Assembly: GCA_903902915.1 (NCBI GenBank)
Contig: CAIUWR010000045.1
Span: forward strand, 186,001 to 250,000
DNA: 64,000 nucleotides
Direction: 5' to 3'
Origin: an uncultured Hyphomicrobiales bacterium
GTDB taxonomy: Bacteria; Pseudomonadota; Alphaproteobacteria; Rhizobiales; Beijerinckiaceae
In this document: positions 1-64,000 of the stretch, piece by piece
How positions within the stretch are numbered: position 1 is the stretch's first letter
Layout: the number at the start of each line of letters is the position of its first letter
Notes under the pieces: model-generated
Databases searched by the model: none
What the model saw: only the letters and a program-made list of their open reading frames with translations
What the model was told of the DNA's origin: nothing
Translations under genes and position numbers: made by a program

Positions 1-1018
1 TGTAGACCGGACGATATTTCGCCGAACGGACCCGCGAGGTGTCGAGCCAGGGCAGGAAGCAGAGCACGAGGATGGCGGAGAACATCGCCATCACGCCGCC
101 AAGCTTCGAAGGCACGGCGCGCAGGATCGCGTAGAAGGGCAGATAATACCATTCCGGCACGATGTGCGAGGGCGTCGAAAGCGGGTTCGCCTCGATATAG
201 TTGTCCGCATGACCGAGATAATTCGGCACGTAGAAGACCCACCAGGCGAAGAAAATCATGAAGCAGACCATCGCGAAACCATCCTTGATGGTCGCGTAGG
301 GGGTGAAGGGGAGCGTGTCGCGCGCCACATTCTTCACTTCGACGCCATCAGGATTGTTCTGGCCGACCACATGCAGCGCCCACACATGCAGGACGACGAC
401 GCCCGCGATCATGAAGGGGAGCAGATAGTGGAGCGAGAAGAAGCGGTTCAGGGTCGGATTGTCGACCGAGTAGCCGCCCCACAGCCAGGTGGTGATCGAC
501 TCGCCCACGAGGGGGATCGCCGAGAACAGATTGGTGATCACGGTGGCGCCCCAGAAGCTCATCTGGCCCCAGGGAAGCACATAGCCCATGAAGCCGGTGG
601 CCATCATCAGCAGGTAAATGATCACGCCGAGGATCCAGAGCACCTCGCGGGGCGCCTTGTAGGAGCCGTAATAGAGGCCGCGCAGCATATGGATATAGAC
701 GGCCACGAAGAACATCGAGGCGCCGTTGGCGTGGGTGTAGCGCAGCATCCAGCCCCAGTTCACGTCGCGCATGATGTGCTCGACGGAGTTGAAGGCGTAA
801 TCCACATGCGGCGTGTAGTGCATGACGAGCACGATGCCGGTGAGGATCTGCACCACCAGCATTACGCTGAGGATGCCGCCGAAGGTCCACCAGTAGTTGA
901 GGTTTCGCGGCGTCGGATAGGCCACGAACGACGAATGGATGAGCCCCATGATGGGCAGGCGGCTCTCGAACCAGCGGCCGATGGCGCTTTTGGGAACGTA
1001 AGTGGAATGTCCGCTCAT
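1..1018 (-). CDS. petB: Cytochrome b subunit of the bc1 complex, C-terminus truncated at window edge
   Basis: Reverse translation from ATG at 1018: [70 protein letters not shown]..., typical cytochrome b. Missing from the ORF track because it runs off the window. Confidence 0.95.
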
Positions 1019-1084
1019 GTGATGATCTCTTGCAAAAAGCTGGAAGGCTGGGTGGCGCGCGGGGCGGATCCCCGCTCGCGGCGC

Positions 1085-1606
1085 TTAGCCGATGGTCAGC
1101 TTGGTGTCGGAGGCGAAGACGTAATTCGGCACTTCGAGGTTTTTCGGCGCAGGGCCCTTACGAATGCGGCCGGAGGTGTCATAGACCGAGCCGTGGCACG
1201 GGCAGAACCAACCCTCGTATTCGCCCTGATGGCCGAGCGGAATGCAGCCCAGATGGGTGCAGACGCCGATCACAACGAGCCATTCCGGCTTCTTGACGCG
1301 CTGGGCGTCCGTCTGAGGATCAGGCAACTGGGCCAGCGGCGCATCGGCCGCCTCCTCGATTTCCTTCTTCGTGCGATGGCGCACGAAGATCGGCTTGCCG
1401 CGCCACTTCACAGTGACGATGACGCCTTCGCCGATGGCCGAAAGATCGACGTCGATCGGCGCGCCCGCCGCGATGGTCGAGGCGTCCGGGTTCATCTGGC
1501 TGATCAGCGGCCAGGCGACCGAGCCGACGGCGACAGCGCCAGCGGCGCCCGTCGCGATGAAGAGCATATCCCTGCGAGTCGGTTCGACCGACGATGCATT
1601 TGCCAC
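1085..1606 (-). CDS. petA: Ubiquinol-cytochrome c reductase Rieske iron-sulfur subunit
   Basis: CTHLGC...CPCHGS Rieske motifs and TAT-like N-terminus (TRRDMLFIATGAAGAVA). Likely GTG start at 1606, inside a longer ORF. Confidence 0.95.
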   Translation of the reverse strand: MANASSVEPTRRDMLFIATGAAGAVAVGSVAWPLISQMNPDASTIAAGAPIDVDLSAIGEGVIVTVKWRGKPIFVRHRTKKEIEEAADAPLAQLPDPQTDAQRVKKPEWLVVIGVCTHLGCIPLGHQGEYEGWFCPCHGSVYDTSGRIRKGPAPKNLEVPNYVFASDTKLTIG

Positions 1607-1931
1607 GATGGACCCCCAAAACCTGGTTCGTCCGCCAGAACCGGCGAACCGGGCGTGGCGGTGGGCTTTCTGACTTTGCCGGACAACCCGGCATCGTGTG
1701 TGCCTATTTGCAGCGCTCGCGCGCCGCAATGCGACCCATCGCCGCTTGTGCGACAGCCCGAGGCCAGACGCGCGAGGCGGCCCGGCTTTCGCGGACGTGA
1801 AATGAGCGCGCGGTATTTCGCACCCTTCGCCCCGCTTGTCCATAGCGGCGACGCTGCGGCGAGGCCCCGGCGCAAAGGCTCGCCCCTCTCTTTGGTCGAC
1901 CTTGCGGCGCCTCGATGATACGACGCATTCC

Positions 1932-2414
1932 ATGTCGCTCGCTCTCGCCCTCTACCAGCCAGATATTCCCCAGAATTGCGGGACCATGTTGCGCCTTTGC
2001 GCCTGCCTTGGCGTGGAGGCGTCCATCATAGAGCCGGCCGGCTTCCCGGTCAGCGACCGGCATTTCCGCCGCTCGGGGATGGATTATCTTGATGCGGTCA
2101 ATGTGACCCGCCACGTTTCCTGGCGCGCTTTTGAGGCGTGGCGCGCGCCCACGGGCCGCAGGCTTGTCCTTTTATCCACAAGCGCCGCCCTGCCCTTCAC
2201 CGATTTCGCCTTCGCGCCGGACGACATTCTCATGGTGGGCCGCGAATCGGCAGGCGCGCCGGAGGACGTTCATGCGGTCGCCGACGCCCGCATCCTGATC
2301 CCCATCCGCCCGGGCATGCGCTCGCTCAATGTGGCGGTCTGCGCGGCCATGGCGCTGGGGGAGGCGCTGCGCCAGACCGGCCTCTATCCAGCGATGGCGA
2401 CCGGCGGCGAATAA
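1932..2414 (+). CDS. trmL: tRNA (cytidine(34)-2'-O)-methyltransferase, SPOUT family
   Basis: MSLALALYQPDIPQNCGTMLRLCACLG...VGRESAGAPEDV...IPIRPGMRSLNVAVCAAMALGEALRQT, TrmL/SpoU-like. Confidence 0.92.
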   Translation: MSLALALYQPDIPQNCGTMLRLCACLGVEASIIEPAGFPVSDRHFRRSGMDYLDAVNVTRHVSWRAFEAWRAPTGRRLVLLSTSAALPFTDFAFAPDDILMVGRESAGAPEDVHAVADARILIPIRPGMRSLNVAVCAAMALGEALRQTGLYPAMATGGE

Positions 2415-2504
2415 AGCCGTCCGGCCCGCTGGCCCTGATGCGCGATTATGCTAACATTTTGGCTGATTCTTCACCCCACGCTCGGCAAAAGCGGAGAAAG
2501 CATC

Positions 2505-2699
2505 ATGGCGTTGGTACCTGGCGATGTCGTGCAACTGAAGTCCGGCGGTCCCCTGATGACCGTCGTCGCATTGGAAAAGACCGATGTGCGCTGCATCTGG
2601 CACAGCCAGTCCGCCGAAGCTCTCTGCTCCGCTCTGATCCCCGCCGCCGCGCTCGACCATATCGACCTCGCCGATGACGAGGATGAGGACGAGGATTAG
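2505..2699 (+). CDS. YodC-like DUF2158 family small protein
   Basis: MALVPGDVVQLKSGGPLMTVVALEKTDVRCIWHSQ resembles DUF2158; acidic DEDEDED tail. Confidence 0.75.
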   Translation: MALVPGDVVQLKSGGPLMTVVALEKTDVRCIWHSQSAEALCSALIPAAALDHIDLADDEDEDED

Positions 2700-2772
2700 G
2701 GAGCGTCGCGACGCAAGGCCGCAAGAGCCGCCTTTACGTCGGCCGCGCCGCGTCATCAATTTATGAATCGGA

Positions 2773-3219
2773 TCAAAACCTGCCGCTTTGGCTGATGCGA
2801 CCGGGCAAACCGACCTCAGCTTGATGGGCCCGTTGATCGGCAAGCGTGCGCGGTGGAGTGGCGGCGGCGCCGATCAGAATTTCGGCAGGAATGCCCAGAT
2901 GCTTGTGGAGCGCCCGGATCATGGCGGGGGTCAGCGGCCGCTTGCCCGAGAGCACCTCTGAGACCCTGCTCCGGTCGCCAATGTAAGGCTCGAGATCGCG
3001 CGGCGCGAGCCCGGCCTGTTCCATGCGAAAGCGGATCGCTTCCAATGGGGTTGGCAGCTCGATGGGAAACTGTCTAGCCTCGTAGGCTCCCACCAGATCG
3101 GCAAGCACGGAAAGTTCGTCGATTTCAGGAGAACCCGCCTGCGCATCCATGAGCGCGTCGATCCGCGCAAGCGCCGCCTGGTGGTCTGCTTCCGTCCGGA
3201 TCGGGGTGATGCGCGCCAT
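2773..3219 (-). CDS. higA: HigA-like antitoxin (HTH)
   Basis: AIRFRMEQAGLAPRDLEPYIGDRSRVSEVLSGKRPLTPAMIRALHKHLGIP, HTH antitoxin pattern; directly downstream of a HigB-like gene. Confidence 0.85.
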   Translation of the reverse strand: MARITPIRTEADHQAALARIDALMDAQAGSPEIDELSVLADLVGAYEARQFPIELPTPLEAIRFRMEQAGLAPRDLEPYIGDRSRVSEVLSGKRPLTPAMIRALHKHLGIPAEILIGAAATPPRTLADQRAHQAEVGLPGRISQSGRF

Positions 3220-3221
3220 GT

Positions 3222-3518
3222 CTAGACCTTCTCCACATCGATCTTGTCATATTCGGAATGAGTGCCGAACCATCGAACAGCGACAATGCCAGCCGGGAAA
3301 TTGATCTTCGCGATCAACCGGAACCGGTTGCCGTCAATGTCAAAGACATATCTGTCGCCGACCTTGTCAGCTGCGGGATAGGATTTTCGGACATCCTGAA
3401 AGGAGGACCAGACCGTCGCTTGCGACCCAACCACAACGATCCACGCCGCCAGCCGCCGGGCGACAGGGGAATGCCGCTTCTGCGCCTCCACAATGAGGTC
3501 CAAGCCGACTAACTTCAT
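3222..3518 (-). CDS. higB: HigB-like mRNA interferase toxin
   Basis: 98 aa; ATVWSSFQDVRKSYPAADKVGDRYVFDIDGNRFRLIAKINFPAGIVAVRWFGTHSEYDKI matches the HigB_toxin pattern; 2-nt gap to higA. Confidence 0.88.
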   Translation of the reverse strand: MKLVGLDLIVEAQKRHSPVARRLAAWIVVVGSQATVWSSFQDVRKSYPAADKVGDRYVFDIDGNRFRLIAKINFPAGIVAVRWFGTHSEYDKIDVEKV

Positions 3519-3592
3519 ATAAAGCGTTCCCCGGCAAGGAGCAATGCGGCGCTACATGAAACAGGTTCGTTGCGCTGGATTTTTGCAAATCG

Positions 3593-3606
3593 TTACATTT
3601 ATGTAA
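3593..3606. promoter_or_regulatory. Candidate HigBA operator palindrome TTACAT-TT-ATGTAA
   Basis: 6+6 bp perfect inverted repeat, 75-88 nt upstream of the higB start codon. Confidence 0.45.
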
Positions 3607-3671
3607 TGAACAGCTGAAGCCTATCAATTGTCAATCGGAGCAGCCCGACAGGCCTCAACGCCCGGCTCCGC

Positions 3672-4064
3672 CTAGCCGCCCGCTCCCCGCTCCCCGAAGG
3701 TCCACAACTTGTGGGCGGCGAAGTTCCAGAAGAAGACGATGCCTGTCGTGGCGACCCGGGCGATAAGAAAGGGAATCCCGATCTGCTCGGCGAAAACCCA
3801 CATGAACAATCCGGTCAGCGAGAACCCGACCGCCATCACGCCCGCGAAGCGCAGGCCAGCTTGCACATGGTCGCGCTCGGTCGCGAAGGTGTGGGCGCGG
3901 TTGAGCAGGTAATTGACCAGTCCCCCCACCAGGTAACCCACCAGCGCGCCAATGACCGGGTTGACCCCGAAGACTTCGCTCGCCAGCGCGAACACCCCGT
4001 AATCCGCCACAAGCGAAACGAGGCCGACGCCGAAAAAAGTTGAGATCTGGCGAGGAAGCGACAT
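3672..4064 (-). CDS. GtrA family membrane protein
   Basis: Four hydrophobic segments; MSLPRQISTFFGVGLVSLVADYGVFALASEVFGVNPVIGALVGYLVGGLVNYLLNRAHTF, GtrA pattern. Confidence 0.9.
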   Translation of the reverse strand: MSLPRQISTFFGVGLVSLVADYGVFALASEVFGVNPVIGALVGYLVGGLVNYLLNRAHTFATERDHVQAGLRFAGVMAVGFSLTGLFMWVFAEQIGIPFLIARVATTGIVFFWNFAAHKLWTFGERGAGG

Positions 4065-4186
4065 GCGCCTGCTCTAGACTCGGGCGCGGCGCTTGTCACC
4101 CCGGCGATTCAACGCGGGCTTGGCGCTCCAGGCTGTTGGCAACCTGCGGCGGGGCTTCCCAAGGGCTCGATTCTCGTCTAGGTAGC

Positions 4187-4294
4187 GTGGACATTTCGGG
4201 CCGGGGCGCCTCCCGCTCGAATTCCCCATCAGGGTTTCCGCCCACCAGGGTTTTCGTAAAAGGACGCGCTCGGGCCCGACGGAAGGGCCGATAG
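4187..4294 (+). other. Candidate Arg-rich leader peptide upstream of carB (hypothetical)
   Basis: GTG-initiated 35-codon frame [35 protein letters not shown] whose stop codon lies in the loop of the terminator hairpin. Confidence 0.3.
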
Positions 4295-4308
4295 CGCGGC
4301 CTTTTTTT
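4283..4308 (+). terminator. Intrinsic terminator in carB leader
   Basis: AAGGGCCG-atagcg-CGGCCTTTTTTT: 5 GC-rich pairs, extendable to 8, with a 7-T run; 63 nt before the carB start. Confidence 0.65.
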
Positions 4309-4370
4309 GTGTGCCCAGCATCGCCGGAGCAGCCGGCTCGCCGGACCCCGGCGCTCCAGAACGAGTGACC

Positions 4371-7856
<3,486 letters not shown>

Positions 7857-7970
7857 TCAGGCAGAACCGGACCTGTTCGCGGGATCGCCTCCCGCGAGCG
7901 TCGGCATTGTGGCGCTTCCGGAAGGTGGAGCTCCCGAACGCCGCATGCGAGATTGGAAAGAGATTCGAAG

Positions 7971-8444
7971 ATGGACAAAGTCCCTATGACCGTCCCCGGC
8001 TTTGCGGCACTTGAGGCGGAGCTGAAGCGCCGCCAGCAAGAGGAGCGGCCACGCATCATTCAGGCGATCTCGGAAGCGCGCTCCCATGGCGACCTCTCGG
8101 AGAACGCCGAATATCACGCGGCCAAGGAGTCCCAATCGCTCAACGAGGGGCGGATCGCCGAGCTCGAGGACAAATTGTCCCGCGCCGAAGTGATCGACGT
8201 GACCAAGCTCTCAGGCGCCACCGTGAAATTTGGCGCCACCCTCACCCTCATCGACGAGGACACCGAGGAGGAGAAGATCTACCAGATCGTCGGCGAGGCC
8301 GAGGCGGATGTGAAGAGCGGCAAGGTCTCCATCACCTCCCCCATCGCCCGTGCCCTCATCGGCAAAAAAGTTGGCGACACCGTCGAGGTGAACACACCGG
8401 GCGGCGGCAAGAGCTATGAAGTGCTGAAGGTCGTTTTCGTCTGA
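7971..8444 (+). CDS. greA: Transcription elongation factor GreA
   Basis: [55 protein letters not shown], GreA signature. Confidence 0.97.
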
Positions 8445-8492
8445 GGCTGAGGGCGCGCGCAGGCGTCCTCGCCCGTCCTTGGGACGTCATTT

Positions 8493-8520
8493 CGGCCCGC
8501 ATTCGCGGGCCGATTTTATT
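8493..8520. terminator. Intrinsic terminator between convergent greA and KGG gene
   Basis: CGGCCCGC-attc-GCGGGCCG followed by ATTTTATT: 8-bp perfect stem. Confidence 0.8.
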
Positions 8521-8773
8521 CGGGCTTCTTGGCCCGGCTCACCACGGAAGCCTGCGCGGCGCGACGCGCCAGATCCTTGTCCTGATGAAACATCCGGTGC
8601 TCAGGCGGGACCGCCGATCCGCCGATGCGCCCGGCCTCCGCAGCAAGCGTCGCATCGCGCGAGAAAGCGCGCTTTTCAGGCGGGACGGATTTGCCGCCCA
8701 TGCGGGCGATTTCGCTCCGGCGTTCGGGCGACAGGCAAGCGAGGCCGCGTTTGCGCTTTTCGATCTTCTCCAT
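8516..8773 (-). CDS. KGG-motif stress-induced-like small protein
   Basis: MEKIEKRKRGLACLSPERRSEIARMGGKSVPPEKRAFSRDATLAAEAGRIGGSAVPPEHRMF: two G-G motif units like the KGG family. Confidence 0.6.
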   Translation of the reverse strand: MEKIEKRKRGLACLSPERRSEIARMGGKSVPPEKRAFSRDATLAAEAGRIGGSAVPPEHRMFHQDKDLARRAAQASVVSRAKKPE

Positions 8774-9060
8774 GCGAACTCCACGCAATCGATCAAGCCC
8801 CGGAGGGCTGGAAAACGAGTGGGAACACTCGTTGGACGGGTCGGATCGGCGATGGACGCGAGATCAAATAGCTTTTCTTTTTCTGAGCGCACTTGACGCT
8901 TAAACAAGGCCTTCGGCAAGACTTAAAAATAGAAAAATCATTTTAAAACAATGTATTAATTGTCATCCGAATGCTTCGCCCGCGTGTCGTTCGACCATCG
9001 CGGCGGCTTTCGTTGAACCCGCCCCTTGGCTTCGGCGTCGTCTGGCGCTACAGCCCGGAC

Positions 9061-10077
9061 ATGACTTCCCCCCTCTCTGAAAGCTCCACTCCGACCTTGC
9101 CGCAGGGAACCACCGCCTGGGTGCTCGCCTCCGGCAAGGTGGGCCACGAGGTGCATTGCATCGGCATCGCCCGCGAGCTGGGGCTGGAGCCAGTGCTGAA
9201 GCAGGTGCGGCCCCGCGCCCTCTTCGCGGCGCTCTCGCCCTTTGGTCCCATCGACCCGCGCGATTCCGCCCACAGGCCCGGCAGCCTGCTGGCGGCGCCC
9301 CCCTTTCCCGACCTGGTGTTCGCCGCCGGGCGCGTCACCGTGCCCTATCTGCGCCATCTGCGCCGGGCCTCGGGCGGACGCAGCTTCACCATTTTCCTGC
9401 AAGACCCGCGCACGGGCGCGGGCACGGCGGATCTGCTATGGGCGCCCGAGCACGACAAATTGCGCGGCGAAAACGTGGTGGTGACGCTCACCTCCCCCCA
9501 TCCGCTGCGGCCCCATGTGCTGGCGGCCGCTCGGGCCGCTCCCGATCCGCGCCTCGCCAGCCTGCCCCACCCGCGCGTCGCCATGGTGCTGGGCGGGCCG
9601 AGCGCCCATCATCGCTTCGAGGACAAGGATGTGGCCGCGCTGGTGGGCATCGCGACGGATCTCGCGGCCTCAGGGTGCGGCGTCATGGTCACCCCCTCGC
9701 GCCGCACGCCCGAGCGCCTCACCACGGCGCTGGCGGAGGCGCTGGCGGGCAAGGCCGCCTTCGTCTGGGACGGGGCGGGCGACAATCCCTATGCCGCCAT
9801 GATCGCGCTGGCGGACGCCATCGTGGTGACCGGCGACAGCGTCAACATGGTGGGCGAGGCGCTGGCGGCGGGCGTGCCCGTGCAAGTCTATGAGCCCAGC
9901 GGCGGCCATCCCAAGATCGCGGGTTTCGTCGAGAAGCTGGCGCAGGCGGGCCATGTGCGGCGCTGGGCGGGCCAGCTGGAGCGCTGGGACAATCCCCCTC
10001 TCGACGCCACCTCCCGCATCGCAGGCGAAATCGCCCGGCGCTACGGCGCCTTCCGGGCCGCATCACCAAACCGCTGA
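9061..10077 (+). CDS. Mitochondrial fission ELM1 family protein (DUF1022)
   Basis: TTAWVLASGKVGHEVHCIGIARELGLEPVLKQVRP...VMVTPSRRTPERL...ADAIVVTGDSVNMVGEALAAGVPVQVYEP. Confidence 0.88.
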   Translation: MTSPLSESSTPTLPQGTTAWVLASGKVGHEVHCIGIARELGLEPVLKQVRPRALFAALSPFGPIDPRDSAHRPGSLLAAPPFPDLVFAAGRVTVPYLRHLRRASGGRSFTIFLQDPRTGAGTADLLWAPEHDKLRGENVVVTLTSPHPLRPHVLAAARAAPDPRLASLPHPRVAMVLGGPSAHHRFEDKDVAALVGIATDLAASGCGVMVTPSRRTPERLTTALAEALAGKAAFVWDGAGDNPYAAMIALADAIVVTGDSVNMVGEALAAGVPVQVYEPSGGHPKIAGFVEKLAQAGHVRRWAGQLERWDNPPLDATSRIAGEIARRYGAFRAASPNR

Positions 10078-10542
10078 GACGGGCGCCCCTTCCAGAACCT
10101 CCTTGAGGCGCGCGCGGCTCGCCCGCGCGGTTCCCTCGGGCAAATGGTCCACAGGGAAAAAGCCGCTCTCGGCGATTTCCCAATCCGCCCCGCGCGGATG
10201 GGTCTGCGCGACGTCGCGCGCCACATAGACCAGCACATGGTCGCGCTTCGTCACGAATGTGTTGAGATAGACCCCATGCAGCACGGGCGCGCCGGTCAGC
10301 TCGATATGACCCTCTTCCCGCAGCTCCCGCGCCAGAGCTTCCAGCGCCGTCTCCCCAACCTCCACGCCCCCGCCCGGCAAATGCCAGCCGGGCAGGTAGG
10401 AATGGCGCACAAGAAACACGCAGCCCTGCTTATCCAGCGCCACCGCGCGCACGCCCATGGTCAGCGGCCGGGCGAGCCGGAACCACAGATGCGAGGCGTG
10501 CTGGAGGGCGCGCAGGAGCGGACGGGGGAGATGGCCGAGCAT
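10063..10542 (-). CDS. NUDIX hydrolase
   Basis: Nudix box GGGVEVGETALEALARELREEGHIEL. Its 3' end overlaps the convergent ELM1-like gene by 15 nt. Confidence 0.9.
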   Translation of the reverse strand: MLGHLPRPLLRALQHASHLWFRLARPLTMGVRAVALDKQGCVFLVRHSYLPGWHLPGGGVEVGETALEALARELREEGHIELTGAPVLHGVYLNTFVTKRDHVLVYVARDVAQTHPRGADWEIAESGFFPVDHLPEGTARASRARLKEVLEGAPVSAVW

Positions 10543-10637
10543 GGACCGAACCTACGCCCCGCCGTCCGCCTTGCACAGGTCTTTGGGGCCATTTGACGCG
10601 GCGGCGGCTTGGCTGGTTGACTCAGGAAACCTGAAGA

Positions 10638-10652
10638 TTAGAAGAATTCTAA
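10638..10652. promoter_or_regulatory. ICE (iron control element)-like Irr box
   Basis: TTAGAA-GAA-TTCTAA, perfect 6-bp arms with 3-nt spacer, 19-33 nt upstream of the mbfA start; close to the Irr ICE consensus TTTAGAA-N3-TTCTAAA. Confidence 0.75.
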
Positions 10653-10670
10653 GATGCCCTGGAGCCGCCG

Positions 10671-11642
10671 GTGAAAAGCTTTTCCGAACTGACCCCGCGC
10701 GAAATTCTCGCCCTCGCCATTTCGTCCGAGGAAGAGGACTCGCGCATCTATATGGCCTTCGCCGAAGATCTGCGCGAGCGTTATCCCACCTCCGCCAAGG
10801 TCTTCGAGGAGATGGCCGAGGAGGAGACCAGCCATAGGCACATGCTGCTCGGAATCTACGAGACGCGCTTTGGCAAGGTGTTGCCGCCCATCCGCCGCGA
10901 GGACGTGAAGGGCTTTCTGCGCCGCCGCCCGATCTGGCTGACCGCGAATCTGCCGCTGGAGACCATCCGCAAGGAAGCGGAGAACATGGAATTTCAGGCC
11001 GCCCGCTTCTATGAGCGCGCCGCCGAACGCACCACCGATGTGGAGGTGCGCAAGCTGCTGGGCGATCTGGCGGAAGTCGAGAAGGGCCACAAGACCCACG
11101 CCCACAAGCTGGAACAGGCCCTGCTCACCGAAGAGGCGCTGGAGGAAGAGGACAAGACGCGCCACCGCATGTTCGTGCTGCAATATGTGCAGCCGGGCCT
11201 CGCGGGCCTGATGGATGGATCGGTCTCCACCCTGGCGCCGCTCTTCGCCGCCGCTTTCGCCACCCACAGCAACTGGCAGACTTTTCTGGTGGGTCTCGCA
11301 GCCTCCATCGGCGCGGGCATCAGCATGGGCTTCGCCGAGGCCCTGTCGGATGATGGCTCGCTCACCGGGCGCGGCTCGCCCTGGCTGCGTGGCGGCATCT
11401 GCGGCTTGATGACCACCGTGGGCGGCATCGGCCACACCATGCCCTATCTGGTGCCCGACGGCTGGAACAACGCCTTCTGGATCGCCACCGCGATTGCGGG
11501 CGTCATCGTCTTCATCGAATTGTGGGCCATCGCCTGGGTGCGCGCCCGCTACATGGACACGCCTTTCCTGCAAGCGGTCTTCCAGATCGTGCTGGGCGGC
11601 GCCATCGTGCTGGCGGCGGGGATCCTGATCGGCGGGGCTTAG
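10671..11642 (+). CDS. mbfA: Membrane-bound ferritin-like iron exporter MbfA (rubrerythrin domain plus VIT1-like membrane domain)
   Basis: N-terminal ferritin-like region (SSEEEDSRIYMAFAEDLRERYP..EMAEEETSHRHML..) and C-terminal VIT/CCC1-like membrane domain. GTG start with GGAG ribosome site. Confidence 0.93.
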   Translation: MKSFSELTPREILALAISSEEEDSRIYMAFAEDLRERYPTSAKVFEEMAEEETSHRHMLLGIYETRFGKVLPPIRREDVKGFLRRRPIWLTANLPLETIRKEAENMEFQAARFYERAAERTTDVEVRKLLGDLAEVEKGHKTHAHKLEQALLTEEALEEEDKTRHRMFVLQYVQPGLAGLMDGSVSTLAPLFAAAFATHSNWQTFLVGLAASIGAGISMGFAEALSDDGSLTGRGSPWLRGGICGLMTTVGGIGHTMPYLVPDGWNNAFWIATAIAGVIVFIELWAIAWVRARYMDTPFLQAVFQIVLGGAIVLAAGILIGGA

Positions 11643-11677
11643 GGCGCGCTGAACAACGCCAGCGATAAGAAGCGCGC

Positions 11678-11814
11678 GACCCCCACCCCGTCTCGCTGAC
11701 GCGAGCCGACCCTCCCCACAGGGGGGAGGGTGAAGGCGCCAACGATCTGAATTATCTATATGAAACGCCTGCCGATCCCATCCCCCTTGTGGGGAGGGGT
11801 GCGGGGTGGGGGTC
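11678..11814. repeat. Intergenic inverted-repeat element (REP/MITE-like), convergent-gene spacer
   Basis: Left arm GACCCCCACCCCG..CCCTCCCCACAGGGGGGAGGG and right arm CCCATCCCCCTTGTGGGGAGGGGTGCGGGGTGGGGGTC are inverted copies; each arm also contains a smaller hairpin. Confidence 0.8.
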
Positions 11815-11868
11815 CAGGCGGCTCCGGCGTTAGCGTGGACCAGATCAGTCGAGCTCTGAAGTTAAAAA

Positions 11869-12600
11869 CTACTTGAAACTCGCCCCGATGAACTGCTGCA
11901 ACTCCGCCGTCTGAGGCGCCGCAAAGAGCGCCTTGGGCGCCCCCTGTTCATGCACCCGGCCCTGATGCATGAAGACCAGCTTTGTGCCGACATCGCGCGC
12001 GAAGCGCATTTCGTGGGTGACGAGGATCAGCGTCATGTCCTCGCCCGCCAGTTTCTCCACCACGCGCAAAACTTCGTTGACGAGTTCGGGATCCAGCGCC
12101 GAGGTGATCTCGTCGCAGAGCAGCGCCTTGGGCCGCATGGCCAGCGCGCGGGCGATGGCGACCCGTTGTTGCTGGCCCCCCGAGAGCTGGCTGGGATAGG
12201 CGTCGCGCTTCTCCGCGAGCCCCACCTTGGCGAGCATTTCAAGACCCAGTTCGCGCGCCCGCCCCTCGCCCATCTTTTCCACCACGCGCGGCGCCAGCGT
12301 CACATTGCCCAGCGCAGTCAGATGGGGAAACAGATTGAACTGCTGAAACACCATGCCAACATGACGGCGCAGGGCGCGCATGTCGGTCTTCGCGCCGCCG
12401 ACCTCCAACCCATCGACCATGATGGAGCCCGCGTCATGGGTCTCCAGCCCGTTGACGCAGCGCAGCAGCGTGCTCTTGCCCGACCCCGAACGCCCGATGA
12501 TGGCGACGACGTCGCCCTTTTCCACGGGGAGCGAAACGCCTTTCAGCACCTCGTTGGCGCCGAAGCTCTTGCGGACATCGACGATGCTAACCAGCGGCAT
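11869..12600 (-). CDS. Polar amino-acid ABC transporter ATP-binding protein (GlnQ/HisP type)
   Basis: Walker [18 protein letters not shown] signature, Walker [13 protein letters not shown]. Confidence 0.95.
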
Positions 12601-13237
12601 TGAGGCGTCTTTCAAGTGATTTCGCCAGAAGCGAAAGCGGATAGCAAAGCGCGAAATAGATCAGGCCCGTGATCGAATACACGAGAAAGGGGCGAAAGGT
12701 GGCGTTGTTGATCATCGCGCCCGCGCGCGACAATTCCACAAAGCCGATGATGGAGGCCAGCGCCGTGCCCTTGATGACCTGCACCGAAAAACCCACCGTC
12801 GGCGGCACGGCGATGCGCAGGGCTTGCGGCAGGATCACGTAGCGCATCTGCTCAACATAGGTCAGCGCCACGCTGGAGCCCGCCTCCCACTGTCCCTTCG
12901 GCACGGACTCCACACAGCCGCGCCAGATCTCCGTGAGGAAGGCGCTGGTCCAGAAAGTGAGCGCCAGAGAAGCCGCCATCCACGGGCTGATCTCGACGCC
13001 GAACAAGGCGGCGCCGAAGCACAGCATGAAGAGCTGCATCAACAGAGGCGTGCCCTGAAAGAACTCGACGTAAAGCGACACGAAGCGTCGAAGCGCCCCG
13101 CTGGCGGACATGCGGGCCAGCAGCAGCAGCAGCCCCACCGCACCGCCCGACACGAAAGCCACCAAGGACAGCGCGATGGTCCAGCGAGTCGCCAGCAGGA
13201 GATTGGAGGTGATGACCCAGAGGGAGAAATCCGCCAC
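12587..13237 (-). CDS. Polar amino-acid ABC transporter permease
   Basis: HisM/GlnP-like: YVEFFQGTPLLMQLFMLCFG...QALRIAVPPTVGFSVQVIKGTALASIIG. Confidence 0.93.
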   Translation of the reverse strand: MADFSLWVITSNLLLATRWTIALSLVAFVSGGAVGLLLLLARMSASGALRRFVSLYVEFFQGTPLLMQLFMLCFGAALFGVEISPWMAASLALTFWTSAFLTEIWRGCVESVPKGQWEAGSSVALTYVEQMRYVILPQALRIAVPPTVGFSVQVIKGTALASIIGFVELSRAGAMINNATFRPFLVYSITGLIYFALCYPLSLLAKSLERRLNAAG

Positions 13238-13240
13238 GCG

Positions 13241-13903
13241 TCAGGCCTTCGGAAACAGGCGCGAGCCCAGCGCGCGCAGGATGGCGCGGGTGAGCACGGC
13301 GAGCAGGAGATAGGCCAGCGCCACGACGAAATAGGATTCGAAGGCGCGGAAATTGCGCGACTGGATGAAATTCGCCGCATAGGTCAGATCCTCCGCCGAG
13401 ATCTGCGAGACCACGGAGGAGCCCAGCATCACGATGATGATCTGCGAGGCGAGCGCAGGCCAGACCTTCTGGAAGGCTGGTTTCAAGACGACGTGACGCA
13501 GCACCTGCAAGCGCGTCATCGCAAGGCTCACCCCCGCCTCTATCACGCCCTTGGGCGTCGCCTCGCTTCCAGCGCGGATGATTTCGGTGGAATAGGCGCC
13601 AAGGTTGATCGTCATGGCGATGAAGGCCGCCTGCGTTTCGGTAAGTTTCAACCCCGCCGCAGGCAGGCCGAAATAGACGAAGAACAATTGCACCAGAAAC
13701 GGCGTGTTGCGGATCAGCTCCACATAGGCGCCCAGAAGCCCCGCGAGCCAACGCGGCCCGAAGGTGCGCGCGCAGGCGCCCAGCGTCCCCACCAGCACGC
13801 CCGCCATCGTCGAGACGACGGTGAGCGCGACGGTGAAGACGAAACCGCGGGCCAGCACGTCCCAATAGGGCAGCAAGTCCGCAAATTGCAGTTTGTAGAT
13901 CAT
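13241..13903 (-). CDS. Polar amino-acid ABC transporter permease
   Basis: HisQ-like: YVELIRNTPFLVQLFFVYFGLP...AGSEATPKGVIEAGVSLAMT. Confidence 0.93.
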   Translation of the reverse strand: MIYKLQFADLLPYWDVLARGFVFTVALTVVSTMAGVLVGTLGACARTFGPRWLAGLLGAYVELIRNTPFLVQLFFVYFGLPAAGLKLTETQAAFIAMTINLGAYSTEIIRAGSEATPKGVIEAGVSLAMTRLQVLRHVVLKPAFQKVWPALASQIIIVMLGSSVVSQISAEDLTYAANFIQSRNFRAFESYFVVALAYLLLAVLTRAILRALGSRLFPKA

Positions 13904-13911
13904 GCGCGGCT

Positions 13912-14700
13912 TCAGAAGCCGGGCGGCAGGGGCGCCCTCAGCCAGGTCTGCGAGAGCTTCTCGGACTCGCCGTCGGCGCGCGCCTTGGCGATGATCTCAT
14001 TGACTTTGGCGAGCAGCTTCGGCTCATCCTTGTTCAGGCCGATGAAACAGGGACTGTTCTTCATGACGAACTTCAGTTCAGGCGCGCGCGCCGCGTCACG
14101 GTCCGCGATGACGGCGGCGACCGCATTGCCGGAGGCGAAAATATCAATCTGCCCGGAGACAAAGGCGGTGATGGTGGCGTTATTGTCGTCATAGCGTTTG
14201 ATGGTGGCGTCGGCGGGGGCGAGCTTTGAGAGTTCCTGCTCTTCCAGCGCGCCGCGCGTGGCGCCGATCGTCTTGCCCGCAAGGTCTTCGGGCTTGGCGA
14301 CCGCAGCGGACTTCACACCAAACACGCCCATGAAGAACGGCGCATAGGCGGTGGAAAAATCAATCACCTTTTCGCGATCGGCGTTCTTGCCCAGCGTCGA
14401 GATGACCAGATCGACTTTCTTCGATTGCAGATAGGGAATCCGGTTGGCGCTGGAGACCGCCACCAGCTCGGTGCGCACGCCAAGCTCCTTGCCGATCAGC
14501 CTGGCCATGTCGATGTCGAGACCCTGGGGCTGCATGTCGGCGCCGATGGCGCCGAAAGGCGGATAGTCGGTCGGCACCGCGATGCGAATGACCTTGGCGG
14601 AAAGGATGTCATCGAGCGCCTCGGCGCGGGCGGCGCCTGTGAAGCACGTGAGCGCGAGGGCGCTGGCGAACAAGGCTTGAACAACGCGACGGCGGATCAT
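13912..14700 (-). CDS. Amino-acid ABC transporter substrate-binding protein (SBP_bac_3)
   Basis: Signal peptide; VIRIAVPTDYPPFGAIGADMQPQGLDIDMARLIGKELGVRTELVAV. Confidence 0.94.
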   Translation of the reverse strand: MIRRRVVQALFASALALTCFTGAARAEALDDILSAKVIRIAVPTDYPPFGAIGADMQPQGLDIDMARLIGKELGVRTELVAVSSANRIPYLQSKKVDLVISTLGKNADREKVIDFSTAYAPFFMGVFGVKSAAVAKPEDLAGKTIGATRGALEEQELSKLAPADATIKRYDDNNATITAFVSGQIDIFASGNAVAAVIADRDAARAPELKFVMKNSPCFIGLNKDEPKLLAKVNEIIAKARADGESEKLSQTWLRAPLPPGF

Positions 14701-14748
14701 GAGGCGGGCTCCTGTCAGGCTCTAAGACGCCATTTGCTGGCTCCAAGC

Positions 14749-14774
14749 TTGCATGCAAAATTTGTGCATGCAAA
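14749..14774. promoter_or_regulatory. Tandem GCATGC-centred palindromic operator candidate
   Basis: TTGCATGCAA followed by TTTGTGCATGCAAA; the two GCATGC cores are 15 bp apart, in the divergent ABC-transporter/argE promoter region. Confidence 0.5.
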
Positions 14775-14888
14775 TGCTAAATAGCGACTGCAAAGCCTAT
14801 CATCCGATTGCGCAGACCTTATGCAGCGTGGCCCATGATTGTGCAGAAGGGCCACGGGGTCGCCCTCAACGTGTGAAAGTTAAAGCGC

Positions 14889-16064
14889 ATGCCTCTCGCG
14901 CCCATGACGGATCGCATCACGCGCATCCTGACCGACCTCGTCGCCTTCGACACGGTGAGCCACAAGTCCAATCTGCCGCTGATCGCTTACATCGAGCGTT
15001 ATCTGGCGGATCTGGGCGTGGCCAGCGAGCGCATCCTCGACAAGACCGGCCAGAAGGCCTCGCTCTTCGCCACCATTGGACCCGGCGACACAAGCGGCTA
15101 CATCCTGTCGGGCCACACGGACGTCGTGCCGGTGGAGGGACAGGCCTGGACCAACGATCCCTTCACCCTCACACAACGCGACGGACGGCTGCATGGGCGC
15201 GGCGCTTGCGACATGAAAGGCTTTGTCGCCGCCTGCCTCGCGCTTGCGCCTGAAATGGCGGCGGCGCGGTTGCGCCTGCCGATACACCTCGCCTTTTCCT
15301 ATGACGAGGAGACCGGCTGCACCGGCGTGCGGCCCATGATCGAACGGCTGGCGCAAAACCCGATACTGCCGCTGGGTTGCTTTGTCGGCGAGCCCACCTC
15401 GATGAATGTCGTCGTCGGCCACAAGGCCAAACACGCCGTGCGCGCCAGCCTGCGCGGCAAGACTTGCCATTCCGCGCTCGCGCCGCACGGCGTCAACGCG
15501 GTGGAATATGCCGCCGATCTGATCATGCTGATGCGGGAGACCGCGCGCGACCTCGCCGCTGACGGCCCGCGCGATCCGCTTCATGAAATTCCCTACACGA
15601 CCGGGCTGACCAGCGTGGCCCACGGCGGGCGGGCGCTGAACATCGTGCCCGATCTATGCGAACTGGAGATGGAGATTCGCGCCATCGGCGCCCATGATCC
15701 AAAAATCATCATGGCCGGCGTCATGCAACGCGCCGAGACCGAAATCGCTGCGGCCATGCGCGCCGCCGACCCCGCCTGCGGCATCGACTTCGCCGAGATA
15801 CAATCTTATCCGGGCCTCGACACCGACCCACAGGCGCCGCTCATAACCCTGACCAAGCAGCTGGCGGGCCGCAACGGCCACGGCAAGGTCGCCTATGGCA
15901 CGGAAGCGGGGCTATTCATGGCCATGGCGGGGATTCCGGCGGTCGTCATCGGGCCGGGCTCCATCGAACAGGCGCACAAGGCGGACGAATTCATCGCCAT
16001 CAGCGAGCTGACCGCCTGCGGCCAGTTCCTGACCCGCCTCATCGCCCATTGCTCCAGCGATTGA
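14889..16064 (+). CDS. argE: Acetylornithine deacetylase
   Basis: M20 family: SGHTDVVPVEGQAWTNDPF, GRGACDMKGF, YDEETGCTGVRPMI, GTEAGLF. Confidence 0.93.
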   Translation: MPLAPMTDRITRILTDLVAFDTVSHKSNLPLIAYIERYLADLGVASERILDKTGQKASLFATIGPGDTSGYILSGHTDVVPVEGQAWTNDPFTLTQRDGRLHGRGACDMKGFVAACLALAPEMAAARLRLPIHLAFSYDEETGCTGVRPMIERLAQNPILPLGCFVGEPTSMNVVVGHKAKHAVRASLRGKTCHSALAPHGVNAVEYAADLIMLMRETARDLAADGPRDPLHEIPYTTGLTSVAHGGRALNIVPDLCELEMEIRAIGAHDPKIIMAGVMQRAETEIAAAMRAADPACGIDFAEIQSYPGLDTDPQAPLITLTKQLAGRNGHGKVAYGTEAGLFMAMAGIPAVVIGPGSIEQAHKADEFIAISELTACGQFLTRLIAHCSSD

Positions 16065-16103
16065 GCCCTTGACGCGCAGGCCGCGACCGGCGACAGAGCC
16101 CGC

Positions 16104-17009
16104 GTGACCAGCTTCCTCATCGCCCACCTGTCCGACGCCCATATCGGCCCCCTGCCCGAGCCGCGCGCGCGCGAGCTGATCGGCAAGCGGCTGACCGGCT
16201 ATCTCAACTGGAAGCGCCGCGACCGCATCCACGACATGGACGTGCTGACCCGTCTGGTGGCCGACATGCGGGCGCACAAGCCCGATCACATCATGATGAC
16301 CGGCGATGTGCTCAATATCGGCCTGCCCGCCGAGTTTCCGCTCGCCGCCGCCTGGCTGCACACATTGGGCGAGCCCCATGACGTGAGCTTCGTGCCGGGC
16401 AATCACGACGCCTATGTGCGCAGCTCGATGCCCTATCTGCTGCGCACCTTCGCGCCCTGGACCTCGCCGGACGGCGGTCACGAGACCGCTTATCCTTATC
16501 TGCGCGTGCGCGGAAACATCGCCTTCATCGGCCTGTCGTCGGGCGTGCCCACGCCTTTCTTCATCGCCTCGGGCAAGCTGGGCCGGACGCAGCGCAAGGC
16601 CTTCAAGACCGTGCTCGACGAGACCAGGGCGCGAGGGCTGATGCGCGTGGTGATGATCCACCACCCGCCGTTCCGCACCGGCGCCAGCGCCGGGCGCGGC
16701 CTGTCGGATGTGGGCGCCTTCGAGCGGATCATCTCGCGCCACGGGGCGGAGCTGATCGTGCATGGCCACAACCACCGGGCCTCCCTGACCCATCTGCCCA
16801 CACCAGAGGGGCGCGCCCCCGTGGTGGGTGTCGCCTCAGCCTCCGCCGTGCCCGGCACACCCCGCCACAGGGCCGCCTATCACCTGTTCAAGGTGACGCA
16901 GACGCAGGCTGGCTGGGCCCTTGAGGCCCGCGCGCGCGGCCTTCTGCCGGGAACCCGCGAGATCGGCGATCTCGGCCCGATGAACCTGGCCTGGCCGGGC
17001 TACGGCTAG
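16104..17009 (+). CDS. Metallophosphoesterase
   Basis: LIAHLSDAHIGPL...MMTGDVLN...VPGNHDAYV...VHGHNHRA metallophosphoesterase motifs. Confidence 0.93.
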   Translation: MTSFLIAHLSDAHIGPLPEPRARELIGKRLTGYLNWKRRDRIHDMDVLTRLVADMRAHKPDHIMMTGDVLNIGLPAEFPLAAAWLHTLGEPHDVSFVPGNHDAYVRSSMPYLLRTFAPWTSPDGGHETAYPYLRVRGNIAFIGLSSGVPTPFFIASGKLGRTQRKAFKTVLDETRARGLMRVVMIHHPPFRTGASAGRGLSDVGAFERIISRHGAELIVHGHNHRASLTHLPTPEGRAPVVGVASASAVPGTPRHRAAYHLFKVTQTQAGWALEARARGLLPGTREIGDLGPMNLAWPGYG

Positions 17010-17013
17010 GGCG

Positions 17014-17976
17014 CTATTTCACGATCTGGATCAGCGTCGACAACTGGTCCCTGGTCAGCGGCGCGGCGAGGAACTTCTGCCGCACGGCGCCGTCCATCAG
17101 CTTGTCGAGGCCGGTGATCACGTCGAAATCGCGCGCGGCCCTGGGCTGAAAGTCGAACGCCGCCTTGCGGGCATATTCCACGGGCGCATTGATATTTGCG
17201 GCCCACATCTCGATGGCTTTGGGATCCGCATACATCCAGTCGAGCGTCTCGCGATAGGCTGTCACATAGCGCGCCAACGCCTCCTTGCGCTCGGTCATCA
17301 CTTTCACGCTGGCGATATCCACGCGCACGGTCTGGTCGCGCAGCGAGGGCGCGTCGTCGCCGGTGGCGATGATGCGGATCTTGCCCTCGGCGATCTCCTT
17401 GAGGCCGAAGGGCGGGGCCGCCCAGCCCATGTCGATCTGGCCGGACATGACCTGCGCGAAGGTGCTCGCCTGATCGCCCGCGGCCAGCAGCTTCATCTTG
17501 GCCCCGGTCTCCTGCGCCAAAGCCACCGCGACCGTGTTGCTGCTCGACCCATTCGACGAGAAGCCCAGAACGGTCTTGTCTGTGGCGTCTTTCAGGCTCT
17601 TGAGCGGCGAATCCGCGCGCGCATACCAGTAGAGGTCGCCTGCGCCTGTGAAATTCGCGCCGATGATGCGCACCGGCGCGCCCTTGGCGAAGGCGCCCAT
17701 GACGCCCGTCGTGCCGACAGCGATGCTGAGATCGGCGGAGCCGGAAATAACGGCCTGCAAGGATTCGCCAGCCCCTGCGGTGGCGTAATATTCGACGTTG
17801 ACGCCGTGTTTCCTGAATATGCCCGCCTGCTGGCCAAGGCGCGGCGCCTCTGTAGCCCAGAGGCCGAAGCCGCCGATGGCGATGCGGAATGTGTCGAGGC
17901 TTTGCTGGGCCTGAGCGCCCGCTGAAACGGCCAAAAGGCCGAAGGCGCCCGCAAGCGCGCCGTAAATGGCTCTCAT
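17014..17976 (-). CDS. ABC transporter substrate-binding protein (NMT1/SsuA-like)
   Basis: Signal peptide; GLWATEAPRLGQQAGIFRKHGVNVEYYATAGAGESLQAVISGSADLSIAVG. Confidence 0.85.
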   Translation of the reverse strand: MRAIYGALAGAFGLLAVSAGAQAQQSLDTFRIAIGGFGLWATEAPRLGQQAGIFRKHGVNVEYYATAGAGESLQAVISGSADLSIAVGTTGVMGAFAKGAPVRIIGANFTGAGDLYWYARADSPLKSLKDATDKTVLGFSSNGSSSNTVAVALAQETGAKMKLLAAGDQASTFAQVMSGQIDMGWAAPPFGLKEIAEGKIRIIATGDDAPSLRDQTVRVDIASVKVMTERKEALARYVTAYRETLDWMYADPKAIEMWAANINAPVEYARKAAFDFQPRAARDFDVITGLDKLMDGAVRQKFLAAPLTRDQLSTLIQIVK

Positions 17977-18026
17977 GTCATCCTCCCGAACGCCGACTTG
18001 ATGCCGGTCCTGACGGGATGATGCAG

Positions 18027-18060
18027 CAGAGCGGCGAGGTTGAAAAGCCTCGCCGCTCTG
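18027..18060. repeat. 13-bp perfect hairpin downstream of the Tim44-domain gene
   Basis: CAGAGCGGCGAGG-ttgaaaag-CCTCGCCGCTCTG, no U-tract on the minus strand. Confidence 0.7.
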
Positions 18061-18068
18061 GTTCAGGT

Positions 18069-19055
18069 TCAGGAGGCCTGTTGAATGGCCGAAAGCTTCC
18101 AGCCCAGCGCGCTCGCCCCGGCGATGCGCTGGAAGGTCCAGACCTCGGTGGCCTGCTCCGCGACGGACGGATTGCCCGACACGATGCGGCCGGTGGCGCG
18201 ATCCTGCATCACGTCGATGAGCGAGAACCGCATGGCCAAGGTGGCGTAATCGTCATTGTCCTCGCGCCAGGCCTCGGACAGGTCGCCCTGCAGCAGCTTC
18301 ACGCCGGAGATCTTGTTGATCACGCCACTGCGGACATGTTCGGCGATCTCCTGCGAGAAGTAGGAGACCATTTCCGAGGTGGCCAGCGCGCGCAGGCGTT
18401 CAAGATTTTCGTCGCTATAGGCGCTCTGGGTGTCGCCGAGCAGGCGTTCGAAAGCGCTGAAGTCGGCGTCCTGCAGCTGGATCGGCGTCACCACGGGCGG
18501 CTGGGGCTGCGGCGCGCCGCCAAAACCGCCCATCGGCCCGGACGAAGCCCCATAGGCGGAACGCTCGCTCGACCCGGCCATCGAGGGTTGGTTGCGGTTG
18601 GCGAACCAGCTCAAGACGAACCGGGCGACGAAGAAGAGCAGCGCAAGCTGGAACAGGAGGCCAAGGATCGAGCCGATTCCGCCATGGCCCATCATGCCAT
18701 GCCCGAACAGCATGCCGACCAGACCGGCGCCCAGAAAGCCCGCCATCAAGCCGCCGCCAAAACCGCTGAACATGCCGCCGAACAACCCGCGCGAGGGCGT
18801 CGGCTGGCTGTAGGACGGCTGGCTATAAGAGGGCTGCGGCGTCATGGAACGCTCCATGGGCGCGACCGTATGGGGCGCAGTCGCCGTTGGCGGCGGCGCG
18901 GAAAAGGTTTTGGCGCCACGGCTGCCGAAGCTGGAACCGCCGCCAAGGCGCGCCTCCGCGACGGCGGGCGCAAAGGCCAGCGCTGCGGCCAGACCCAGCG
19001 CGAGAGCGGCGTTGCGAGAGACTATGCCACGCAAGAAATAGAAGAAGGAGGACAT
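18069..19055 (-). CDS. Tim44-like domain-containing protein
   Basis: N-terminal TM, Gly/Met-rich TM region, C-terminal Tim44-like domain (LGDTQSAYSDENLERLRALATSEMVSYFSQEIAEH). Short PSYSQ tandem repeat. Confidence 0.88.
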   Translation of the reverse strand: MSSFFYFLRGIVSRNAALALGLAAALAFAPAVAEARLGGGSSFGSRGAKTFSAPPPTATAPHTVAPMERSMTPQPSYSQPSYSQPTPSRGLFGGMFSGFGGGLMAGFLGAGLVGMLFGHGMMGHGGIGSILGLLFQLALLFFVARFVLSWFANRNQPSMAGSSERSAYGASSGPMGGFGGAPQPQPPVVTPIQLQDADFSAFERLLGDTQSAYSDENLERLRALATSEMVSYFSQEIAEHVRSGVINKISGVKLLQGDLSEAWREDNDDYATLAMRFSLIDVMQDRATGRIVSGNPSVAEQATEVWTFQRIAGASALGWKLSAIQQAS

Positions 19056-19221
19056 GGAAGACCCTCGTAGTAGCCGAACGAAGCGCTTGGCCAAGATCAT
19101 ATGGGAGCAACGCTGGGGAATTAAACAGGCGCCCGACCATATCAGACAACCGGTTTCGCGGAAACGTGAACCTCATTCGCGGCCCCGGGGGACAACGAAG
19201 ACCCGACGCCGCCAAACCCAT

Positions 19222-19260
19222 AAAAAAAAACCGACCCGACGAGAGAACGCATCGGGTCGG
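19222..19260 (-). terminator. Strong minus-strand intrinsic terminator lying upstream of the Tim44-domain gene
   Basis: Minus strand: CCGACCCGA-12 nt-TCGGGTCGG followed by TTTTTTTTT (9 T). Confidence 0.85.
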
Positions 19261-19499
19261 CCGCCGGTGAGCTGGAACTGATAAGTCAAAGCCAAAAGCA
19301 AATCGGCTCCGCGACAAAAACTTAACCTTAACAACATCTTACGGCGCCCGCAAGCGTTTTTGCATAGGTGAGCCAATCATTGCCTTTTTTAAGGACGCTC
19401 GACGTCCCGGACGATTATTTCGCCCCCCTCTGGACAAGCCCGGCGCCCCCTACCCACATGGAGGCAGGTGGGGGACGCTAACGCCCGGTGGAGACGCCC

Positions 19500-20030
19500 A
19501 TGACCTGCTGTTCAAACAATTCCTCTCAAGGCTCCGATCATGGTGGCGCGCGATCGGTGCGCCCGGACCACGTCTGGCGTCCCTTCGAATTGCTGGCGTT
19601 GGTACTGGGCTTCATCGTCTTCTGGCCGATTGGGCTGGCGGTGATCGGCTTCAAGATCTGGCAACGCCGCAGCGGCTATCAGGGCGACCTGCACAGCTTC
19701 CTGCACGAACGGGCGGACATTCTGCGAAGCGCTTGCAGCGGCTGGCGAAACGCCACATGGGAGTCCTCCGCCTGGCGAAGCCCGTGGGAGGCGCCCACGC
19801 GGGGCGGCGGCTGGTCGCCCTTCGGCGGCATGCGGCCCACCGGCAACAGAGCTTTCGACGAATGGCGGGACTCCGAACTCGCCCGCCTCGAGGAGGAGCG
19901 CCGCAAGCTCGAAGAGGCGGAGCGCGAATTCGCAGCCCATATCGAGGAACTGCGCCGCGCACGCGACCGCGAGGAGTTCGAGCGCTTCATGAACGCCCGC
20001 CACAATCGACAATCGGGCGAGGCTTCGTAA
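19500..20030 (+). CDS. DUF2852 domain-containing protein
   Basis: HVWRPFELLALVLGFIVFWPIGLAVIGFKIWQRRSGY with C-terminal coiled coil. Alternative GTG start at 19488. Confidence 0.8.
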   Translation: MTCCSNNSSQGSDHGGARSVRPDHVWRPFELLALVLGFIVFWPIGLAVIGFKIWQRRSGYQGDLHSFLHERADILRSACSGWRNATWESSAWRSPWEAPTRGGGWSPFGGMRPTGNRAFDEWRDSELARLEEERRKLEEAEREFAAHIEELRRARDREEFERFMNARHNRQSGEAS

Positions 20031-20082
20031 GCCTTCGCGCACAGGCGGCGCAGGATCGTCCCAGCGCCGTCTGTCCCGCTCG

Positions 20083-20097
20083 CTAACCCTTCATTAA
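20083..20097. promoter_or_regulatory. CtrA-like box CTAA-N7-TTAA
   Basis: CTAA-CCCTTCA-TTAACC, one mismatch to TTAA-N7-TTAA; 37 nt upstream of the extensin-like gene. Confidence 0.45.
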
Positions 20098-20133
20098 CCC
20101 TGAAACTTGAGCGGGATTTAAGTATTTTCGCGC

Positions 20134-21162
20134 ATGACCTTGGGGATGGCGCGACGTCTACTCTCCCTGGCTCTCATCACGGGTCTGGCCCTGCTTCTGG
20201 CGGGATGCGGCCTGTTCCGGCGCCCTGAACGCCCGGCCTGGCGCGCCCAGGCGGAGAAGGCCTGTTTCGCGCAGAAACGCGTGACCCTGTCTCCCTATGT
20301 GCAGCCTGCCGCGGCCATCGACGGCCCCAGCATCTGCGGCCTTGAACAACCCCTCAAAGTGACGGCTCTGGCTGACGCGACCGTGACCCTGAACTCGACG
20401 CTGACGCTGGACTGCCCCATGACGGCGGCGCTGGACGATTGGATGCGCGATGTGGTGCAGCCCATCGCCTTGGCCCGCTTCGGTCAACCCGTGACGCAGA
20501 TCGACTCCATGGGCGCCTATTCCTGCCGCCCCATCGACGGCCAGCGCGGCAACCGCCTGTCGGAACACGCCTTCGGCAATGCGGTCGATGTGGGCGGCTT
20601 TCGTCTGGCCGATGGCCACAGCATCACCTTTGTGAAGGGCTGGACGCGCGGCGACGAACAGGAGAAGGCCTTCTTGCGCGAGGTGCAGGCCGGCGCCTGC
20701 AACATCTTCACCACGGTCCTCGCGCCCGGTTCGGATCCCTTCCACTACAATCACCTGCATCTGGATCTGGCGATGCATGGGCAGACCTCCACCGGGCCGC
20801 GCCGCATCTGCAAGCCGCTGCCCTCGCCGCAACTGCTGCCCGCTCCGCAGCGCCATGACGATCTGCCCGACGCGCCCGACATCGACGACGATATCGACGT
20901 GTCGCAGGCCGGAAGCGCGGGCCTGCCCTCCCGCACCGCCATGACCCTCGACGCCGCCCTGCCAGCGCCGGCGCCCGTGACAAGGCCGCAGGCGCCGACG
21001 ATGCGCAGCGCGGCCCTGACGCCGCCCCCGCTTTTGCCTCCCATGTCCCTGCCCGACGCGCCCGTGCCGCCAAGCCGGCCGATCACACGCGGCTATCTGC
21101 GCGCCGATGGCGTCTTCGTGCCGGACGACATGACCGCCACGGTCAGGCCGACCCGGCGCTGA
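20134..21162 (+). CDS. Extensin-like C-terminal domain lipoprotein
   Basis: Lipobox LLAGC; CGLEQPLKVTAL...TLDCPMTAALDDWM...SMGAYSCRPIDGQRGNRLSEHAFGNAVDVGGF...FHYNHLHLDL. Confidence 0.92.
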   Translation: MTLGMARRLLSLALITGLALLLAGCGLFRRPERPAWRAQAEKACFAQKRVTLSPYVQPAAAIDGPSICGLEQPLKVTALADATVTLNSTLTLDCPMTAALDDWMRDVVQPIALARFGQPVTQIDSMGAYSCRPIDGQRGNRLSEHAFGNAVDVGGFRLADGHSITFVKGWTRGDEQEKAFLREVQAGACNIFTTVLAPGSDPFHYNHLHLDLAMHGQTSTGPRRICKPLPSPQLLPAPQRHDDLPDAPDIDDDIDVSQAGSAGLPSRTAMTLDAALPAPAPVTRPQAPTMRSAALTPPPLLPPMSLPDAPVPPSRPITRGYLRADGVFVPDDMTATVRPTRR

Positions 21163-21290
21163 TCCGGTTTGCGCGTGGCGTCGCCCATGCTAAAGGGGGT
21201 TCATGATGACCCGCCAGCGACGATAAACCCTTTGATCGAAGCGCTCCCCAGCGCCGCCCGACCCTGCGCGTCCCGCCTGCCGGAAGATTC

Positions 21291-21788
21291 ATGACCGACC
21301 TTTCCCTGAGCCTGAGCCCCCTCACTCCCGCCGATCTGCCCGCCATCGAGAAACTCGACGAGCGCGCCTTCGGCCCCGGACGCTTCGCGCTCAGCGCCTA
21401 TCGGCTGCGCGAGGGCGTGCGCCCGGACGAGAACTTGTCTTTCGTCGCCCATGTAGGCACGTTGCTGGTCGGCGCCAACCGCATGACGGCGATCACGGCA
21501 GGCGGCGCCCCGGCCCTGTTGCTCGGCCCGCTGACCGTGGATCCGCCCTTCCGCTCGCGCGGCATCGGCGAGGCGCTGATGGGCAAATCCATGGACGCCG
21601 CCCGCGCCGGGGGCCACCGTCTGGTGATTCTGGTCGGCGACGAACCCTATTACAATCGCGTCGGCTTCAAACGCGTCCCCCACGGCCGCCTGACCATGCC
21701 CGGCCCGGTCGATCCCGCTCGCCTGCTCTATTGCGAATTGGTGGAAGGGGCGTTCGAGGGGCTGAAGGGCGCGATCACGCGGGCGTGA
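21291..21788 (+). CDS. GNAT family N-acetyltransferase
   Basis: LLGPLTVDPPFRSRGIGEALMGKSMDAARAGGHRLVILVGDEPYYNRVGF. Confidence 0.9.
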   Translation: MTDLSLSLSPLTPADLPAIEKLDERAFGPGRFALSAYRLREGVRPDENLSFVAHVGTLLVGANRMTAITAGGAPALLLGPLTVDPPFRSRGIGEALMGKSMDAARAGGHRLVILVGDEPYYNRVGFKRVPHGRLTMPGPVDPARLLYCELVEGAFEGLKGAITRA

Positions 21789-23876
21789 TCACCCCCTCCG
21801 CCGCCGCCCTTCCCACAACCAGCCCGCGAGCACGCTGCCCAGCAGCGCGATCAGGCCCAGAAATCCGATCGCCAACGGCGCCACGCCCACGCCCGTCACC
21901 ACGCTGGCGCCGGTGCGCTTGATCCCGACATAATCGGGGCCGCCATAAAGCGGGCTGTCGCGCATGGCGACGAAGCGCGGCAGGGCGATGGCGTCGCCTT
22001 CCCCGGCGCTGATGCGCCGCACCGTGCCGCCCGTGGCTTGCGCCAGCGGGTTCAGCAGATCGGGGGTCGAGACCACGTCCTGAAATTCGCGGGGGTTCTC
22101 GGGGCCGACATTGACCAGCGTCGAGAGGTCGCCGTCGCTCAATTTGTAGAGGCCGAATTCCTCCACGCTCACTTGCGCGCGCGACAGGCCGGGCTCGGCG
22201 GCCGTCAGCGTCACCATCTGCGTCTTGCCGGTCGGCGAGGTGATGGTGACCGCAGGCGTCGCAGGTTTGAGGCTCTGGCGCTCGATGGAGAGTTCGTGGC
22301 CGCGCGCGCTGGCGCGCAGGGCCTCCTCCTCCAGCTCCGGCTCCTTCATCAACCAATGGGCGAGGCGGCGCATGAGGTCGAGATGCGGCCCGCCGCCCTG
22401 ATAGCCGCGCGCCCAGAGCCAGATCTGATCGGACAGCAGCAGGCCCACGCGGCCCTTTTCCTCGCGCGAAAGAAGCAGCAGCGGCTTGTCGTCGGCGCCT
22501 GAGAGCACCGACGCTCCGCGCAGCTTTTCAGCCGACACCTGCCGAAACCATTCGCCCCAGGCGGGCGGGTTCTGTTGCGAGCCGGGCAGCCCGCGCGTCA
22601 CGGGATGTTTCGCGCCGTCGTCGCTGATTTGCGGCAGGAAGGGGCGCTCCACAAGGGCGCCTGACGGCCGCGCGGGCGCGATCTTGCCCAACGGCGAATA
22701 ATAGAGCCCGTCGCGTCCGGCATAATCGGGGCCGGTCGCCATCAACAGCGCGCCGCCCTCGCGCACATAGCGCACGATATTCTCGAAATAGACCGGAGGC
22801 AGAACGGTCTGATTCGAATAGCGGTCGAAGATGATGAGGTCGAATTCCTTGATCTTGCGCCCGAACAGATCGGCGGTCGGGAATGCGATCAGCGAGAGTT
22901 CATTGATGGGCGTGCCATCCTGCTTTTCCGGCGGACGCAAGATGGTGAAATGCACCAATTCCACATTGGCGTCGGACTTCAGCAGATTGCGCCAGGTGCG
23001 CTCCCCGGCATGGGGCTCGCCCGACACCAGCAACACTTTCAATTTATCGCGCACGCCCTCGATGGTGACGACGGCTTTATTGTTCAGCGTGGTCAACTCG
23101 TCGGGCAGCGCCGCGATCTCCAGCTCCACCACATTCGGCCCGCCATGTTCGATCATGACCGGCGCGCGCACGATCTGGCCGGGCGCGGCGCGGATATTGG
23201 CGATGACGACGCCATCGCGCCGCAGAGCGATCGCCACGCGCTCGCCCTTGTCGGCGGTGTCGAGCACGCGCACCGCAATCGTCTGCTCCTTGCCGACGAT
23301 GCCGAAACGCGGCGCCTCGACAAGTTCGATGCGCCGGTCGCGCTCGCCCGCATGGCCGGTGACGAAAACATGCAGCGGCGCCTTGAAGCCCAAAGCGCCA
23401 GCCGACGCGGGGATGTCATGCACCACGCCGTCGGTGACGAGAATGGCGGCGCCGATGCGCTCGGGCGGCACATCGGCCAGCGCGGCGTTGAGCGAGGAAA
23501 ACAGCTTCGTGCCGTCATTGCCTGTATCTGTCGCGCCGCCGTCGATGAAGCGCGGCTCGATGTCGCCCAGGCCCTCGAGCGCCTTTTCAATCTGCACGCG
23601 CGCCGCATCGGTCTGCGCCTTGCGCTCGCCTATGGTCTGGCTCGCGCTGCGGTCGAGCACCACGGCGACCACATCTTTCAGGGGATTGCGATCCTCGCGC
23701 ACCAATGAGGGATCGGTCAGGGCGAAGAGAACGAGGCAAAGGCCCAGAGCCCGCAGCCAGGCGCCGCGCCGCCGCGCCCAAAGGCCAAGGCCCACCACGA
23801 GCAAGGCGCCGAAGGCCAGCGCGATCAGGAGCGGGATCGGGATCAGAGGGGCGATCTGGAGGTTGAAGGAGGTCAA
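21789..23876 (-). CDS. Membrane protein with VWA-like/glutamine-amidotransferase-like regions
   Basis: N-terminal TM pair, VVLDRSASQTIGERK, ILVTDGVVHD, VREGGALLMATGPDYAG. 4-nt overlap with the upstream gene. Confidence 0.75.
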   Translation of the reverse strand: MTSFNLQIAPLIPIPLLIALAFGALLVVGLGLWARRRGAWLRALGLCLVLFALTDPSLVREDRNPLKDVVAVVLDRSASQTIGERKAQTDAARVQIEKALEGLGDIEPRFIDGGATDTGNDGTKLFSSLNAALADVPPERIGAAILVTDGVVHDIPASAGALGFKAPLHVFVTGHAGERDRRIELVEAPRFGIVGKEQTIAVRVLDTADKGERVAIALRRDGVVIANIRAAPGQIVRAPVMIEHGGPNVVELEIAALPDELTTLNNKAVVTIEGVRDKLKVLLVSGEPHAGERTWRNLLKSDANVELVHFTILRPPEKQDGTPINELSLIAFPTADLFGRKIKEFDLIIFDRYSNQTVLPPVYFENIVRYVREGGALLMATGPDYAGRDGLYYSPLGKIAPARPSGALVERPFLPQISDDGAKHPVTRGLPGSQQNPPAWGEWFRQVSAEKLRGASVLSGADDKPLLLLSREEKGRVGLLLSDQIWLWARGYQGGGPHLDLMRRLAHWLMKEPELEEEALRASARGHELSIERQSLKPATPAVTITSPTGKTQMVTLTAAEPGLSRAQVSVEEFGLYKLSDGDLSTLVNVGPENPREFQDVVSTPDLLNPLAQATGGTVRRISAGEGDAIALPRFVAMRDSPLYGGPDYVGIKRTGASVVTGVGVAPLAIGFLGLIALLGSVLAGWLWEGRRRRG

Positions 23877-26674
23877 TGGGCCAGCCGCTCCAGAAGGTCA
23901 CGCACATGCACCTGATCGGCCTTGTAGTTGCCGGTGAGCGTGTAGATGACGATGTTGACGCCCGCGCGCAGGGCCATCTCCCTCTGCCGTTCCGTGCCCG
24001 GCGTCAGCGGAAACAGCGGCTCGCCATTGCGCGACACCGCCCAGGCGCTCGCCAGATCATTCGAGGTGATGAGGATGGGCGAGACGTCGTCGCCCGAGCG
24101 CACCGGCCGATTGGCGCGCTCTTCCGCATCGGGCGGCAAAGCCTCGATCCACATCTGACCGATGGTGGTGCGGCCCACGAAACTGTCGAGAAGATAGAAA
24201 GTCTTGGTCAACACATGGTCGCGCGGCACGGGCTCAAGCTCTGGCACGTCCACATTGGCGAGCAATTTGCGCAGCCATAATTGCTCGGGCGAAGACTCGC
24301 CGCCCGAGCGCGCGGTGAGCGCGTCGCGCGTGTCGAAAAGCACCGTGCCGCCCTGCTTCATATAGTTGGAAATGCGGGTCACAGCCTCGGCTGACGGCAA
24401 GGGCCGGTCGGCCACGATGGGCCAATAGATCAGCGGATAGAAGGCCAACTCATCGCGCGCAGGATCCACGCCCATGGGCTCGCCCGGGGACAGCGACGTG
24501 CGAGCGGCCAAGGCGCGCGAGAGCGCCGCCAGGCCGAGCTGACTCGCCTCGTCCACACGTGCGTCGCCGGTCGCCACATAAGCGAGCCGCGTCTGCAAGG
24601 CGGCCTCACGGTCGCGTGGGGTGACTGTGGTCTGCGCTTGCGCCGGTTGCGGCGCCAGTTGCGCAAAGCCGCCAAGCATCAGCACCAGCGCGCCCGCTGC
24701 GGCGGGCCTGCGCCAGCCACGCTTGAAAGCGCCCGCCAGCCAGAGCGAGACCAGCGCGTCGGCGATCAGCAGAGCCAGCGCCAAAGTCACCAGCGTGGGA
24801 CGCAGATCCAGCGGCTCGGTCGTCTGCAACGGGTCCACCTTGAGCTTTAGTCCCGTGAGATCGACCGCGTTGAGTTGCGCGTCGGGCGCCAGCGCGTTGA
24901 CCGCCGTCAACGCATCGGGCGGGCCGTAGAAACCGGGCGGGTGTTCCGCGCTGGCGCCGCCCGCATAATTCACCGGAATGGCCCGCGCGGAGAGCGGCGG
25001 CGCGCCCAGCACGCCAAACCCATCCAGCGTGCGGGTGGGAACGACGCTCTCCGCCTTTTGCGCGGCGGCGTTGGAGCCATCGCCAGCGCTCGCCCCCGCG
25101 CCGCCTTCGGAGGCGATGGCGACCGTGCGGCGCAGCAGATCGACGAAGAGGCCGGACAGCGGCAGATTGGACCAGGTCGTGTCAGCCGTCACATGCACCA
25201 GCACGATCATGCCCTTGCCGCGCCGGTCGGCCGTGATCAGCGGCGTGCCATCGGCCAGCGCCGCCCAGGTCTTGGCGGGCAGCCCCGCTTCGGGCTCCGC
25301 CAGAACTTGCCGCGTCACAGTGATTTCGTCGGATATGTTCAGCCCATGGAAGGGGCTCTCGCGTTCAAAGGGCGCGAGACGCTTGGGCGTATCCCATGAG
25401 AGCGAACCGCCCAGCACGCGCCCGCCGCGCCGCAGCCGCACGGGGGTCAGATCATCTGAAGAGGCCGCCAGCCTCGTGCCTGCGAAGCGCAGCAACACGC
25501 CGCCCTCTTCCACAAATTTGATGAGCCGATCCCGCGCGGGGCCGGTGATGACGCCCACATCCGCCAGCGCCAGAACGGATACGCTGTCGTCCAGCATGGC
25601 GAGGATGGGATCGCCCTTGCCAGCGCGCGGCTCGCGCACTTGCGCGAAGGGCGTCAGCGCGCGCACCAGATAGTAGGAGGGTGAGAGCAGCGGTTGGGAC
25701 GTGTCAGCGCTAGCGCCCGACACGACGCCAACGCGACGACGCTTCCAGCGTTCGTCGAGCAGCGTCACCGCCCCCGCCGAATGTTCGTCCACGATCTCGA
25801 CCCGCGCAATCTCGTTGCGCAACTCGATGGGCAGATCGAAGCGCGCCTTGGCCTCACGCGCCGCGCCAAGATCGAACGGCGCATCGCCAATCGCGACGCC
25901 CTTCATGTCGAACGCGCGCAACAGACCCTGCGGATGCCCATCGCTACGCGCGCGCAACACGCGCACCTCCAGCGCGCCAGCGCCATTGTCAGCCCCTGCG
26001 AGGGCCGATGCGGGCTTGTCCTGCGTCAGCACGCGCACGTCATGATCGCCCGCAGCCTGACGCAACCCTTGAGCGAAGGCGCGGCCGTCGCCATTCTCCA
26101 GACCATCGGAGAGCCAGACGATCTCGGCCTCTTGATTGACGCTCAGGAACAGTTGCAGCGCGGGGAGAGCCGCGAGGCGATCCGGAATGAAAGGCGCGGG
26201 CTTGAGGGCGCGCAGGCGTTCGATGGTCTTGCCCGCATCCGCCAGCAAAACGTCGCGTCCGCCTTCCGAGGCAAGCAGCAGGCCCATGGTGCGTCCATCG
26301 CGGCCCGCCGTCTGCGCCCGCTCGCTCGCCGCCTGAATGCGCTGCGGCCAGGTGGGCGCGGCTGGCCAACCGTCGTCGACGATCAGCAGCAGCGGCCCGC
26401 GTCCACCCTCGCCCGGCGGCAGGGGATTCCAGATGGGGCCCGCCATCGCCAGGATGACGAAAGCCGCGATGGCGAGGCGCAGCAGCAGCAGCCACCAGGG
26501 CGTGCGGGCGGGCGTCTCCTCGCGCGGCGGCAGATCGAGGATCAGCCGCAGGGGCGGAAAGGCGATCTGGCGCGGGCGCGGCGGCGTGATGCGCAGCAGC
26601 AGATAGAGCGCGGGCAACAGCGCCAGAGCGCCAAGCACGAGGGGAGCGGCGAAAGCGAGCGGGAGACCGAACAT
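23873..26674 (-). CDS. DUF4159 domain-containing protein with BatA-like N-terminus
   Basis: N-terminal MFGLPLAFAAPLVLGALALLPALYLLLRITPPRPRQIAFPPLRLI (BatA N); C-terminal LAFYPLIYWPIVADRPLPSAEAVTRISNYMKQGGTVLFDTRD (DUF4159). Confidence 0.85.
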   Translation of the reverse strand: MFGLPLAFAAPLVLGALALLPALYLLLRITPPRPRQIAFPPLRLILDLPPREETPARTPWWLLLLRLAIAAFVILAMAGPIWNPLPPGEGGRGPLLLIVDDGWPAAPTWPQRIQAASERAQTAGRDGRTMGLLLASEGGRDVLLADAGKTIERLRALKPAPFIPDRLAALPALQLFLSVNQEAEIVWLSDGLENGDGRAFAQGLRQAAGDHDVRVLTQDKPASALAGADNGAGALEVRVLRARSDGHPQGLLRAFDMKGVAIGDAPFDLGAAREAKARFDLPIELRNEIARVEIVDEHSAGAVTLLDERWKRRRVGVVSGASADTSQPLLSPSYYLVRALTPFAQVREPRAGKGDPILAMLDDSVSVLALADVGVITGPARDRLIKFVEEGGVLLRFAGTRLAASSDDLTPVRLRRGGRVLGGSLSWDTPKRLAPFERESPFHGLNISDEITVTRQVLAEPEAGLPAKTWAALADGTPLITADRRGKGMIVLVHVTADTTWSNLPLSGLFVDLLRRTVAIASEGGAGASAGDGSNAAAQKAESVVPTRTLDGFGVLGAPPLSARAIPVNYAGGASAEHPPGFYGPPDALTAVNALAPDAQLNAVDLTGLKLKVDPLQTTEPLDLRPTLVTLALALLIADALVSLWLAGAFKRGWRRPAAAGALVLMLGGFAQLAPQPAQAQTTVTPRDREAALQTRLAYVATGDARVDEASQLGLAALSRALAARTSLSPGEPMGVDPARDELAFYPLIYWPIVADRPLPSAEAVTRISNYMKQGGTVLFDTRDALTARSGGESSPEQLWLRKLLANVDVPELEPVPRDHVLTKTFYLLDSFVGRTTIGQMWIEALPPDAEERANRPVRSGDDVSPILITSNDLASAWAVSRNGEPLFPLTPGTERQREMALRAGVNIVIYTLTGNYKADQVHVRDLLERLAH

Positions 26675-27597
26675 CAGGCGGCCCCCTGTCCGGCTTCGAG
26701 CCGCATCCGCAGGGCCAGCAGCGCCTGCGCGGCGGGCTTGTCGGTGCGATGCAGCGTGAAGCTCCAGCCACGCGACAGGCAGATTTCGCGCACGGCGTCC
26801 CGATGGGCGGCGAGACGCGCGATATAATCGGCGCGAAAGCTCTGCGCTTCGCCCACGCGCAGGGTGGCGCTGGAATCCACGTCGAGAAATTCGGTGTGGC
26901 CGGTGAAGGGGAACGTCTCTTCCACCGGATCGGCGATCATCACCACATGACCCCGCGCGCCGCGCGAGGCCATGCCATGGATCGCGGCGCGGATGTCGTT
27001 AAGCGCAGACAGAAAATCGCCGATCAGCACCGCTTGGGTGCGCGGGGGCAGCGCATCGGCGGGGGGCAGTTCGGCGGGGTTTGCTCCAGTGGTGCGCTCG
27101 TCCTCGATCAGCACCTGCGCGAAACGCTCCACGATGCCGCGCGTCGCCAGCGCCCGCGTCAGGCCCGGCAGGCCCACCCGCTCGCCGCCGCGCACCAGAA
27201 GGTCGGCCAGAGCCAGGCCCAGCACCAGCGCGCGGTCGAGTTTGGGCTGCATGGCGAGGGTCGAGGCATAGGCCATGGACGCCGAGCGATCCATCCAGAT
27301 CCAGACCGTATGGGCGGCCTCCCACTCGCGCTCGCGCACATAGATCCGGTCATCGCGGGCGGAGCGGCGCCAGTCGATTCGGGTGGTCGATTCGCCCCAG
27401 ACGAAGGGGCGGAACTGCCAGAAGGTCTCGCCCACGCCAGCGCGCTTGCGACCATGCACGCCATGCATCACGGTCGCCGCCACGTCCTTGGCCGCGACGA
27501 GCAAGGCGGGCAGGCGCCGCGCCAGATCCAGCGCGCCGCGCTGGTGGCGGGCGTCCGCCGCTCGTTCGCTGGGGTCAAGCAGGCGGGCGTCCACCAT
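26674..27597 (-). CDS. DUF58 domain-containing protein
   Basis: GVGETFWQFRPFVWGESTTRIDWRRSARDDRIYVREREWEAAHTVWIWMDRSASM. Confidence 0.92.
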   Translation of the reverse strand: MVDARLLDPSERAADARHQRGALDLARRLPALLVAAKDVAATVMHGVHGRKRAGVGETFWQFRPFVWGESTTRIDWRRSARDDRIYVREREWEAAHTVWIWMDRSASMAYASTLAMQPKLDRALVLGLALADLLVRGGERVGLPGLTRALATRGIVERFAQVLIEDERTTGANPAELPPADALPPRTQAVLIGDFLSALNDIRAAIHGMASRGARGHVVMIADPVEETFPFTGHTEFLDVDSSATLRVGEAQSFRADYIARLAAHRDAVREICLSRGWSFTLHRTDKPAAQALLALRMRLEAGQGAA

Positions 27598-27601
27598 CGG
27601 C

Positions 27602-28612
27602 TCAGCCAAGCCGCGCGGCGAGGCGCGCGATGACGCCGGAGATGGTCTCCCCCTCCGCACGCGCCGCGAAGGTCAGGGCCATGCGGTGCTTCAGGATCGG
27701 CTCGGCCAGCGCGCGCACATCGTCGATGGAGGGGGCGAGACGTCCGTCCACCAGCGCCCTCGCGCGGGTGGCGAGCATCAGCGACTGCGCCGCGCGTGGC
27801 CCCGGACCCCAGGAAATATGCTTGGTGACGGCGGGCTCGCCCTCGCCGGGACGGGCGGAGCGCACGAGATCGAGGATGGCGTCCACCACGCTGTCGCCCA
27901 CCGGCAGGCGGCGCACGAGGCGCTGGATGGTCATCAGCTCTTCGGCGGTCATGGCGGAGCGGGCGCGGGCGTCATTCTCGCCTGTCGTTTCGATGAGGAT
28001 GCGCCGCTCCGCCGCGCGGTCGGGATAGGTCACGTCGATCTGCATCAGGAAGCGGTCGAGCTGGGCTTCGGGAAGCGGATAGGTGCCTTCCTGCTCCAGC
28101 GGATTTTGCGTCGCCAGCACATGGAAGGGGCGCGGCAGGTCATGGCGCTCGCCAGCCACCGTCACATGATATTCCTGCATGGACTGCAAAAGCGCCGACT
28201 GGGTGCGCGGGCTGGCGCGGTTGATCTCGTCCGCCATCAGCAATTGCGCGAAGATCGGGCCGCGCACGAAGCGGAAGGCGCGACGGCCGCCCTCGCCCTC
28301 CTCCATGATTTCCGAGCCCAGAATATCGGCGGGCATGAGGTCGGGCGTGAACTGCACGCGCCGGGCGTCAAGACCCAGCACGATCCCCAGCGTATCCACC
28401 AGCTTGGTCTTGGCGAGGCCGGGCACGCCCACCAGCAGACCGTGGCCGCCCGCCATCAATGTGACCAGCACCTCTTCGACGACCTTCTCCTGCCCGAAGA
28501 TGACCGCGCCAATGGCCTCGCGCGCCGCATGGACACGCTCCAGCGCGCGCTCGGCGGTCTGGGCGATGGCGCTTTCCAGCGATGCGGCTGATATGTCCAG
28601 GGTCGCGCTCAT
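27602..28612 (-). CDS. MoxR family AAA+ ATPase
   Basis: VIFGQEKVVEEVLVTLMAGGHGLLVGVPGLAKTKLV...MADEINRASPRTQSALLQSMQE...ATQNPLEQEGTYPLPEAQLDRFL. Confidence 0.96.
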   Translation of the reverse strand: MSATLDISAASLESAIAQTAERALERVHAAREAIGAVIFGQEKVVEEVLVTLMAGGHGLLVGVPGLAKTKLVDTLGIVLGLDARRVQFTPDLMPADILGSEIMEEGEGGRRAFRFVRGPIFAQLLMADEINRASPRTQSALLQSMQEYHVTVAGERHDLPRPFHVLATQNPLEQEGTYPLPEAQLDRFLMQIDVTYPDRAAERRILIETTGENDARARSAMTAEELMTIQRLVRRLPVGDSVVDAILDLVRSARPGEGEPAVTKHISWGPGPRAAQSLMLATRARALVDGRLAPSIDDVRALAEPILKHRMALTFAARAEGETISGVIARLAARLG

Positions 28613-28764
28613 CACATCTCCTCGCGGGCGTTCCAAAATCTCGGGCCACTGTAGGCGCAGACCATGAACAGGACTAGTTTAGGCCGCGCAGGACGCTTGT
28701 CGATCCATGCGCGGATCAAAACAGGATAGACCTTTCCATTACGCAATCCCATTGGCGCCAGAAT

Positions 28765-29370
28765 ATGACCGATGACACAGTCCCGTCTCCTTCGATCAGC
28801 CCCGGCCTTGACGGTCTGGCGAAGGCCGCCGCGCGCGTCAAAACAGCGGGGTTTCCGCCCGTTCATCAATGGAATCCGCCCCATTGCGGCGATATCGGCC
28901 TGAAGATCGGGCGGGACGGGACATGGTTCCATCAAGGCTCGCCCATCGGGCGACCCGCCATGGTGCGGCTGTTTTCCTCCATCCTGCGCAAGGATCCGCA
29001 GGGCCATGTGCTCGTGACGCCGGTGGAAAAAGTTTCCGTGGAGGTCGAAGACGCGCCTTTTGTCGCAGTGGAGATGCAGGTGGAGGGCGAAGGCGAGGCG
29101 CGGGCGCTGCGGCTGCGCACCCATGTGGACGATTGGGTGCATGTGGACGCCGCCCATCCGCTGCGCTTCGAGCCTGGCCCCTCCGGCGGGCTGAAGCCTT
29201 ATGTGCTGGTGCGCGATGCGCTGTGGGCGCTGGTGGCCCGGCCTGTCTTTTATGAACTGGCGGCGTTGGGCGAGGTGCGACAGGTCGAGGGGCGGGAGCT
29301 ATTCGGCGTGGCCTCCGGCGGCGCCTTCTTCCCCATGTGCCCGGCGGACGCGCTGGAGGGCCTCGCCTGA
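28765..29370 (+). CDS. DUF1285 domain-containing protein
   Basis: PPVHQWNPPHCGDIGLKIGRDGTWFHQGSPIGRPAMVRLFSSILRKD. Confidence 0.88.
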   Translation: MTDDTVPSPSISPGLDGLAKAAARVKTAGFPPVHQWNPPHCGDIGLKIGRDGTWFHQGSPIGRPAMVRLFSSILRKDPQGHVLVTPVEKVSVEVEDAPFVAVEMQVEGEGEARALRLRTHVDDWVHVDAAHPLRFEPGPSGGLKPYVLVRDALWALVARPVFYELAALGEVRQVEGRELFGVASGGAFFPMCPADALEGLA

Positions 29371-30020
29371 TGTCGCCTTCCCCGCCCTTCTCAGCCGAAG
29401 ACGTGCGCGAGCGCGCCCTGAAGAGCCTGCGCCTCGACATTGCGCCAGACGCCCTGCTGGCCCCGGTGAGCGCAGGCGACCATGTGCTGTCGCCAGAGGC
29501 CTTCCCCCCCGATGTGGGCAAGCCGGGCCGTCCCGCCGCCGTGCTGGTGCCCATTGTGGCGCGGGCGGAAGGCGCCACCGTCCTGCTCACCAAACGCGCC
29601 GCGCGGCTGCGCCAGCATTCGGGCCAGATCGCCTTTCCCGGCGGCAAGATCGACCCGCAGGACGAAAGCCCCATCGCAGCGGCGCTGCGCGAGGCGTGGG
29701 AGGAGATCGGCCTGCACGCCAGCCATGTGGATCCGCTGGGCTATCTCGACATTTACGCCACGGGGACGGGCTTCCGCATCTTCCCGCTGGTCGCCATCGT
29801 GCAGCCGCCCTTCGAGCTGACGCTCAACCCCGACGAGGTCGACGATGTCTTCGAAGTGCCCGTGCGCTTCCTGATGGATCCCGCCAACCACCAGCTTCAC
29901 ACCCGCGAGGCCGCAGGGGTCGCGCGCCATTTCCACGCCATGCCCTGGGAAGGGCGCTTCATCTGGGGCGCCACCGCAGGCATGTTGAAGAACCTTCACG
30001 CGAGGCTCTATTGCGATTGA
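29370..30020 (+). CDS. CoA pyrophosphatase (NUDIX)
   Basis: LTKRAARLRQHSGQIAFPGGKIDPQDESPIAAALREAWEEIGL, UPF0035 plus Nudix box. Confidence 0.92.
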   Translation: MSPSPPFSAEDVRERALKSLRLDIAPDALLAPVSAGDHVLSPEAFPPDVGKPGRPAAVLVPIVARAEGATVLLTKRAARLRQHSGQIAFPGGKIDPQDESPIAAALREAWEEIGLHASHVDPLGYLDIYATGTGFRIFPLVAIVQPPFELTLNPDEVDDVFEVPVRFLMDPANHQLHTREAAGVARHFHAMPWEGRFIWGATAGMLKNLHARLYCD

Positions 30021-31267
30021 ACCCCGCCCGGATCGAAGCCCTCTCCTTCCTCGACGAGCCGAAGGTGCGCCGTATCTTCGAGGTGTTCGATTGCGCGGGC
30101 GAGGAGACGCGCGCGGTCGGCGGCGCCTTGCGCAACGCTTTGCTGGGCGCGCCCGTCAGCGACGTCGATTTCGCCACCACCGCCCCGCCACAGGTGACGA
30201 TGGACCGCGCGAGGGCCGCAAAGCTGCGCGCCATTCCCACAGGCTTCGAACATGGCACGGTGACGGTGATCGTGGAGGGCCAGCCTTTCGAGATCACGAC
30301 CCTTCGCGAAGATGTGGAGACCGACGGCCGCCGCGCCAAAGTGCTGTTTGGCCGCAATTTCGAACAGGACGCGCTACGCCGCGACTTCACCATCAACGCG
30401 CTGTCCTGCGACCGCGAGGGGCGCATCTTCGATTACGCCGGTGGGCTTGCGGATATGGACGCCCGGCGGGTGCGCTTCATCGGCGACGCTCGGCAAAGGG
30501 TGCGCGAAGATTTTCTGCGCATCCTGCGTTTCTTCCGTTTTCATGCGGCCTATGGCGAAGGGCCGCTGGATGAAGAGGCCTTTCACGCGGCGGTGAATGA
30601 GCGTGAAGGCATGCACAATCTGTCGCGCGAGCGCATCCGTGCGGAGCTGCTCAAGCTGCTCGCCGCCCGCCGCTGCGCGCCCACCATCGCCATCATGTGC
30701 GGCGCGGGCCTGTTGCTGCCGGTGCTGGCGGGCGTCGCCGTTCCCGCAAGGCTGGCGCGGGTGATCGGCATCGAGACCACGCGCGGGGCGAGCGCCGATC
30801 CCGTGCTGCGGCTGATCGCGCTCTGCGTGCTGGTGCGCGAAGACGCCGAGCGGCTGCGCGCGGAGCTGCGCCTCTCCAACGCCGAGGCCCAGCGCGCCCT
30901 TGGCGCCGCACGGGCGCTGGAGACATTGCACGGCCGCACGGCCCCGCCAGACGCGAAGGCCCTGCGCGCCTTTCTCCATATGCATGGCCGGGAGGCGGCG
31001 CGCGACGCCCTTCTGCTGGCGCAGGCGGAGGCGGGCGTCAGCGCGGACGACCCCCGCTGGGCGGGCGCCGACGCGCTTCTGGCGCAAACGCCAAAGCCGC
31101 GCCCGCCCTTCAGCGGCGCGGACCTGCTGGCGCGGGGCCTCTCGCCGGGGCGCGACATGGGCGAGGCGCTGAAAGCGATCGAGGCGCTATGGGTCCGCGC
31201 CGACTTCCCGACCGATCCGGCGGCGCTCGCGCAGCTGCTCGACGAAGCGCTGACGCGGCGGCCCTGA
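30017..31267 (+). CDS. cca: CCA tRNA nucleotidyltransferase / poly(A) polymerase family
   Basis: AVGGALRNALLGAPVSDVDFATTAPP...DALRRDFTINALSCDREGRIFDYAGGLADM. TTG start overlapping the NUDIX stop; the listed ORF extends artefactually upstream. Confidence 0.92.
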   Translation: MNPARIEALSFLDEPKVRRIFEVFDCAGEETRAVGGALRNALLGAPVSDVDFATTAPPQVTMDRARAAKLRAIPTGFEHGTVTVIVEGQPFEITTLREDVETDGRRAKVLFGRNFEQDALRRDFTINALSCDREGRIFDYAGGLADMDARRVRFIGDARQRVREDFLRILRFFRFHAAYGEGPLDEEAFHAAVNEREGMHNLSRERIRAELLKLLAARRCAPTIAIMCGAGLLLPVLAGVAVPARLARVIGIETTRGASADPVLRLIALCVLVREDAERLRAELRLSNAEAQRALGAARALETLHGRTAPPDAKALRAFLHMHGREAARDALLLAQAEAGVSADDPRWAGADALLAQTPKPRPPFSGADLLARGLSPGRDMGEALKAIEALWVRADFPTDPAALAQLLDEALTRRP

Positions 31268-31338
31268 GCTTTTTTCACAAATGGACTCCTCGCGGAGGCA
31301 AAGGCGCCCTAAAGTCATCGCTGTGTCTGGAGCAGCGT

Positions 31339-31599
31339 ATGAGTTTCGAGCGCAAGAGTCCCCGCGATGTCGCCCGCTCCCTTGCGGAGCGCAGCCGCAA
31401 CCATGCGCGCGCCAAGATGCAGGCGGGAACGTGGCGTCGCGAAACCTTCACCCTGCCCCGCCCCGACGCCCGCGCCAAAGCGCGTGAATGGTTCGAGCTT
31501 TATCCCAAGGCGGCCTATATGACGGAAATCGAATCCTGGCGCGAACTCTCCGGCGACCAGATCGAATTCACCATGCGGCGTCTGTCCACCGCTGATTAA
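31339..31599 (+). CDS. Small conserved-looking hypothetical protein
   Basis: 86 aa MSFERKSPRDVARSLAERSRNHARAKMQAGTWRRETFTLPRPDARAKAREWFELYPKAAYMTEIESWRELSGDQIEFTMRRLSTAD. Confidence 0.65.
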   Translation: MSFERKSPRDVARSLAERSRNHARAKMQAGTWRRETFTLPRPDARAKAREWFELYPKAAYMTEIESWRELSGDQIEFTMRRLSTAD

Positions 31600-32360
31600 T
31601 GCTCTACATCCGGCGTCTTCCACGCCAGATGCTGCCCGCCGTCCACCGCGATCATCTGCCCGGTGACGCTGCGCGCCTCCGCCAGAAACAGCACAGCCGC
31701 TGCGATTTCGCGCGGATCTATGGCGCGCTGCAAGGGAATGGCGCCCGCCTCGCGCAGGAAATCCGCATTTTGCTGCATGTGGTTGGCCAAGGTCGGTCCC
31801 GGCCCGATCCCGTTGACGCGAATGCGCGGCGCGAAAGCCTGCGCCATGGTCTGCGTCGCCGTCCAGAGGGCGGATTTCGAGAGCGTATAGGAGAAGAAAA
31901 GCGGGTTGAGGCGCCAGACCCGCTGGTCCAGCAGATTGACGATCAGCCCCTCGCCCCCCTGCGGCGACTGCGCGGCGAAATCGCTCGCGAGCTGCAAGGG
32001 CGCCCGCAAATTGATCGCCATATGTCGATCAAAGAGCGCGGGATCGAAGGCGCCCGCGCTGTCGGCTTCGAACAGGGAGGCGTTGTTGACGAGCAGGGTC
32101 ACCGGCCCCAGCGCCGCCCGCGCGCCCGCCATGAGACCGGCGACCGCGACCGGGTCCGCCAGATCGGCGCTCAGCACGCAGGCGCGCCCGCCAGCGACGC
32201 CGATGTCGGCGCAGGCCGCCTCCGCCTCGGCGCTGGAGCGCGCGCTCGCATGAAGCGCCACCGCATAGCCTTTTTGCGCCAGCGCCCGCGCGATCGCCAG
32301 CCCGAGGCGCCGCGAAGCCCCCGTCACCAGCGCCGTACCAAGATGCAATGCCTCGTTCAT
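31596..32360 (-). CDS. SDR family oxidoreductase (FolM/pteridine reductase-like)
   Basis: ALVTGASRRLGLAIARALAQKGYAVALHASAR...NNASLFEADS...YTLSKSALWTATQTMA. Overlaps the convergent neighbour by 4 nt. Confidence 0.88.
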   Translation of the reverse strand: MNEALHLGTALVTGASRRLGLAIARALAQKGYAVALHASARSSAEAEAACADIGVAGGRACVLSADLADPVAVAGLMAGARAALGPVTLLVNNASLFEADSAGAFDPALFDRHMAINLRAPLQLASDFAAQSPQGGEGLIVNLLDQRVWRLNPLFFSYTLSKSALWTATQTMAQAFAPRIRVNGIGPGPTLANHMQQNADFLREAGAIPLQRAIDPREIAAAVLFLAEARSVTGQMIAVDGGQHLAWKTPDVEH

Positions 32361-32421
32361 ATCGCCCTCACTGTGCTTTATTTGCCGCTATGGGCGAAAG
32401 GATCAAGAGCGAAAGCGCAGC

Positions 32422-32458
32422 GGCGACTTTTACAGCCCCCGATTGACGTAAAGTCGCC
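32422..32458. repeat. 9-bp inverted repeat GGCGACTTT/AAAGTCGCC in SDR/porin divergent region
   Basis: Perfect 9-bp arms separated by 19 nt. Confidence 0.6.
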
Positions 32459-32538
32459 ATTATTAATTCCCTTTTAATCACGTTATTCGCCGCAATCGTG
32501 CCATATTTCAAAATGTAGTTTCAATAATTCAAGCACTT

Positions 32539-32554
32539 AACGCACTGTTAACCG
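32539..32554. promoter_or_regulatory. CtrA-like box TTAA-N7-TTAAC
   Basis: TTAA-CGCACTG-TTAAC, exact match to the CtrA full-site pattern, in an AT-rich region about 160 nt upstream of the porin gene. Confidence 0.55.
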
Positions 32555-32714
32555 CAAAATTCCCTATGATCACTTGAATATATATCGCCCAACTGACGCC
32601 ATATTTAGAAAAGATACTAACTCATCAAAGCGGATGACCTTAAGTCTTCTTAAACCTTTTCCGCCGAGAACAGCTACATGTTGGCCCGGAACGTGGCCCT
32701 TAGGAGTAGATCTG

Positions 32715-33344
32715 ATGAACGCCAAGCTTTCCCTCGCCGCCGCCCTGTCGGTTCTCGCTCTCGGCAGCGCCGTCGCCGCCGATCTGCCGCGCCGGGCCAC
32801 GGCGCCCGCTCCCTATGTGGCGCCAGTTCCGGTCTTCACCTGGACCGGTTTCTACGCGGGCGTGAACGCCGGCTACGGCTGGGGTCAGCAGAAGTCCACG
32901 GCAAACGCGGCCTTCGGCTCGCTTGACGGCGCGCAGGTCGGCGGCACCGCTGGCTACAACCAGCAGGTTGGCGCGCTGGTGTTCGGCGTGGAAGGCGACT
33001 GGGACTGGAGCAACGCCAAGCACACCAATGGCGCCAACGTCTCCAAGCTGACCAATGAGATGACCGCACGCGGCCGCGTGGGCTATGCGGTTGATCGCGT
33101 CTTGCTCTTCACGACCGGCGGCTATGCGGGCGGTACGGTCGACCGCACCGATGGCGTGAATGCGGCGAACGACTGGCACAACGGCTACGTGCTGGGCGGC
33201 GGCATGGAATACGCCATCACCAACAACGTCTCCGCGAAGGCCGAATATCTCTATACGGACCTCTCCTCGAAGACCGACACGGCGATCTCGCACGCCGGCG
33301 TGACCCAGAACACCGTCCGCATGGGCGTGAACTACCGCTTCTGA
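32715..33344 (+). CDS. Omp25/Omp31-type outer-membrane beta-barrel protein
   Basis: Signal peptide, FTWTGFYAGVNAGYGWGQQ..., C-terminal ...RMGVNYRF with terminal aromatic. Confidence 0.93.
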   Translation: MNAKLSLAAALSVLALGSAVAADLPRRATAPAPYVAPVPVFTWTGFYAGVNAGYGWGQQKSTANAAFGSLDGAQVGGTAGYNQQVGALVFGVEGDWDWSNAKHTNGANVSKLTNEMTARGRVGYAVDRVLLFTTGGYAGGTVDRTDGVNAANDWHNGYVLGGGMEYAITNNVSAKAEYLYTDLSSKTDTAISHAGVTQNTVRMGVNYRF

Positions 33345-33366
33345 TCGCCCTCCAGCGAGAAGACCC

Positions 33367-33403
33367 GAGGCCCGGCGGCAACCCCGTCGGGCCTCACCTT
33401 TTT
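33367..33403. terminator. Intrinsic terminator after porin
   Basis: GAGGCCCGGCGG-caacc-CCGTCGGGCCTC followed by ACCTTTTT. Confidence 0.8.
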
Positions 33404-33416
33404 AGAGGCGCCGCTG

Positions 33417-33629
33417 TCATTCGAGGCGCAAATTGACCGCCTTCGGCCCTTTGCCCTTCTTGTCCGGCTCGATTTCATAAGCGACCTTCTGCCCCTCGTT
33501 GAGAGAGCGCAGTCCGGCATGTTCTATGGCTGTGATGTGGACGAAAATATCGCTGCTCCCGTCCTCGGGCTTGATGAAACCGTAGCCCTTTTCCGCGTTG
33601 AAGAACTTCACCACACCCTTCTGCGTCAT
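33417..33629 (-). CDS. Cold-shock domain protein
   Basis: MTQKGVVKFFNAEKGYGFIKPEDGSSDIFVHITAIEHAGL, RNP motifs. Confidence 0.97.
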   Translation of the reverse strand: MTQKGVVKFFNAEKGYGFIKPEDGSSDIFVHITAIEHAGLRSLNEGQKVAYEIEPDKKGKGPKAVNLRLE

Positions 33630-33708
33630 GGCTGGTTTCCTTTCCAGTCCTCGCTCCGGTTGTGGAATATGGGGCGCGCCGACGCGCCGGACAGGGCTTT
33701 GCGCCGCC

Positions 33709-34551
33709 TTACTCGCCGGTGAGCCAGGAAATCCGATAGGCGGCGCCGGGGCCTTGGGCGAGGCGAGCCGCAAGGGCGGGCAGCAGTTCGCGGGCCTCCT
33801 CCTCCAGCACGAAGGGCGGGTTGACGACGACCAATCCGCACCCCTTGAGCGCGCCCACCTCACGCAGATGATCGACGTCGAGTTCCAGACACAGAACCTT
33901 GCGGATCGGCCCATCGGCAAGATATTGGCGGAAATCGTCCACCCCGCCAGCAACCTTCAGCGGATACCAGAGCGCATAGGTTCCTGTCGGCCATTTCTCC
34001 CAGGCGTTTTCGAGGGCGCGGGCCATGCGCTCGAACTCGTCGCGCTCCTCGAAGGGCGGATCCATGAGCACGAGGCCCCGGCGCTCAACGGGCGGCACGC
34101 CCGCCCTGAGGGCCTGATAGCCATCCATCGTCAGGATCTTGCAGCGTTTTTCCAGGCCGAGCGAGCGCACGAGGCGACGCGAGTCATGTTCGTGCAGCTC
34201 GCTGAAGGTCATCCGATCCTGCGGCCGCAACAGCCGCTGGGCGATCAGCGGCGACCCTGGATAGGCCCCCGGCGCCTGCGCCGTGCCCGGCACAAGCCGC
34301 AGATAGGGCTCCAGAAGAGCGGCTGTGGCGGGCGGCAGGTCGGCGCCAAGCAGGCGGCCGATCCCATCACGCCATTCCCCGGTGCGCAGCGCCTCCTCGG
34401 AGGACAGATCATAGCGCCCGACGCCGCTATGGGTGTCGAGATAGCGCAGCGGCGCATCCTTGCGCATCAGGTAGAGCAGGATGCGGGTCAACAACGCATG
34501 TTTGAAAACATCTGCGAAATTGCCGGCGTGGAAGGCGTGCCTGTAATTCAT
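33709..34551 (-). CDS. rlmJ: 23S rRNA (adenine(2030)-N(6))-methyltransferase
   Basis: MNYRHAFHAGNFADVFKHALLTRILLYLMRKDAPLRYLDTHSGVGRYDL...VLMDPPFEERDEF. Confidence 0.95.
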   Translation of the reverse strand: MNYRHAFHAGNFADVFKHALLTRILLYLMRKDAPLRYLDTHSGVGRYDLSSEEALRTGEWRDGIGRLLGADLPPATAALLEPYLRLVPGTAQAPGAYPGSPLIAQRLLRPQDRMTFSELHEHDSRRLVRSLGLEKRCKILTMDGYQALRAGVPPVERRGLVLMDPPFEERDEFERMARALENAWEKWPTGTYALWYPLKVAGGVDDFRQYLADGPIRKVLCLELDVDHLREVGALKGCGLVVVNPPFVLEEEARELLPALAARLAQGPGAAYRISWLTGE

Positions 34552-34569
34552 GTGCGAAGGCTTACCCCC

Positions 34570-35337
34570 TCAGAGGCTCGGCGTCACCTTGATCGCCTGC
34601 CCCCGACACGAATTTCGCGTCACTTCAGGACAGGCCCGAAACTCGCGCAAATCCTTGGTCAGGCAAATGCGCACGTCCTGAAGATAACCCTTGGCGCAGC
34701 CAACCGAGGCCATGCCCGCCCGCAGCCGTGGATTGGCCCGGCCAAAAGCGCGCAAAATCTCGGCCGGCGCAACCTCCTCTTCATGCCGCAGGCGCTCGAA
34801 CTCGGGGGGCACGCGCACCAGGTCGCGCGCCGCCCGCACGTCGGCGAAGTAATCCTGGGGCGAACGGCCAGAACAGCTGCCATGCTTGCGCCATTCATAG
34901 CGGGCGAGCCCCTCGTTCGGAAACAGATCCTTGGCGGCGTCCAGCGCAACGCGCGAAACCGTGCGGCCCGCCGCGTCGCAATCGCTGGGGAAGCCCCGCT
35001 CGAACTGAGGCCACAGACCATGGACGACAAAACCAAGCCCGATGCCCGCCTGGCATTGGTCCGGCGACTTCTGCGCCCCTCCGGCGGCGCAAAAGCCGGG
35101 CGACCAGGACAGGGACAGCACGTAGAAATCGAATTCGCCGCCGGGCGTGGGGCGACGGAACGCCCGTTCCATGGCGCCATCGCCACCGGCGGGAGAGGCC
35201 CGATCCTCGCAATGGTCCAGAACGCAATCTGGCGCGCCCTGGGCGACGGAAGGCGTGGAAAAGCCCCAAAGGGCGGCGAGAAGGGCGACGGCGGCCCAGC
35301 AACGCCTTGAAATCAAAGGAAGAGAAGTCACGCACAC
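34570..35337 (-). CDS. Ribonuclease T2 family protein (secreted)
   Basis: CAS-1 HGLWPQ and CAS-2 EWRKHGSC motifs; signal peptide. Exact start uncertain (GTG candidates 35337/35331 or ATG 35373). Confidence 0.92.
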   Translation of the reverse strand: MCVTSLPLISRRCWAAVALLAALWGFSTPSVAQGAPDCVLDHCEDRASPAGGDGAMERAFRRPTPGGEFDFYVLSLSWSPGFCAAGGAQKSPDQCQAGIGLGFVVHGLWPQFERGFPSDCDAAGRTVSRVALDAAKDLFPNEGLARYEWRKHGSCSGRSPQDYFADVRAARDLVRVPPEFERLRHEEEVAPAEILRAFGRANPRLRAGMASVGCAKGYLQDVRICLTKDLREFRACPEVTRNSCRGQAIKVTPSL

Positions 35338-35351
35338 CCTCCTGAAACCAC

Positions 35352-35849
35352 TCAGGGGCGCGCGGCCATGCACCCCTGACCATAGGCGTAGTTACGATCC
35401 AGGCCGTTGACGCAATAGGTCACGCCCCAGTTATTGAACAGATTGGTGCGGCCGGTGAGCGGAAGCAAGCCAAAAAAATCGCCCCCGGCGAAACCGAGCT
35501 CCTCGCCGATCCAATAGGTGACTTGCCGCACCTTGCCGTCATTGAAATAGACGCGCGCCGTGCAATAGCGGCGCGGGATATAATCGGCGCCATTGGTGCG
35601 GTAGCCGATCTCGTGGAACCGATCAAAACCCGCCATCTCCAGCCCGGACTTCCAGTATTCGCTTTCCGTATCGGAAAAGCGGGTCTGGATGTTGAAAAGC
35701 ACCTCGGGCGTGTCGCAAGCGGGAACCTCGCCGGTCCAGGGCAGGTAGCGATGCTCGGCGGGCGTCAGCGGGCGGGTCTCGGCGGCCGCCGCAAGCGGGA
35801 GAGACGCCCCAAAGAGGGCGAGCAGGATGGCAACGATTACGCGATTCAT
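35352..35849 (-). CDS. Secreted hypothetical protein upstream of RNase T2
   Basis: MNRVIVAILLALFGASLPLAAAAETRPL signal peptide; four Cys in the mature region. Confidence 0.7.
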   Translation of the reverse strand: MNRVIVAILLALFGASLPLAAAAETRPLTPAEHRYLPWTGEVPACDTPEVLFNIQTRFSDTESEYWKSGLEMAGFDRFHEIGYRTNGADYIPRRYCTARVYFNDGKVRQVTYWIGEELGFAGGDFFGLLPLTGRTNLFNNWGVTYCVNGLDRNYAYGQGCMAARP

Positions 35850-35937
35850 GTCGGGCCTCTCCACCTTGAGAGGCCACGATGCGTCGAGCGACAACCAGGG
35901 TCAACGTACAGCTTGACCATTGCAGCCTTGAAATCGG

Positions 35938-37521
35938 CTATTGCGCCTTCTTCTGATAATCCTTCACGTCATTAAACTGAATCTGCGGCCACTTTTCCTG
36001 CTCGTAACGCAGGGCCCAGGCCGATTGCGCCAAATAGACCGGCGCATGATCGAGATCCTCGGCGATGGAGGCCGGGAATGCGCGCTGGAATTTGTCGAGA
36101 TCGAGCGGATCATCCGCGCTGATCCAGCGGCAGACCTCGAAGCGGCTCTGCTCGAAGCTCACGGGCAGGCCGTATTCCGCCTGTAACCGCTCGGCCAGCA
36201 CGTCGAGCTGCAAGGCGCCGACCACGCCCACGATGGCGCCTGAGCCGTCATTGGGCACGAAAACCTGCACCACGCCCTCTTCGGCCAGTTGCTGCAAGGA
36301 TTCGCGCAGCTTCTTGGCCTTCATGGCGTCGCCCAGTTTCACGCGGCGCAAAATCTCGGGCGCGAAGCTGGGCACGCCGCGAAAAATGATATCCTCGCCC
36401 TCGGTCAGCGTGTCGCCGATGCGCAGGGTGCCGTGGTTGGGAATGCCCACCACATCGCCCGCATAGGCCTCTTCGGCGATCTGGCGATCCTGGGCGAAAA
36501 AGAACTGCGGCGCGTTGATGGGAAGCGGCTTGCCGGTGCGCACCAACTTGGCCTTCATGCCGCGCGTCAGCTTGCCGGAGCAGATCCGGGTGAAGGCGAT
36601 GCGGTCCCGGTGGTTGGGATCCATGTTCGCCTGAATCTTGAACACGAAGCCGGTCATCTTCGCCTCGCGCGGCTCGACGCGCCGGCTGGCGGAATCCTGC
36701 CCGCGCGGCGGCGGCGCGAATTCGCCAAGGCCATCAATGAGATCCTGCACGCCGAAGGTGCGCAGCGCGCTGCCCCAGAACACCGGCGTCAGGTGACCTT
36801 CGCGGAAACTGTCGAGATCGAACGGCTTGCAGGCTTCGACCGCCAGCCCCAGCTCTTCGCGGAAAGCCTCGCGCTGATGCTCGGGCAGAAGGTCCGCCAC
36901 CGCCGGATCGTCGGGACCATTCACCTTCTGCATGGGCGCGTCGGAATCCACGTGGCGGATGGCGCTGGCGCGCAAATCATAGGTGCCGGCGAAATCGCGG
37001 CCGCGGCCGATGGGCCAGGTGAGGGGCGCGGTGTCGAGCGCCAACGTCTTCTCGATCTCGTCGAGCAGATCGAAAGGATCGCGCGTGTCGCGGTCGAGCT
37101 TGTTGATGAAGGTGACGATGGGAATGTCGCGCAGGCGGCAGACCTCGAACAGCTTGCGCGTGCGCGCCTCGATGCCCTTGGCCGCGTCGATCACCATGAT
37201 CGCCGAATCGACGGCGGTCAGCGTGCGATAGGTGTCTTCGGAAAAGTCTTCATGGCCCGGCGTGTCCAGCAGGTTGAAGACGCGCCCGTCATATTCGAAG
37301 GTCATGACCGAGGTGACGACCGAAATGCCGCGCTCGCGCTCGATGCCCATCCAGTCGGACCGGGTCTGGCGACGGTTGGCCTTGGCGCGCACCTCGCCCG
37401 CCAGCTGAATCGCGCCGCCGAACAGCAGCAGCTTTTCGGTCAGCGTGGTCTTGCCCGCGTCCGGATGGGAGATGATGGCGAAGGTGCGCCGCTTGGAAAC
37501 GGGGTCTGTGTCTGCGGTCAT
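35938..37521 (-). CDS. prfC: Peptide chain release factor 3
   Basis: TFAIISHPDAGKTTLTEKLLLFGGAIQLAGEVRAKANRRQTRSDWMGIERERGISVVTSVMTFEYDGRVFNLLDTPGHEDFSEDTYRTL. Confidence 0.97.
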   Translation of the reverse strand: MTADTDPVSKRRTFAIISHPDAGKTTLTEKLLLFGGAIQLAGEVRAKANRRQTRSDWMGIERERGISVVTSVMTFEYDGRVFNLLDTPGHEDFSEDTYRTLTAVDSAIMVIDAAKGIEARTRKLFEVCRLRDIPIVTFINKLDRDTRDPFDLLDEIEKTLALDTAPLTWPIGRGRDFAGTYDLRASAIRHVDSDAPMQKVNGPDDPAVADLLPEHQREAFREELGLAVEACKPFDLDSFREGHLTPVFWGSALRTFGVQDLIDGLGEFAPPPRGQDSASRRVEPREAKMTGFVFKIQANMDPNHRDRIAFTRICSGKLTRGMKAKLVRTGKPLPINAPQFFFAQDRQIAEEAYAGDVVGIPNHGTLRIGDTLTEGEDIIFRGVPSFAPEILRRVKLGDAMKAKKLRESLQQLAEEGVVQVFVPNDGSGAIVGVVGALQLDVLAERLQAEYGLPVSFEQSRFEVCRWISADDPLDLDKFQRAFPASIAEDLDHAPVYLAQSAWALRYEQEKWPQIQFNDVKDYQKKAQ

Positions 37522-37625
37522 GGTCCTGAAATCCACGGCCCGCCGGAGGGGCGGGCCGCTAGGGGCTTAACAAATGCGAGGGGGCTTGTGCAAACAATCC
37601 CCGAAGGCGCCCGGCGGCGGCCCGG

Positions 37626-40600
37626 CTATTCGGCGGCCTTGGCCTCGGTCACCTGCATCAGCGCCGCCCGATCCGCCGCCTCGCGCGCATGGTCGCGCGC
37701 GAGGAACGTGTAGATCGCGGGGGTGATGAAAATGGTGAAGAGCGTGCCGATGGCCATGCCGAAGCCGATCACGAGACCGATGTCGAAGCGGCTGCGCGCG
37801 CCAGCGCCATGGGCCAGCATGAGCGGCAACATGCCCGCAACCATGGCGGCCGTGGTCATCAGGATGGGGCGCAAACGAACGCCCGCCGCATGTTCGATCG
37901 CCTCACGGCGGGTCATGCCTTGCTCCTCCTGCATCCGGTTGGCGAATTCCACCATCAGGATGCCATGTTTGGAGATGAGGCCGATGAGCGTCACCAGTCC
38001 GATCTGCGTGTAGATATTGATCGAGGCTGCGCCGATGACCCCCAAGACGTTCAGGGGCAACAGCGCGCCGAACATGGAGGTCGGCAGGGCGATCAGGATG
38101 ATCAGCGGATCGCGGAAGCTTTCGAACTGCGCCGCCAGCACGAGGAAGATGACGATCAACGCGAAGATGAAAGTCACCGCGAGCGAATTGCCTTCCTGCA
38201 CATATTGGCGCGCATCGCCCTGGAAGTCATAGGTGTAACCCTCGGGGAAGATCTCCTTCGACTTGGCGGTCAGAAAGTCGATGGCCTCGCCGATGGTGCG
38301 GCCGGGGAAGGGCACGCCCGAAAGCGTGGCCGAGCTGAGCTGCTGAAAATTCGTCAGCGCATTGGGCTGCACGGACTGGCTCACCGCCGCGATGGCCGAG
38401 AGCGGCACCAATTCGCCTGAAGCCGTGCGCACCTGATAGCGCAGCAGCCAGTCGCCCGTGATGCGGAACTCACGCGGCGCCTGCGGAATCACTTCATAGC
38501 TGCGGCCATAGAGGCTGAAGCGGTTCACATAGTTGCCGCCCAGGAAGGTGGCGAGCGAGGAGCCCACATCCTGCATGCTGACGCCAAGGCGATTGGCCTT
38601 CGCGGCGTCAATCTTCATTTCGATCTGGGGCGTATCGAATTTCAGATCCGAGTCGGTGAAGATGAACATGCCGCTCTTCTGCGCCGCCGTCTGCATCTCC
38701 GCCAGAACCCCGGCGAGCTGCTGGTAGTCGCCTGTCGTGCGGATGACGAATTGCACGGGCGGGCCGCCAGCAGAGCCCGGCAAGGCGGGGGGCGCGAAGG
38801 CGAAGGCCTGCGCGCCGGGGATGAGGGTGAGCTTGGATTGCAGATCCTGCAACACCTGCTTTTGCGTGCGCTCGCGCTCGTCCCAGGGCTTCAGGATGAG
38901 GCCCGCAAAAGCCTGCCGGACGCCGGCTGAGCCATTGATCGCGAACACATGGGCGTTTTCGGGAATTTTCGCGATTTCCGTCTGAAGCTTGCCCGTCATG
39001 TCCTCGAGATAGTCGAGGTTGGCGTATTGCGGCGTCTTCACGATGCTGACGATGAAGCCCTGATCCTCCTCCGGCGCCAGTTCGCGCGGAGTGGTCAGAT
39101 ACATGATGGCGGTGAGCGCCAGCACGCCCACCAGCACCAGCACGCTCATGGCGCGGAAATCGAGCGTGCGATGCAGTCTGCGCTCATAGCGCTTGCGCAG
39201 CCCATCGAACATGCGGTCAAGGAAAAGCGCGAAACGCCCCGGACCCTGCGCGCTTTGCGGCTTCAACAGCTTCGAGCACATCATGGGCGAGAGCGTGAGC
39301 GCGACGAAGCCCGACACGAAAACCGAGCCCGCGAGCGTGAAGGCGAATTCGCGGAACAGCGCCCCCGTGACGCCCGATACGAAGCCGATGGGCGCATAGA
39401 CCGCGATGAGCGTGATCGTCATCGCGATCACCGGCCCCGCGATTTCCCGCGCGCCTTTGATCGAAGCCTCGAAAGGGGTCATTCCATCTTCGATATGCCG
39501 GTAGATGTTCTCGACCACCACGATGGCGTCATCGACGACAAGGCCGATGGCGAGCACCAGCGCCAGCAGGGTGAGCAGATTGATGGAATAGCCCAGCGCC
39601 AGCAGCATGATCATCACGCCCACCAGCGACAGCGGAATCGTGACGATGGGAATCAGCGTGGAGCGCATGTTCCCCAGGAACAGGAAGATCACCACCACGA
39701 CGATCAGCGCGGCCTCTCCGAGCGTCTTGGCGACCTCGGAGATGGACGCACGGATGAAGGCGGTGGCGTCATAAGCGATCGCCGCGTCAAGGCCCGGCGG
39801 CAGATTGGCCTGCAACTGCGGAAAAGCCTCGCGCACATTGTTGATCACGGTCAACGGATTGGCGGTCGGCGTCGAGTAGACGCCGATGAACACGGCTTTC
39901 AGACCGTCGAAGACGGAGGAAGCGTCGACGCTTTCGGGGCCGAGCTCCACGCGGGCGATGTTGCCGAGGCGAATGAGCGAATCCCCGCGCGCCGCGATGA
40001 CGAGCTGGGAAAAAGCCTGGGCGGTGTCGAGCGAGGTCTGGGCGTTGATGCTGGTCTGCACCCAGTCGCCCTTGATCTGGCCGGCGGCGGAGGTGAAGTT
40101 GTTGGCGGCGAGCGCATTGCGCACATCGGCGGGAGTCACGCCGCGCGCCGCCATGCGTTCGGGATCAAGCCAGATGCGCATGGCGAAGGTCTGACCGCCC
40201 AGAATCTGCGCCTCGCCGACGCCATCGAGCGTTTGCAGGCCTGGCTGCACCACGCGGGTGATATAATCGGTGATCTGTGAGGCCGTCATGGTGGCGGAGT
40301 TGAACGACAGATACATCAGCGCGATGCCCTGCCCCGTCTTCTTCACCACGACAGGATCGTTGGCCTCGCGCGGCAGCGTGCTCTTCACCTGATTGATCTT
40401 CGACAGAACGTCCGTGACCGCCCGGTCCGCGCTGGCGTTGAGGCGCAGGTTCAGGGTGATGGTCGAGACATTCTGCTGGGAGCTCGACACAAGCGTGTCG
40501 ACCCCTTCCGTGCTGGCCACCGCCTGCTCGAGCGGCGTGGTGATGAAGCCACGGATCAGATCCGCATTGGCGCCCGGATAATTGGTGGTGATCGTCAGCG

Positions 40601-40733
40601 TGGTCTGCTGCAATTCCGGATATTGCCGGATCTGCAGCTTGAGCCCGGCCTGAATGCCGACCAGAAGAAGCATGAGGCTGACGACGCTGGAAAGCACCGG
40701 CCGCTTGATGAAGAGATCTGTGAAGGTGCTCAT
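37626..40733 (-). CDS. RND efflux permease (HAE1 family)
   Basis: 1035 aa, MSTFTDLFIKRPVLSSVVSLMLLLVGIQAG...LAIGLVVDDAIVVVENIYRHIEDG. Confidence 0.96.
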   Translation of the reverse strand: MSTFTDLFIKRPVLSSVVSLMLLLVGIQAGLKLQIRQYPELQQTTLTITTNYPGANADLIRGFITTPLEQAVASTEGVDTLVSSSQQNVSTITLNLRLNASADRAVTDVLSKINQVKSTLPREANDPVVVKKTGQGIALMYLSFNSATMTASQITDYITRVVQPGLQTLDGVGEAQILGGQTFAMRIWLDPERMAARGVTPADVRNALAANNFTSAAGQIKGDWVQTSINAQTSLDTAQAFSQLVIAARGDSLIRLGNIARVELGPESVDASSVFDGLKAVFIGVYSTPTANPLTVINNVREAFPQLQANLPPGLDAAIAYDATAFIRASISEVAKTLGEAALIVVVVIFLFLGNMRSTLIPIVTIPLSLVGVMIMLLALGYSINLLTLLALVLAIGLVVDDAIVVVENIYRHIEDGMTPFEASIKGAREIAGPVIAMTITLIAVYAPIGFVSGVTGALFREFAFTLAGSVFVSGFVALTLSPMMCSKLLKPQSAQGPGRFALFLDRMFDGLRKRYERRLHRTLDFRAMSVLVLVGVLALTAIMYLTTPRELAPEEDQGFIVSIVKTPQYANLDYLEDMTGKLQTEIAKIPENAHVFAINGSAGVRQAFAGLILKPWDERERTQKQVLQDLQSKLTLIPGAQAFAFAPPALPGSAGGPPVQFVIRTTGDYQQLAGVLAEMQTAAQKSGMFIFTDSDLKFDTPQIEMKIDAAKANRLGVSMQDVGSSLATFLGGNYVNRFSLYGRSYEVIPQAPREFRITGDWLLRYQVRTASGELVPLSAIAAVSQSVQPNALTNFQQLSSATLSGVPFPGRTIGEAIDFLTAKSKEIFPEGYTYDFQGDARQYVQEGNSLAVTFIFALIVIFLVLAAQFESFRDPLIILIALPTSMFGALLPLNVLGVIGAASINIYTQIGLVTLIGLISKHGILMVEFANRMQEEQGMTRREAIEHAAGVRLRPILMTTAAMVAGMLPLMLAHGAGARSRFDIGLVIGFGMAIGTLFTIFITPAIYTFLARDHAREAADRAALMQVTEAKAAE

Positions 40734-40742
40734 GGCGCGCCC

Positions 40743-41903
40743 TTACTGCCGGGGCAAGGGATTGAGCGACGACGGCAGCGCCAGCGCATTGTCGACATGC
40801 ACCCGCGCGCCAGCCATGAGCTTCAGCTGGCCTTCGCTGACCACCAGTTCTCCGGCCTTGAGGCCGCTCAGGATGGCGATGCGGTCGCCACGGGCATCGC
40901 CCAGCGTCACCACCCGCCGCTCGACGACCATCTGTTGATCGGCTGGCGCGGGCGCCGCTTGCGCGGAGCCTTCGGGCGCAGGCGCGGGCTTCACCACATA
41001 GACGCTGTCGCCATAGAGCGAATAGGTGACGCCCGTGCGCGGCAGGGTGACCAGCGAACGGGACTTGCCCGCCAGCACCGCCACATTGGCGAACATGCCA
41101 GGCTTCAACTGCTTGCGGTCGTTCTTGATCTCGGCCCGCACGACCAGATTGCGCGTTTCCGCGCTCACCCGCGCGTCCAGCGAAACAAGCTTGCCCCGGA
41201 ATGGCTGACCGGGCCAGGCGTCGACGACGACCTCGACCACCTGGCCTGCGGCCAGATCGGTGATCGCCTGTTCCGGCACGGGGAAATCGACATAGATGGG
41301 GTCAAGCTGTTGCAGGCTCGCGATGCCCGTGCCCGCCGAAATATACTGCCCGATGTCCGCCCGGCGCAGGCCGATGCGGCCAGCGAAAGGCGCCACAAGC
41401 GCCTTCTGGGCGATCAAGGCGCGGGTGCGCTCCACGGCGGCGGACGCCTGATCGCGCGCCGCTTCGGCGGCGTCGAGGGTCGAGCGGGAGGTCGAGCCGC
41501 CAGTGATGAGCTGCCGCTGACGGTCAAGCGCCAGATCGGCGTTCTTGAGGGTCGCCAGATTGGACTTGAGGTCAGCCTGCTCGACCGCATCGTCAAGCTC
41601 GACCAGCAGGGTTCCCTTGGCCACATCCTGCCCGGAGTCAAAATTGAAGGCGCGAATCATGCCACCGATCTGCGGCGCCAGCTCCACGCCCTGCACGGCG
41701 CGGAAAGTGCCAACCGCCGGGATGCGGTCCACCCACTCCTCGGACCGCGTCTCCGTCACAGCCACGGTCGCCACCGGCTGCGGCGCTTTCGCGATAAAGC
41801 CCTTGATCATCTCAGGCTTGATGAAGAACTGGAAGTAGCCCAGTCCGCCAGCCAGGCCAGCCAGCACGATGAAAACAAAAGTGAACAGCACGAATCGACG
41901 CAT
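40743..41903 (-). CDS. RND periplasmic adaptor (membrane fusion protein)
   Basis: TM anchor, biotinyl-lipoyl-like halves (GGMIRAFNFDSGQDVAKGTLLVELDD; ALVAPFAGRIGLRRADIGQYIS). Confidence 0.94.
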   Translation of the reverse strand: MRRFVLFTFVFIVLAGLAGGLGYFQFFIKPEMIKGFIAKAPQPVATVAVTETRSEEWVDRIPAVGTFRAVQGVELAPQIGGMIRAFNFDSGQDVAKGTLLVELDDAVEQADLKSNLATLKNADLALDRQRQLITGGSTSRSTLDAAEAARDQASAAVERTRALIAQKALVAPFAGRIGLRRADIGQYISAGTGIASLQQLDPIYVDFPVPEQAITDLAAGQVVEVVVDAWPGQPFRGKLVSLDARVSAETRNLVVRAEIKNDRKQLKPGMFANVAVLAGKSRSLVTLPRTGVTYSLYGDSVYVVKPAPAPEGSAQAAPAPADQQMVVERRVVTLGDARGDRIAILSGLKAGELVVSEGQLKLMAGARVHVDNALALPSSLNPLPRQ

Positions 41904-42077
41904 AGGGGCACCAGAAAGCTTGTCTTCGCAACTGCGAAAAGTTCGGCCGCTCTAGCACAGAAACCGGAACAGAGCGACTGATATGGAACGCATGGGCGAT
42001 ATCGACAGCCGCGCGCTGTTTTGATACGCGCGATCCATCAAAATGGATGAAACCGTCAAGGCCGCAGCTTCGCCTGC

Positions 42078-45000
42078 CTATTCAGCAGGCAGGCCCATGG
42101 CGGCTTTTTGCAGGAGCGCCGGGGTTTTGCGGCGCGATAGACGGCTCATCAGCAGGTAAATCACCGGCGTCGTATAGAGGGTTAGCAGTTGCGAGAGCAC
42201 GAGCCCGCCCACGATGGCGACGCCCAGCGGTCGGCGCAGCTCAGAGCCCGCGCCCGAAGCGATGAGGATGGGAACGGCGCCGAAAATCGCCGCCATGGTC
42301 GTCATGAGAATCGGGCGGAAGCGCTCCAGGCAGGCGGCGCGCATGGCCTGCCTCGGGTCAAGCCCCCGTTCCCGCTCGGCCGCGATGGCGAAATCGACCA
42401 GCATGATTCCATTTTTCTTCACGATGCCGATCAACAAGATGATGCCGATGAAGGCCACGATGGTCAGCTCCATGCCGACAGCCTCCAGCGCGATCAACGC
42501 GCCGAGCCCAGCGGGCGGCAGAGTGGAGACGATGGTGAGCGGGTGAATGAGGCTCTCATAGAGCACCCCCAGAATGATATAGACGGCGAACAGCGCCGCG
42601 AGGATGAGCAAGGCGCCGTCGTTTGAAGAATCGGCGATGGCCTTGGCGTCGCCCGAAAAATCCGCGCGCACGCCCGGCGGCAGGCGAATGCCGGCGATGG
42701 CCGCCTGAAGCGCCGTATTGGCCTCCTCCGCCACCACGCCGGGCGCCGCCGCGTAGTTGATGGTGATGGAGGCGAATTGTCCCGTATGGTTGATCGTCAG
42801 GGGCGCCGAGCCGCGCTCGACCCGCGCCACCGCGCCCAGCGGAATCTGCACCCCGCCCGCGCCCGGCACAAAAAGCCCTGAAAAATCGCCCGGATCGCGC
42901 TGGCGGGCCTGCGCTACCTCCAGCACCACCTTGTACTGGTTGCGTTCGCCATAGATCGTCGAAATCTGACGTTGGCTGAAAGCGTCGGAAAGCACATTGT
43001 CGATGGCGGATATGTTCACGCCCATGCGCGCGGCGGCCGCCCGGTCGATCACCACCTTCGCCTGAAGGCCTTCCTTCTCGCGGTCGCTGGACACGTCGGC
43101 GAGTTGCGGCGTCGCCTTGGCCGCCTCCAGCGCCTTTGCGCCCCAGACGTCGAGTTCCTCAGCGTCAGAGCCCCAGAGCGTGAACTGATAATTCGATTTG
43201 CCCTGCCGCCCGCCCACGCGCACATCCTGCATGGCGATCAGATAGACGCGCAGCCCCGGCGACAGCGAGAGCCGTTCGCGCAGCCGCGCGATGACCGTCT
43301 TGGACGTGTCGTCGCGTTTCTGCTTCAACCCGACATACATGCGCCCGCTGTTGACCGACCCGCCGCCGCCAAGGAACGAGGCGGTCGATTCCACAGCCGG
43401 ATCGGCGGCGATGATGGCGGCCGCCTTGCCCTGCGCTTCCTCCATGGCGGGGAAAGAGATATCCGGCCCCGCCTCTGTGAAGGCGAACAGGAGGCCCAGA
43501 TCATCCTCCGGCAACATCCCCTTGGGCACGACGCGATAGAGTTGCACGGTCAGCCCGATGGTGAGCAGAAAGACCACAAGCACCACAAAGGGCCGCGCAA
43601 AGGCGATTTCCAGCGAACGACCATAGGCGTCGCGCAGCCGGTCGAGCGTGCGGTCGAACCAGCCGGACGAGCGCTCGCTGCGCGCCATGAAGCGCCCGCA
43701 GATCATGGGCGTGACCGTGAGGGAGACGAAGGCGGAGGCGAGGATGGCGAAGGTGAGGGTCAATGAGAATTCGCGAAACATGCGCCCCATGATCCCCGGC
43801 ATGAAGAGCAGCGGGATGAAAGCCGCGATCAGCGAAAGGCTGATGGAGATGACGGTGAAGCCAATCTGCCGCGCCCCCAGGAGGGCGGCCCGCATGGGGC
43901 TGACGCCCGCCGCGATATTGCGGTCGACGTTCTCCACCATGACGATGGCGTCATCGACCACAAAGCCCACGGAAATCACCACCGCCATGAGCGAGAGATT
44001 GTCGAGCGTATAGCCGCAGGCCCACATGCTGGCGAAGGCGACGCCGAGCGACAAAGGCACGGCGACGCCCGCCCCCAGAACAGGCGCCGCGCGACGCAAA
44101 AAGGCGAAGACCACCAGCATGACAAGCGCGATGGAGACGAGCAAGGTCTTCTCGAGATCCTCGATGGAGGCGCGGATCATCACCGTGCGATCCATCATGA
44201 CCTGAAAGTCCAGGCCGGGCGGAACCAGCTGCCTGAAATCCTGCAGCAGGCGCTTCACGCCATCAATGGTGGTGATCACATTTGCTTCCGGGAGCTTGGT
44301 GATCTGCACGATCACGGCGGGCTTGCCATTGAACCAACCGGCTGCGCGCGTATTGCGCACCCCAGGCTCGATCGTGGCCACGTCGCCCAACCGCACCACA
44401 GCGCCAGAGGCGCTGCGCAGGATGATCTTTCGATAGTCTTCGGGACTGCGGAGCTGACTGTTCGTCGCCAAGGTCTGGCTGACGCGCTCGCCCTCGAAAG
44501 CGCCTACAGGCGACAAGCTGTTGGCCGCCACGATCGCCGCATTCACATCTTCCAGCCCAACCCCCATGGCCGCGAGCCGCGCGGGATCGGCGCGCACGCG
44601 CAACGCGGGTTGTTCGGCGCCATTGACCTGCACCTCCGCGACGCCCTCCACTTGCGAGAGCCGCTGGGCGATGATGGAATCTGCAAGATCGAACACGGCG
44701 TCGGGCGCGAGCGTATCGGAGGTGAGCGCCAGGATCAGCACCGGCATGGCGTTGGGATTGGCCTTGCGGAACGTCGGCAAGCTGGGCATGTCGCCGGGCA
44801 GATCGGTCACGGCGGCGTTCAGCGCGGCCTGCACGTCGCGCGCGGCGGAATCGATGTTCCGTCCGAGATCGAATTGCAGGGTGATGTTTGTCGAGCCGAG
44901 CGAACTCCAGGAGGTGATTTCATTGACGCCCGAAATGGAGCCAAGCGCACGCTCCAGGGGCGCAGCCACGCTGGCGGCCATGGTCGATGGATCGGCGCCC

Positions 45001-45158
45001 GGCCTGTTGGCGGTGATGCGGATGACGGGAAATTCCACATTCGGCAAATTCGCCACCGGCAGAAAGCCGTAGCCAAGGCCGCCAAGCAGAAAGAGGGCGA
45101 AGGACAGCAGCGTGGTCGCCACCGGACGCAGGATGAAGGGCGCCGAAAGGCTCCTCAT
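42078..45158 (-). CDS. MdtC-like RND permease
   Basis: 1026 aa, MRSLSAPFILRPVATTLLSFALFLLGGLGYGFLPVANLPNVEFPVIRITA...; second RND in the operon. Confidence 0.93.
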   Translation of the reverse strand: MRSLSAPFILRPVATTLLSFALFLLGGLGYGFLPVANLPNVEFPVIRITANRPGADPSTMAASVAAPLERALGSISGVNEITSWSSLGSTNITLQFDLGRNIDSAARDVQAALNAAVTDLPGDMPSLPTFRKANPNAMPVLILALTSDTLAPDAVFDLADSIIAQRLSQVEGVAEVQVNGAEQPALRVRADPARLAAMGVGLEDVNAAIVAANSLSPVGAFEGERVSQTLATNSQLRSPEDYRKIILRSASGAVVRLGDVATIEPGVRNTRAAGWFNGKPAVIVQITKLPEANVITTIDGVKRLLQDFRQLVPPGLDFQVMMDRTVMIRASIEDLEKTLLVSIALVMLVVFAFLRRAAPVLGAGVAVPLSLGVAFASMWACGYTLDNLSLMAVVISVGFVVDDAIVMVENVDRNIAAGVSPMRAALLGARQIGFTVISISLSLIAAFIPLLFMPGIMGRMFREFSLTLTFAILASAFVSLTVTPMICGRFMARSERSSGWFDRTLDRLRDAYGRSLEIAFARPFVVLVVFLLTIGLTVQLYRVVPKGMLPEDDLGLLFAFTEAGPDISFPAMEEAQGKAAAIIAADPAVESTASFLGGGGSVNSGRMYVGLKQKRDDTSKTVIARLRERLSLSPGLRVYLIAMQDVRVGGRQGKSNYQFTLWGSDAEELDVWGAKALEAAKATPQLADVSSDREKEGLQAKVVIDRAAAARMGVNISAIDNVLSDAFSQRQISTIYGERNQYKVVLEVAQARQRDPGDFSGLFVPGAGGVQIPLGAVARVERGSAPLTINHTGQFASITINYAAAPGVVAEEANTALQAAIAGIRLPPGVRADFSGDAKAIADSSNDGALLILAALFAVYIILGVLYESLIHPLTIVSTLPPAGLGALIALEAVGMELTIVAFIGIILLIGIVKKNGIMLVDFAIAAERERGLDPRQAMRAACLERFRPILMTTMAAIFGAVPILIASGAGSELRRPLGVAIVGGLVLSQLLTLYTTPVIYLLMSRLSRRKTPALLQKAAMGLPAE

Positions 45159-48100
45159 TCCGCACCCTCCGCCATTTCATCGGTGGCCCGCGCGGGCTTG
45201 CGTCCGCGCCATCCAAAGCGCGCGCGCACGCGCTCCACGGCCAGATAGATCACAGGGGTCGTGTAAAGGGTCAGCAACTGACTGAGCAGCAAGCCGCCGA
45301 CGATGGACACGCCGAGCGGAATGCGCAATTCGCTGCCCGAACCGCTGGCGAAGGCGAGCGGAAGCGCGCCAAACAGCGCGGCCAGCGTGGTCATCATGAT
45401 GGGGCGGAAACGCAGATGGCAGGCGCGCAGGATCGCCTCCTGCGGCGATAGTCCCGAGCGCTCGGCCACCAGCGCAAAATCGATCATCATGATCGCGTTC
45501 TTCTTCACGATGCCCATCAAGAGCACAATGCCGATCAACGCGATGATGGACAGATCCTGCCCCGTGAGCATCAACGCCAGCAACGCGCCGACGCCTGCGG
45601 AGGGAAGCGTGGTGAGAATGGTGAAGGGATGGGCGAAGCTCTCGTAGAGCATGCCCAGCACGATATAGATGGCGATGATCGCGGCCAGGATCAGCCAGGG
45701 CTGCGTGGCGAGCGAGCGCTTGAACTCGGCCGCGTCCGCACGGAACGTTCCAATCACCGAAGCGGGCATGCCGATGTCGGCTTCCGCCCGCGCCACCGCC
45801 TGCACGGCGTCGCCTAGCGAGGCTTGCGGTTCGAGATCGAAACTGACGATGGCGGCGGGAAACTGATCCTGATGCATGACCGCGAGCGGCGCCGTGATGC
45901 GCCTGATGGTGGCTACAGTCTCCAGCGGGGTCTGCACCCCGCCAGCGCCTGGCACATAGAGTTTCGCGAGGGCTGCGGGGTCGAGCTGATATTGGGGAGC
46001 GGCCTCCAGGACGACGCGATACTGATTAGATTGCGCGTAAATGGTGGAGACCTGCCTCTGGCCGAAAGCGCTGTTCAGCGTATCGTCAATCGCCTGCATG
46101 CCGACGCCCAGACGCCCGGCCTTTTCGCGATCCACATCGACGAAGATGCGCAAGCCGCCATCATTGGTTTCGGCCGCCACATTGCGCACGACGCCGGAGC
46201 CGCGCAAGGCCTCCGCCAGCTTCTTGGCCCAGACCTCAAGCTGCGCCGCGTCAGCGCTGGAAAGCGTATATTGAAATTGCGAGCGGCTCGATTGCGTCGT
46301 GATCTGGATGTCTTGCGCGGGCTGGGCGTAAAGCTTCACGCCCGCGACGTCGGACGCCGCGACGCGCAGACGCTCGGCGATCACGCCAGCGTCGAAGCGG
46401 CGCAATTCGCGCGGCCTCAGCACCACCGTAAGACGCGCCGCGTTTTGCGTGACGTTGAGCGGACCGATGCCCACGACGCCCACAACCCCTGTGACGTCGG
46501 GATCACGGCTCATGATGGCGGCGACCTCCTCTTGCAAGCGCGACATCTCGCGGAAGGACACATCCGGCGCAGCCTCCACGCTGACGGTGATGAGGCCCGT
46601 GTCCTGCGTTGGCAGGAACCCCTTGGGGATCATGATATAAAGCCCGACCGTCAGCGCCAGCGTAGCGAGGGTGGCCAGCTGCATCAGCCCCTGGCGCGCG
46701 ATGGCCCAGCCAAGCGTCGCATCATAGAGGCGGGCCAGAGCGGCGAAGGGCCATTCGAGGATGCGCAGCAGGCGGGGCGCAGCGGCGCCTTCGGGAATGG
46801 CGCGCAGAAGCCGCCCGCACATCATCGGCGTCAAGGTGAGGGAAATCACCGCCGAGACCACGACCGCCAGCGTCAGCGTGATCGCGAATTCGCGGAACAT
46901 GCGTCCCACGATGCCGGTCATGAACAGCAGCGGAATGAACACGGCCACCAGAGAGGCGGTGAGCGAAATGACCGTGAAGCCGATCTCGCGGGCGCCGTCG
47001 AGCGCGGCTTGCAGGGGAGTCTTGCCGCTCTCCAGATTGCGCACGATGTTCTCGATCATGACGATGGCGTCATCGACCACAAAGCCCGTGCCGATGGTCA
47101 GCGCCATGAGCGAAAGATTGTCGAGACTGAACCCTGCGAGCCACATGGCGGCGAAACTGGCGAGGATGGAGAGCGGGAGCGTCACGCCCGCAATGATGGT
47201 GGCGCGCAAGGTGCGCAGGAACAGCAACACCACCAGCACCACCAGGCCGATGGCCAGCACGAGCGTGAATTGCACGTCGACGACGGAGGCGCGGATGGTC
47301 TGGGTGCGGTCATGCGCCACCACCAGCTCCGCGCCCGCGGGCAGCGAGCGTTGCAGGCGCGGCAGCTCGCGCTTCAGCCGGTCCACCGTGTCGATGATGT
47401 TGGCGCCGGGCTGTTTCTGCACATCGAGCACGATGGCCGTGCGCCCGTTGAACCAGCCGCCCACGCGGGTGTTCTCCAGCCCGTCCAGCACGTCCGCCAC
47501 ATCGCGCAGCATGACCGGCGCATTGTTGCGATAAGCGACGACGATGCCGCGATAGGCCTCGGCGGCGCTTATCTGATCGTTGGAGGCGATGGTGTAGGAT
47601 TGCTGGGCGCCATCCAGCGCGCCCTTCGCGCCCGCCACATTGGCGCCGACGATGGCGAGGCGCAGATCTTCCAGCCCAAGGCGATAGGACGCCAGGCGCG
47701 CGAGATCGGCCTGGATGCGCACGGCGGGCCGCACGCCGCCCTGAATCGACACGCGCCCCACGCCGCTGATCTCGGACAGGCGCGGGCCGATCAATGTATC
47801 GGCGAAATCGCTCAAGGCCCGCAGCGGCAGCGTGTCCGACATGACGGCCACGGTGACGATGGGCGCATCGGCCGGGTTCACTTTCGAATAGACCGGGGGA
47901 TAGGGCAAATTATGCGGCAGGGTGGACGAGGCCGCGTTGATCGCCGACTGCACGTCCTGCGCGGCGGCGTCGATGTCGCGGTCGAGCTCGAACTGCAACG
48001 TGATCTGGCTGAGGCCGAAAGAGGATTGCGACGACATGGAGACCAGCGCCGGAATCTGGCCAAATTGCCGCTCCAGCGGCGAGGTGACGATGGAGGCGAT

Positions 48101-48274
48101 GGTGTCGGGATTGGCGCCGGGCAACTGGGTCATGATCTGCATGGTCGGAAAATCGACCTGCGGCAAAGCCGAGACCGGCAGCCGCCAGAACCCGAGCAGA
48201 CCAAACAGAAGAATCGCGACCCCCAGCAGCGAAGTCGCCACCGGCCGCAGGATGAAGGGCGCCGAAACGCTCAT
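45155..48274 (-). CDS. MdtB-like RND permease
   Basis: 1039 aa, MSVSAPFILRPVATSLLGVAILLFGLLGFWRLPVSALPQVDFPTMQIMTQLPGANPDTIASIVTSPLERQFG. Confidence 0.94.
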   Translation of the reverse strand: MSVSAPFILRPVATSLLGVAILLFGLLGFWRLPVSALPQVDFPTMQIMTQLPGANPDTIASIVTSPLERQFGQIPALVSMSSQSSFGLSQITLQFELDRDIDAAAQDVQSAINAASSTLPHNLPYPPVYSKVNPADAPIVTVAVMSDTLPLRALSDFADTLIGPRLSEISGVGRVSIQGGVRPAVRIQADLARLASYRLGLEDLRLAIVGANVAGAKGALDGAQQSYTIASNDQISAAEAYRGIVVAYRNNAPVMLRDVADVLDGLENTRVGGWFNGRTAIVLDVQKQPGANIIDTVDRLKRELPRLQRSLPAGAELVVAHDRTQTIRASVVDVQFTLVLAIGLVVLVVLLFLRTLRATIIAGVTLPLSILASFAAMWLAGFSLDNLSLMALTIGTGFVVDDAIVMIENIVRNLESGKTPLQAALDGAREIGFTVISLTASLVAVFIPLLFMTGIVGRMFREFAITLTLAVVVSAVISLTLTPMMCGRLLRAIPEGAAAPRLLRILEWPFAALARLYDATLGWAIARQGLMQLATLATLALTVGLYIMIPKGFLPTQDTGLITVSVEAAPDVSFREMSRLQEEVAAIMSRDPDVTGVVGVVGIGPLNVTQNAARLTVVLRPRELRRFDAGVIAERLRVAASDVAGVKLYAQPAQDIQITTQSSRSQFQYTLSSADAAQLEVWAKKLAEALRGSGVVRNVAAETNDGGLRIFVDVDREKAGRLGVGMQAIDDTLNSAFGQRQVSTIYAQSNQYRVVLEAAPQYQLDPAALAKLYVPGAGGVQTPLETVATIRRITAPLAVMHQDQFPAAIVSFDLEPQASLGDAVQAVARAEADIGMPASVIGTFRADAAEFKRSLATQPWLILAAIIAIYIVLGMLYESFAHPFTILTTLPSAGVGALLALMLTGQDLSIIALIGIVLLMGIVKKNAIMMIDFALVAERSGLSPQEAILRACHLRFRPIMMTTLAALFGALPLAFASGSGSELRIPLGVSIVGGLLLSQLLTLYTTPVIYLAVERVRARFGWRGRKPARATDEMAEGAE

Positions 48275-49560
48275 CTGGTCACGGCCGCAGCGCCGCCCTG
48301 CGGTTGCGGCCGCGCCTGCCCTTCCGCACGGCGCCCCTGACCCTGCCCGCCTCGCGGGCGCGCCTCGGGTGTGGGCGCATCAGGCTGGGCGAGCGTTGGC
48401 GTCTGCGCCTGCGGCCGCACGGCGGAGCCATCGGTGAGCTGTCCGAAACCTGTGGTGATGACGGTCGCGCCGTCCTCGACCCCGCTCTGGATCACCGCGA
48501 TGTTTTCATCCTGGCGCCCCACAGCCACGCTCTTCATGGCCGCCTTGGACTCGGGCGTCAGCACATAGACGAAGGCGCCCTTCGGCCCACGCTGCACCGC
48601 GCCGGCGGGCGCCACCAGCGCCTGACGCAGCACATCCACGAAAACGCGCACGTTGATGAACTGGCCGGGCCAGAGCGCAAGGTCGGCGTTGGCGAAGATG
48701 GCCTTCACCCGCACGGTGCCCGTCGTTATGTCGACCTGATTGTCGATCACCTCCACCTCGCCCGTCTGGATCACGGTGGCGTTGTCGGCCTCCATGGCCT
48801 GCACCTTCAGACGCCCGCGCAACTGACCCGCCACCACCGCCCGCAGATATTGCTGTGGGAGGCTGAACACCGCAGCGACGGGCCTCACCTGCGTCAGGGT
48901 GACGATGCCGGCGGCGTCGGCTGCGTGAACGATATTGCCGGCGTCGATGGCGCGCAGGCCCGTGCGGCCGTCGATCGGCGCCGTGATGGTCGTGTAGTCG
49001 AGGATGGCTTTGGCGTTGTCGATCGCCGCCTGATCCAGCCGCACCAGGGCCTCCAGTTGGGCGACCGTGGCCTTCTGCGTATCGGCCTGCTGACGCGAGC
49101 CGAAATTGCCGACGGCGAGGCGCGTATAGCGGTCCAGATCAATGCGCGCATTCTCGAGCTGGGATTCATCCTGCGCCTTTTTGGCGACGACCTGATCATA
49201 GAGCGCCTGATAGGTGCGCGGGTCGATCCTGGCCAGAACATCGCCCTTCTTGACGTCCTGCCCATCGCGGAAGGTGAGCTCCATGAGCCTTCCGTCAACC
49301 TGCGCGCGCACCACCACCGTATTGAGCGCCTGCACTGTGCCGACGGCGTCGATCGTCACCGGCACGTCCTGGCGCGTCAGCGTGGCGGTGAGCACGGGCA
49401 CAACCTCGGATTTCTGCGCTCGCCTGCCGCCAAACAGGCGCGGCCGATCCTGCTCCTGAGCGCTATCCCGGCCCGGAAAGGGGATCGTGATGAGGCCCAG
49501 CCGGTCGGCCCCCCAGGCCCCGAGCCCGACCAGCACGAGAAGCGCGATCATTTTTCTCAT
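48271..49560 (-). CDS. MdtA-like periplasmic adaptor
   Basis: VPVTIDAVGTVQALNTVVVRAQVDGRLMELTFRDGQDVKKGDVLARIDPRTYQALYDQ; C-terminal Pro/Gln/Gly-rich tail. Confidence 0.94.
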   Translation of the reverse strand: MRKMIALLVLVGLGAWGADRLGLITIPFPGRDSAQEQDRPRLFGGRRAQKSEVVPVLTATLTRQDVPVTIDAVGTVQALNTVVVRAQVDGRLMELTFRDGQDVKKGDVLARIDPRTYQALYDQVVAKKAQDESQLENARIDLDRYTRLAVGNFGSRQQADTQKATVAQLEALVRLDQAAIDNAKAILDYTTITAPIDGRTGLRAIDAGNIVHAADAAGIVTLTQVRPVAAVFSLPQQYLRAVVAGQLRGRLKVQAMEADNATVIQTGEVEVIDNQVDITTGTVRVKAIFANADLALWPGQFINVRVFVDVLRQALVAPAGAVQRGPKGAFVYVLTPESKAAMKSVAVGRQDENIAVIQSGVEDGATVITTGFGQLTDGSAVRPQAQTPTLAQPDAPTPEARPRGGQGQGRRAEGQARPQPQGGAAAVTR

Positions 49561-51020
49561 TGATCCGCCCCCCCGGTTCCAGCGGCGGGCCCCGCGAAGA
49601 CGGCGACGGCCCGCTCCTGCGTCCAGCCGCCGCCCAAAGCCTGATACAGCGAGACCGCAGCCTGGAAGCGCTCCAGACGCACCTGGGTCAGCTGATCCTG
49701 CGCCTGAAACAGCGTGAGTTGGATGTTCAAAAGCGTCACCACATCAACCGTGCCTTCCCGCAAGCGCACCTCCGTTATCTGGTAGGCCCGGCGCGCCGCC
49801 GCTACGGCGGCGAGCTGCAATCTTTCGTGTACAGCGCTCTGCTGGACCGCAATCAAAGCGTTCTCGACATCCGACAGCGCCTGAATGATGCTTTTGCGAT
49901 AGACTTCCAAGGCTTCGATCTGCAGGCCCTGCGCCGCCAGCAATTGCCCTTCAAGGCTGCCGCCGGTGAAGATCGGGGCGGTGAGGCCCTCAGCCAGCGA
50001 GGCGGCCAGCGCGTCCGGACGCAGCAGATTCTTGAGCGTGAGGCTGGCGACCCCGGCCGTGCCGGTCAGGCTGATGGTCGGCAGGAAGGCCGCGCGCGCG
50101 GCGCTCACGCTGGCGTTCTGGGCGACGAGTTTGGTCTCGGCGGAAACGATGTCCGGCCGCTGGAACAGCAGCTGGGACGGCAGGCCCGCGCGCACCGCAG
50201 GCGTCTTCAGCGCATCAAGGCTGCCGCCCCGCACGCTCATGCTCTCGGGCGTGCGGCCCACCAGCACGGCCAGCAGATTGCGCGTCTGCTGCACCGCCTG
50301 CTCCAAAGGCGGCACGGCGGCGCGCTGGTTGGCGACAACGCTGTCCTGCTGAGCCAGATCAAGCGCTGTGGCGGTGCCCACCTCCAGCCGCGCGCGGATG
50401 GCGCTCTGCACGCTCTCGGCGATGCGGATATCCTCCCGCGCCAGCCGCAGCCGGTCCTGGGCGGCGAGCATGAGGAAATAACTGTTGGCGACCGAGGCCA
50501 GCGTGGCGACCGCCACCACATCGCGGTCATAGATGCTGGAGGTGGCGGTTTCCCGGGCGGATTCGGCCAGCGAGCGGTTCCGGCCGAACAGGTCAAGCGC
50601 ATAGCTCGCGGTCAGACCAAGATCGAAGCGGTTGGAGACGCTGGAGGTGAAAGGCCCCACCTTGGAGCGCAACGTGCCCGGCGACAGACTGCGGCTGGCG
50701 TCCTCGGTTCCCTGGAGCTGTGGATAAAGCGCCGCGCCAGCCACCTCCGCCTGCCCCTGCGCCTGAATGATTCGGGCGCTGGCGAGGGCGATGTCAAGAT
50801 TTTGCTCCTGCGCCTGCTCCACCAGACGGGCGAGTTCCGGCGAGCCGAACTGCGCCGCCCAGAAGCCCGGCGGGCGCGTCGGCCCAGTGGCGGCGGCGCG
50901 GTAAGCCTCCGGAATTTCGGGCAAGGCGGCGACGAATGGCCGCTCGGGCCAGCAGCCGCCCAACAGCCCCGCGACGAGGCCCAAAGCGCAGGCGCGCGCG
51001 CCACGAAGGCCCCATTTCAT
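49557..51020 (-). CDS. NodT/OprM-type outer-membrane efflux lipoprotein
   Basis: Start at 51020: MKWGLRGARACALGLVAGLLGGCWPE (lipobox LLGGC); OEP repeats (ARIIQAQGQAEVAGAALYPQLQG...). Confidence 0.93.
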   Translation of the reverse strand: MKWGLRGARACALGLVAGLLGGCWPERPFVAALPEIPEAYRAAATGPTRPPGFWAAQFGSPELARLVEQAQEQNLDIALASARIIQAQGQAEVAGAALYPQLQGTEDASRSLSPGTLRSKVGPFTSSVSNRFDLGLTASYALDLFGRNRSLAESARETATSSIYDRDVVAVATLASVANSYFLMLAAQDRLRLAREDIRIAESVQSAIRARLEVGTATALDLAQQDSVVANQRAAVPPLEQAVQQTRNLLAVLVGRTPESMSVRGGSLDALKTPAVRAGLPSQLLFQRPDIVSAETKLVAQNASVSAARAAFLPTISLTGTAGVASLTLKNLLRPDALAASLAEGLTAPIFTGGSLEGQLLAAQGLQIEALEVYRKSIIQALSDVENALIAVQQSAVHERLQLAAVAAARRAYQITEVRLREGTVDVVTLLNIQLTLFQAQDQLTQVRLERFQAAVSLYQALGGGWTQERAVAVFAGPAAGTGGADQ

Positions 51021-51238
51021 CTGGCTCAGTCTCACCTGAATCCCTGTCTGGCCACGCCACTCGTCAACATAGCCACTTCTAGCCCGAACCCCGGAGCGAG
51101 GGAAACTCAGGCCTAGCAGCGGCACCCTTGCGCTCGCGATTGACAGGGACTTGCGACCAAATTGCGACGATGACGCTGCTCAACTGGACGAAAGTACGCG
51201 TTTCAACAGGAAAAACAGCATCACGTCGCAAGCCGCGA

Positions 51239-52351
51239 TCACATCCAGGGATCCACCGCGCAATGGATGGCGTTGGGCTCGCCCTCGCCGCCCACCGTGC
51301 GCAGGGCGAGATCCACATCCTTGAGGCCGAACACATGGGTCGCCATTTCATGCAGCGGATAGCGCCCGCTGGCGATGATCTGCAACCCCAGCTCCACCGC
51401 CTCATAGGAATGGCCGCGCATGCCTTTCACCGTGAGGAAGCGGCGCACCAGGGTGTCGCTGGGAAAATTCGGCACATCCTTGAACTTCCAGCCGCCCAGA
51501 ATGATGCGGCCCGACTTGCGCGCCAGATTGATGGCGGTGACGATGGTCTGCGTGCCGCCCGCCGCACAATCAAGCACCAGATCGGCCATCTCGCCGCCGG
51601 TGATGTCGGCCACGGTCTCCAGCACATCCAGTTCGTCCACATTGATCGTGTGATGGGCGCCAAGACGCCGCGCCAGTTCAAGCCGCCGCGTGTCGGTGGG
51701 CGCGCCAAGGCCCGTCACGATGATGCAGCCCGCGCCCGCCTCCTTCGCCGCGACCACGCAGGCGAGGCCCTGCTGTCCCGGCCCCTGAATCACGACGGTT
51801 TCGCCAATGCGCAGCTTGCCTTGCAGATAGGCCCATTCGACCCCATTGCCGAGCGGCAGCGCCATGGCGGCCAGCACGGCGGGCATGGACTCGGGCACGC
51901 GATGGAAAACCGAATTGGGATGCAGATATTGATGGGTGGCGAAGCCGCCCCACAGGCCCGGACCGACCGACACAGCGGTTGAGCCATAGCGCACGGTGTC
52001 CGCGCGGTTGAGCGTGTCGGTCTCGTCGCAGAGGCGGAATTCCTGCCGTCGGCAATAACGGCAATGGCCGCAGGGAAGATATTCTTCCAGCGCGACGCGG
52101 TCGCCCTCCTTGAGGCCAAAGCGTCGGCCTGCGTCGCGCCCCAGCCGCTCGATGCGTCCCACCGATTCATGGCCCAGCACCAGCGCGCCCTTGGTCTTCG
52201 GATATTTCAGATAATAGGGCCAGTCGCTGCCGCACACGCCGGTCATCTCGATGCGCAGAAGCCCAGCATCCGCCGCGATCTCCGGCAGCGGCAGCTCACG
52301 CACTTCGGTCTTGCGAATATCGAAACTGACGGCGGCGGGAACGGCCTGCAT
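51239..52351 (-). CDS. Zinc-binding medium-chain dehydrogenase
   Basis: GVCGSDWPYYLKYP...LGHESVGRIERLG...EEYLPCGHCRYCRRQEFRLC...GPGQQGLACVVAAKEAGAG. Confidence 0.92.
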   Translation of the reverse strand: MQAVPAAVSFDIRKTEVRELPLPEIAADAGLLRIEMTGVCGSDWPYYLKYPKTKGALVLGHESVGRIERLGRDAGRRFGLKEGDRVALEEYLPCGHCRYCRRQEFRLCDETDTLNRADTVRYGSTAVSVGPGLWGGFATHQYLHPNSVFHRVPESMPAVLAAMALPLGNGVEWAYLQGKLRIGETVVIQGPGQQGLACVVAAKEAGAGCIIVTGLGAPTDTRRLELARRLGAHHTINVDELDVLETVADITGGEMADLVLDCAAGGTQTIVTAINLARKSGRIILGGWKFKDVPNFPSDTLVRRFLTVKGMRGHSYEAVELGLQIIASGRYPLHEMATHVFGLKDVDLALRTVGGEGEPNAIHCAVDPWM

Positions 52352-52392
52352 GAAACACCAATGCTGCAAGGGAAAGCGCGAGGCGACACGCC

Positions 52393-53670
52393 TCAGATCG
52401 AGATATGTCCGGCGCCTTTGCGCGCCACCAAAGCTTCGGGTCTGGCCGTATGGAACGGCTCGTTCTCCGGCAGCACGAAAGAGGCGGAGCGCACGGCGTG
52501 GCATTGCGGCGCAAGGGCTGGCGGCGCCACGCCCTTCTCAAGCGCCTGCGCGGCGCGCATCAGGCGGTGACGCGCCATGATGATGGCGTTGTCGGTGGTG
52601 CAGAGATTTTCGCGTGTGCGGTCGCTGATCGGCCCCATGCTTTCCTGCACGGAAGCGTCCTGCTGGGCGACGCCATGCACGCCGCTGAAAGTGACGCCCG
52701 CCTTCTGCCCCGCGCGGTCCATGCCGTAGTCGTTATCCTTGTTGAGCTTGGGCCGGAACGTGCCAGGCTCGAACTCCACATGGATGCCGTGGCCGCCCTG
52801 CATGGCGCCAAGCTCAGCCTCGCTCAGCGGACGCGCGGGATGATAGGTGAAGGTCCAGACGAAGCAGGTCTCGTCGTCGACGGGCGTCCAGGCGTGGCCG
52901 TTCAACGCATTGTCGCCATAGGGCGGAATCATCGTGTACCAGGGCATGATCCACTGGGTGACGCGCCAGTAATAATGGCCGGCTTCCGCATTGCGGCGCG
53001 CGCCGATGAGCAGCCCGCCGTCGGATTCCACGATCTCGAATTTCGGCGCGCGGTCGGCCTGATATTGCGCCCCCTTGGTGGCGCGATGCAGCGGGTCCGT
53101 CTGCAACTCGCCGCTATGCAGCCAGGACACATGCGAGGAATCGATGCCGCCTTCCATGGCTTGCAGAAAATTGCATTCCTGCAAACGTTTCGTCACGAAC
53201 AGATGGCCGGGCGGCAGATTGAGCCATTCAAAACCGGGCATGGGGGGCTGCAAGGCCGGATCGCCCATGTAGGTCCAAAGAACGCCGCCGCCCTCGACCA
53301 GCGGATAGGAGGTCAGCTTGATCTTCTTCGCATAGCCTGATTCCGCAGGCTCCGAAGGCACCTCGACGCATTGGCCTGTCACGTCGAATTTCCAGCCGTG
53401 ATAGGGGCAGCGCAGCCCGCAGTCCTCGTTACGCCCAAACCATAGCGAGACGCCGCGATGGGCGCAGAACTCGTCGATGAGGCCAAGTTTGCCTTCGCTG
53501 TCGCGGAACGCCAGAAGACGCTCGCAAAAGACCTTGACGCGCACGGGCGGACAATCATTTTCCGGCAATTCGCTCGCCAGCAAAACGGGCGTCCAGTAGC
53601 GGCGCAGAAGATCGCCCATGGGCTCACCGGAGCCCGTGCGGGTCAGGTAAAGGTTCTGCTCATGCTTCAT
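52393..53670 (-). CDS. Aromatic ring-hydroxylating (Rieske) oxygenase alpha subunit
   Basis: Rieske motif CAHRGVSLWFGRNEDCGLRCPYHGWKFDV; phthalate-dioxygenase-like architecture. Confidence 0.92.
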   Translation of the reverse strand: MKHEQNLYLTRTGSGEPMGDLLRRYWTPVLLASELPENDCPPVRVKVFCERLLAFRDSEGKLGLIDEFCAHRGVSLWFGRNEDCGLRCPYHGWKFDVTGQCVEVPSEPAESGYAKKIKLTSYPLVEGGGVLWTYMGDPALQPPMPGFEWLNLPPGHLFVTKRLQECNFLQAMEGGIDSSHVSWLHSGELQTDPLHRATKGAQYQADRAPKFEIVESDGGLLIGARRNAEAGHYYWRVTQWIMPWYTMIPPYGDNALNGHAWTPVDDETCFVWTFTYHPARPLSEAELGAMQGGHGIHVEFEPGTFRPKLNKDNDYGMDRAGQKAGVTFSGVHGVAQQDASVQESMGPISDRTRENLCTTDNAIIMARHRLMRAAQALEKGVAPPALAPQCHAVRSASFVLPENEPFHTARPEALVARKGAGHISI

Positions 53671-53730
53671 GGTCGATCTCCGGACAGGGCGGGCGCCTTG
53701 AGCCACATTCTATAGACGACGGATCGAAAA

Positions 53731-54765
53731 TCACTTCGTCGGCGCCTCGATCAGCGCCTTGGCGCGCGCCAGAACGTCGGGCGGCGTATTGACGATGGAA
53801 TCGGCGATTGTCTGCGAGGCTTCCCCCGTGCCCGGACTGATGTCCATCGCAGCCTTCGCGGCCTCGGCGAGGAAGTCCGGATCCTTCACCATGGCGTCGA
53901 ACGCCCTGCGCAGCGCCGTCACCCGCTCGGGGGGCACATCCTGCGTCGTCACAAGCGAGCGGGACAGATCCGTGTCGGCGGAGAAGAATTCGAGCAATTT
54001 GCGATCGGAGACGTTGGCGGCGAGATCCATCAGAAGCGGAACGTCCGGCAGATCGGGATGGCGCACCAGGGCCACCTGCACGAGGATGTTGATCTTCTTG
54101 TCGCGCAGCCAGTCAGGCTTCGTCGATTTCCACGAGGCCCAGGAGTTGGAGCCCCGCCCCTCCACCTCGCCGCGCTCCATGGCCAGATTGACCTCGTTGC
54201 CGCCGGGATAGCCGGTCACGACGCGGAATTTCGTGCCCGCCACCGTGTTGATCAGCACCGGATAGAGCGCGCCAGCCGTGCCCATGGGCGCGCCCAGCAG
54301 GACTTCGCGCGTCTTGGCCTGCTCGACCGAGGTGACGCCGGTGGTGTGCCAGGTGTTCACCACATTTGGCGCGCTGGTCGTATTGCCAAGCCAGATGAAC
54401 TTGCGCGTGTCGAATTCCACGCCCGGCGCGCTCACCGCCTGCGCCGCCATCATGTTCTGCATGATCATGTGCAGGGTCGTGCCGTCGCGCGGGGCGAGTT
54501 TGGCGAGCCAGTTCGCCGCCTGGATGCCGCCGCCGCCGGGCATGTTGCGCGGCACGATGGCGGGTTCGCCGGGAATGTATTTGCCAAGGTAGCGGGCGAT
54601 GAGACGGCCGCGATAATCGTAGTCATTGCCAGCGGAGGTGCCGATCACGAGGCTGATCGTCTTGCCACGGTAGAAATCCGCCACGCCCTGCGCCCGGGCC
54701 TGCGGGGCCACGAGGCCCAGCGCGGCGCAAACAGCGCCCGCCATCGCGATCCTGCGACTGATCAT
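53731..54765 (-). CDS. Tripartite tricarboxylate transporter-type (Bug family) substrate-binding protein
   Basis: Signal peptide; FYRGKTISLVIGTSAGNDYDYRGRLIARYLGKYIPGEPAIVPRNMPGGGGIQAANWL. The listed ORF extends spuriously upstream. Confidence 0.88.
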   Translation of the reverse strand: MISRRIAMAGAVCAALGLVAPQARAQGVADFYRGKTISLVIGTSAGNDYDYRGRLIARYLGKYIPGEPAIVPRNMPGGGGIQAANWLAKLAPRDGTTLHMIMQNMMAAQAVSAPGVEFDTRKFIWLGNTTSAPNVVNTWHTTGVTSVEQAKTREVLLGAPMGTAGALYPVLINTVAGTKFRVVTGYPGGNEVNLAMERGEVEGRGSNSWASWKSTKPDWLRDKKINILVQVALVRHPDLPDVPLLMDLAANVSDRKLLEFFSADTDLSRSLVTTQDVPPERVTALRRAFDAMVKDPDFLAEAAKAAMDISPGTGEASQTIADSIVNTPPDVLARAKALIEAPTK

Positions 54766-54867
54766 TGCATCCTCCCTCGCCAGCGTGCCGGCCCTTTGCG
54801 CCGCGCCCTTTTGCACGGGGCCGCGCCAGTCTATGTTTTGGAATACCCATGTGGAGGAAATTGCGCA

Positions 54868-55842
54868 ATGAGGGCAGACAGTCAGGATCCCCACCTCTCC
54901 GCCCTCGCCAACGCCGTCGATCTGGACGATCTCCGCCGCCAGCTCGATCCGCTGGACTTCATGGCGGGCTGGAACAAGCAAGAGCCTTCCCTGTGGCGGG
55001 AGCCGCGCACGGATTTCAAACCTGTGGCGTGGCGCTGGGAGGCGGCCAAAGCGGGGCTCGACGCAGCCGGACGGCTGATCGACGCCGAGCAAGCGGAGCG
55101 GCGCAATCTGTTCATGGTGAACCCCATCGCGGGCAACCATTACGCGACCCTGCGCACGCTCGTCGCCGCCTATCAGATGCTGCTGCCGGGCGAGAAGGCG
55201 CGCACCCATCGCCATTCCCCCAACGCCCTGCGCCTCGTGCTCGATGTGGCGGATGATTGCTACACGGTGGTGGACGGCGTGCGCATCGACATGCAGCCGG
55301 GCGACGTATTGCTGACGCCGGGCATGAGCTGGCATGGCCATGGCAACGAGGGCTCGGCGCCCGGCTACTGGATCGACTTTCTCGACGTGCCGCTGGTGCA
55401 GCTGCTGGAGCCCATGTTCCTTGACCTGTGGGAGGGTTTGCAGCCCGTGGCCGACAATACCCGCGAGAGCCCCTATGTCTTCTCCATGGCCTCCATGCAG
55501 GCGCAATTGGCGCAGGCTTCGGCGGATGAGCATGGCCGCATGCGCATCAGGCTCGACGCGCCCTCCATCCCCACCACTGCTCTCTTCATGCAGACGCTGA
55601 CGGGCGGCGAGGCCACGACGCGCCTGCGCTCCACGGAAAACCAGATCTTCGCCGTGGTCAGCGGCGCGGGCGACAGTCAGATTGGCGAGCAAAGCCTGAG
55701 CTGGAGCCGGGGCGACGTGTTCGTGGCGCCGGGCTGGCATGCGGTCCAGCACCGCCCAACGAAGGACGCCCTGCTGTTTTGCGTGTCCGACCTGCCGGTG
55801 CATGAGAAACTGGGCTTCCACCGCTCGCGCGTGGAGGGTTAA
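54868..55842 (+). CDS. Bicupin dioxygenase (gentisate 1,2-dioxygenase-like)
   Basis: PGEKARTHRHSPNALRLVLD, MQPGDVLLTPGMSWHGHGNEG, second cupin RSTENQIFAVVSGAGDSQIG...VFVAPGWHAVQHRP. Confidence 0.85.
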   Translation: MRADSQDPHLSALANAVDLDDLRRQLDPLDFMAGWNKQEPSLWREPRTDFKPVAWRWEAAKAGLDAAGRLIDAEQAERRNLFMVNPIAGNHYATLRTLVAAYQMLLPGEKARTHRHSPNALRLVLDVADDCYTVVDGVRIDMQPGDVLLTPGMSWHGHGNEGSAPGYWIDFLDVPLVQLLEPMFLDLWEGLQPVADNTRESPYVFSMASMQAQLAQASADEHGRMRIRLDAPSIPTTALFMQTLTGGEATTRLRSTENQIFAVVSGAGDSQIGEQSLSWSRGDVFVAPGWHAVQHRPTKDALLFCVSDLPVHEKLGFHRSRVEG

Positions 55843-56378
55843 GCGCCCCCTGCGGGCGCCAGCCGGAACACCCCGCGCCAGCGGATCACCCCCCATGCCA
55901 GCGGATGCGCGCGGCGCCACACCTGCGCCACCTCGTCCACCAGCACGCCGCCGCGCACCTGCGGCGGGGCCGCGAAGACCTCGCCCATGCGCCCCGAAAG
56001 CGACTGATCGGCCAGCACATCCCAGCGCGAATGGCCGCCCATGAGCGGCGAATAGACGCCAAAGACCACCCGCGCCATTCGCGTCTCGCGCACGGCGAAG
56101 GAGCACATGGGACAGGGCTCGACCGTGGTGTAGAGCGTGCAGTCCCGCAACGCGCCCCGGCCCAGCCGACGCTGCGCCTCGCTGATGGCGACCATTTCCG
56201 CATGCCGGGTCACGTCGCCGTCGCGTTTGGTGCGATTGGCGCCGGTGCAGACGACCTCCTCGCCCCGGGCGATGACGCAGGCGAAGGGGAACTCCCCTGC
56301 GCTCACCCCCTCCCACGCGCAGGCGATGCAGCGACGCATCATGCTGTGGTCAAGGTCTTCGCCCAGATCGTCCCGCAT
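55839..56378 (-). CDS. Nucleoside deaminase (CMP/dCMP deaminase family)
   Basis: TRHAEMVAISEAQ (HAE) and TTVEPCPMCSFAVRET (PCxxC). Convergent 4-nt overlap with the cupin gene. Confidence 0.9.
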   Translation of the reverse strand: MRDDLGEDLDHSMMRRCIACAWEGVSAGEFPFACVIARGEEVVCTGANRTKRDGDVTRHAEMVAISEAQRRLGRGALRDCTLYTTVEPCPMCSFAVRETRMARVVFGVYSPLMGGHSRWDVLADQSLSGRMGEVFAAPPQVRGGVLVDEVAQVWRRAHPLAWGVIRWRGVFRLAPAGGA

Positions 56379-56483
56379 CGGCCGCTGCTCCCTATGGCCA
56401 GACTGCGGCGATGAAGCGTAGCTGGCGAAGTCCTGGGACAAGCGTTTTGCAGCGCAGTCGTTCCCGATTCGCGGCGACGAAGA

Positions 56484-56505
56484 GGTCAATTGACCGCAAT
56501 TGCGG
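56484..56505. promoter_or_regulatory. Two overlapping 12-bp perfect palindromes upstream of the Anbu operon
   Basis: GGTCAATTGACC and CCGCAATTGCGG share CC; CAATTG cores 10 bp apart, in the deaminase/ATP-grasp divergent region. Confidence 0.6.
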
Positions 56506-56662
56506 CGCTTGCATCATTTTTATGCAAACCGCGCATTTTCCTGTCCAAGCTCGCGCTGGGGCAAGGCGTCACAGCGGCGGATTATCACAATGCCAGACTG
56601 GTATACGCTTTGCTTGGCGGTTACCATGTTCGCAAGGACAGATCTCCAACAGGAGTGAAGGC

Positions 56663-58099
56663 GTGACGCAGTCGGCGTTTTTTGATGAGATGACTGCCTC
56701 GGGCGGCGACGTCCGCGCCGTCTACGCCCGCATCAGCCGCTGGCTCAACGCATCGCCACCCGAACTCCTCGCCGCCCGCCGCGAACAGGCCGAGCTGATG
56801 TTCCGGCGCATCGGCATCACTTTCGCGGTCTATGGGGACAAGGAGGCGACCGAACGCCTGATCCCCTTCGACATCATCCCCCGCGTGCTCTCCCGCACGG
56901 AATGGAACCGTCTGGAAAAGGGTCTCGTGCAGCGGGTGAAGGCGCTGAACGCCTTCCTCGCGGATCTCTACGGCAAGGGCGAGATACTGAAGGCGGGCGT
57001 CGTTCCCTCCGACATCATCTATCGCAACCCCGCCTTCCGCCCCGAAATGGCCGGACGTCCGGTGCCGCATGACATCTATGTCCATATCGCGGGCATCGAC
57101 ATCGTGCGCGTGGACGCCGATGATTTCTACGTTCTCGAAGACAACGCCCGCACCCCCTCCGGGGTCTCCTACATGCTGGAGAACCGCGAGGTGATGATGC
57201 GCCTGCTGCCGGACCTCTTCGCCAGCTGCGGCGTGGCGCCGGTGGAGAATTATCCCGAACATCTGCGCGCGTCCCTGCGCTCCGTGGCGCCGCTGCGCGC
57301 GGGCGGCGACCCGACCATCGTCGTGCTGACGCCCGGCCAGTTCAATTCGGCTTACTACGAACATTCGTTCCTCGCCGACAAACTCGGCGTCGAGCTGGTG
57401 GAGGGCCGCGACCTGCTGGTGCGCGACGGCTTCGTCTATATGCGCACCACCCAAGGCCCCAAGCGCGTGGATGTCATCTATCGCCGCCTCGACGATGATT
57501 ACCTTGATCCCCTAGCCTTCCGTCCTGACAGCACGCTGGGCGTGCCGGGGCTGATGGGCGCCTATCAGGCGGGCAATGTGACGCTCGCCAACGCGGTCGG
57601 CACCGGCGTCGCGGACGACAAGGCCGTCTACACCTACATGCCCGAAATCATCCGCTTCTATACCGGCGAGGAGCCGCTGCTGAAGAATGTGCCGACCTGG
57701 CGCTGCCGCGAGGCCGATGCGCTGAAATATGTGCTGGAGCATCTGCCCGACCTCGTGGTGAAGGAAGTCAATGGTTCCGGCGGCTACGGCATGCTCGTCG
57801 GCCCGCACGCCACGCGCGCGGAGATCGAGACCTTCGGCAAGAAGCTCGCCGCCGATCCATCCAACTTCATCGCCCAGCCCACCCTGTCGCTCTCCACCTG
57901 CCCCACGTCCTTCAGTGGCGGCGTCGGTCCTCGTCATGTGGATCTGCGTCCCTTCGTGCTCAGCGGCGCGGATGGGGTGCGCGTGGTGCCCGGCGGATTG
58001 ACCCGCGTCGCCTTGAAGGAAGGGTCGCTCGTGGTGAATTCCAGCCAGGGCGGCGGCACCAAGGACACCTGGGTCGTCGACGACCCGCAATTGGCCTGA
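56663..58099 (+). CDS. Circularly permuted type 2 ATP-grasp protein of the Anbu operon
   Basis: GITFAVYGDKEATERLIPFDIIPRVLSRTEWNRLEKGLVQRVKALNAFLADLYG...VVKEVNGSGGYGMLVGPHA; GTG start with AGGAG upstream. Confidence 0.94.
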   Translation: MTQSAFFDEMTASGGDVRAVYARISRWLNASPPELLAARREQAELMFRRIGITFAVYGDKEATERLIPFDIIPRVLSRTEWNRLEKGLVQRVKALNAFLADLYGKGEILKAGVVPSDIIYRNPAFRPEMAGRPVPHDIYVHIAGIDIVRVDADDFYVLEDNARTPSGVSYMLENREVMMRLLPDLFASCGVAPVENYPEHLRASLRSVAPLRAGGDPTIVVLTPGQFNSAYYEHSFLADKLGVELVEGRDLLVRDGFVYMRTTQGPKRVDVIYRRLDDDYLDPLAFRPDSTLGVPGLMGAYQAGNVTLANAVGTGVADDKAVYTYMPEIIRFYTGEEPLLKNVPTWRCREADALKYVLEHLPDLVVKEVNGSGGYGMLVGPHATRAEIETFGKKLAADPSNFIAQPTLSLSTCPTSFSGGVGPRHVDLRPFVLSGADGVRVVPGGLTRVALKEGSLVVNSSQGGGTKDTWVVDDPQLA

Positions 58100-58106
58100 G
58101 AGTCCC

Positions 58107-59063
58107 ATGCTCGCTCGCACCGCCGACAGTCTCTTCTGGTTCGCCCGCTATATGGAGCGCGCCGATTTCGTCGCCCGCATCGTCCATACGACGCGGCGCC
58201 TCGCCTCCTTGCCCTCCCGCGAGAGCAGCGTGGCCAATGAATGGGAAGCCGCCCTTTCGGCGGCGGGCGCCCTCGAAGCCTATCAAGAGGCGCATGAGGA
58301 AGTGGAGGCCAACGCCGCCATTGAATTCCTGCTCTTCGACACGCGCAACACCTCCTCCATCGTCAGCTGCATCGAGAGCGGACGCATCAACGCCCGCGCG
58401 GTGCGCACGGCCCTGACCATCGAAACCTGGCAGACCATCAATGCGGGCTGGCAGGAAATGAAGAAGGTGCAGGCCAAGCATCAGGCCCGCAGCCTCGACA
58501 CCGAAGAGCTGGTGGCCTTTCTTGACCTCGCCATGAAGATCGCGCTGGATGTGGACGGCTCGGCCTATCGCACCATGTTGCGCAACGACGCCTACTGGTT
58601 CTCGCGCCTTGGCCTCTATGTGGAGCGCGCGGACAATACGGCGCGCATTCTGGACGTGAAATACAATATCCTGCTGCCCGAGAGCGAAAGCGTCGGCGGC
58701 TCGCTCGACTATTTCCAGTGGAACGCGATCCTGCGCGCCGTCTCCGCCGTCACCTCCTATCACTGGATCTATCGCGACGGCGTGAAGCCCTGGCTGATCG
58801 CCGATCTGTTGATCCTGCGCCCGGAAATGCCCCGCTCCCTGCTCGCCTGCTATGGCGAGATCGTGCGCTTCCTCGACGCCATCTCCAGCGCCTATGGTCG
58901 CCAGGGCGCCGCCCAGCGCCGCGCCCGCCAAATTCTGGGACGGCTGGAAAACACCACGATGAAAGACGTTTTCGGCGCCGGCCTTCACGAATTCTTGACG
59001 GATTTCATCGAGGACAACAACACGATCGGCGGAGCCATCGCCGAACAATATCTTCTCGACTGA
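58107..59063 (+). CDS. Alpha-E domain-containing protein
   Basis: MLARTADSLFWFARYMERADFVARIVHTTRRLASLP...; 7 nt after the ATP-grasp gene. Confidence 0.94.
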   Translation: MLARTADSLFWFARYMERADFVARIVHTTRRLASLPSRESSVANEWEAALSAAGALEAYQEAHEEVEANAAIEFLLFDTRNTSSIVSCIESGRINARAVRTALTIETWQTINAGWQEMKKVQAKHQARSLDTEELVAFLDLAMKIALDVDGSAYRTMLRNDAYWFSRLGLYVERADNTARILDVKYNILLPESESVGGSLDYFQWNAILRAVSAVTSYHWIYRDGVKPWLIADLLILRPEMPRSLLACYGEIVRFLDAISSAYGRQGAAQRRARQILGRLENTTMKDVFGAGLHEFLTDFIEDNNTIGGAIAEQYLLD

Positions 59064-59070
59064 GGCGGAC

Positions 59071-59886
59071 ATGCGCATCAAGGTCCACCACGAGACCCTG
59101 TTTCATTTTGATACGCCCCAGCGCGCCGTGCTTCAGGCCCTGCGCCTGACCCCGCGCGCCTTCGAGGCCCAGCATGTGGCGGCCTGGCGCATTGACGTGG
59201 ACATGGATTGCCATCTTGCGGCCAGCGAGGACTCCTTCGGCAACATCACCCACGCCTTCACCGCCGAGGGCGCCGTTGAGCATTTCAAGGTTCTGGTGGA
59301 AGGCGAGATCGAGACCATCGACATGGCGGGCGTGGTGCGCGGCGCGCGCGAGCCCTTCCCCGTCGAACTCTATCTGCGCCCGACCGACCTCACCCATGCG
59401 GGCGAGCACGTCGCCGCCTTTGCGCGCAAAGCCATCGGCGCAACAACCGAGCCTCTGGAACGGCTGCACAAGCTGATGCACGTCTGCAACGAGACCGTCG
59501 CCTTCGCGGCGGAGGGCGTGGAACTGAGCGCCAACCAGGCGCTGGCGGGCGGCCAAGGCGACGCGGCGAGCCTCGCCCACCTCTTCATCGCCAGCGCGCG
59601 GTTGATCGGCGCCCCCGCCCGCTGCATCAGCGGCTATTTGTTGCGCGAGGAGCCCGTGGGGCCAGAATCCCTGCACGTCTGGGCTGAAGCCCATGTGGAA
59701 GATCTGGGCTGGGTCGCCTTCGACCCCACCCATGCCGTTTGCCCAACCGACCACCATATTCGCGTGGCCTGCGCGCTGGATCATCTGGGCGCGCGTCCCG
59801 TTCGTAGTTCACATTCGGGCGCAGGCGCGCGCAAGAGCGACGTGCGCGTCGTGAAGGCGCAAGCCCAGCGCCAATGGCAAAGCTGA
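59071..59886 (+). CDS. Transglutaminase-like family protein
   Basis: MRIKVHHETLFHFDTPQRAVLQALRLTPR...GAPARCISGYL...HVWAEAHVEDLGWVAFDPTHAV. 7 nt after the alpha-E gene. Confidence 0.94.
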   Translation: MRIKVHHETLFHFDTPQRAVLQALRLTPRAFEAQHVAAWRIDVDMDCHLAASEDSFGNITHAFTAEGAVEHFKVLVEGEIETIDMAGVVRGAREPFPVELYLRPTDLTHAGEHVAAFARKAIGATTEPLERLHKLMHVCNETVAFAAEGVELSANQALAGGQGDAASLAHLFIASARLIGAPARCISGYLLREEPVGPESLHVWAEAHVEDLGWVAFDPTHAVCPTDHHIRVACALDHLGARPVRSSHSGAGARKSDVRVVKAQAQRQWQS

Positions 59887-59943
59887 TTCAGCGATGATGG
59901 CGACGCTGGCCCGAACTGCGCGCCCATCCGGAGGATATTTGAA

Positions 59944-60696
59944 ATGACCTATTGCTGCGGCGTGCTCGTGCGCGATGGACTTGTCATGATCGCGGACACC
60001 CGCACCAATGCGGGCATCGACAATATTTCGACCTTCCGCAAATTGCATATGTTCAACGAGCCGGACCATCATGTGATGATGATCGCCTCTGCGGGCAATC
60101 TCTCGGCGACGCAAAGCATCCTGCATCTGGTGAGCGAGGGTTTCGAAAATCCCGAGACCAAGGAAAAGGAGCGCATCGCCGGTTGCAAGAGCATGTTTGA
60201 CGCCGCCCAGCTCATTGGCCGCGCCATCCGCCGGGTGCAGACCATCGAAGGCGATGCCTATCAGCAGGGCAGCGTCAAATTCGAAGTGTCTTTCCTGTTC
60301 GGCGGCCAGATCGCGGGCGACCGGATGCGCTTGTTCATGATCTATGCGGCTGGCAATTTCATCGAATGTTCGCAGGACGCGCCCTTCTTCCAGATTGGCG
60401 AATACAAATATGGCAAGCCCGTGCTCGACCGGGCTGTCAATTTCGAGACCAATCTCGACGACGCGCTGAAGGTGGCGCTCGTGTCGATGGATTCCACGAT
60501 GCGCTCGAATCTGGGCGTCGGCCTGCCCATCGACATGGCGACGAGCCGCCGCGATTCGCTGCGCCTTGAGGTGGACGAGCGCATCGACCACACGGAACCC
60601 TATTTCCACGACCTGCGCGACCGTTGGTCCACCGCCCTCAAGCTCGCCTATGCGGGCATTCCGGCCCCGCCCTATGGGAAGAACCGGAAGCGTTGA
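59944..60696 (+). CDS. Proteasome-type protease, Anbu (bacterial proteasome homologue)
   Basis: MTYCCGVLVRDGLVMIADTRTNAGIDNISTFRKLHMF: Thr after Met, Asp17 equivalent, Lys at the proteasome Lys33 position; downstream of ATP-grasp, alpha-E and transglutaminase genes. Confidence 0.95.
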   Translation: MTYCCGVLVRDGLVMIADTRTNAGIDNISTFRKLHMFNEPDHHVMMIASAGNLSATQSILHLVSEGFENPETKEKERIAGCKSMFDAAQLIGRAIRRVQTIEGDAYQQGSVKFEVSFLFGGQIAGDRMRLFMIYAAGNFIECSQDAPFFQIGEYKYGKPVLDRAVNFETNLDDALKVALVSMDSTMRSNLGVGLPIDMATSRRDSLRLEVDERIDHTEPYFHDLRDRWSTALKLAYAGIPAPPYGKNRKR

Positions 60697-60754
60697 GGAG
60701 CGTTTTTCCCGCTCTTGCGCCCCTCTCCAAAGCGGATTAGGTTCCTCCCAGAGC

Positions 60755-62766
<2,012 letters not shown>

Positions 62767-62775
62767 TTCAATAAA

Positions 62776-62812
62776 GGGCGGGCGCCGAGACTTTCGGCCC
62801 CGCCCATATTTT
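62776..62812 (+). terminator. Probable terminator after thiC
   Basis: GGGCGGGcgccgagactttcggcCCCGCCC followed by ATATTTT. Confidence 0.55.
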
Positions 62813-62876
62813 CCATTTTTTCGTCGATCACGGGCCACGCGCGCCCGAACCCCCCACCATGTCTCAGGAGCCCCCC

Positions 62877-64000
62877 ATGACCCTGCTGACCGCACATCCC
62901 AGCCGCCGCACGCTCGCGCGCCTGCTTGGCGCCTCAGCGGGGGCGCTCGCCATGCCTTCGATCATCCGCGCGCAGGACAGCGTCATCCGCATCGGCGTGC
63001 TGGGCGACCTGTCGGGCTATTCCATGGAGATCGGCGGCCCCGGCGCGGTCATCGCCACGCGCATGGCGGTGGAGGACCATGGGAGCAAAGCGGCGGGCAT
63101 GGCGGTGGAAGTCTTGCAGGCGGATTTCCTCAACAAGCCCGACGTCGCCTCGCAGATCGCCCGGCGCTGGTTCGATGTGGATGACGTGGACGCCATCACC
63201 GATCTGCCCAACACCCCCTCCGCGCTGGCCGTGGCGCGGCTGGGCAAGGAGCGCGAGCGCATCATTCTGGTGGCGGAAGCCGCCACGCCCGAACTCACCA
63301 CCGGCCAATGCTCCCCCACCACCTTCCACCATGCCGACGACACGAACGCGCTTGCTGCGGGCACGGCGAAGGCGCTGCTGGAACAGGGGCTGAAGAGCTG
63401 GTTCTTCCTCACCGCCGATTTCGGTTTCGGCCACCAGATGCAGGCCTCCGCCGAGCGCGTGGTGCGCGAGGGCGGCGGCACGGTTGTGGGCGCGGTGCGC
63501 CATCCGCTCGCCGCCTCCGATTTCAGCTCGTTCCTGTTGCAGGCGCAGGCCTCCAAGGCGCAGGTCATCGCGCTGGCCAATGTGGGCGAGGACACCACCA
63601 CCGCCATCAAACAGGCGGCGGAATTTGGCATCGGCGCCGGGCCGCAGGTCATCGCGGGCTTGCTGATGGTGATCAGCGACATCAAGGCGCTGGGGCTCGA
63701 TGTGGCGAAGGGCCTCTATGTCACCGAGGGCTTCTATTGGGACGCCAACGACAAGGCGCGTGATTTCGCCAAGCGCTTCGCGGCGCGCAACGGCGGCAAG
63801 GTTCCCACCAAGGCCCATGCGGCCAATTATATCGGCGTGCGCCATTATCTCGACGCGGTGGAGGCGGCGGGCTCCAAAGCGCCGCAGGCCGTCATGGCGA
63901 AGATGCGCGAACTGCCCATCGACTATCTCGGCAAGCCCGCGCGGCTGCGCGAGGACGGGCGCGTGATCTATGATCTCGATCTCTTCCAGGTGAAGAGCCC
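62877..64000 (+). CDS. ABC transporter substrate-binding protein (branched-chain amino-acid/Peripla_BP_6 type), truncated at window end
   Basis: MTLLTAHPSRRTLARLLGASAGALAMPSIIRAQDSVIRIGVLGDLSGYSMEIGGPGAVIATRMAVEDHG...; TAT-like signal. AGGAG site before ATG 62877; no stop before the window end. Confidence 0.9.
   Translation, partial: MTLLTAHPSRRTLARLLGASAGALAMPSIIRAQDSVIRIGVLGDLSGYSMEIGGPGAVIATRMAVEDHGSKAAGMAVEVLQADFLNKPDVASQIARRWFDVDDVDAITDLPNTPSALAVARLGKERERIILVAEAATPELTTGQCSPTTFHHADDTNALAAGTAKALLEQGLKSWFFLTADFGFGHQMQASAERVVREGGGTVVGAVRHPLAASDFSSFLLQAQASKAQVIALANVGEDTTTAIKQAAEFGIGAGPQVIAGLLMVISDIKALGLDVAKGLYVTEGFYWDANDKARDFAKRFAARNGGKVPTKAHAANYIGVRHYLDAVEAAGSKAPQAVMAKMRELPIDYLGKPARLREDGRVIYDLDLFQVKS

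Follow-up and report, generated by a model that had tools for sequence, protein, structure and literature searches.

The window, meaning the whole stretch of 64,000 nucleotides that was analysed, carries an operon whose order, from profile matches, is ATP-grasp, Alpha-E, transglutaminase-like and Anbu. A deaminase gene lies divergently on the other side of the upstream gap. The genes and the elements of the gap, numbered from the first letter of the window, are:

55839–56378, minus strand: divergent cytidine/deoxycytidylate-type deaminase gene (PF00383)
56484–56495: palindrome 1, GGTCAATTGACC, whose left arm the closest species has lost
56491–56507, plus strand: TGACCGCAATTGCGGCG, possibly a second activator site in degenerate form (7.1 bits; the main site follows 19 bp downstream)
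56494–56505: palindrome 2, CCGCAATTGCGG, of which the closest species alone retains the core CGCAATTGCG
56510–56526, plus strand: putative NtrC-type activator site, TGCATCATTTTTATGCA, a 17-bp dyad inside the third repeat (56509–56527)
56599–56614, plus strand: predicted sigma-54 −24/−12 promoter, TGGTATACGCTTTGCT, its pattern recurring in relatives' upstream regions
56663–58099, plus strand: circularly permuted ATP-grasp gene, first of the operon (PF14403, 562.6 bits)
58107–59063, plus strand: Alpha-E gene (PF04168, 291.2 bits)
59071–59886, plus strand: transglutaminase-like gene (PF01841, PF08379)
59944–60696, plus strand: Anbu (proteasome-type) gene (PF00227, 36.1 bits, cut-off 22.4)

The named relatives with an orthologous operon belong to Beijerinckiaceae, Methylocystaceae and other Hyphomicrobiales. 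The deaminase is not kept as a neighbour beyond the closest species (96% identity in the ATP-grasp protein), with 3 weak matches of 34–43% identity among 65 relatives. The conserved elements of the gap therefore most likely serve the Anbu operon, and a promoter region shared with the deaminase was rejected on the same ground. No Rfam match to a structured RNA was found within 55800–60800.

The initial annotation had described tandem overlapping palindromes followed by a third inverted repeat, and had proposed that upstream regions of orthologous operons be aligned. When 92 distinct upstream regions of relatives were compared, a conserved dyad and a sigma-54 element emerged, the latter (56599–56614) absent from that annotation. 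The pattern tested was TGG-N9-TGC with GG and GC 10 bp apart, to which TGGTATACGCTTTGCT conforms. It occurs at most 200 bp from the start in 53 of the 92 regions, whereas shuffles average 2.9 and never exceed 7. The other 39 relatives lack the strict pattern, several of them carrying relaxed versions or a good dyad. Common descent of the relatives means that these counts cannot be read as independent; redundancy was reduced only in part, and metagenome assemblies make up many of the genomes. The genome itself has an rpoN gene (PF04552, E 1.5e-69, L201). Transcription is predicted to start at about 56624–56626.

A symmetric EM search upstream of the sigma-54 elements in the orthologues' regions yielded, de novo, the 17-bp palindrome TGCCTAAAATTTAGGCA, with a log-likelihood of 156 as against 48–65 in shuffles. 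Positions 56510–56526 hold the top score of this motif in the window, 16.7 bits, and are the sole place reaching at least 15 bits. The −24 T of the sigma-54 promoter follows 89 bp downstream of the dyad, whose half-site TTTTTATGCA is kept in the closest species; several lineages among the relatives are without the dyad. Sites of at least 10 bits are found mostly at −54, −65 to −68, −77, −85 to −89, −99, −119 and −131 from the promoter, a phasing with a period of about 10.7 bp. When all sites are used, this phasing was reached by none of 2000 simulations. With each position counted once, which lessens the effect of shared descent, p = 0.009. Such phasing is what an activator that needs to face the polymerase would give.

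The sequence agrees with the description of the three repeats: GGTCAATTGACC and CCGCAATTGCGG are palindromes with CAATTG cores 10 bp apart, and TTGCAT-N7-ATGCAA occupies 56509–56527. Their being unusual holds for the third repeat, as its score in the window indicates, and fails for the palindromes, which occur at chance frequency. There are 40 perfect 12-bp palindromes in the window against 39.1 ± 6.6 in Markov simulations, and one pair at most 20 bp apart where 1.3 are expected; CAATTG is rarer than in shuffles (9 versus 15.2). An excess of palindromes was therefore rejected. In 3.7 Mb, nearly any sequence with at least 12 bases specified would be unique. Both GGTCAATTGACC and CAATTG-N4-CAATTG occur once in the genome, and CCGCAATTGCGG with at most one mismatch occurs at 38 places. 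The proposed genome scan thus made a regulon of neither palindrome visible, and a genome-wide regulon was rejected.

It is accordingly very improbable that a regulator dedicated to the Anbu operon binds the overlapping palindromes as a cooperative dimer-dimer operator. In favour of this idea stands TGACCGCAATTGCG, a 14-bp block over palindrome 2 that is the longest conserved non-coding run against the closest species (permutation p = 0.005). Conservation in related species argues the other way: palindrome 1 is lost even in the closest species, and the pair is found upstream of the orthologous operon in no relative. CAATTG occurs only 13 times upstream of the orthologues (7.9 ± 2.8 expected), and its conservation there was rejected as well. 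Nor did a CAATTG-type motif emerge once the main site was masked, a 12-bp search for a second conserved motif staying at the null level. The left arm of palindrome 1 is lost in the closest species, and more distant relatives do not have the block over palindrome 2. Palindrome 1 is thus most probably incidental, and palindrome 2 belongs at most to a lineage-specific element; the two are mainly incidental. An operator does appear to be present in the region, as had been proposed; it is not the overlapping palindromes, the conserved site being the third repeat, which matches NtrC at a sigma-54 promoter.

Four non-coding blocks of at least 7 bp are common to this genome and the closest species, namely TGACCGCAATTGCG, TTTTTATGCA, CTGGTATA and TTGCTTG, and the last three fall on the activator site and on both promoter elements. 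The identical stretch at 56491–56504 forms the first 14 bp of TGACCGCAATTGCGGCG, and the block may possibly be a degenerate second activator site. Anbu promoters showed no general occurrence of tandem NtrC sites, and the match here is weak. Alternatively, though we regard this as unlikely, a further regulator specific to the lineage might bind TGACCGCAATTGCG, kept in two sister species, and modulate how NtrC and sigma-54 control the Anbu operon. After masking, a 17-bp GC-rich form, CGCCG.a...t.CGGCG, scored 88 versus 35–42 in shuffles; it may reflect second sites in degenerate form, or ordinary palindromes of GC-rich genomic sequence.

A sigma-70 promoter, TTGACC-N16-CATCAT, could also be drawn at 56490–56517 across the palindromes and the dyad, with NtrC repressing it or activating it secondarily. 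The hexamers give one 9/12 match where shuffles give 0.1, yet the −10 is weak, the aligned hexamers in the closest species are no better, and the conserved, phased −24/−12 element is left unexplained. This reading is very improbable.

The protein that would bind the dyad can be approached through other genes carrying the same motif. Both glnK and urtA are classical targets of NtrC. A matrix trained on Anbu operons only reaches at least 12 bits in 28 of 30 relatives' glnK upstream regions, versus 5.8% of shuffles, and most of these regions have a second site. Paired sites occur at glnK and urtA, most of them 24–43 bp apart. The genome's own glnK carries TGCATAAATAATATGCA, with the same arms as the dyad of the window, and its own urtA, a urea transporter gene that has also been described as an NtrC target (PMC7801951), has sites at −131 and −88 from the sigma-54 element. 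Against an NtrC/sigma-54 reading, the best site of the genome's own glnK, at −124, is out of phase with the Anbu set, and the −12 element of that gene departs from TTGC. The dyad motif did not turn up near the PII gene preceding glnA (L116) in a scan that covered the regions upstream of sigma-54-like matches only. The NtrC gene lies in an ntrBC-ntrYX cluster (L213:5979-7463; TIGR01818, 692.7 bits, cut-off 558.6). Its product keeps GAFTGA, which some alphaproteobacterial NtrC proteins are without (PMC10274813).

With the sigma-54 promoter itself real, the dyad might instead be bound by a different enhancer-binding protein, such as NtrX or one not yet characterised. The genome encodes five strong sigma-54 activators, four candidates besides NtrC with NtrX among them, and NtrX adjoins NtrC. 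The sharing of the motif with glnK and urtA and its identity with the published rhizobial NtrC motif (PMC10746234) make such a protein unlikely.

In Sinorhizobium meliloti the NtrC motif was footprinted as TGC-N11-GCA with an A/T-rich centre (PMC10746234). The dyad of the window conforms to it over 17 bp and shares the A/T-rich centre with the nfeR1 site. At nfeR1, NtrC represses a sigma-70 promoter, whereas the dyad here stands upstream of a sigma-54 promoter. The enteric NtrC box TGCACCAnnnTGGTGCA is likewise a 17-bp dyad with TGCA ends (PMC8743547). The inner bases differ, TGCAT...ATGCA being found here as compared with the family consensus TGCCTA...TAGGCA, and the enteric arms are TGCACC where those here are TGCAT.

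That no regulator of Anbu operons had been described, as the initial annotation held, does not stand, since nitrogen/NtrC control of PP_2685-2688 of P. putida is already published (PMC7801951). Nitrogen limitation induces this homologous operon, whose named products include an ATP-grasp protein, a transglutaminase and a proteasome-type protease, and the induction is ascribed to NtrB/NtrC (PMC7801951, PMC8050072). Both PMC6376114 and PMC5666114 cite Hervas 2008/2009 for NtrC control of the P. putida operon. The present operon differs in belonging to an alphaproteobacterium and in being known from sequence alone; the two are likened by genes and regulation. Nitrogen starvation or limitation is mentioned in papers on the structure of Anbu. 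In B. cenocepacia the targets of NtrC/sigma-54 include a cluster with a transglutaminase domain (PMC5491218), and predicted sigma-54 regulons of alpha-, beta- and gamma-proteobacteria are enriched for the COG3484 proteasome-type protease (PMC12316311).

Taken from the sequence, the region is very probably an NtrC/sigma-54 promoter that induces the Anbu operon under nitrogen limitation. Sigma-54 (RpoN) RNA polymerase would be held closed at the −24/−12 element at 56599–56614. Upon nitrogen limitation, phosphorylated NtrC, which we infer to be the protein bound at the dyad, would bind 56510–56526, possibly helped by the degenerate site at 56491–56507. The bound NtrC would then oligomerise, loop to the polymerase and open the promoter by ATP hydrolysis. 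Both the looping and the induction in this organism are likewise presumed.

There is no settled function for the Anbu operon. Its NtrC/sigma-54 control was already known in P. putida, and the present case would extend it to a Beijerinckiaceae group with a defined, phased site. A phased promoter of this kind, conserved across many Beijerinckiaceae-type species, would place the Anbu system in the nitrogen-starvation response of alphaproteobacteria too. Such placement favours nitrogen salvage or protein turnover as the role of the system and names the condition under which Anbu mutants should be tested. A usable NtrC site model is also supplied for the Beijerinckiaceae-type group.

Several other features were observed in the genome and its relatives. 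Of 65 relatives whose downstream sequence is long enough, 40 lack the full ordered four-gene set (loci L036-L115; e.g. L049, L057, L058), and most of these 40 have ATP-grasp, Alpha-E and transglutaminase matches without an adjacent Anbu match at 1e-10. A second ATP-grasp paralogue of about 33% identity is present at G000:C58:88656-90047 and in relatives, where an open frame of about 845 residues in most of them suggests a fusion protein. The −12 element of glnK reads TTTGTT in place of TTTGCT, and so not TTGC (L117:1917-1932), and TGGCAC...TTGTT occurs in 8 of 30 relatives' glnK regions. A very strong NtrC-like dyad, TGCCTATTAAATAGGCA (19.7 bits, L202:740-756, G000:C23), precedes a porin-like open frame (L202:3-488, minus strand) by about 250 bp, with no sigma-54 match seen. 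Another NtrC-like dyad, TGCGTATTTTTTGGGCA (18.6 bits, L205:2401-2417, G000:C40), lies where a lysine/arginine/ornithine-type ABC substrate-binding gene begins. Two divergent sigma-54-like promoters with two or three NtrC-like sites are found at L208:2583-2756 (G000:C86), flanked by genes without an NCBIfam name.
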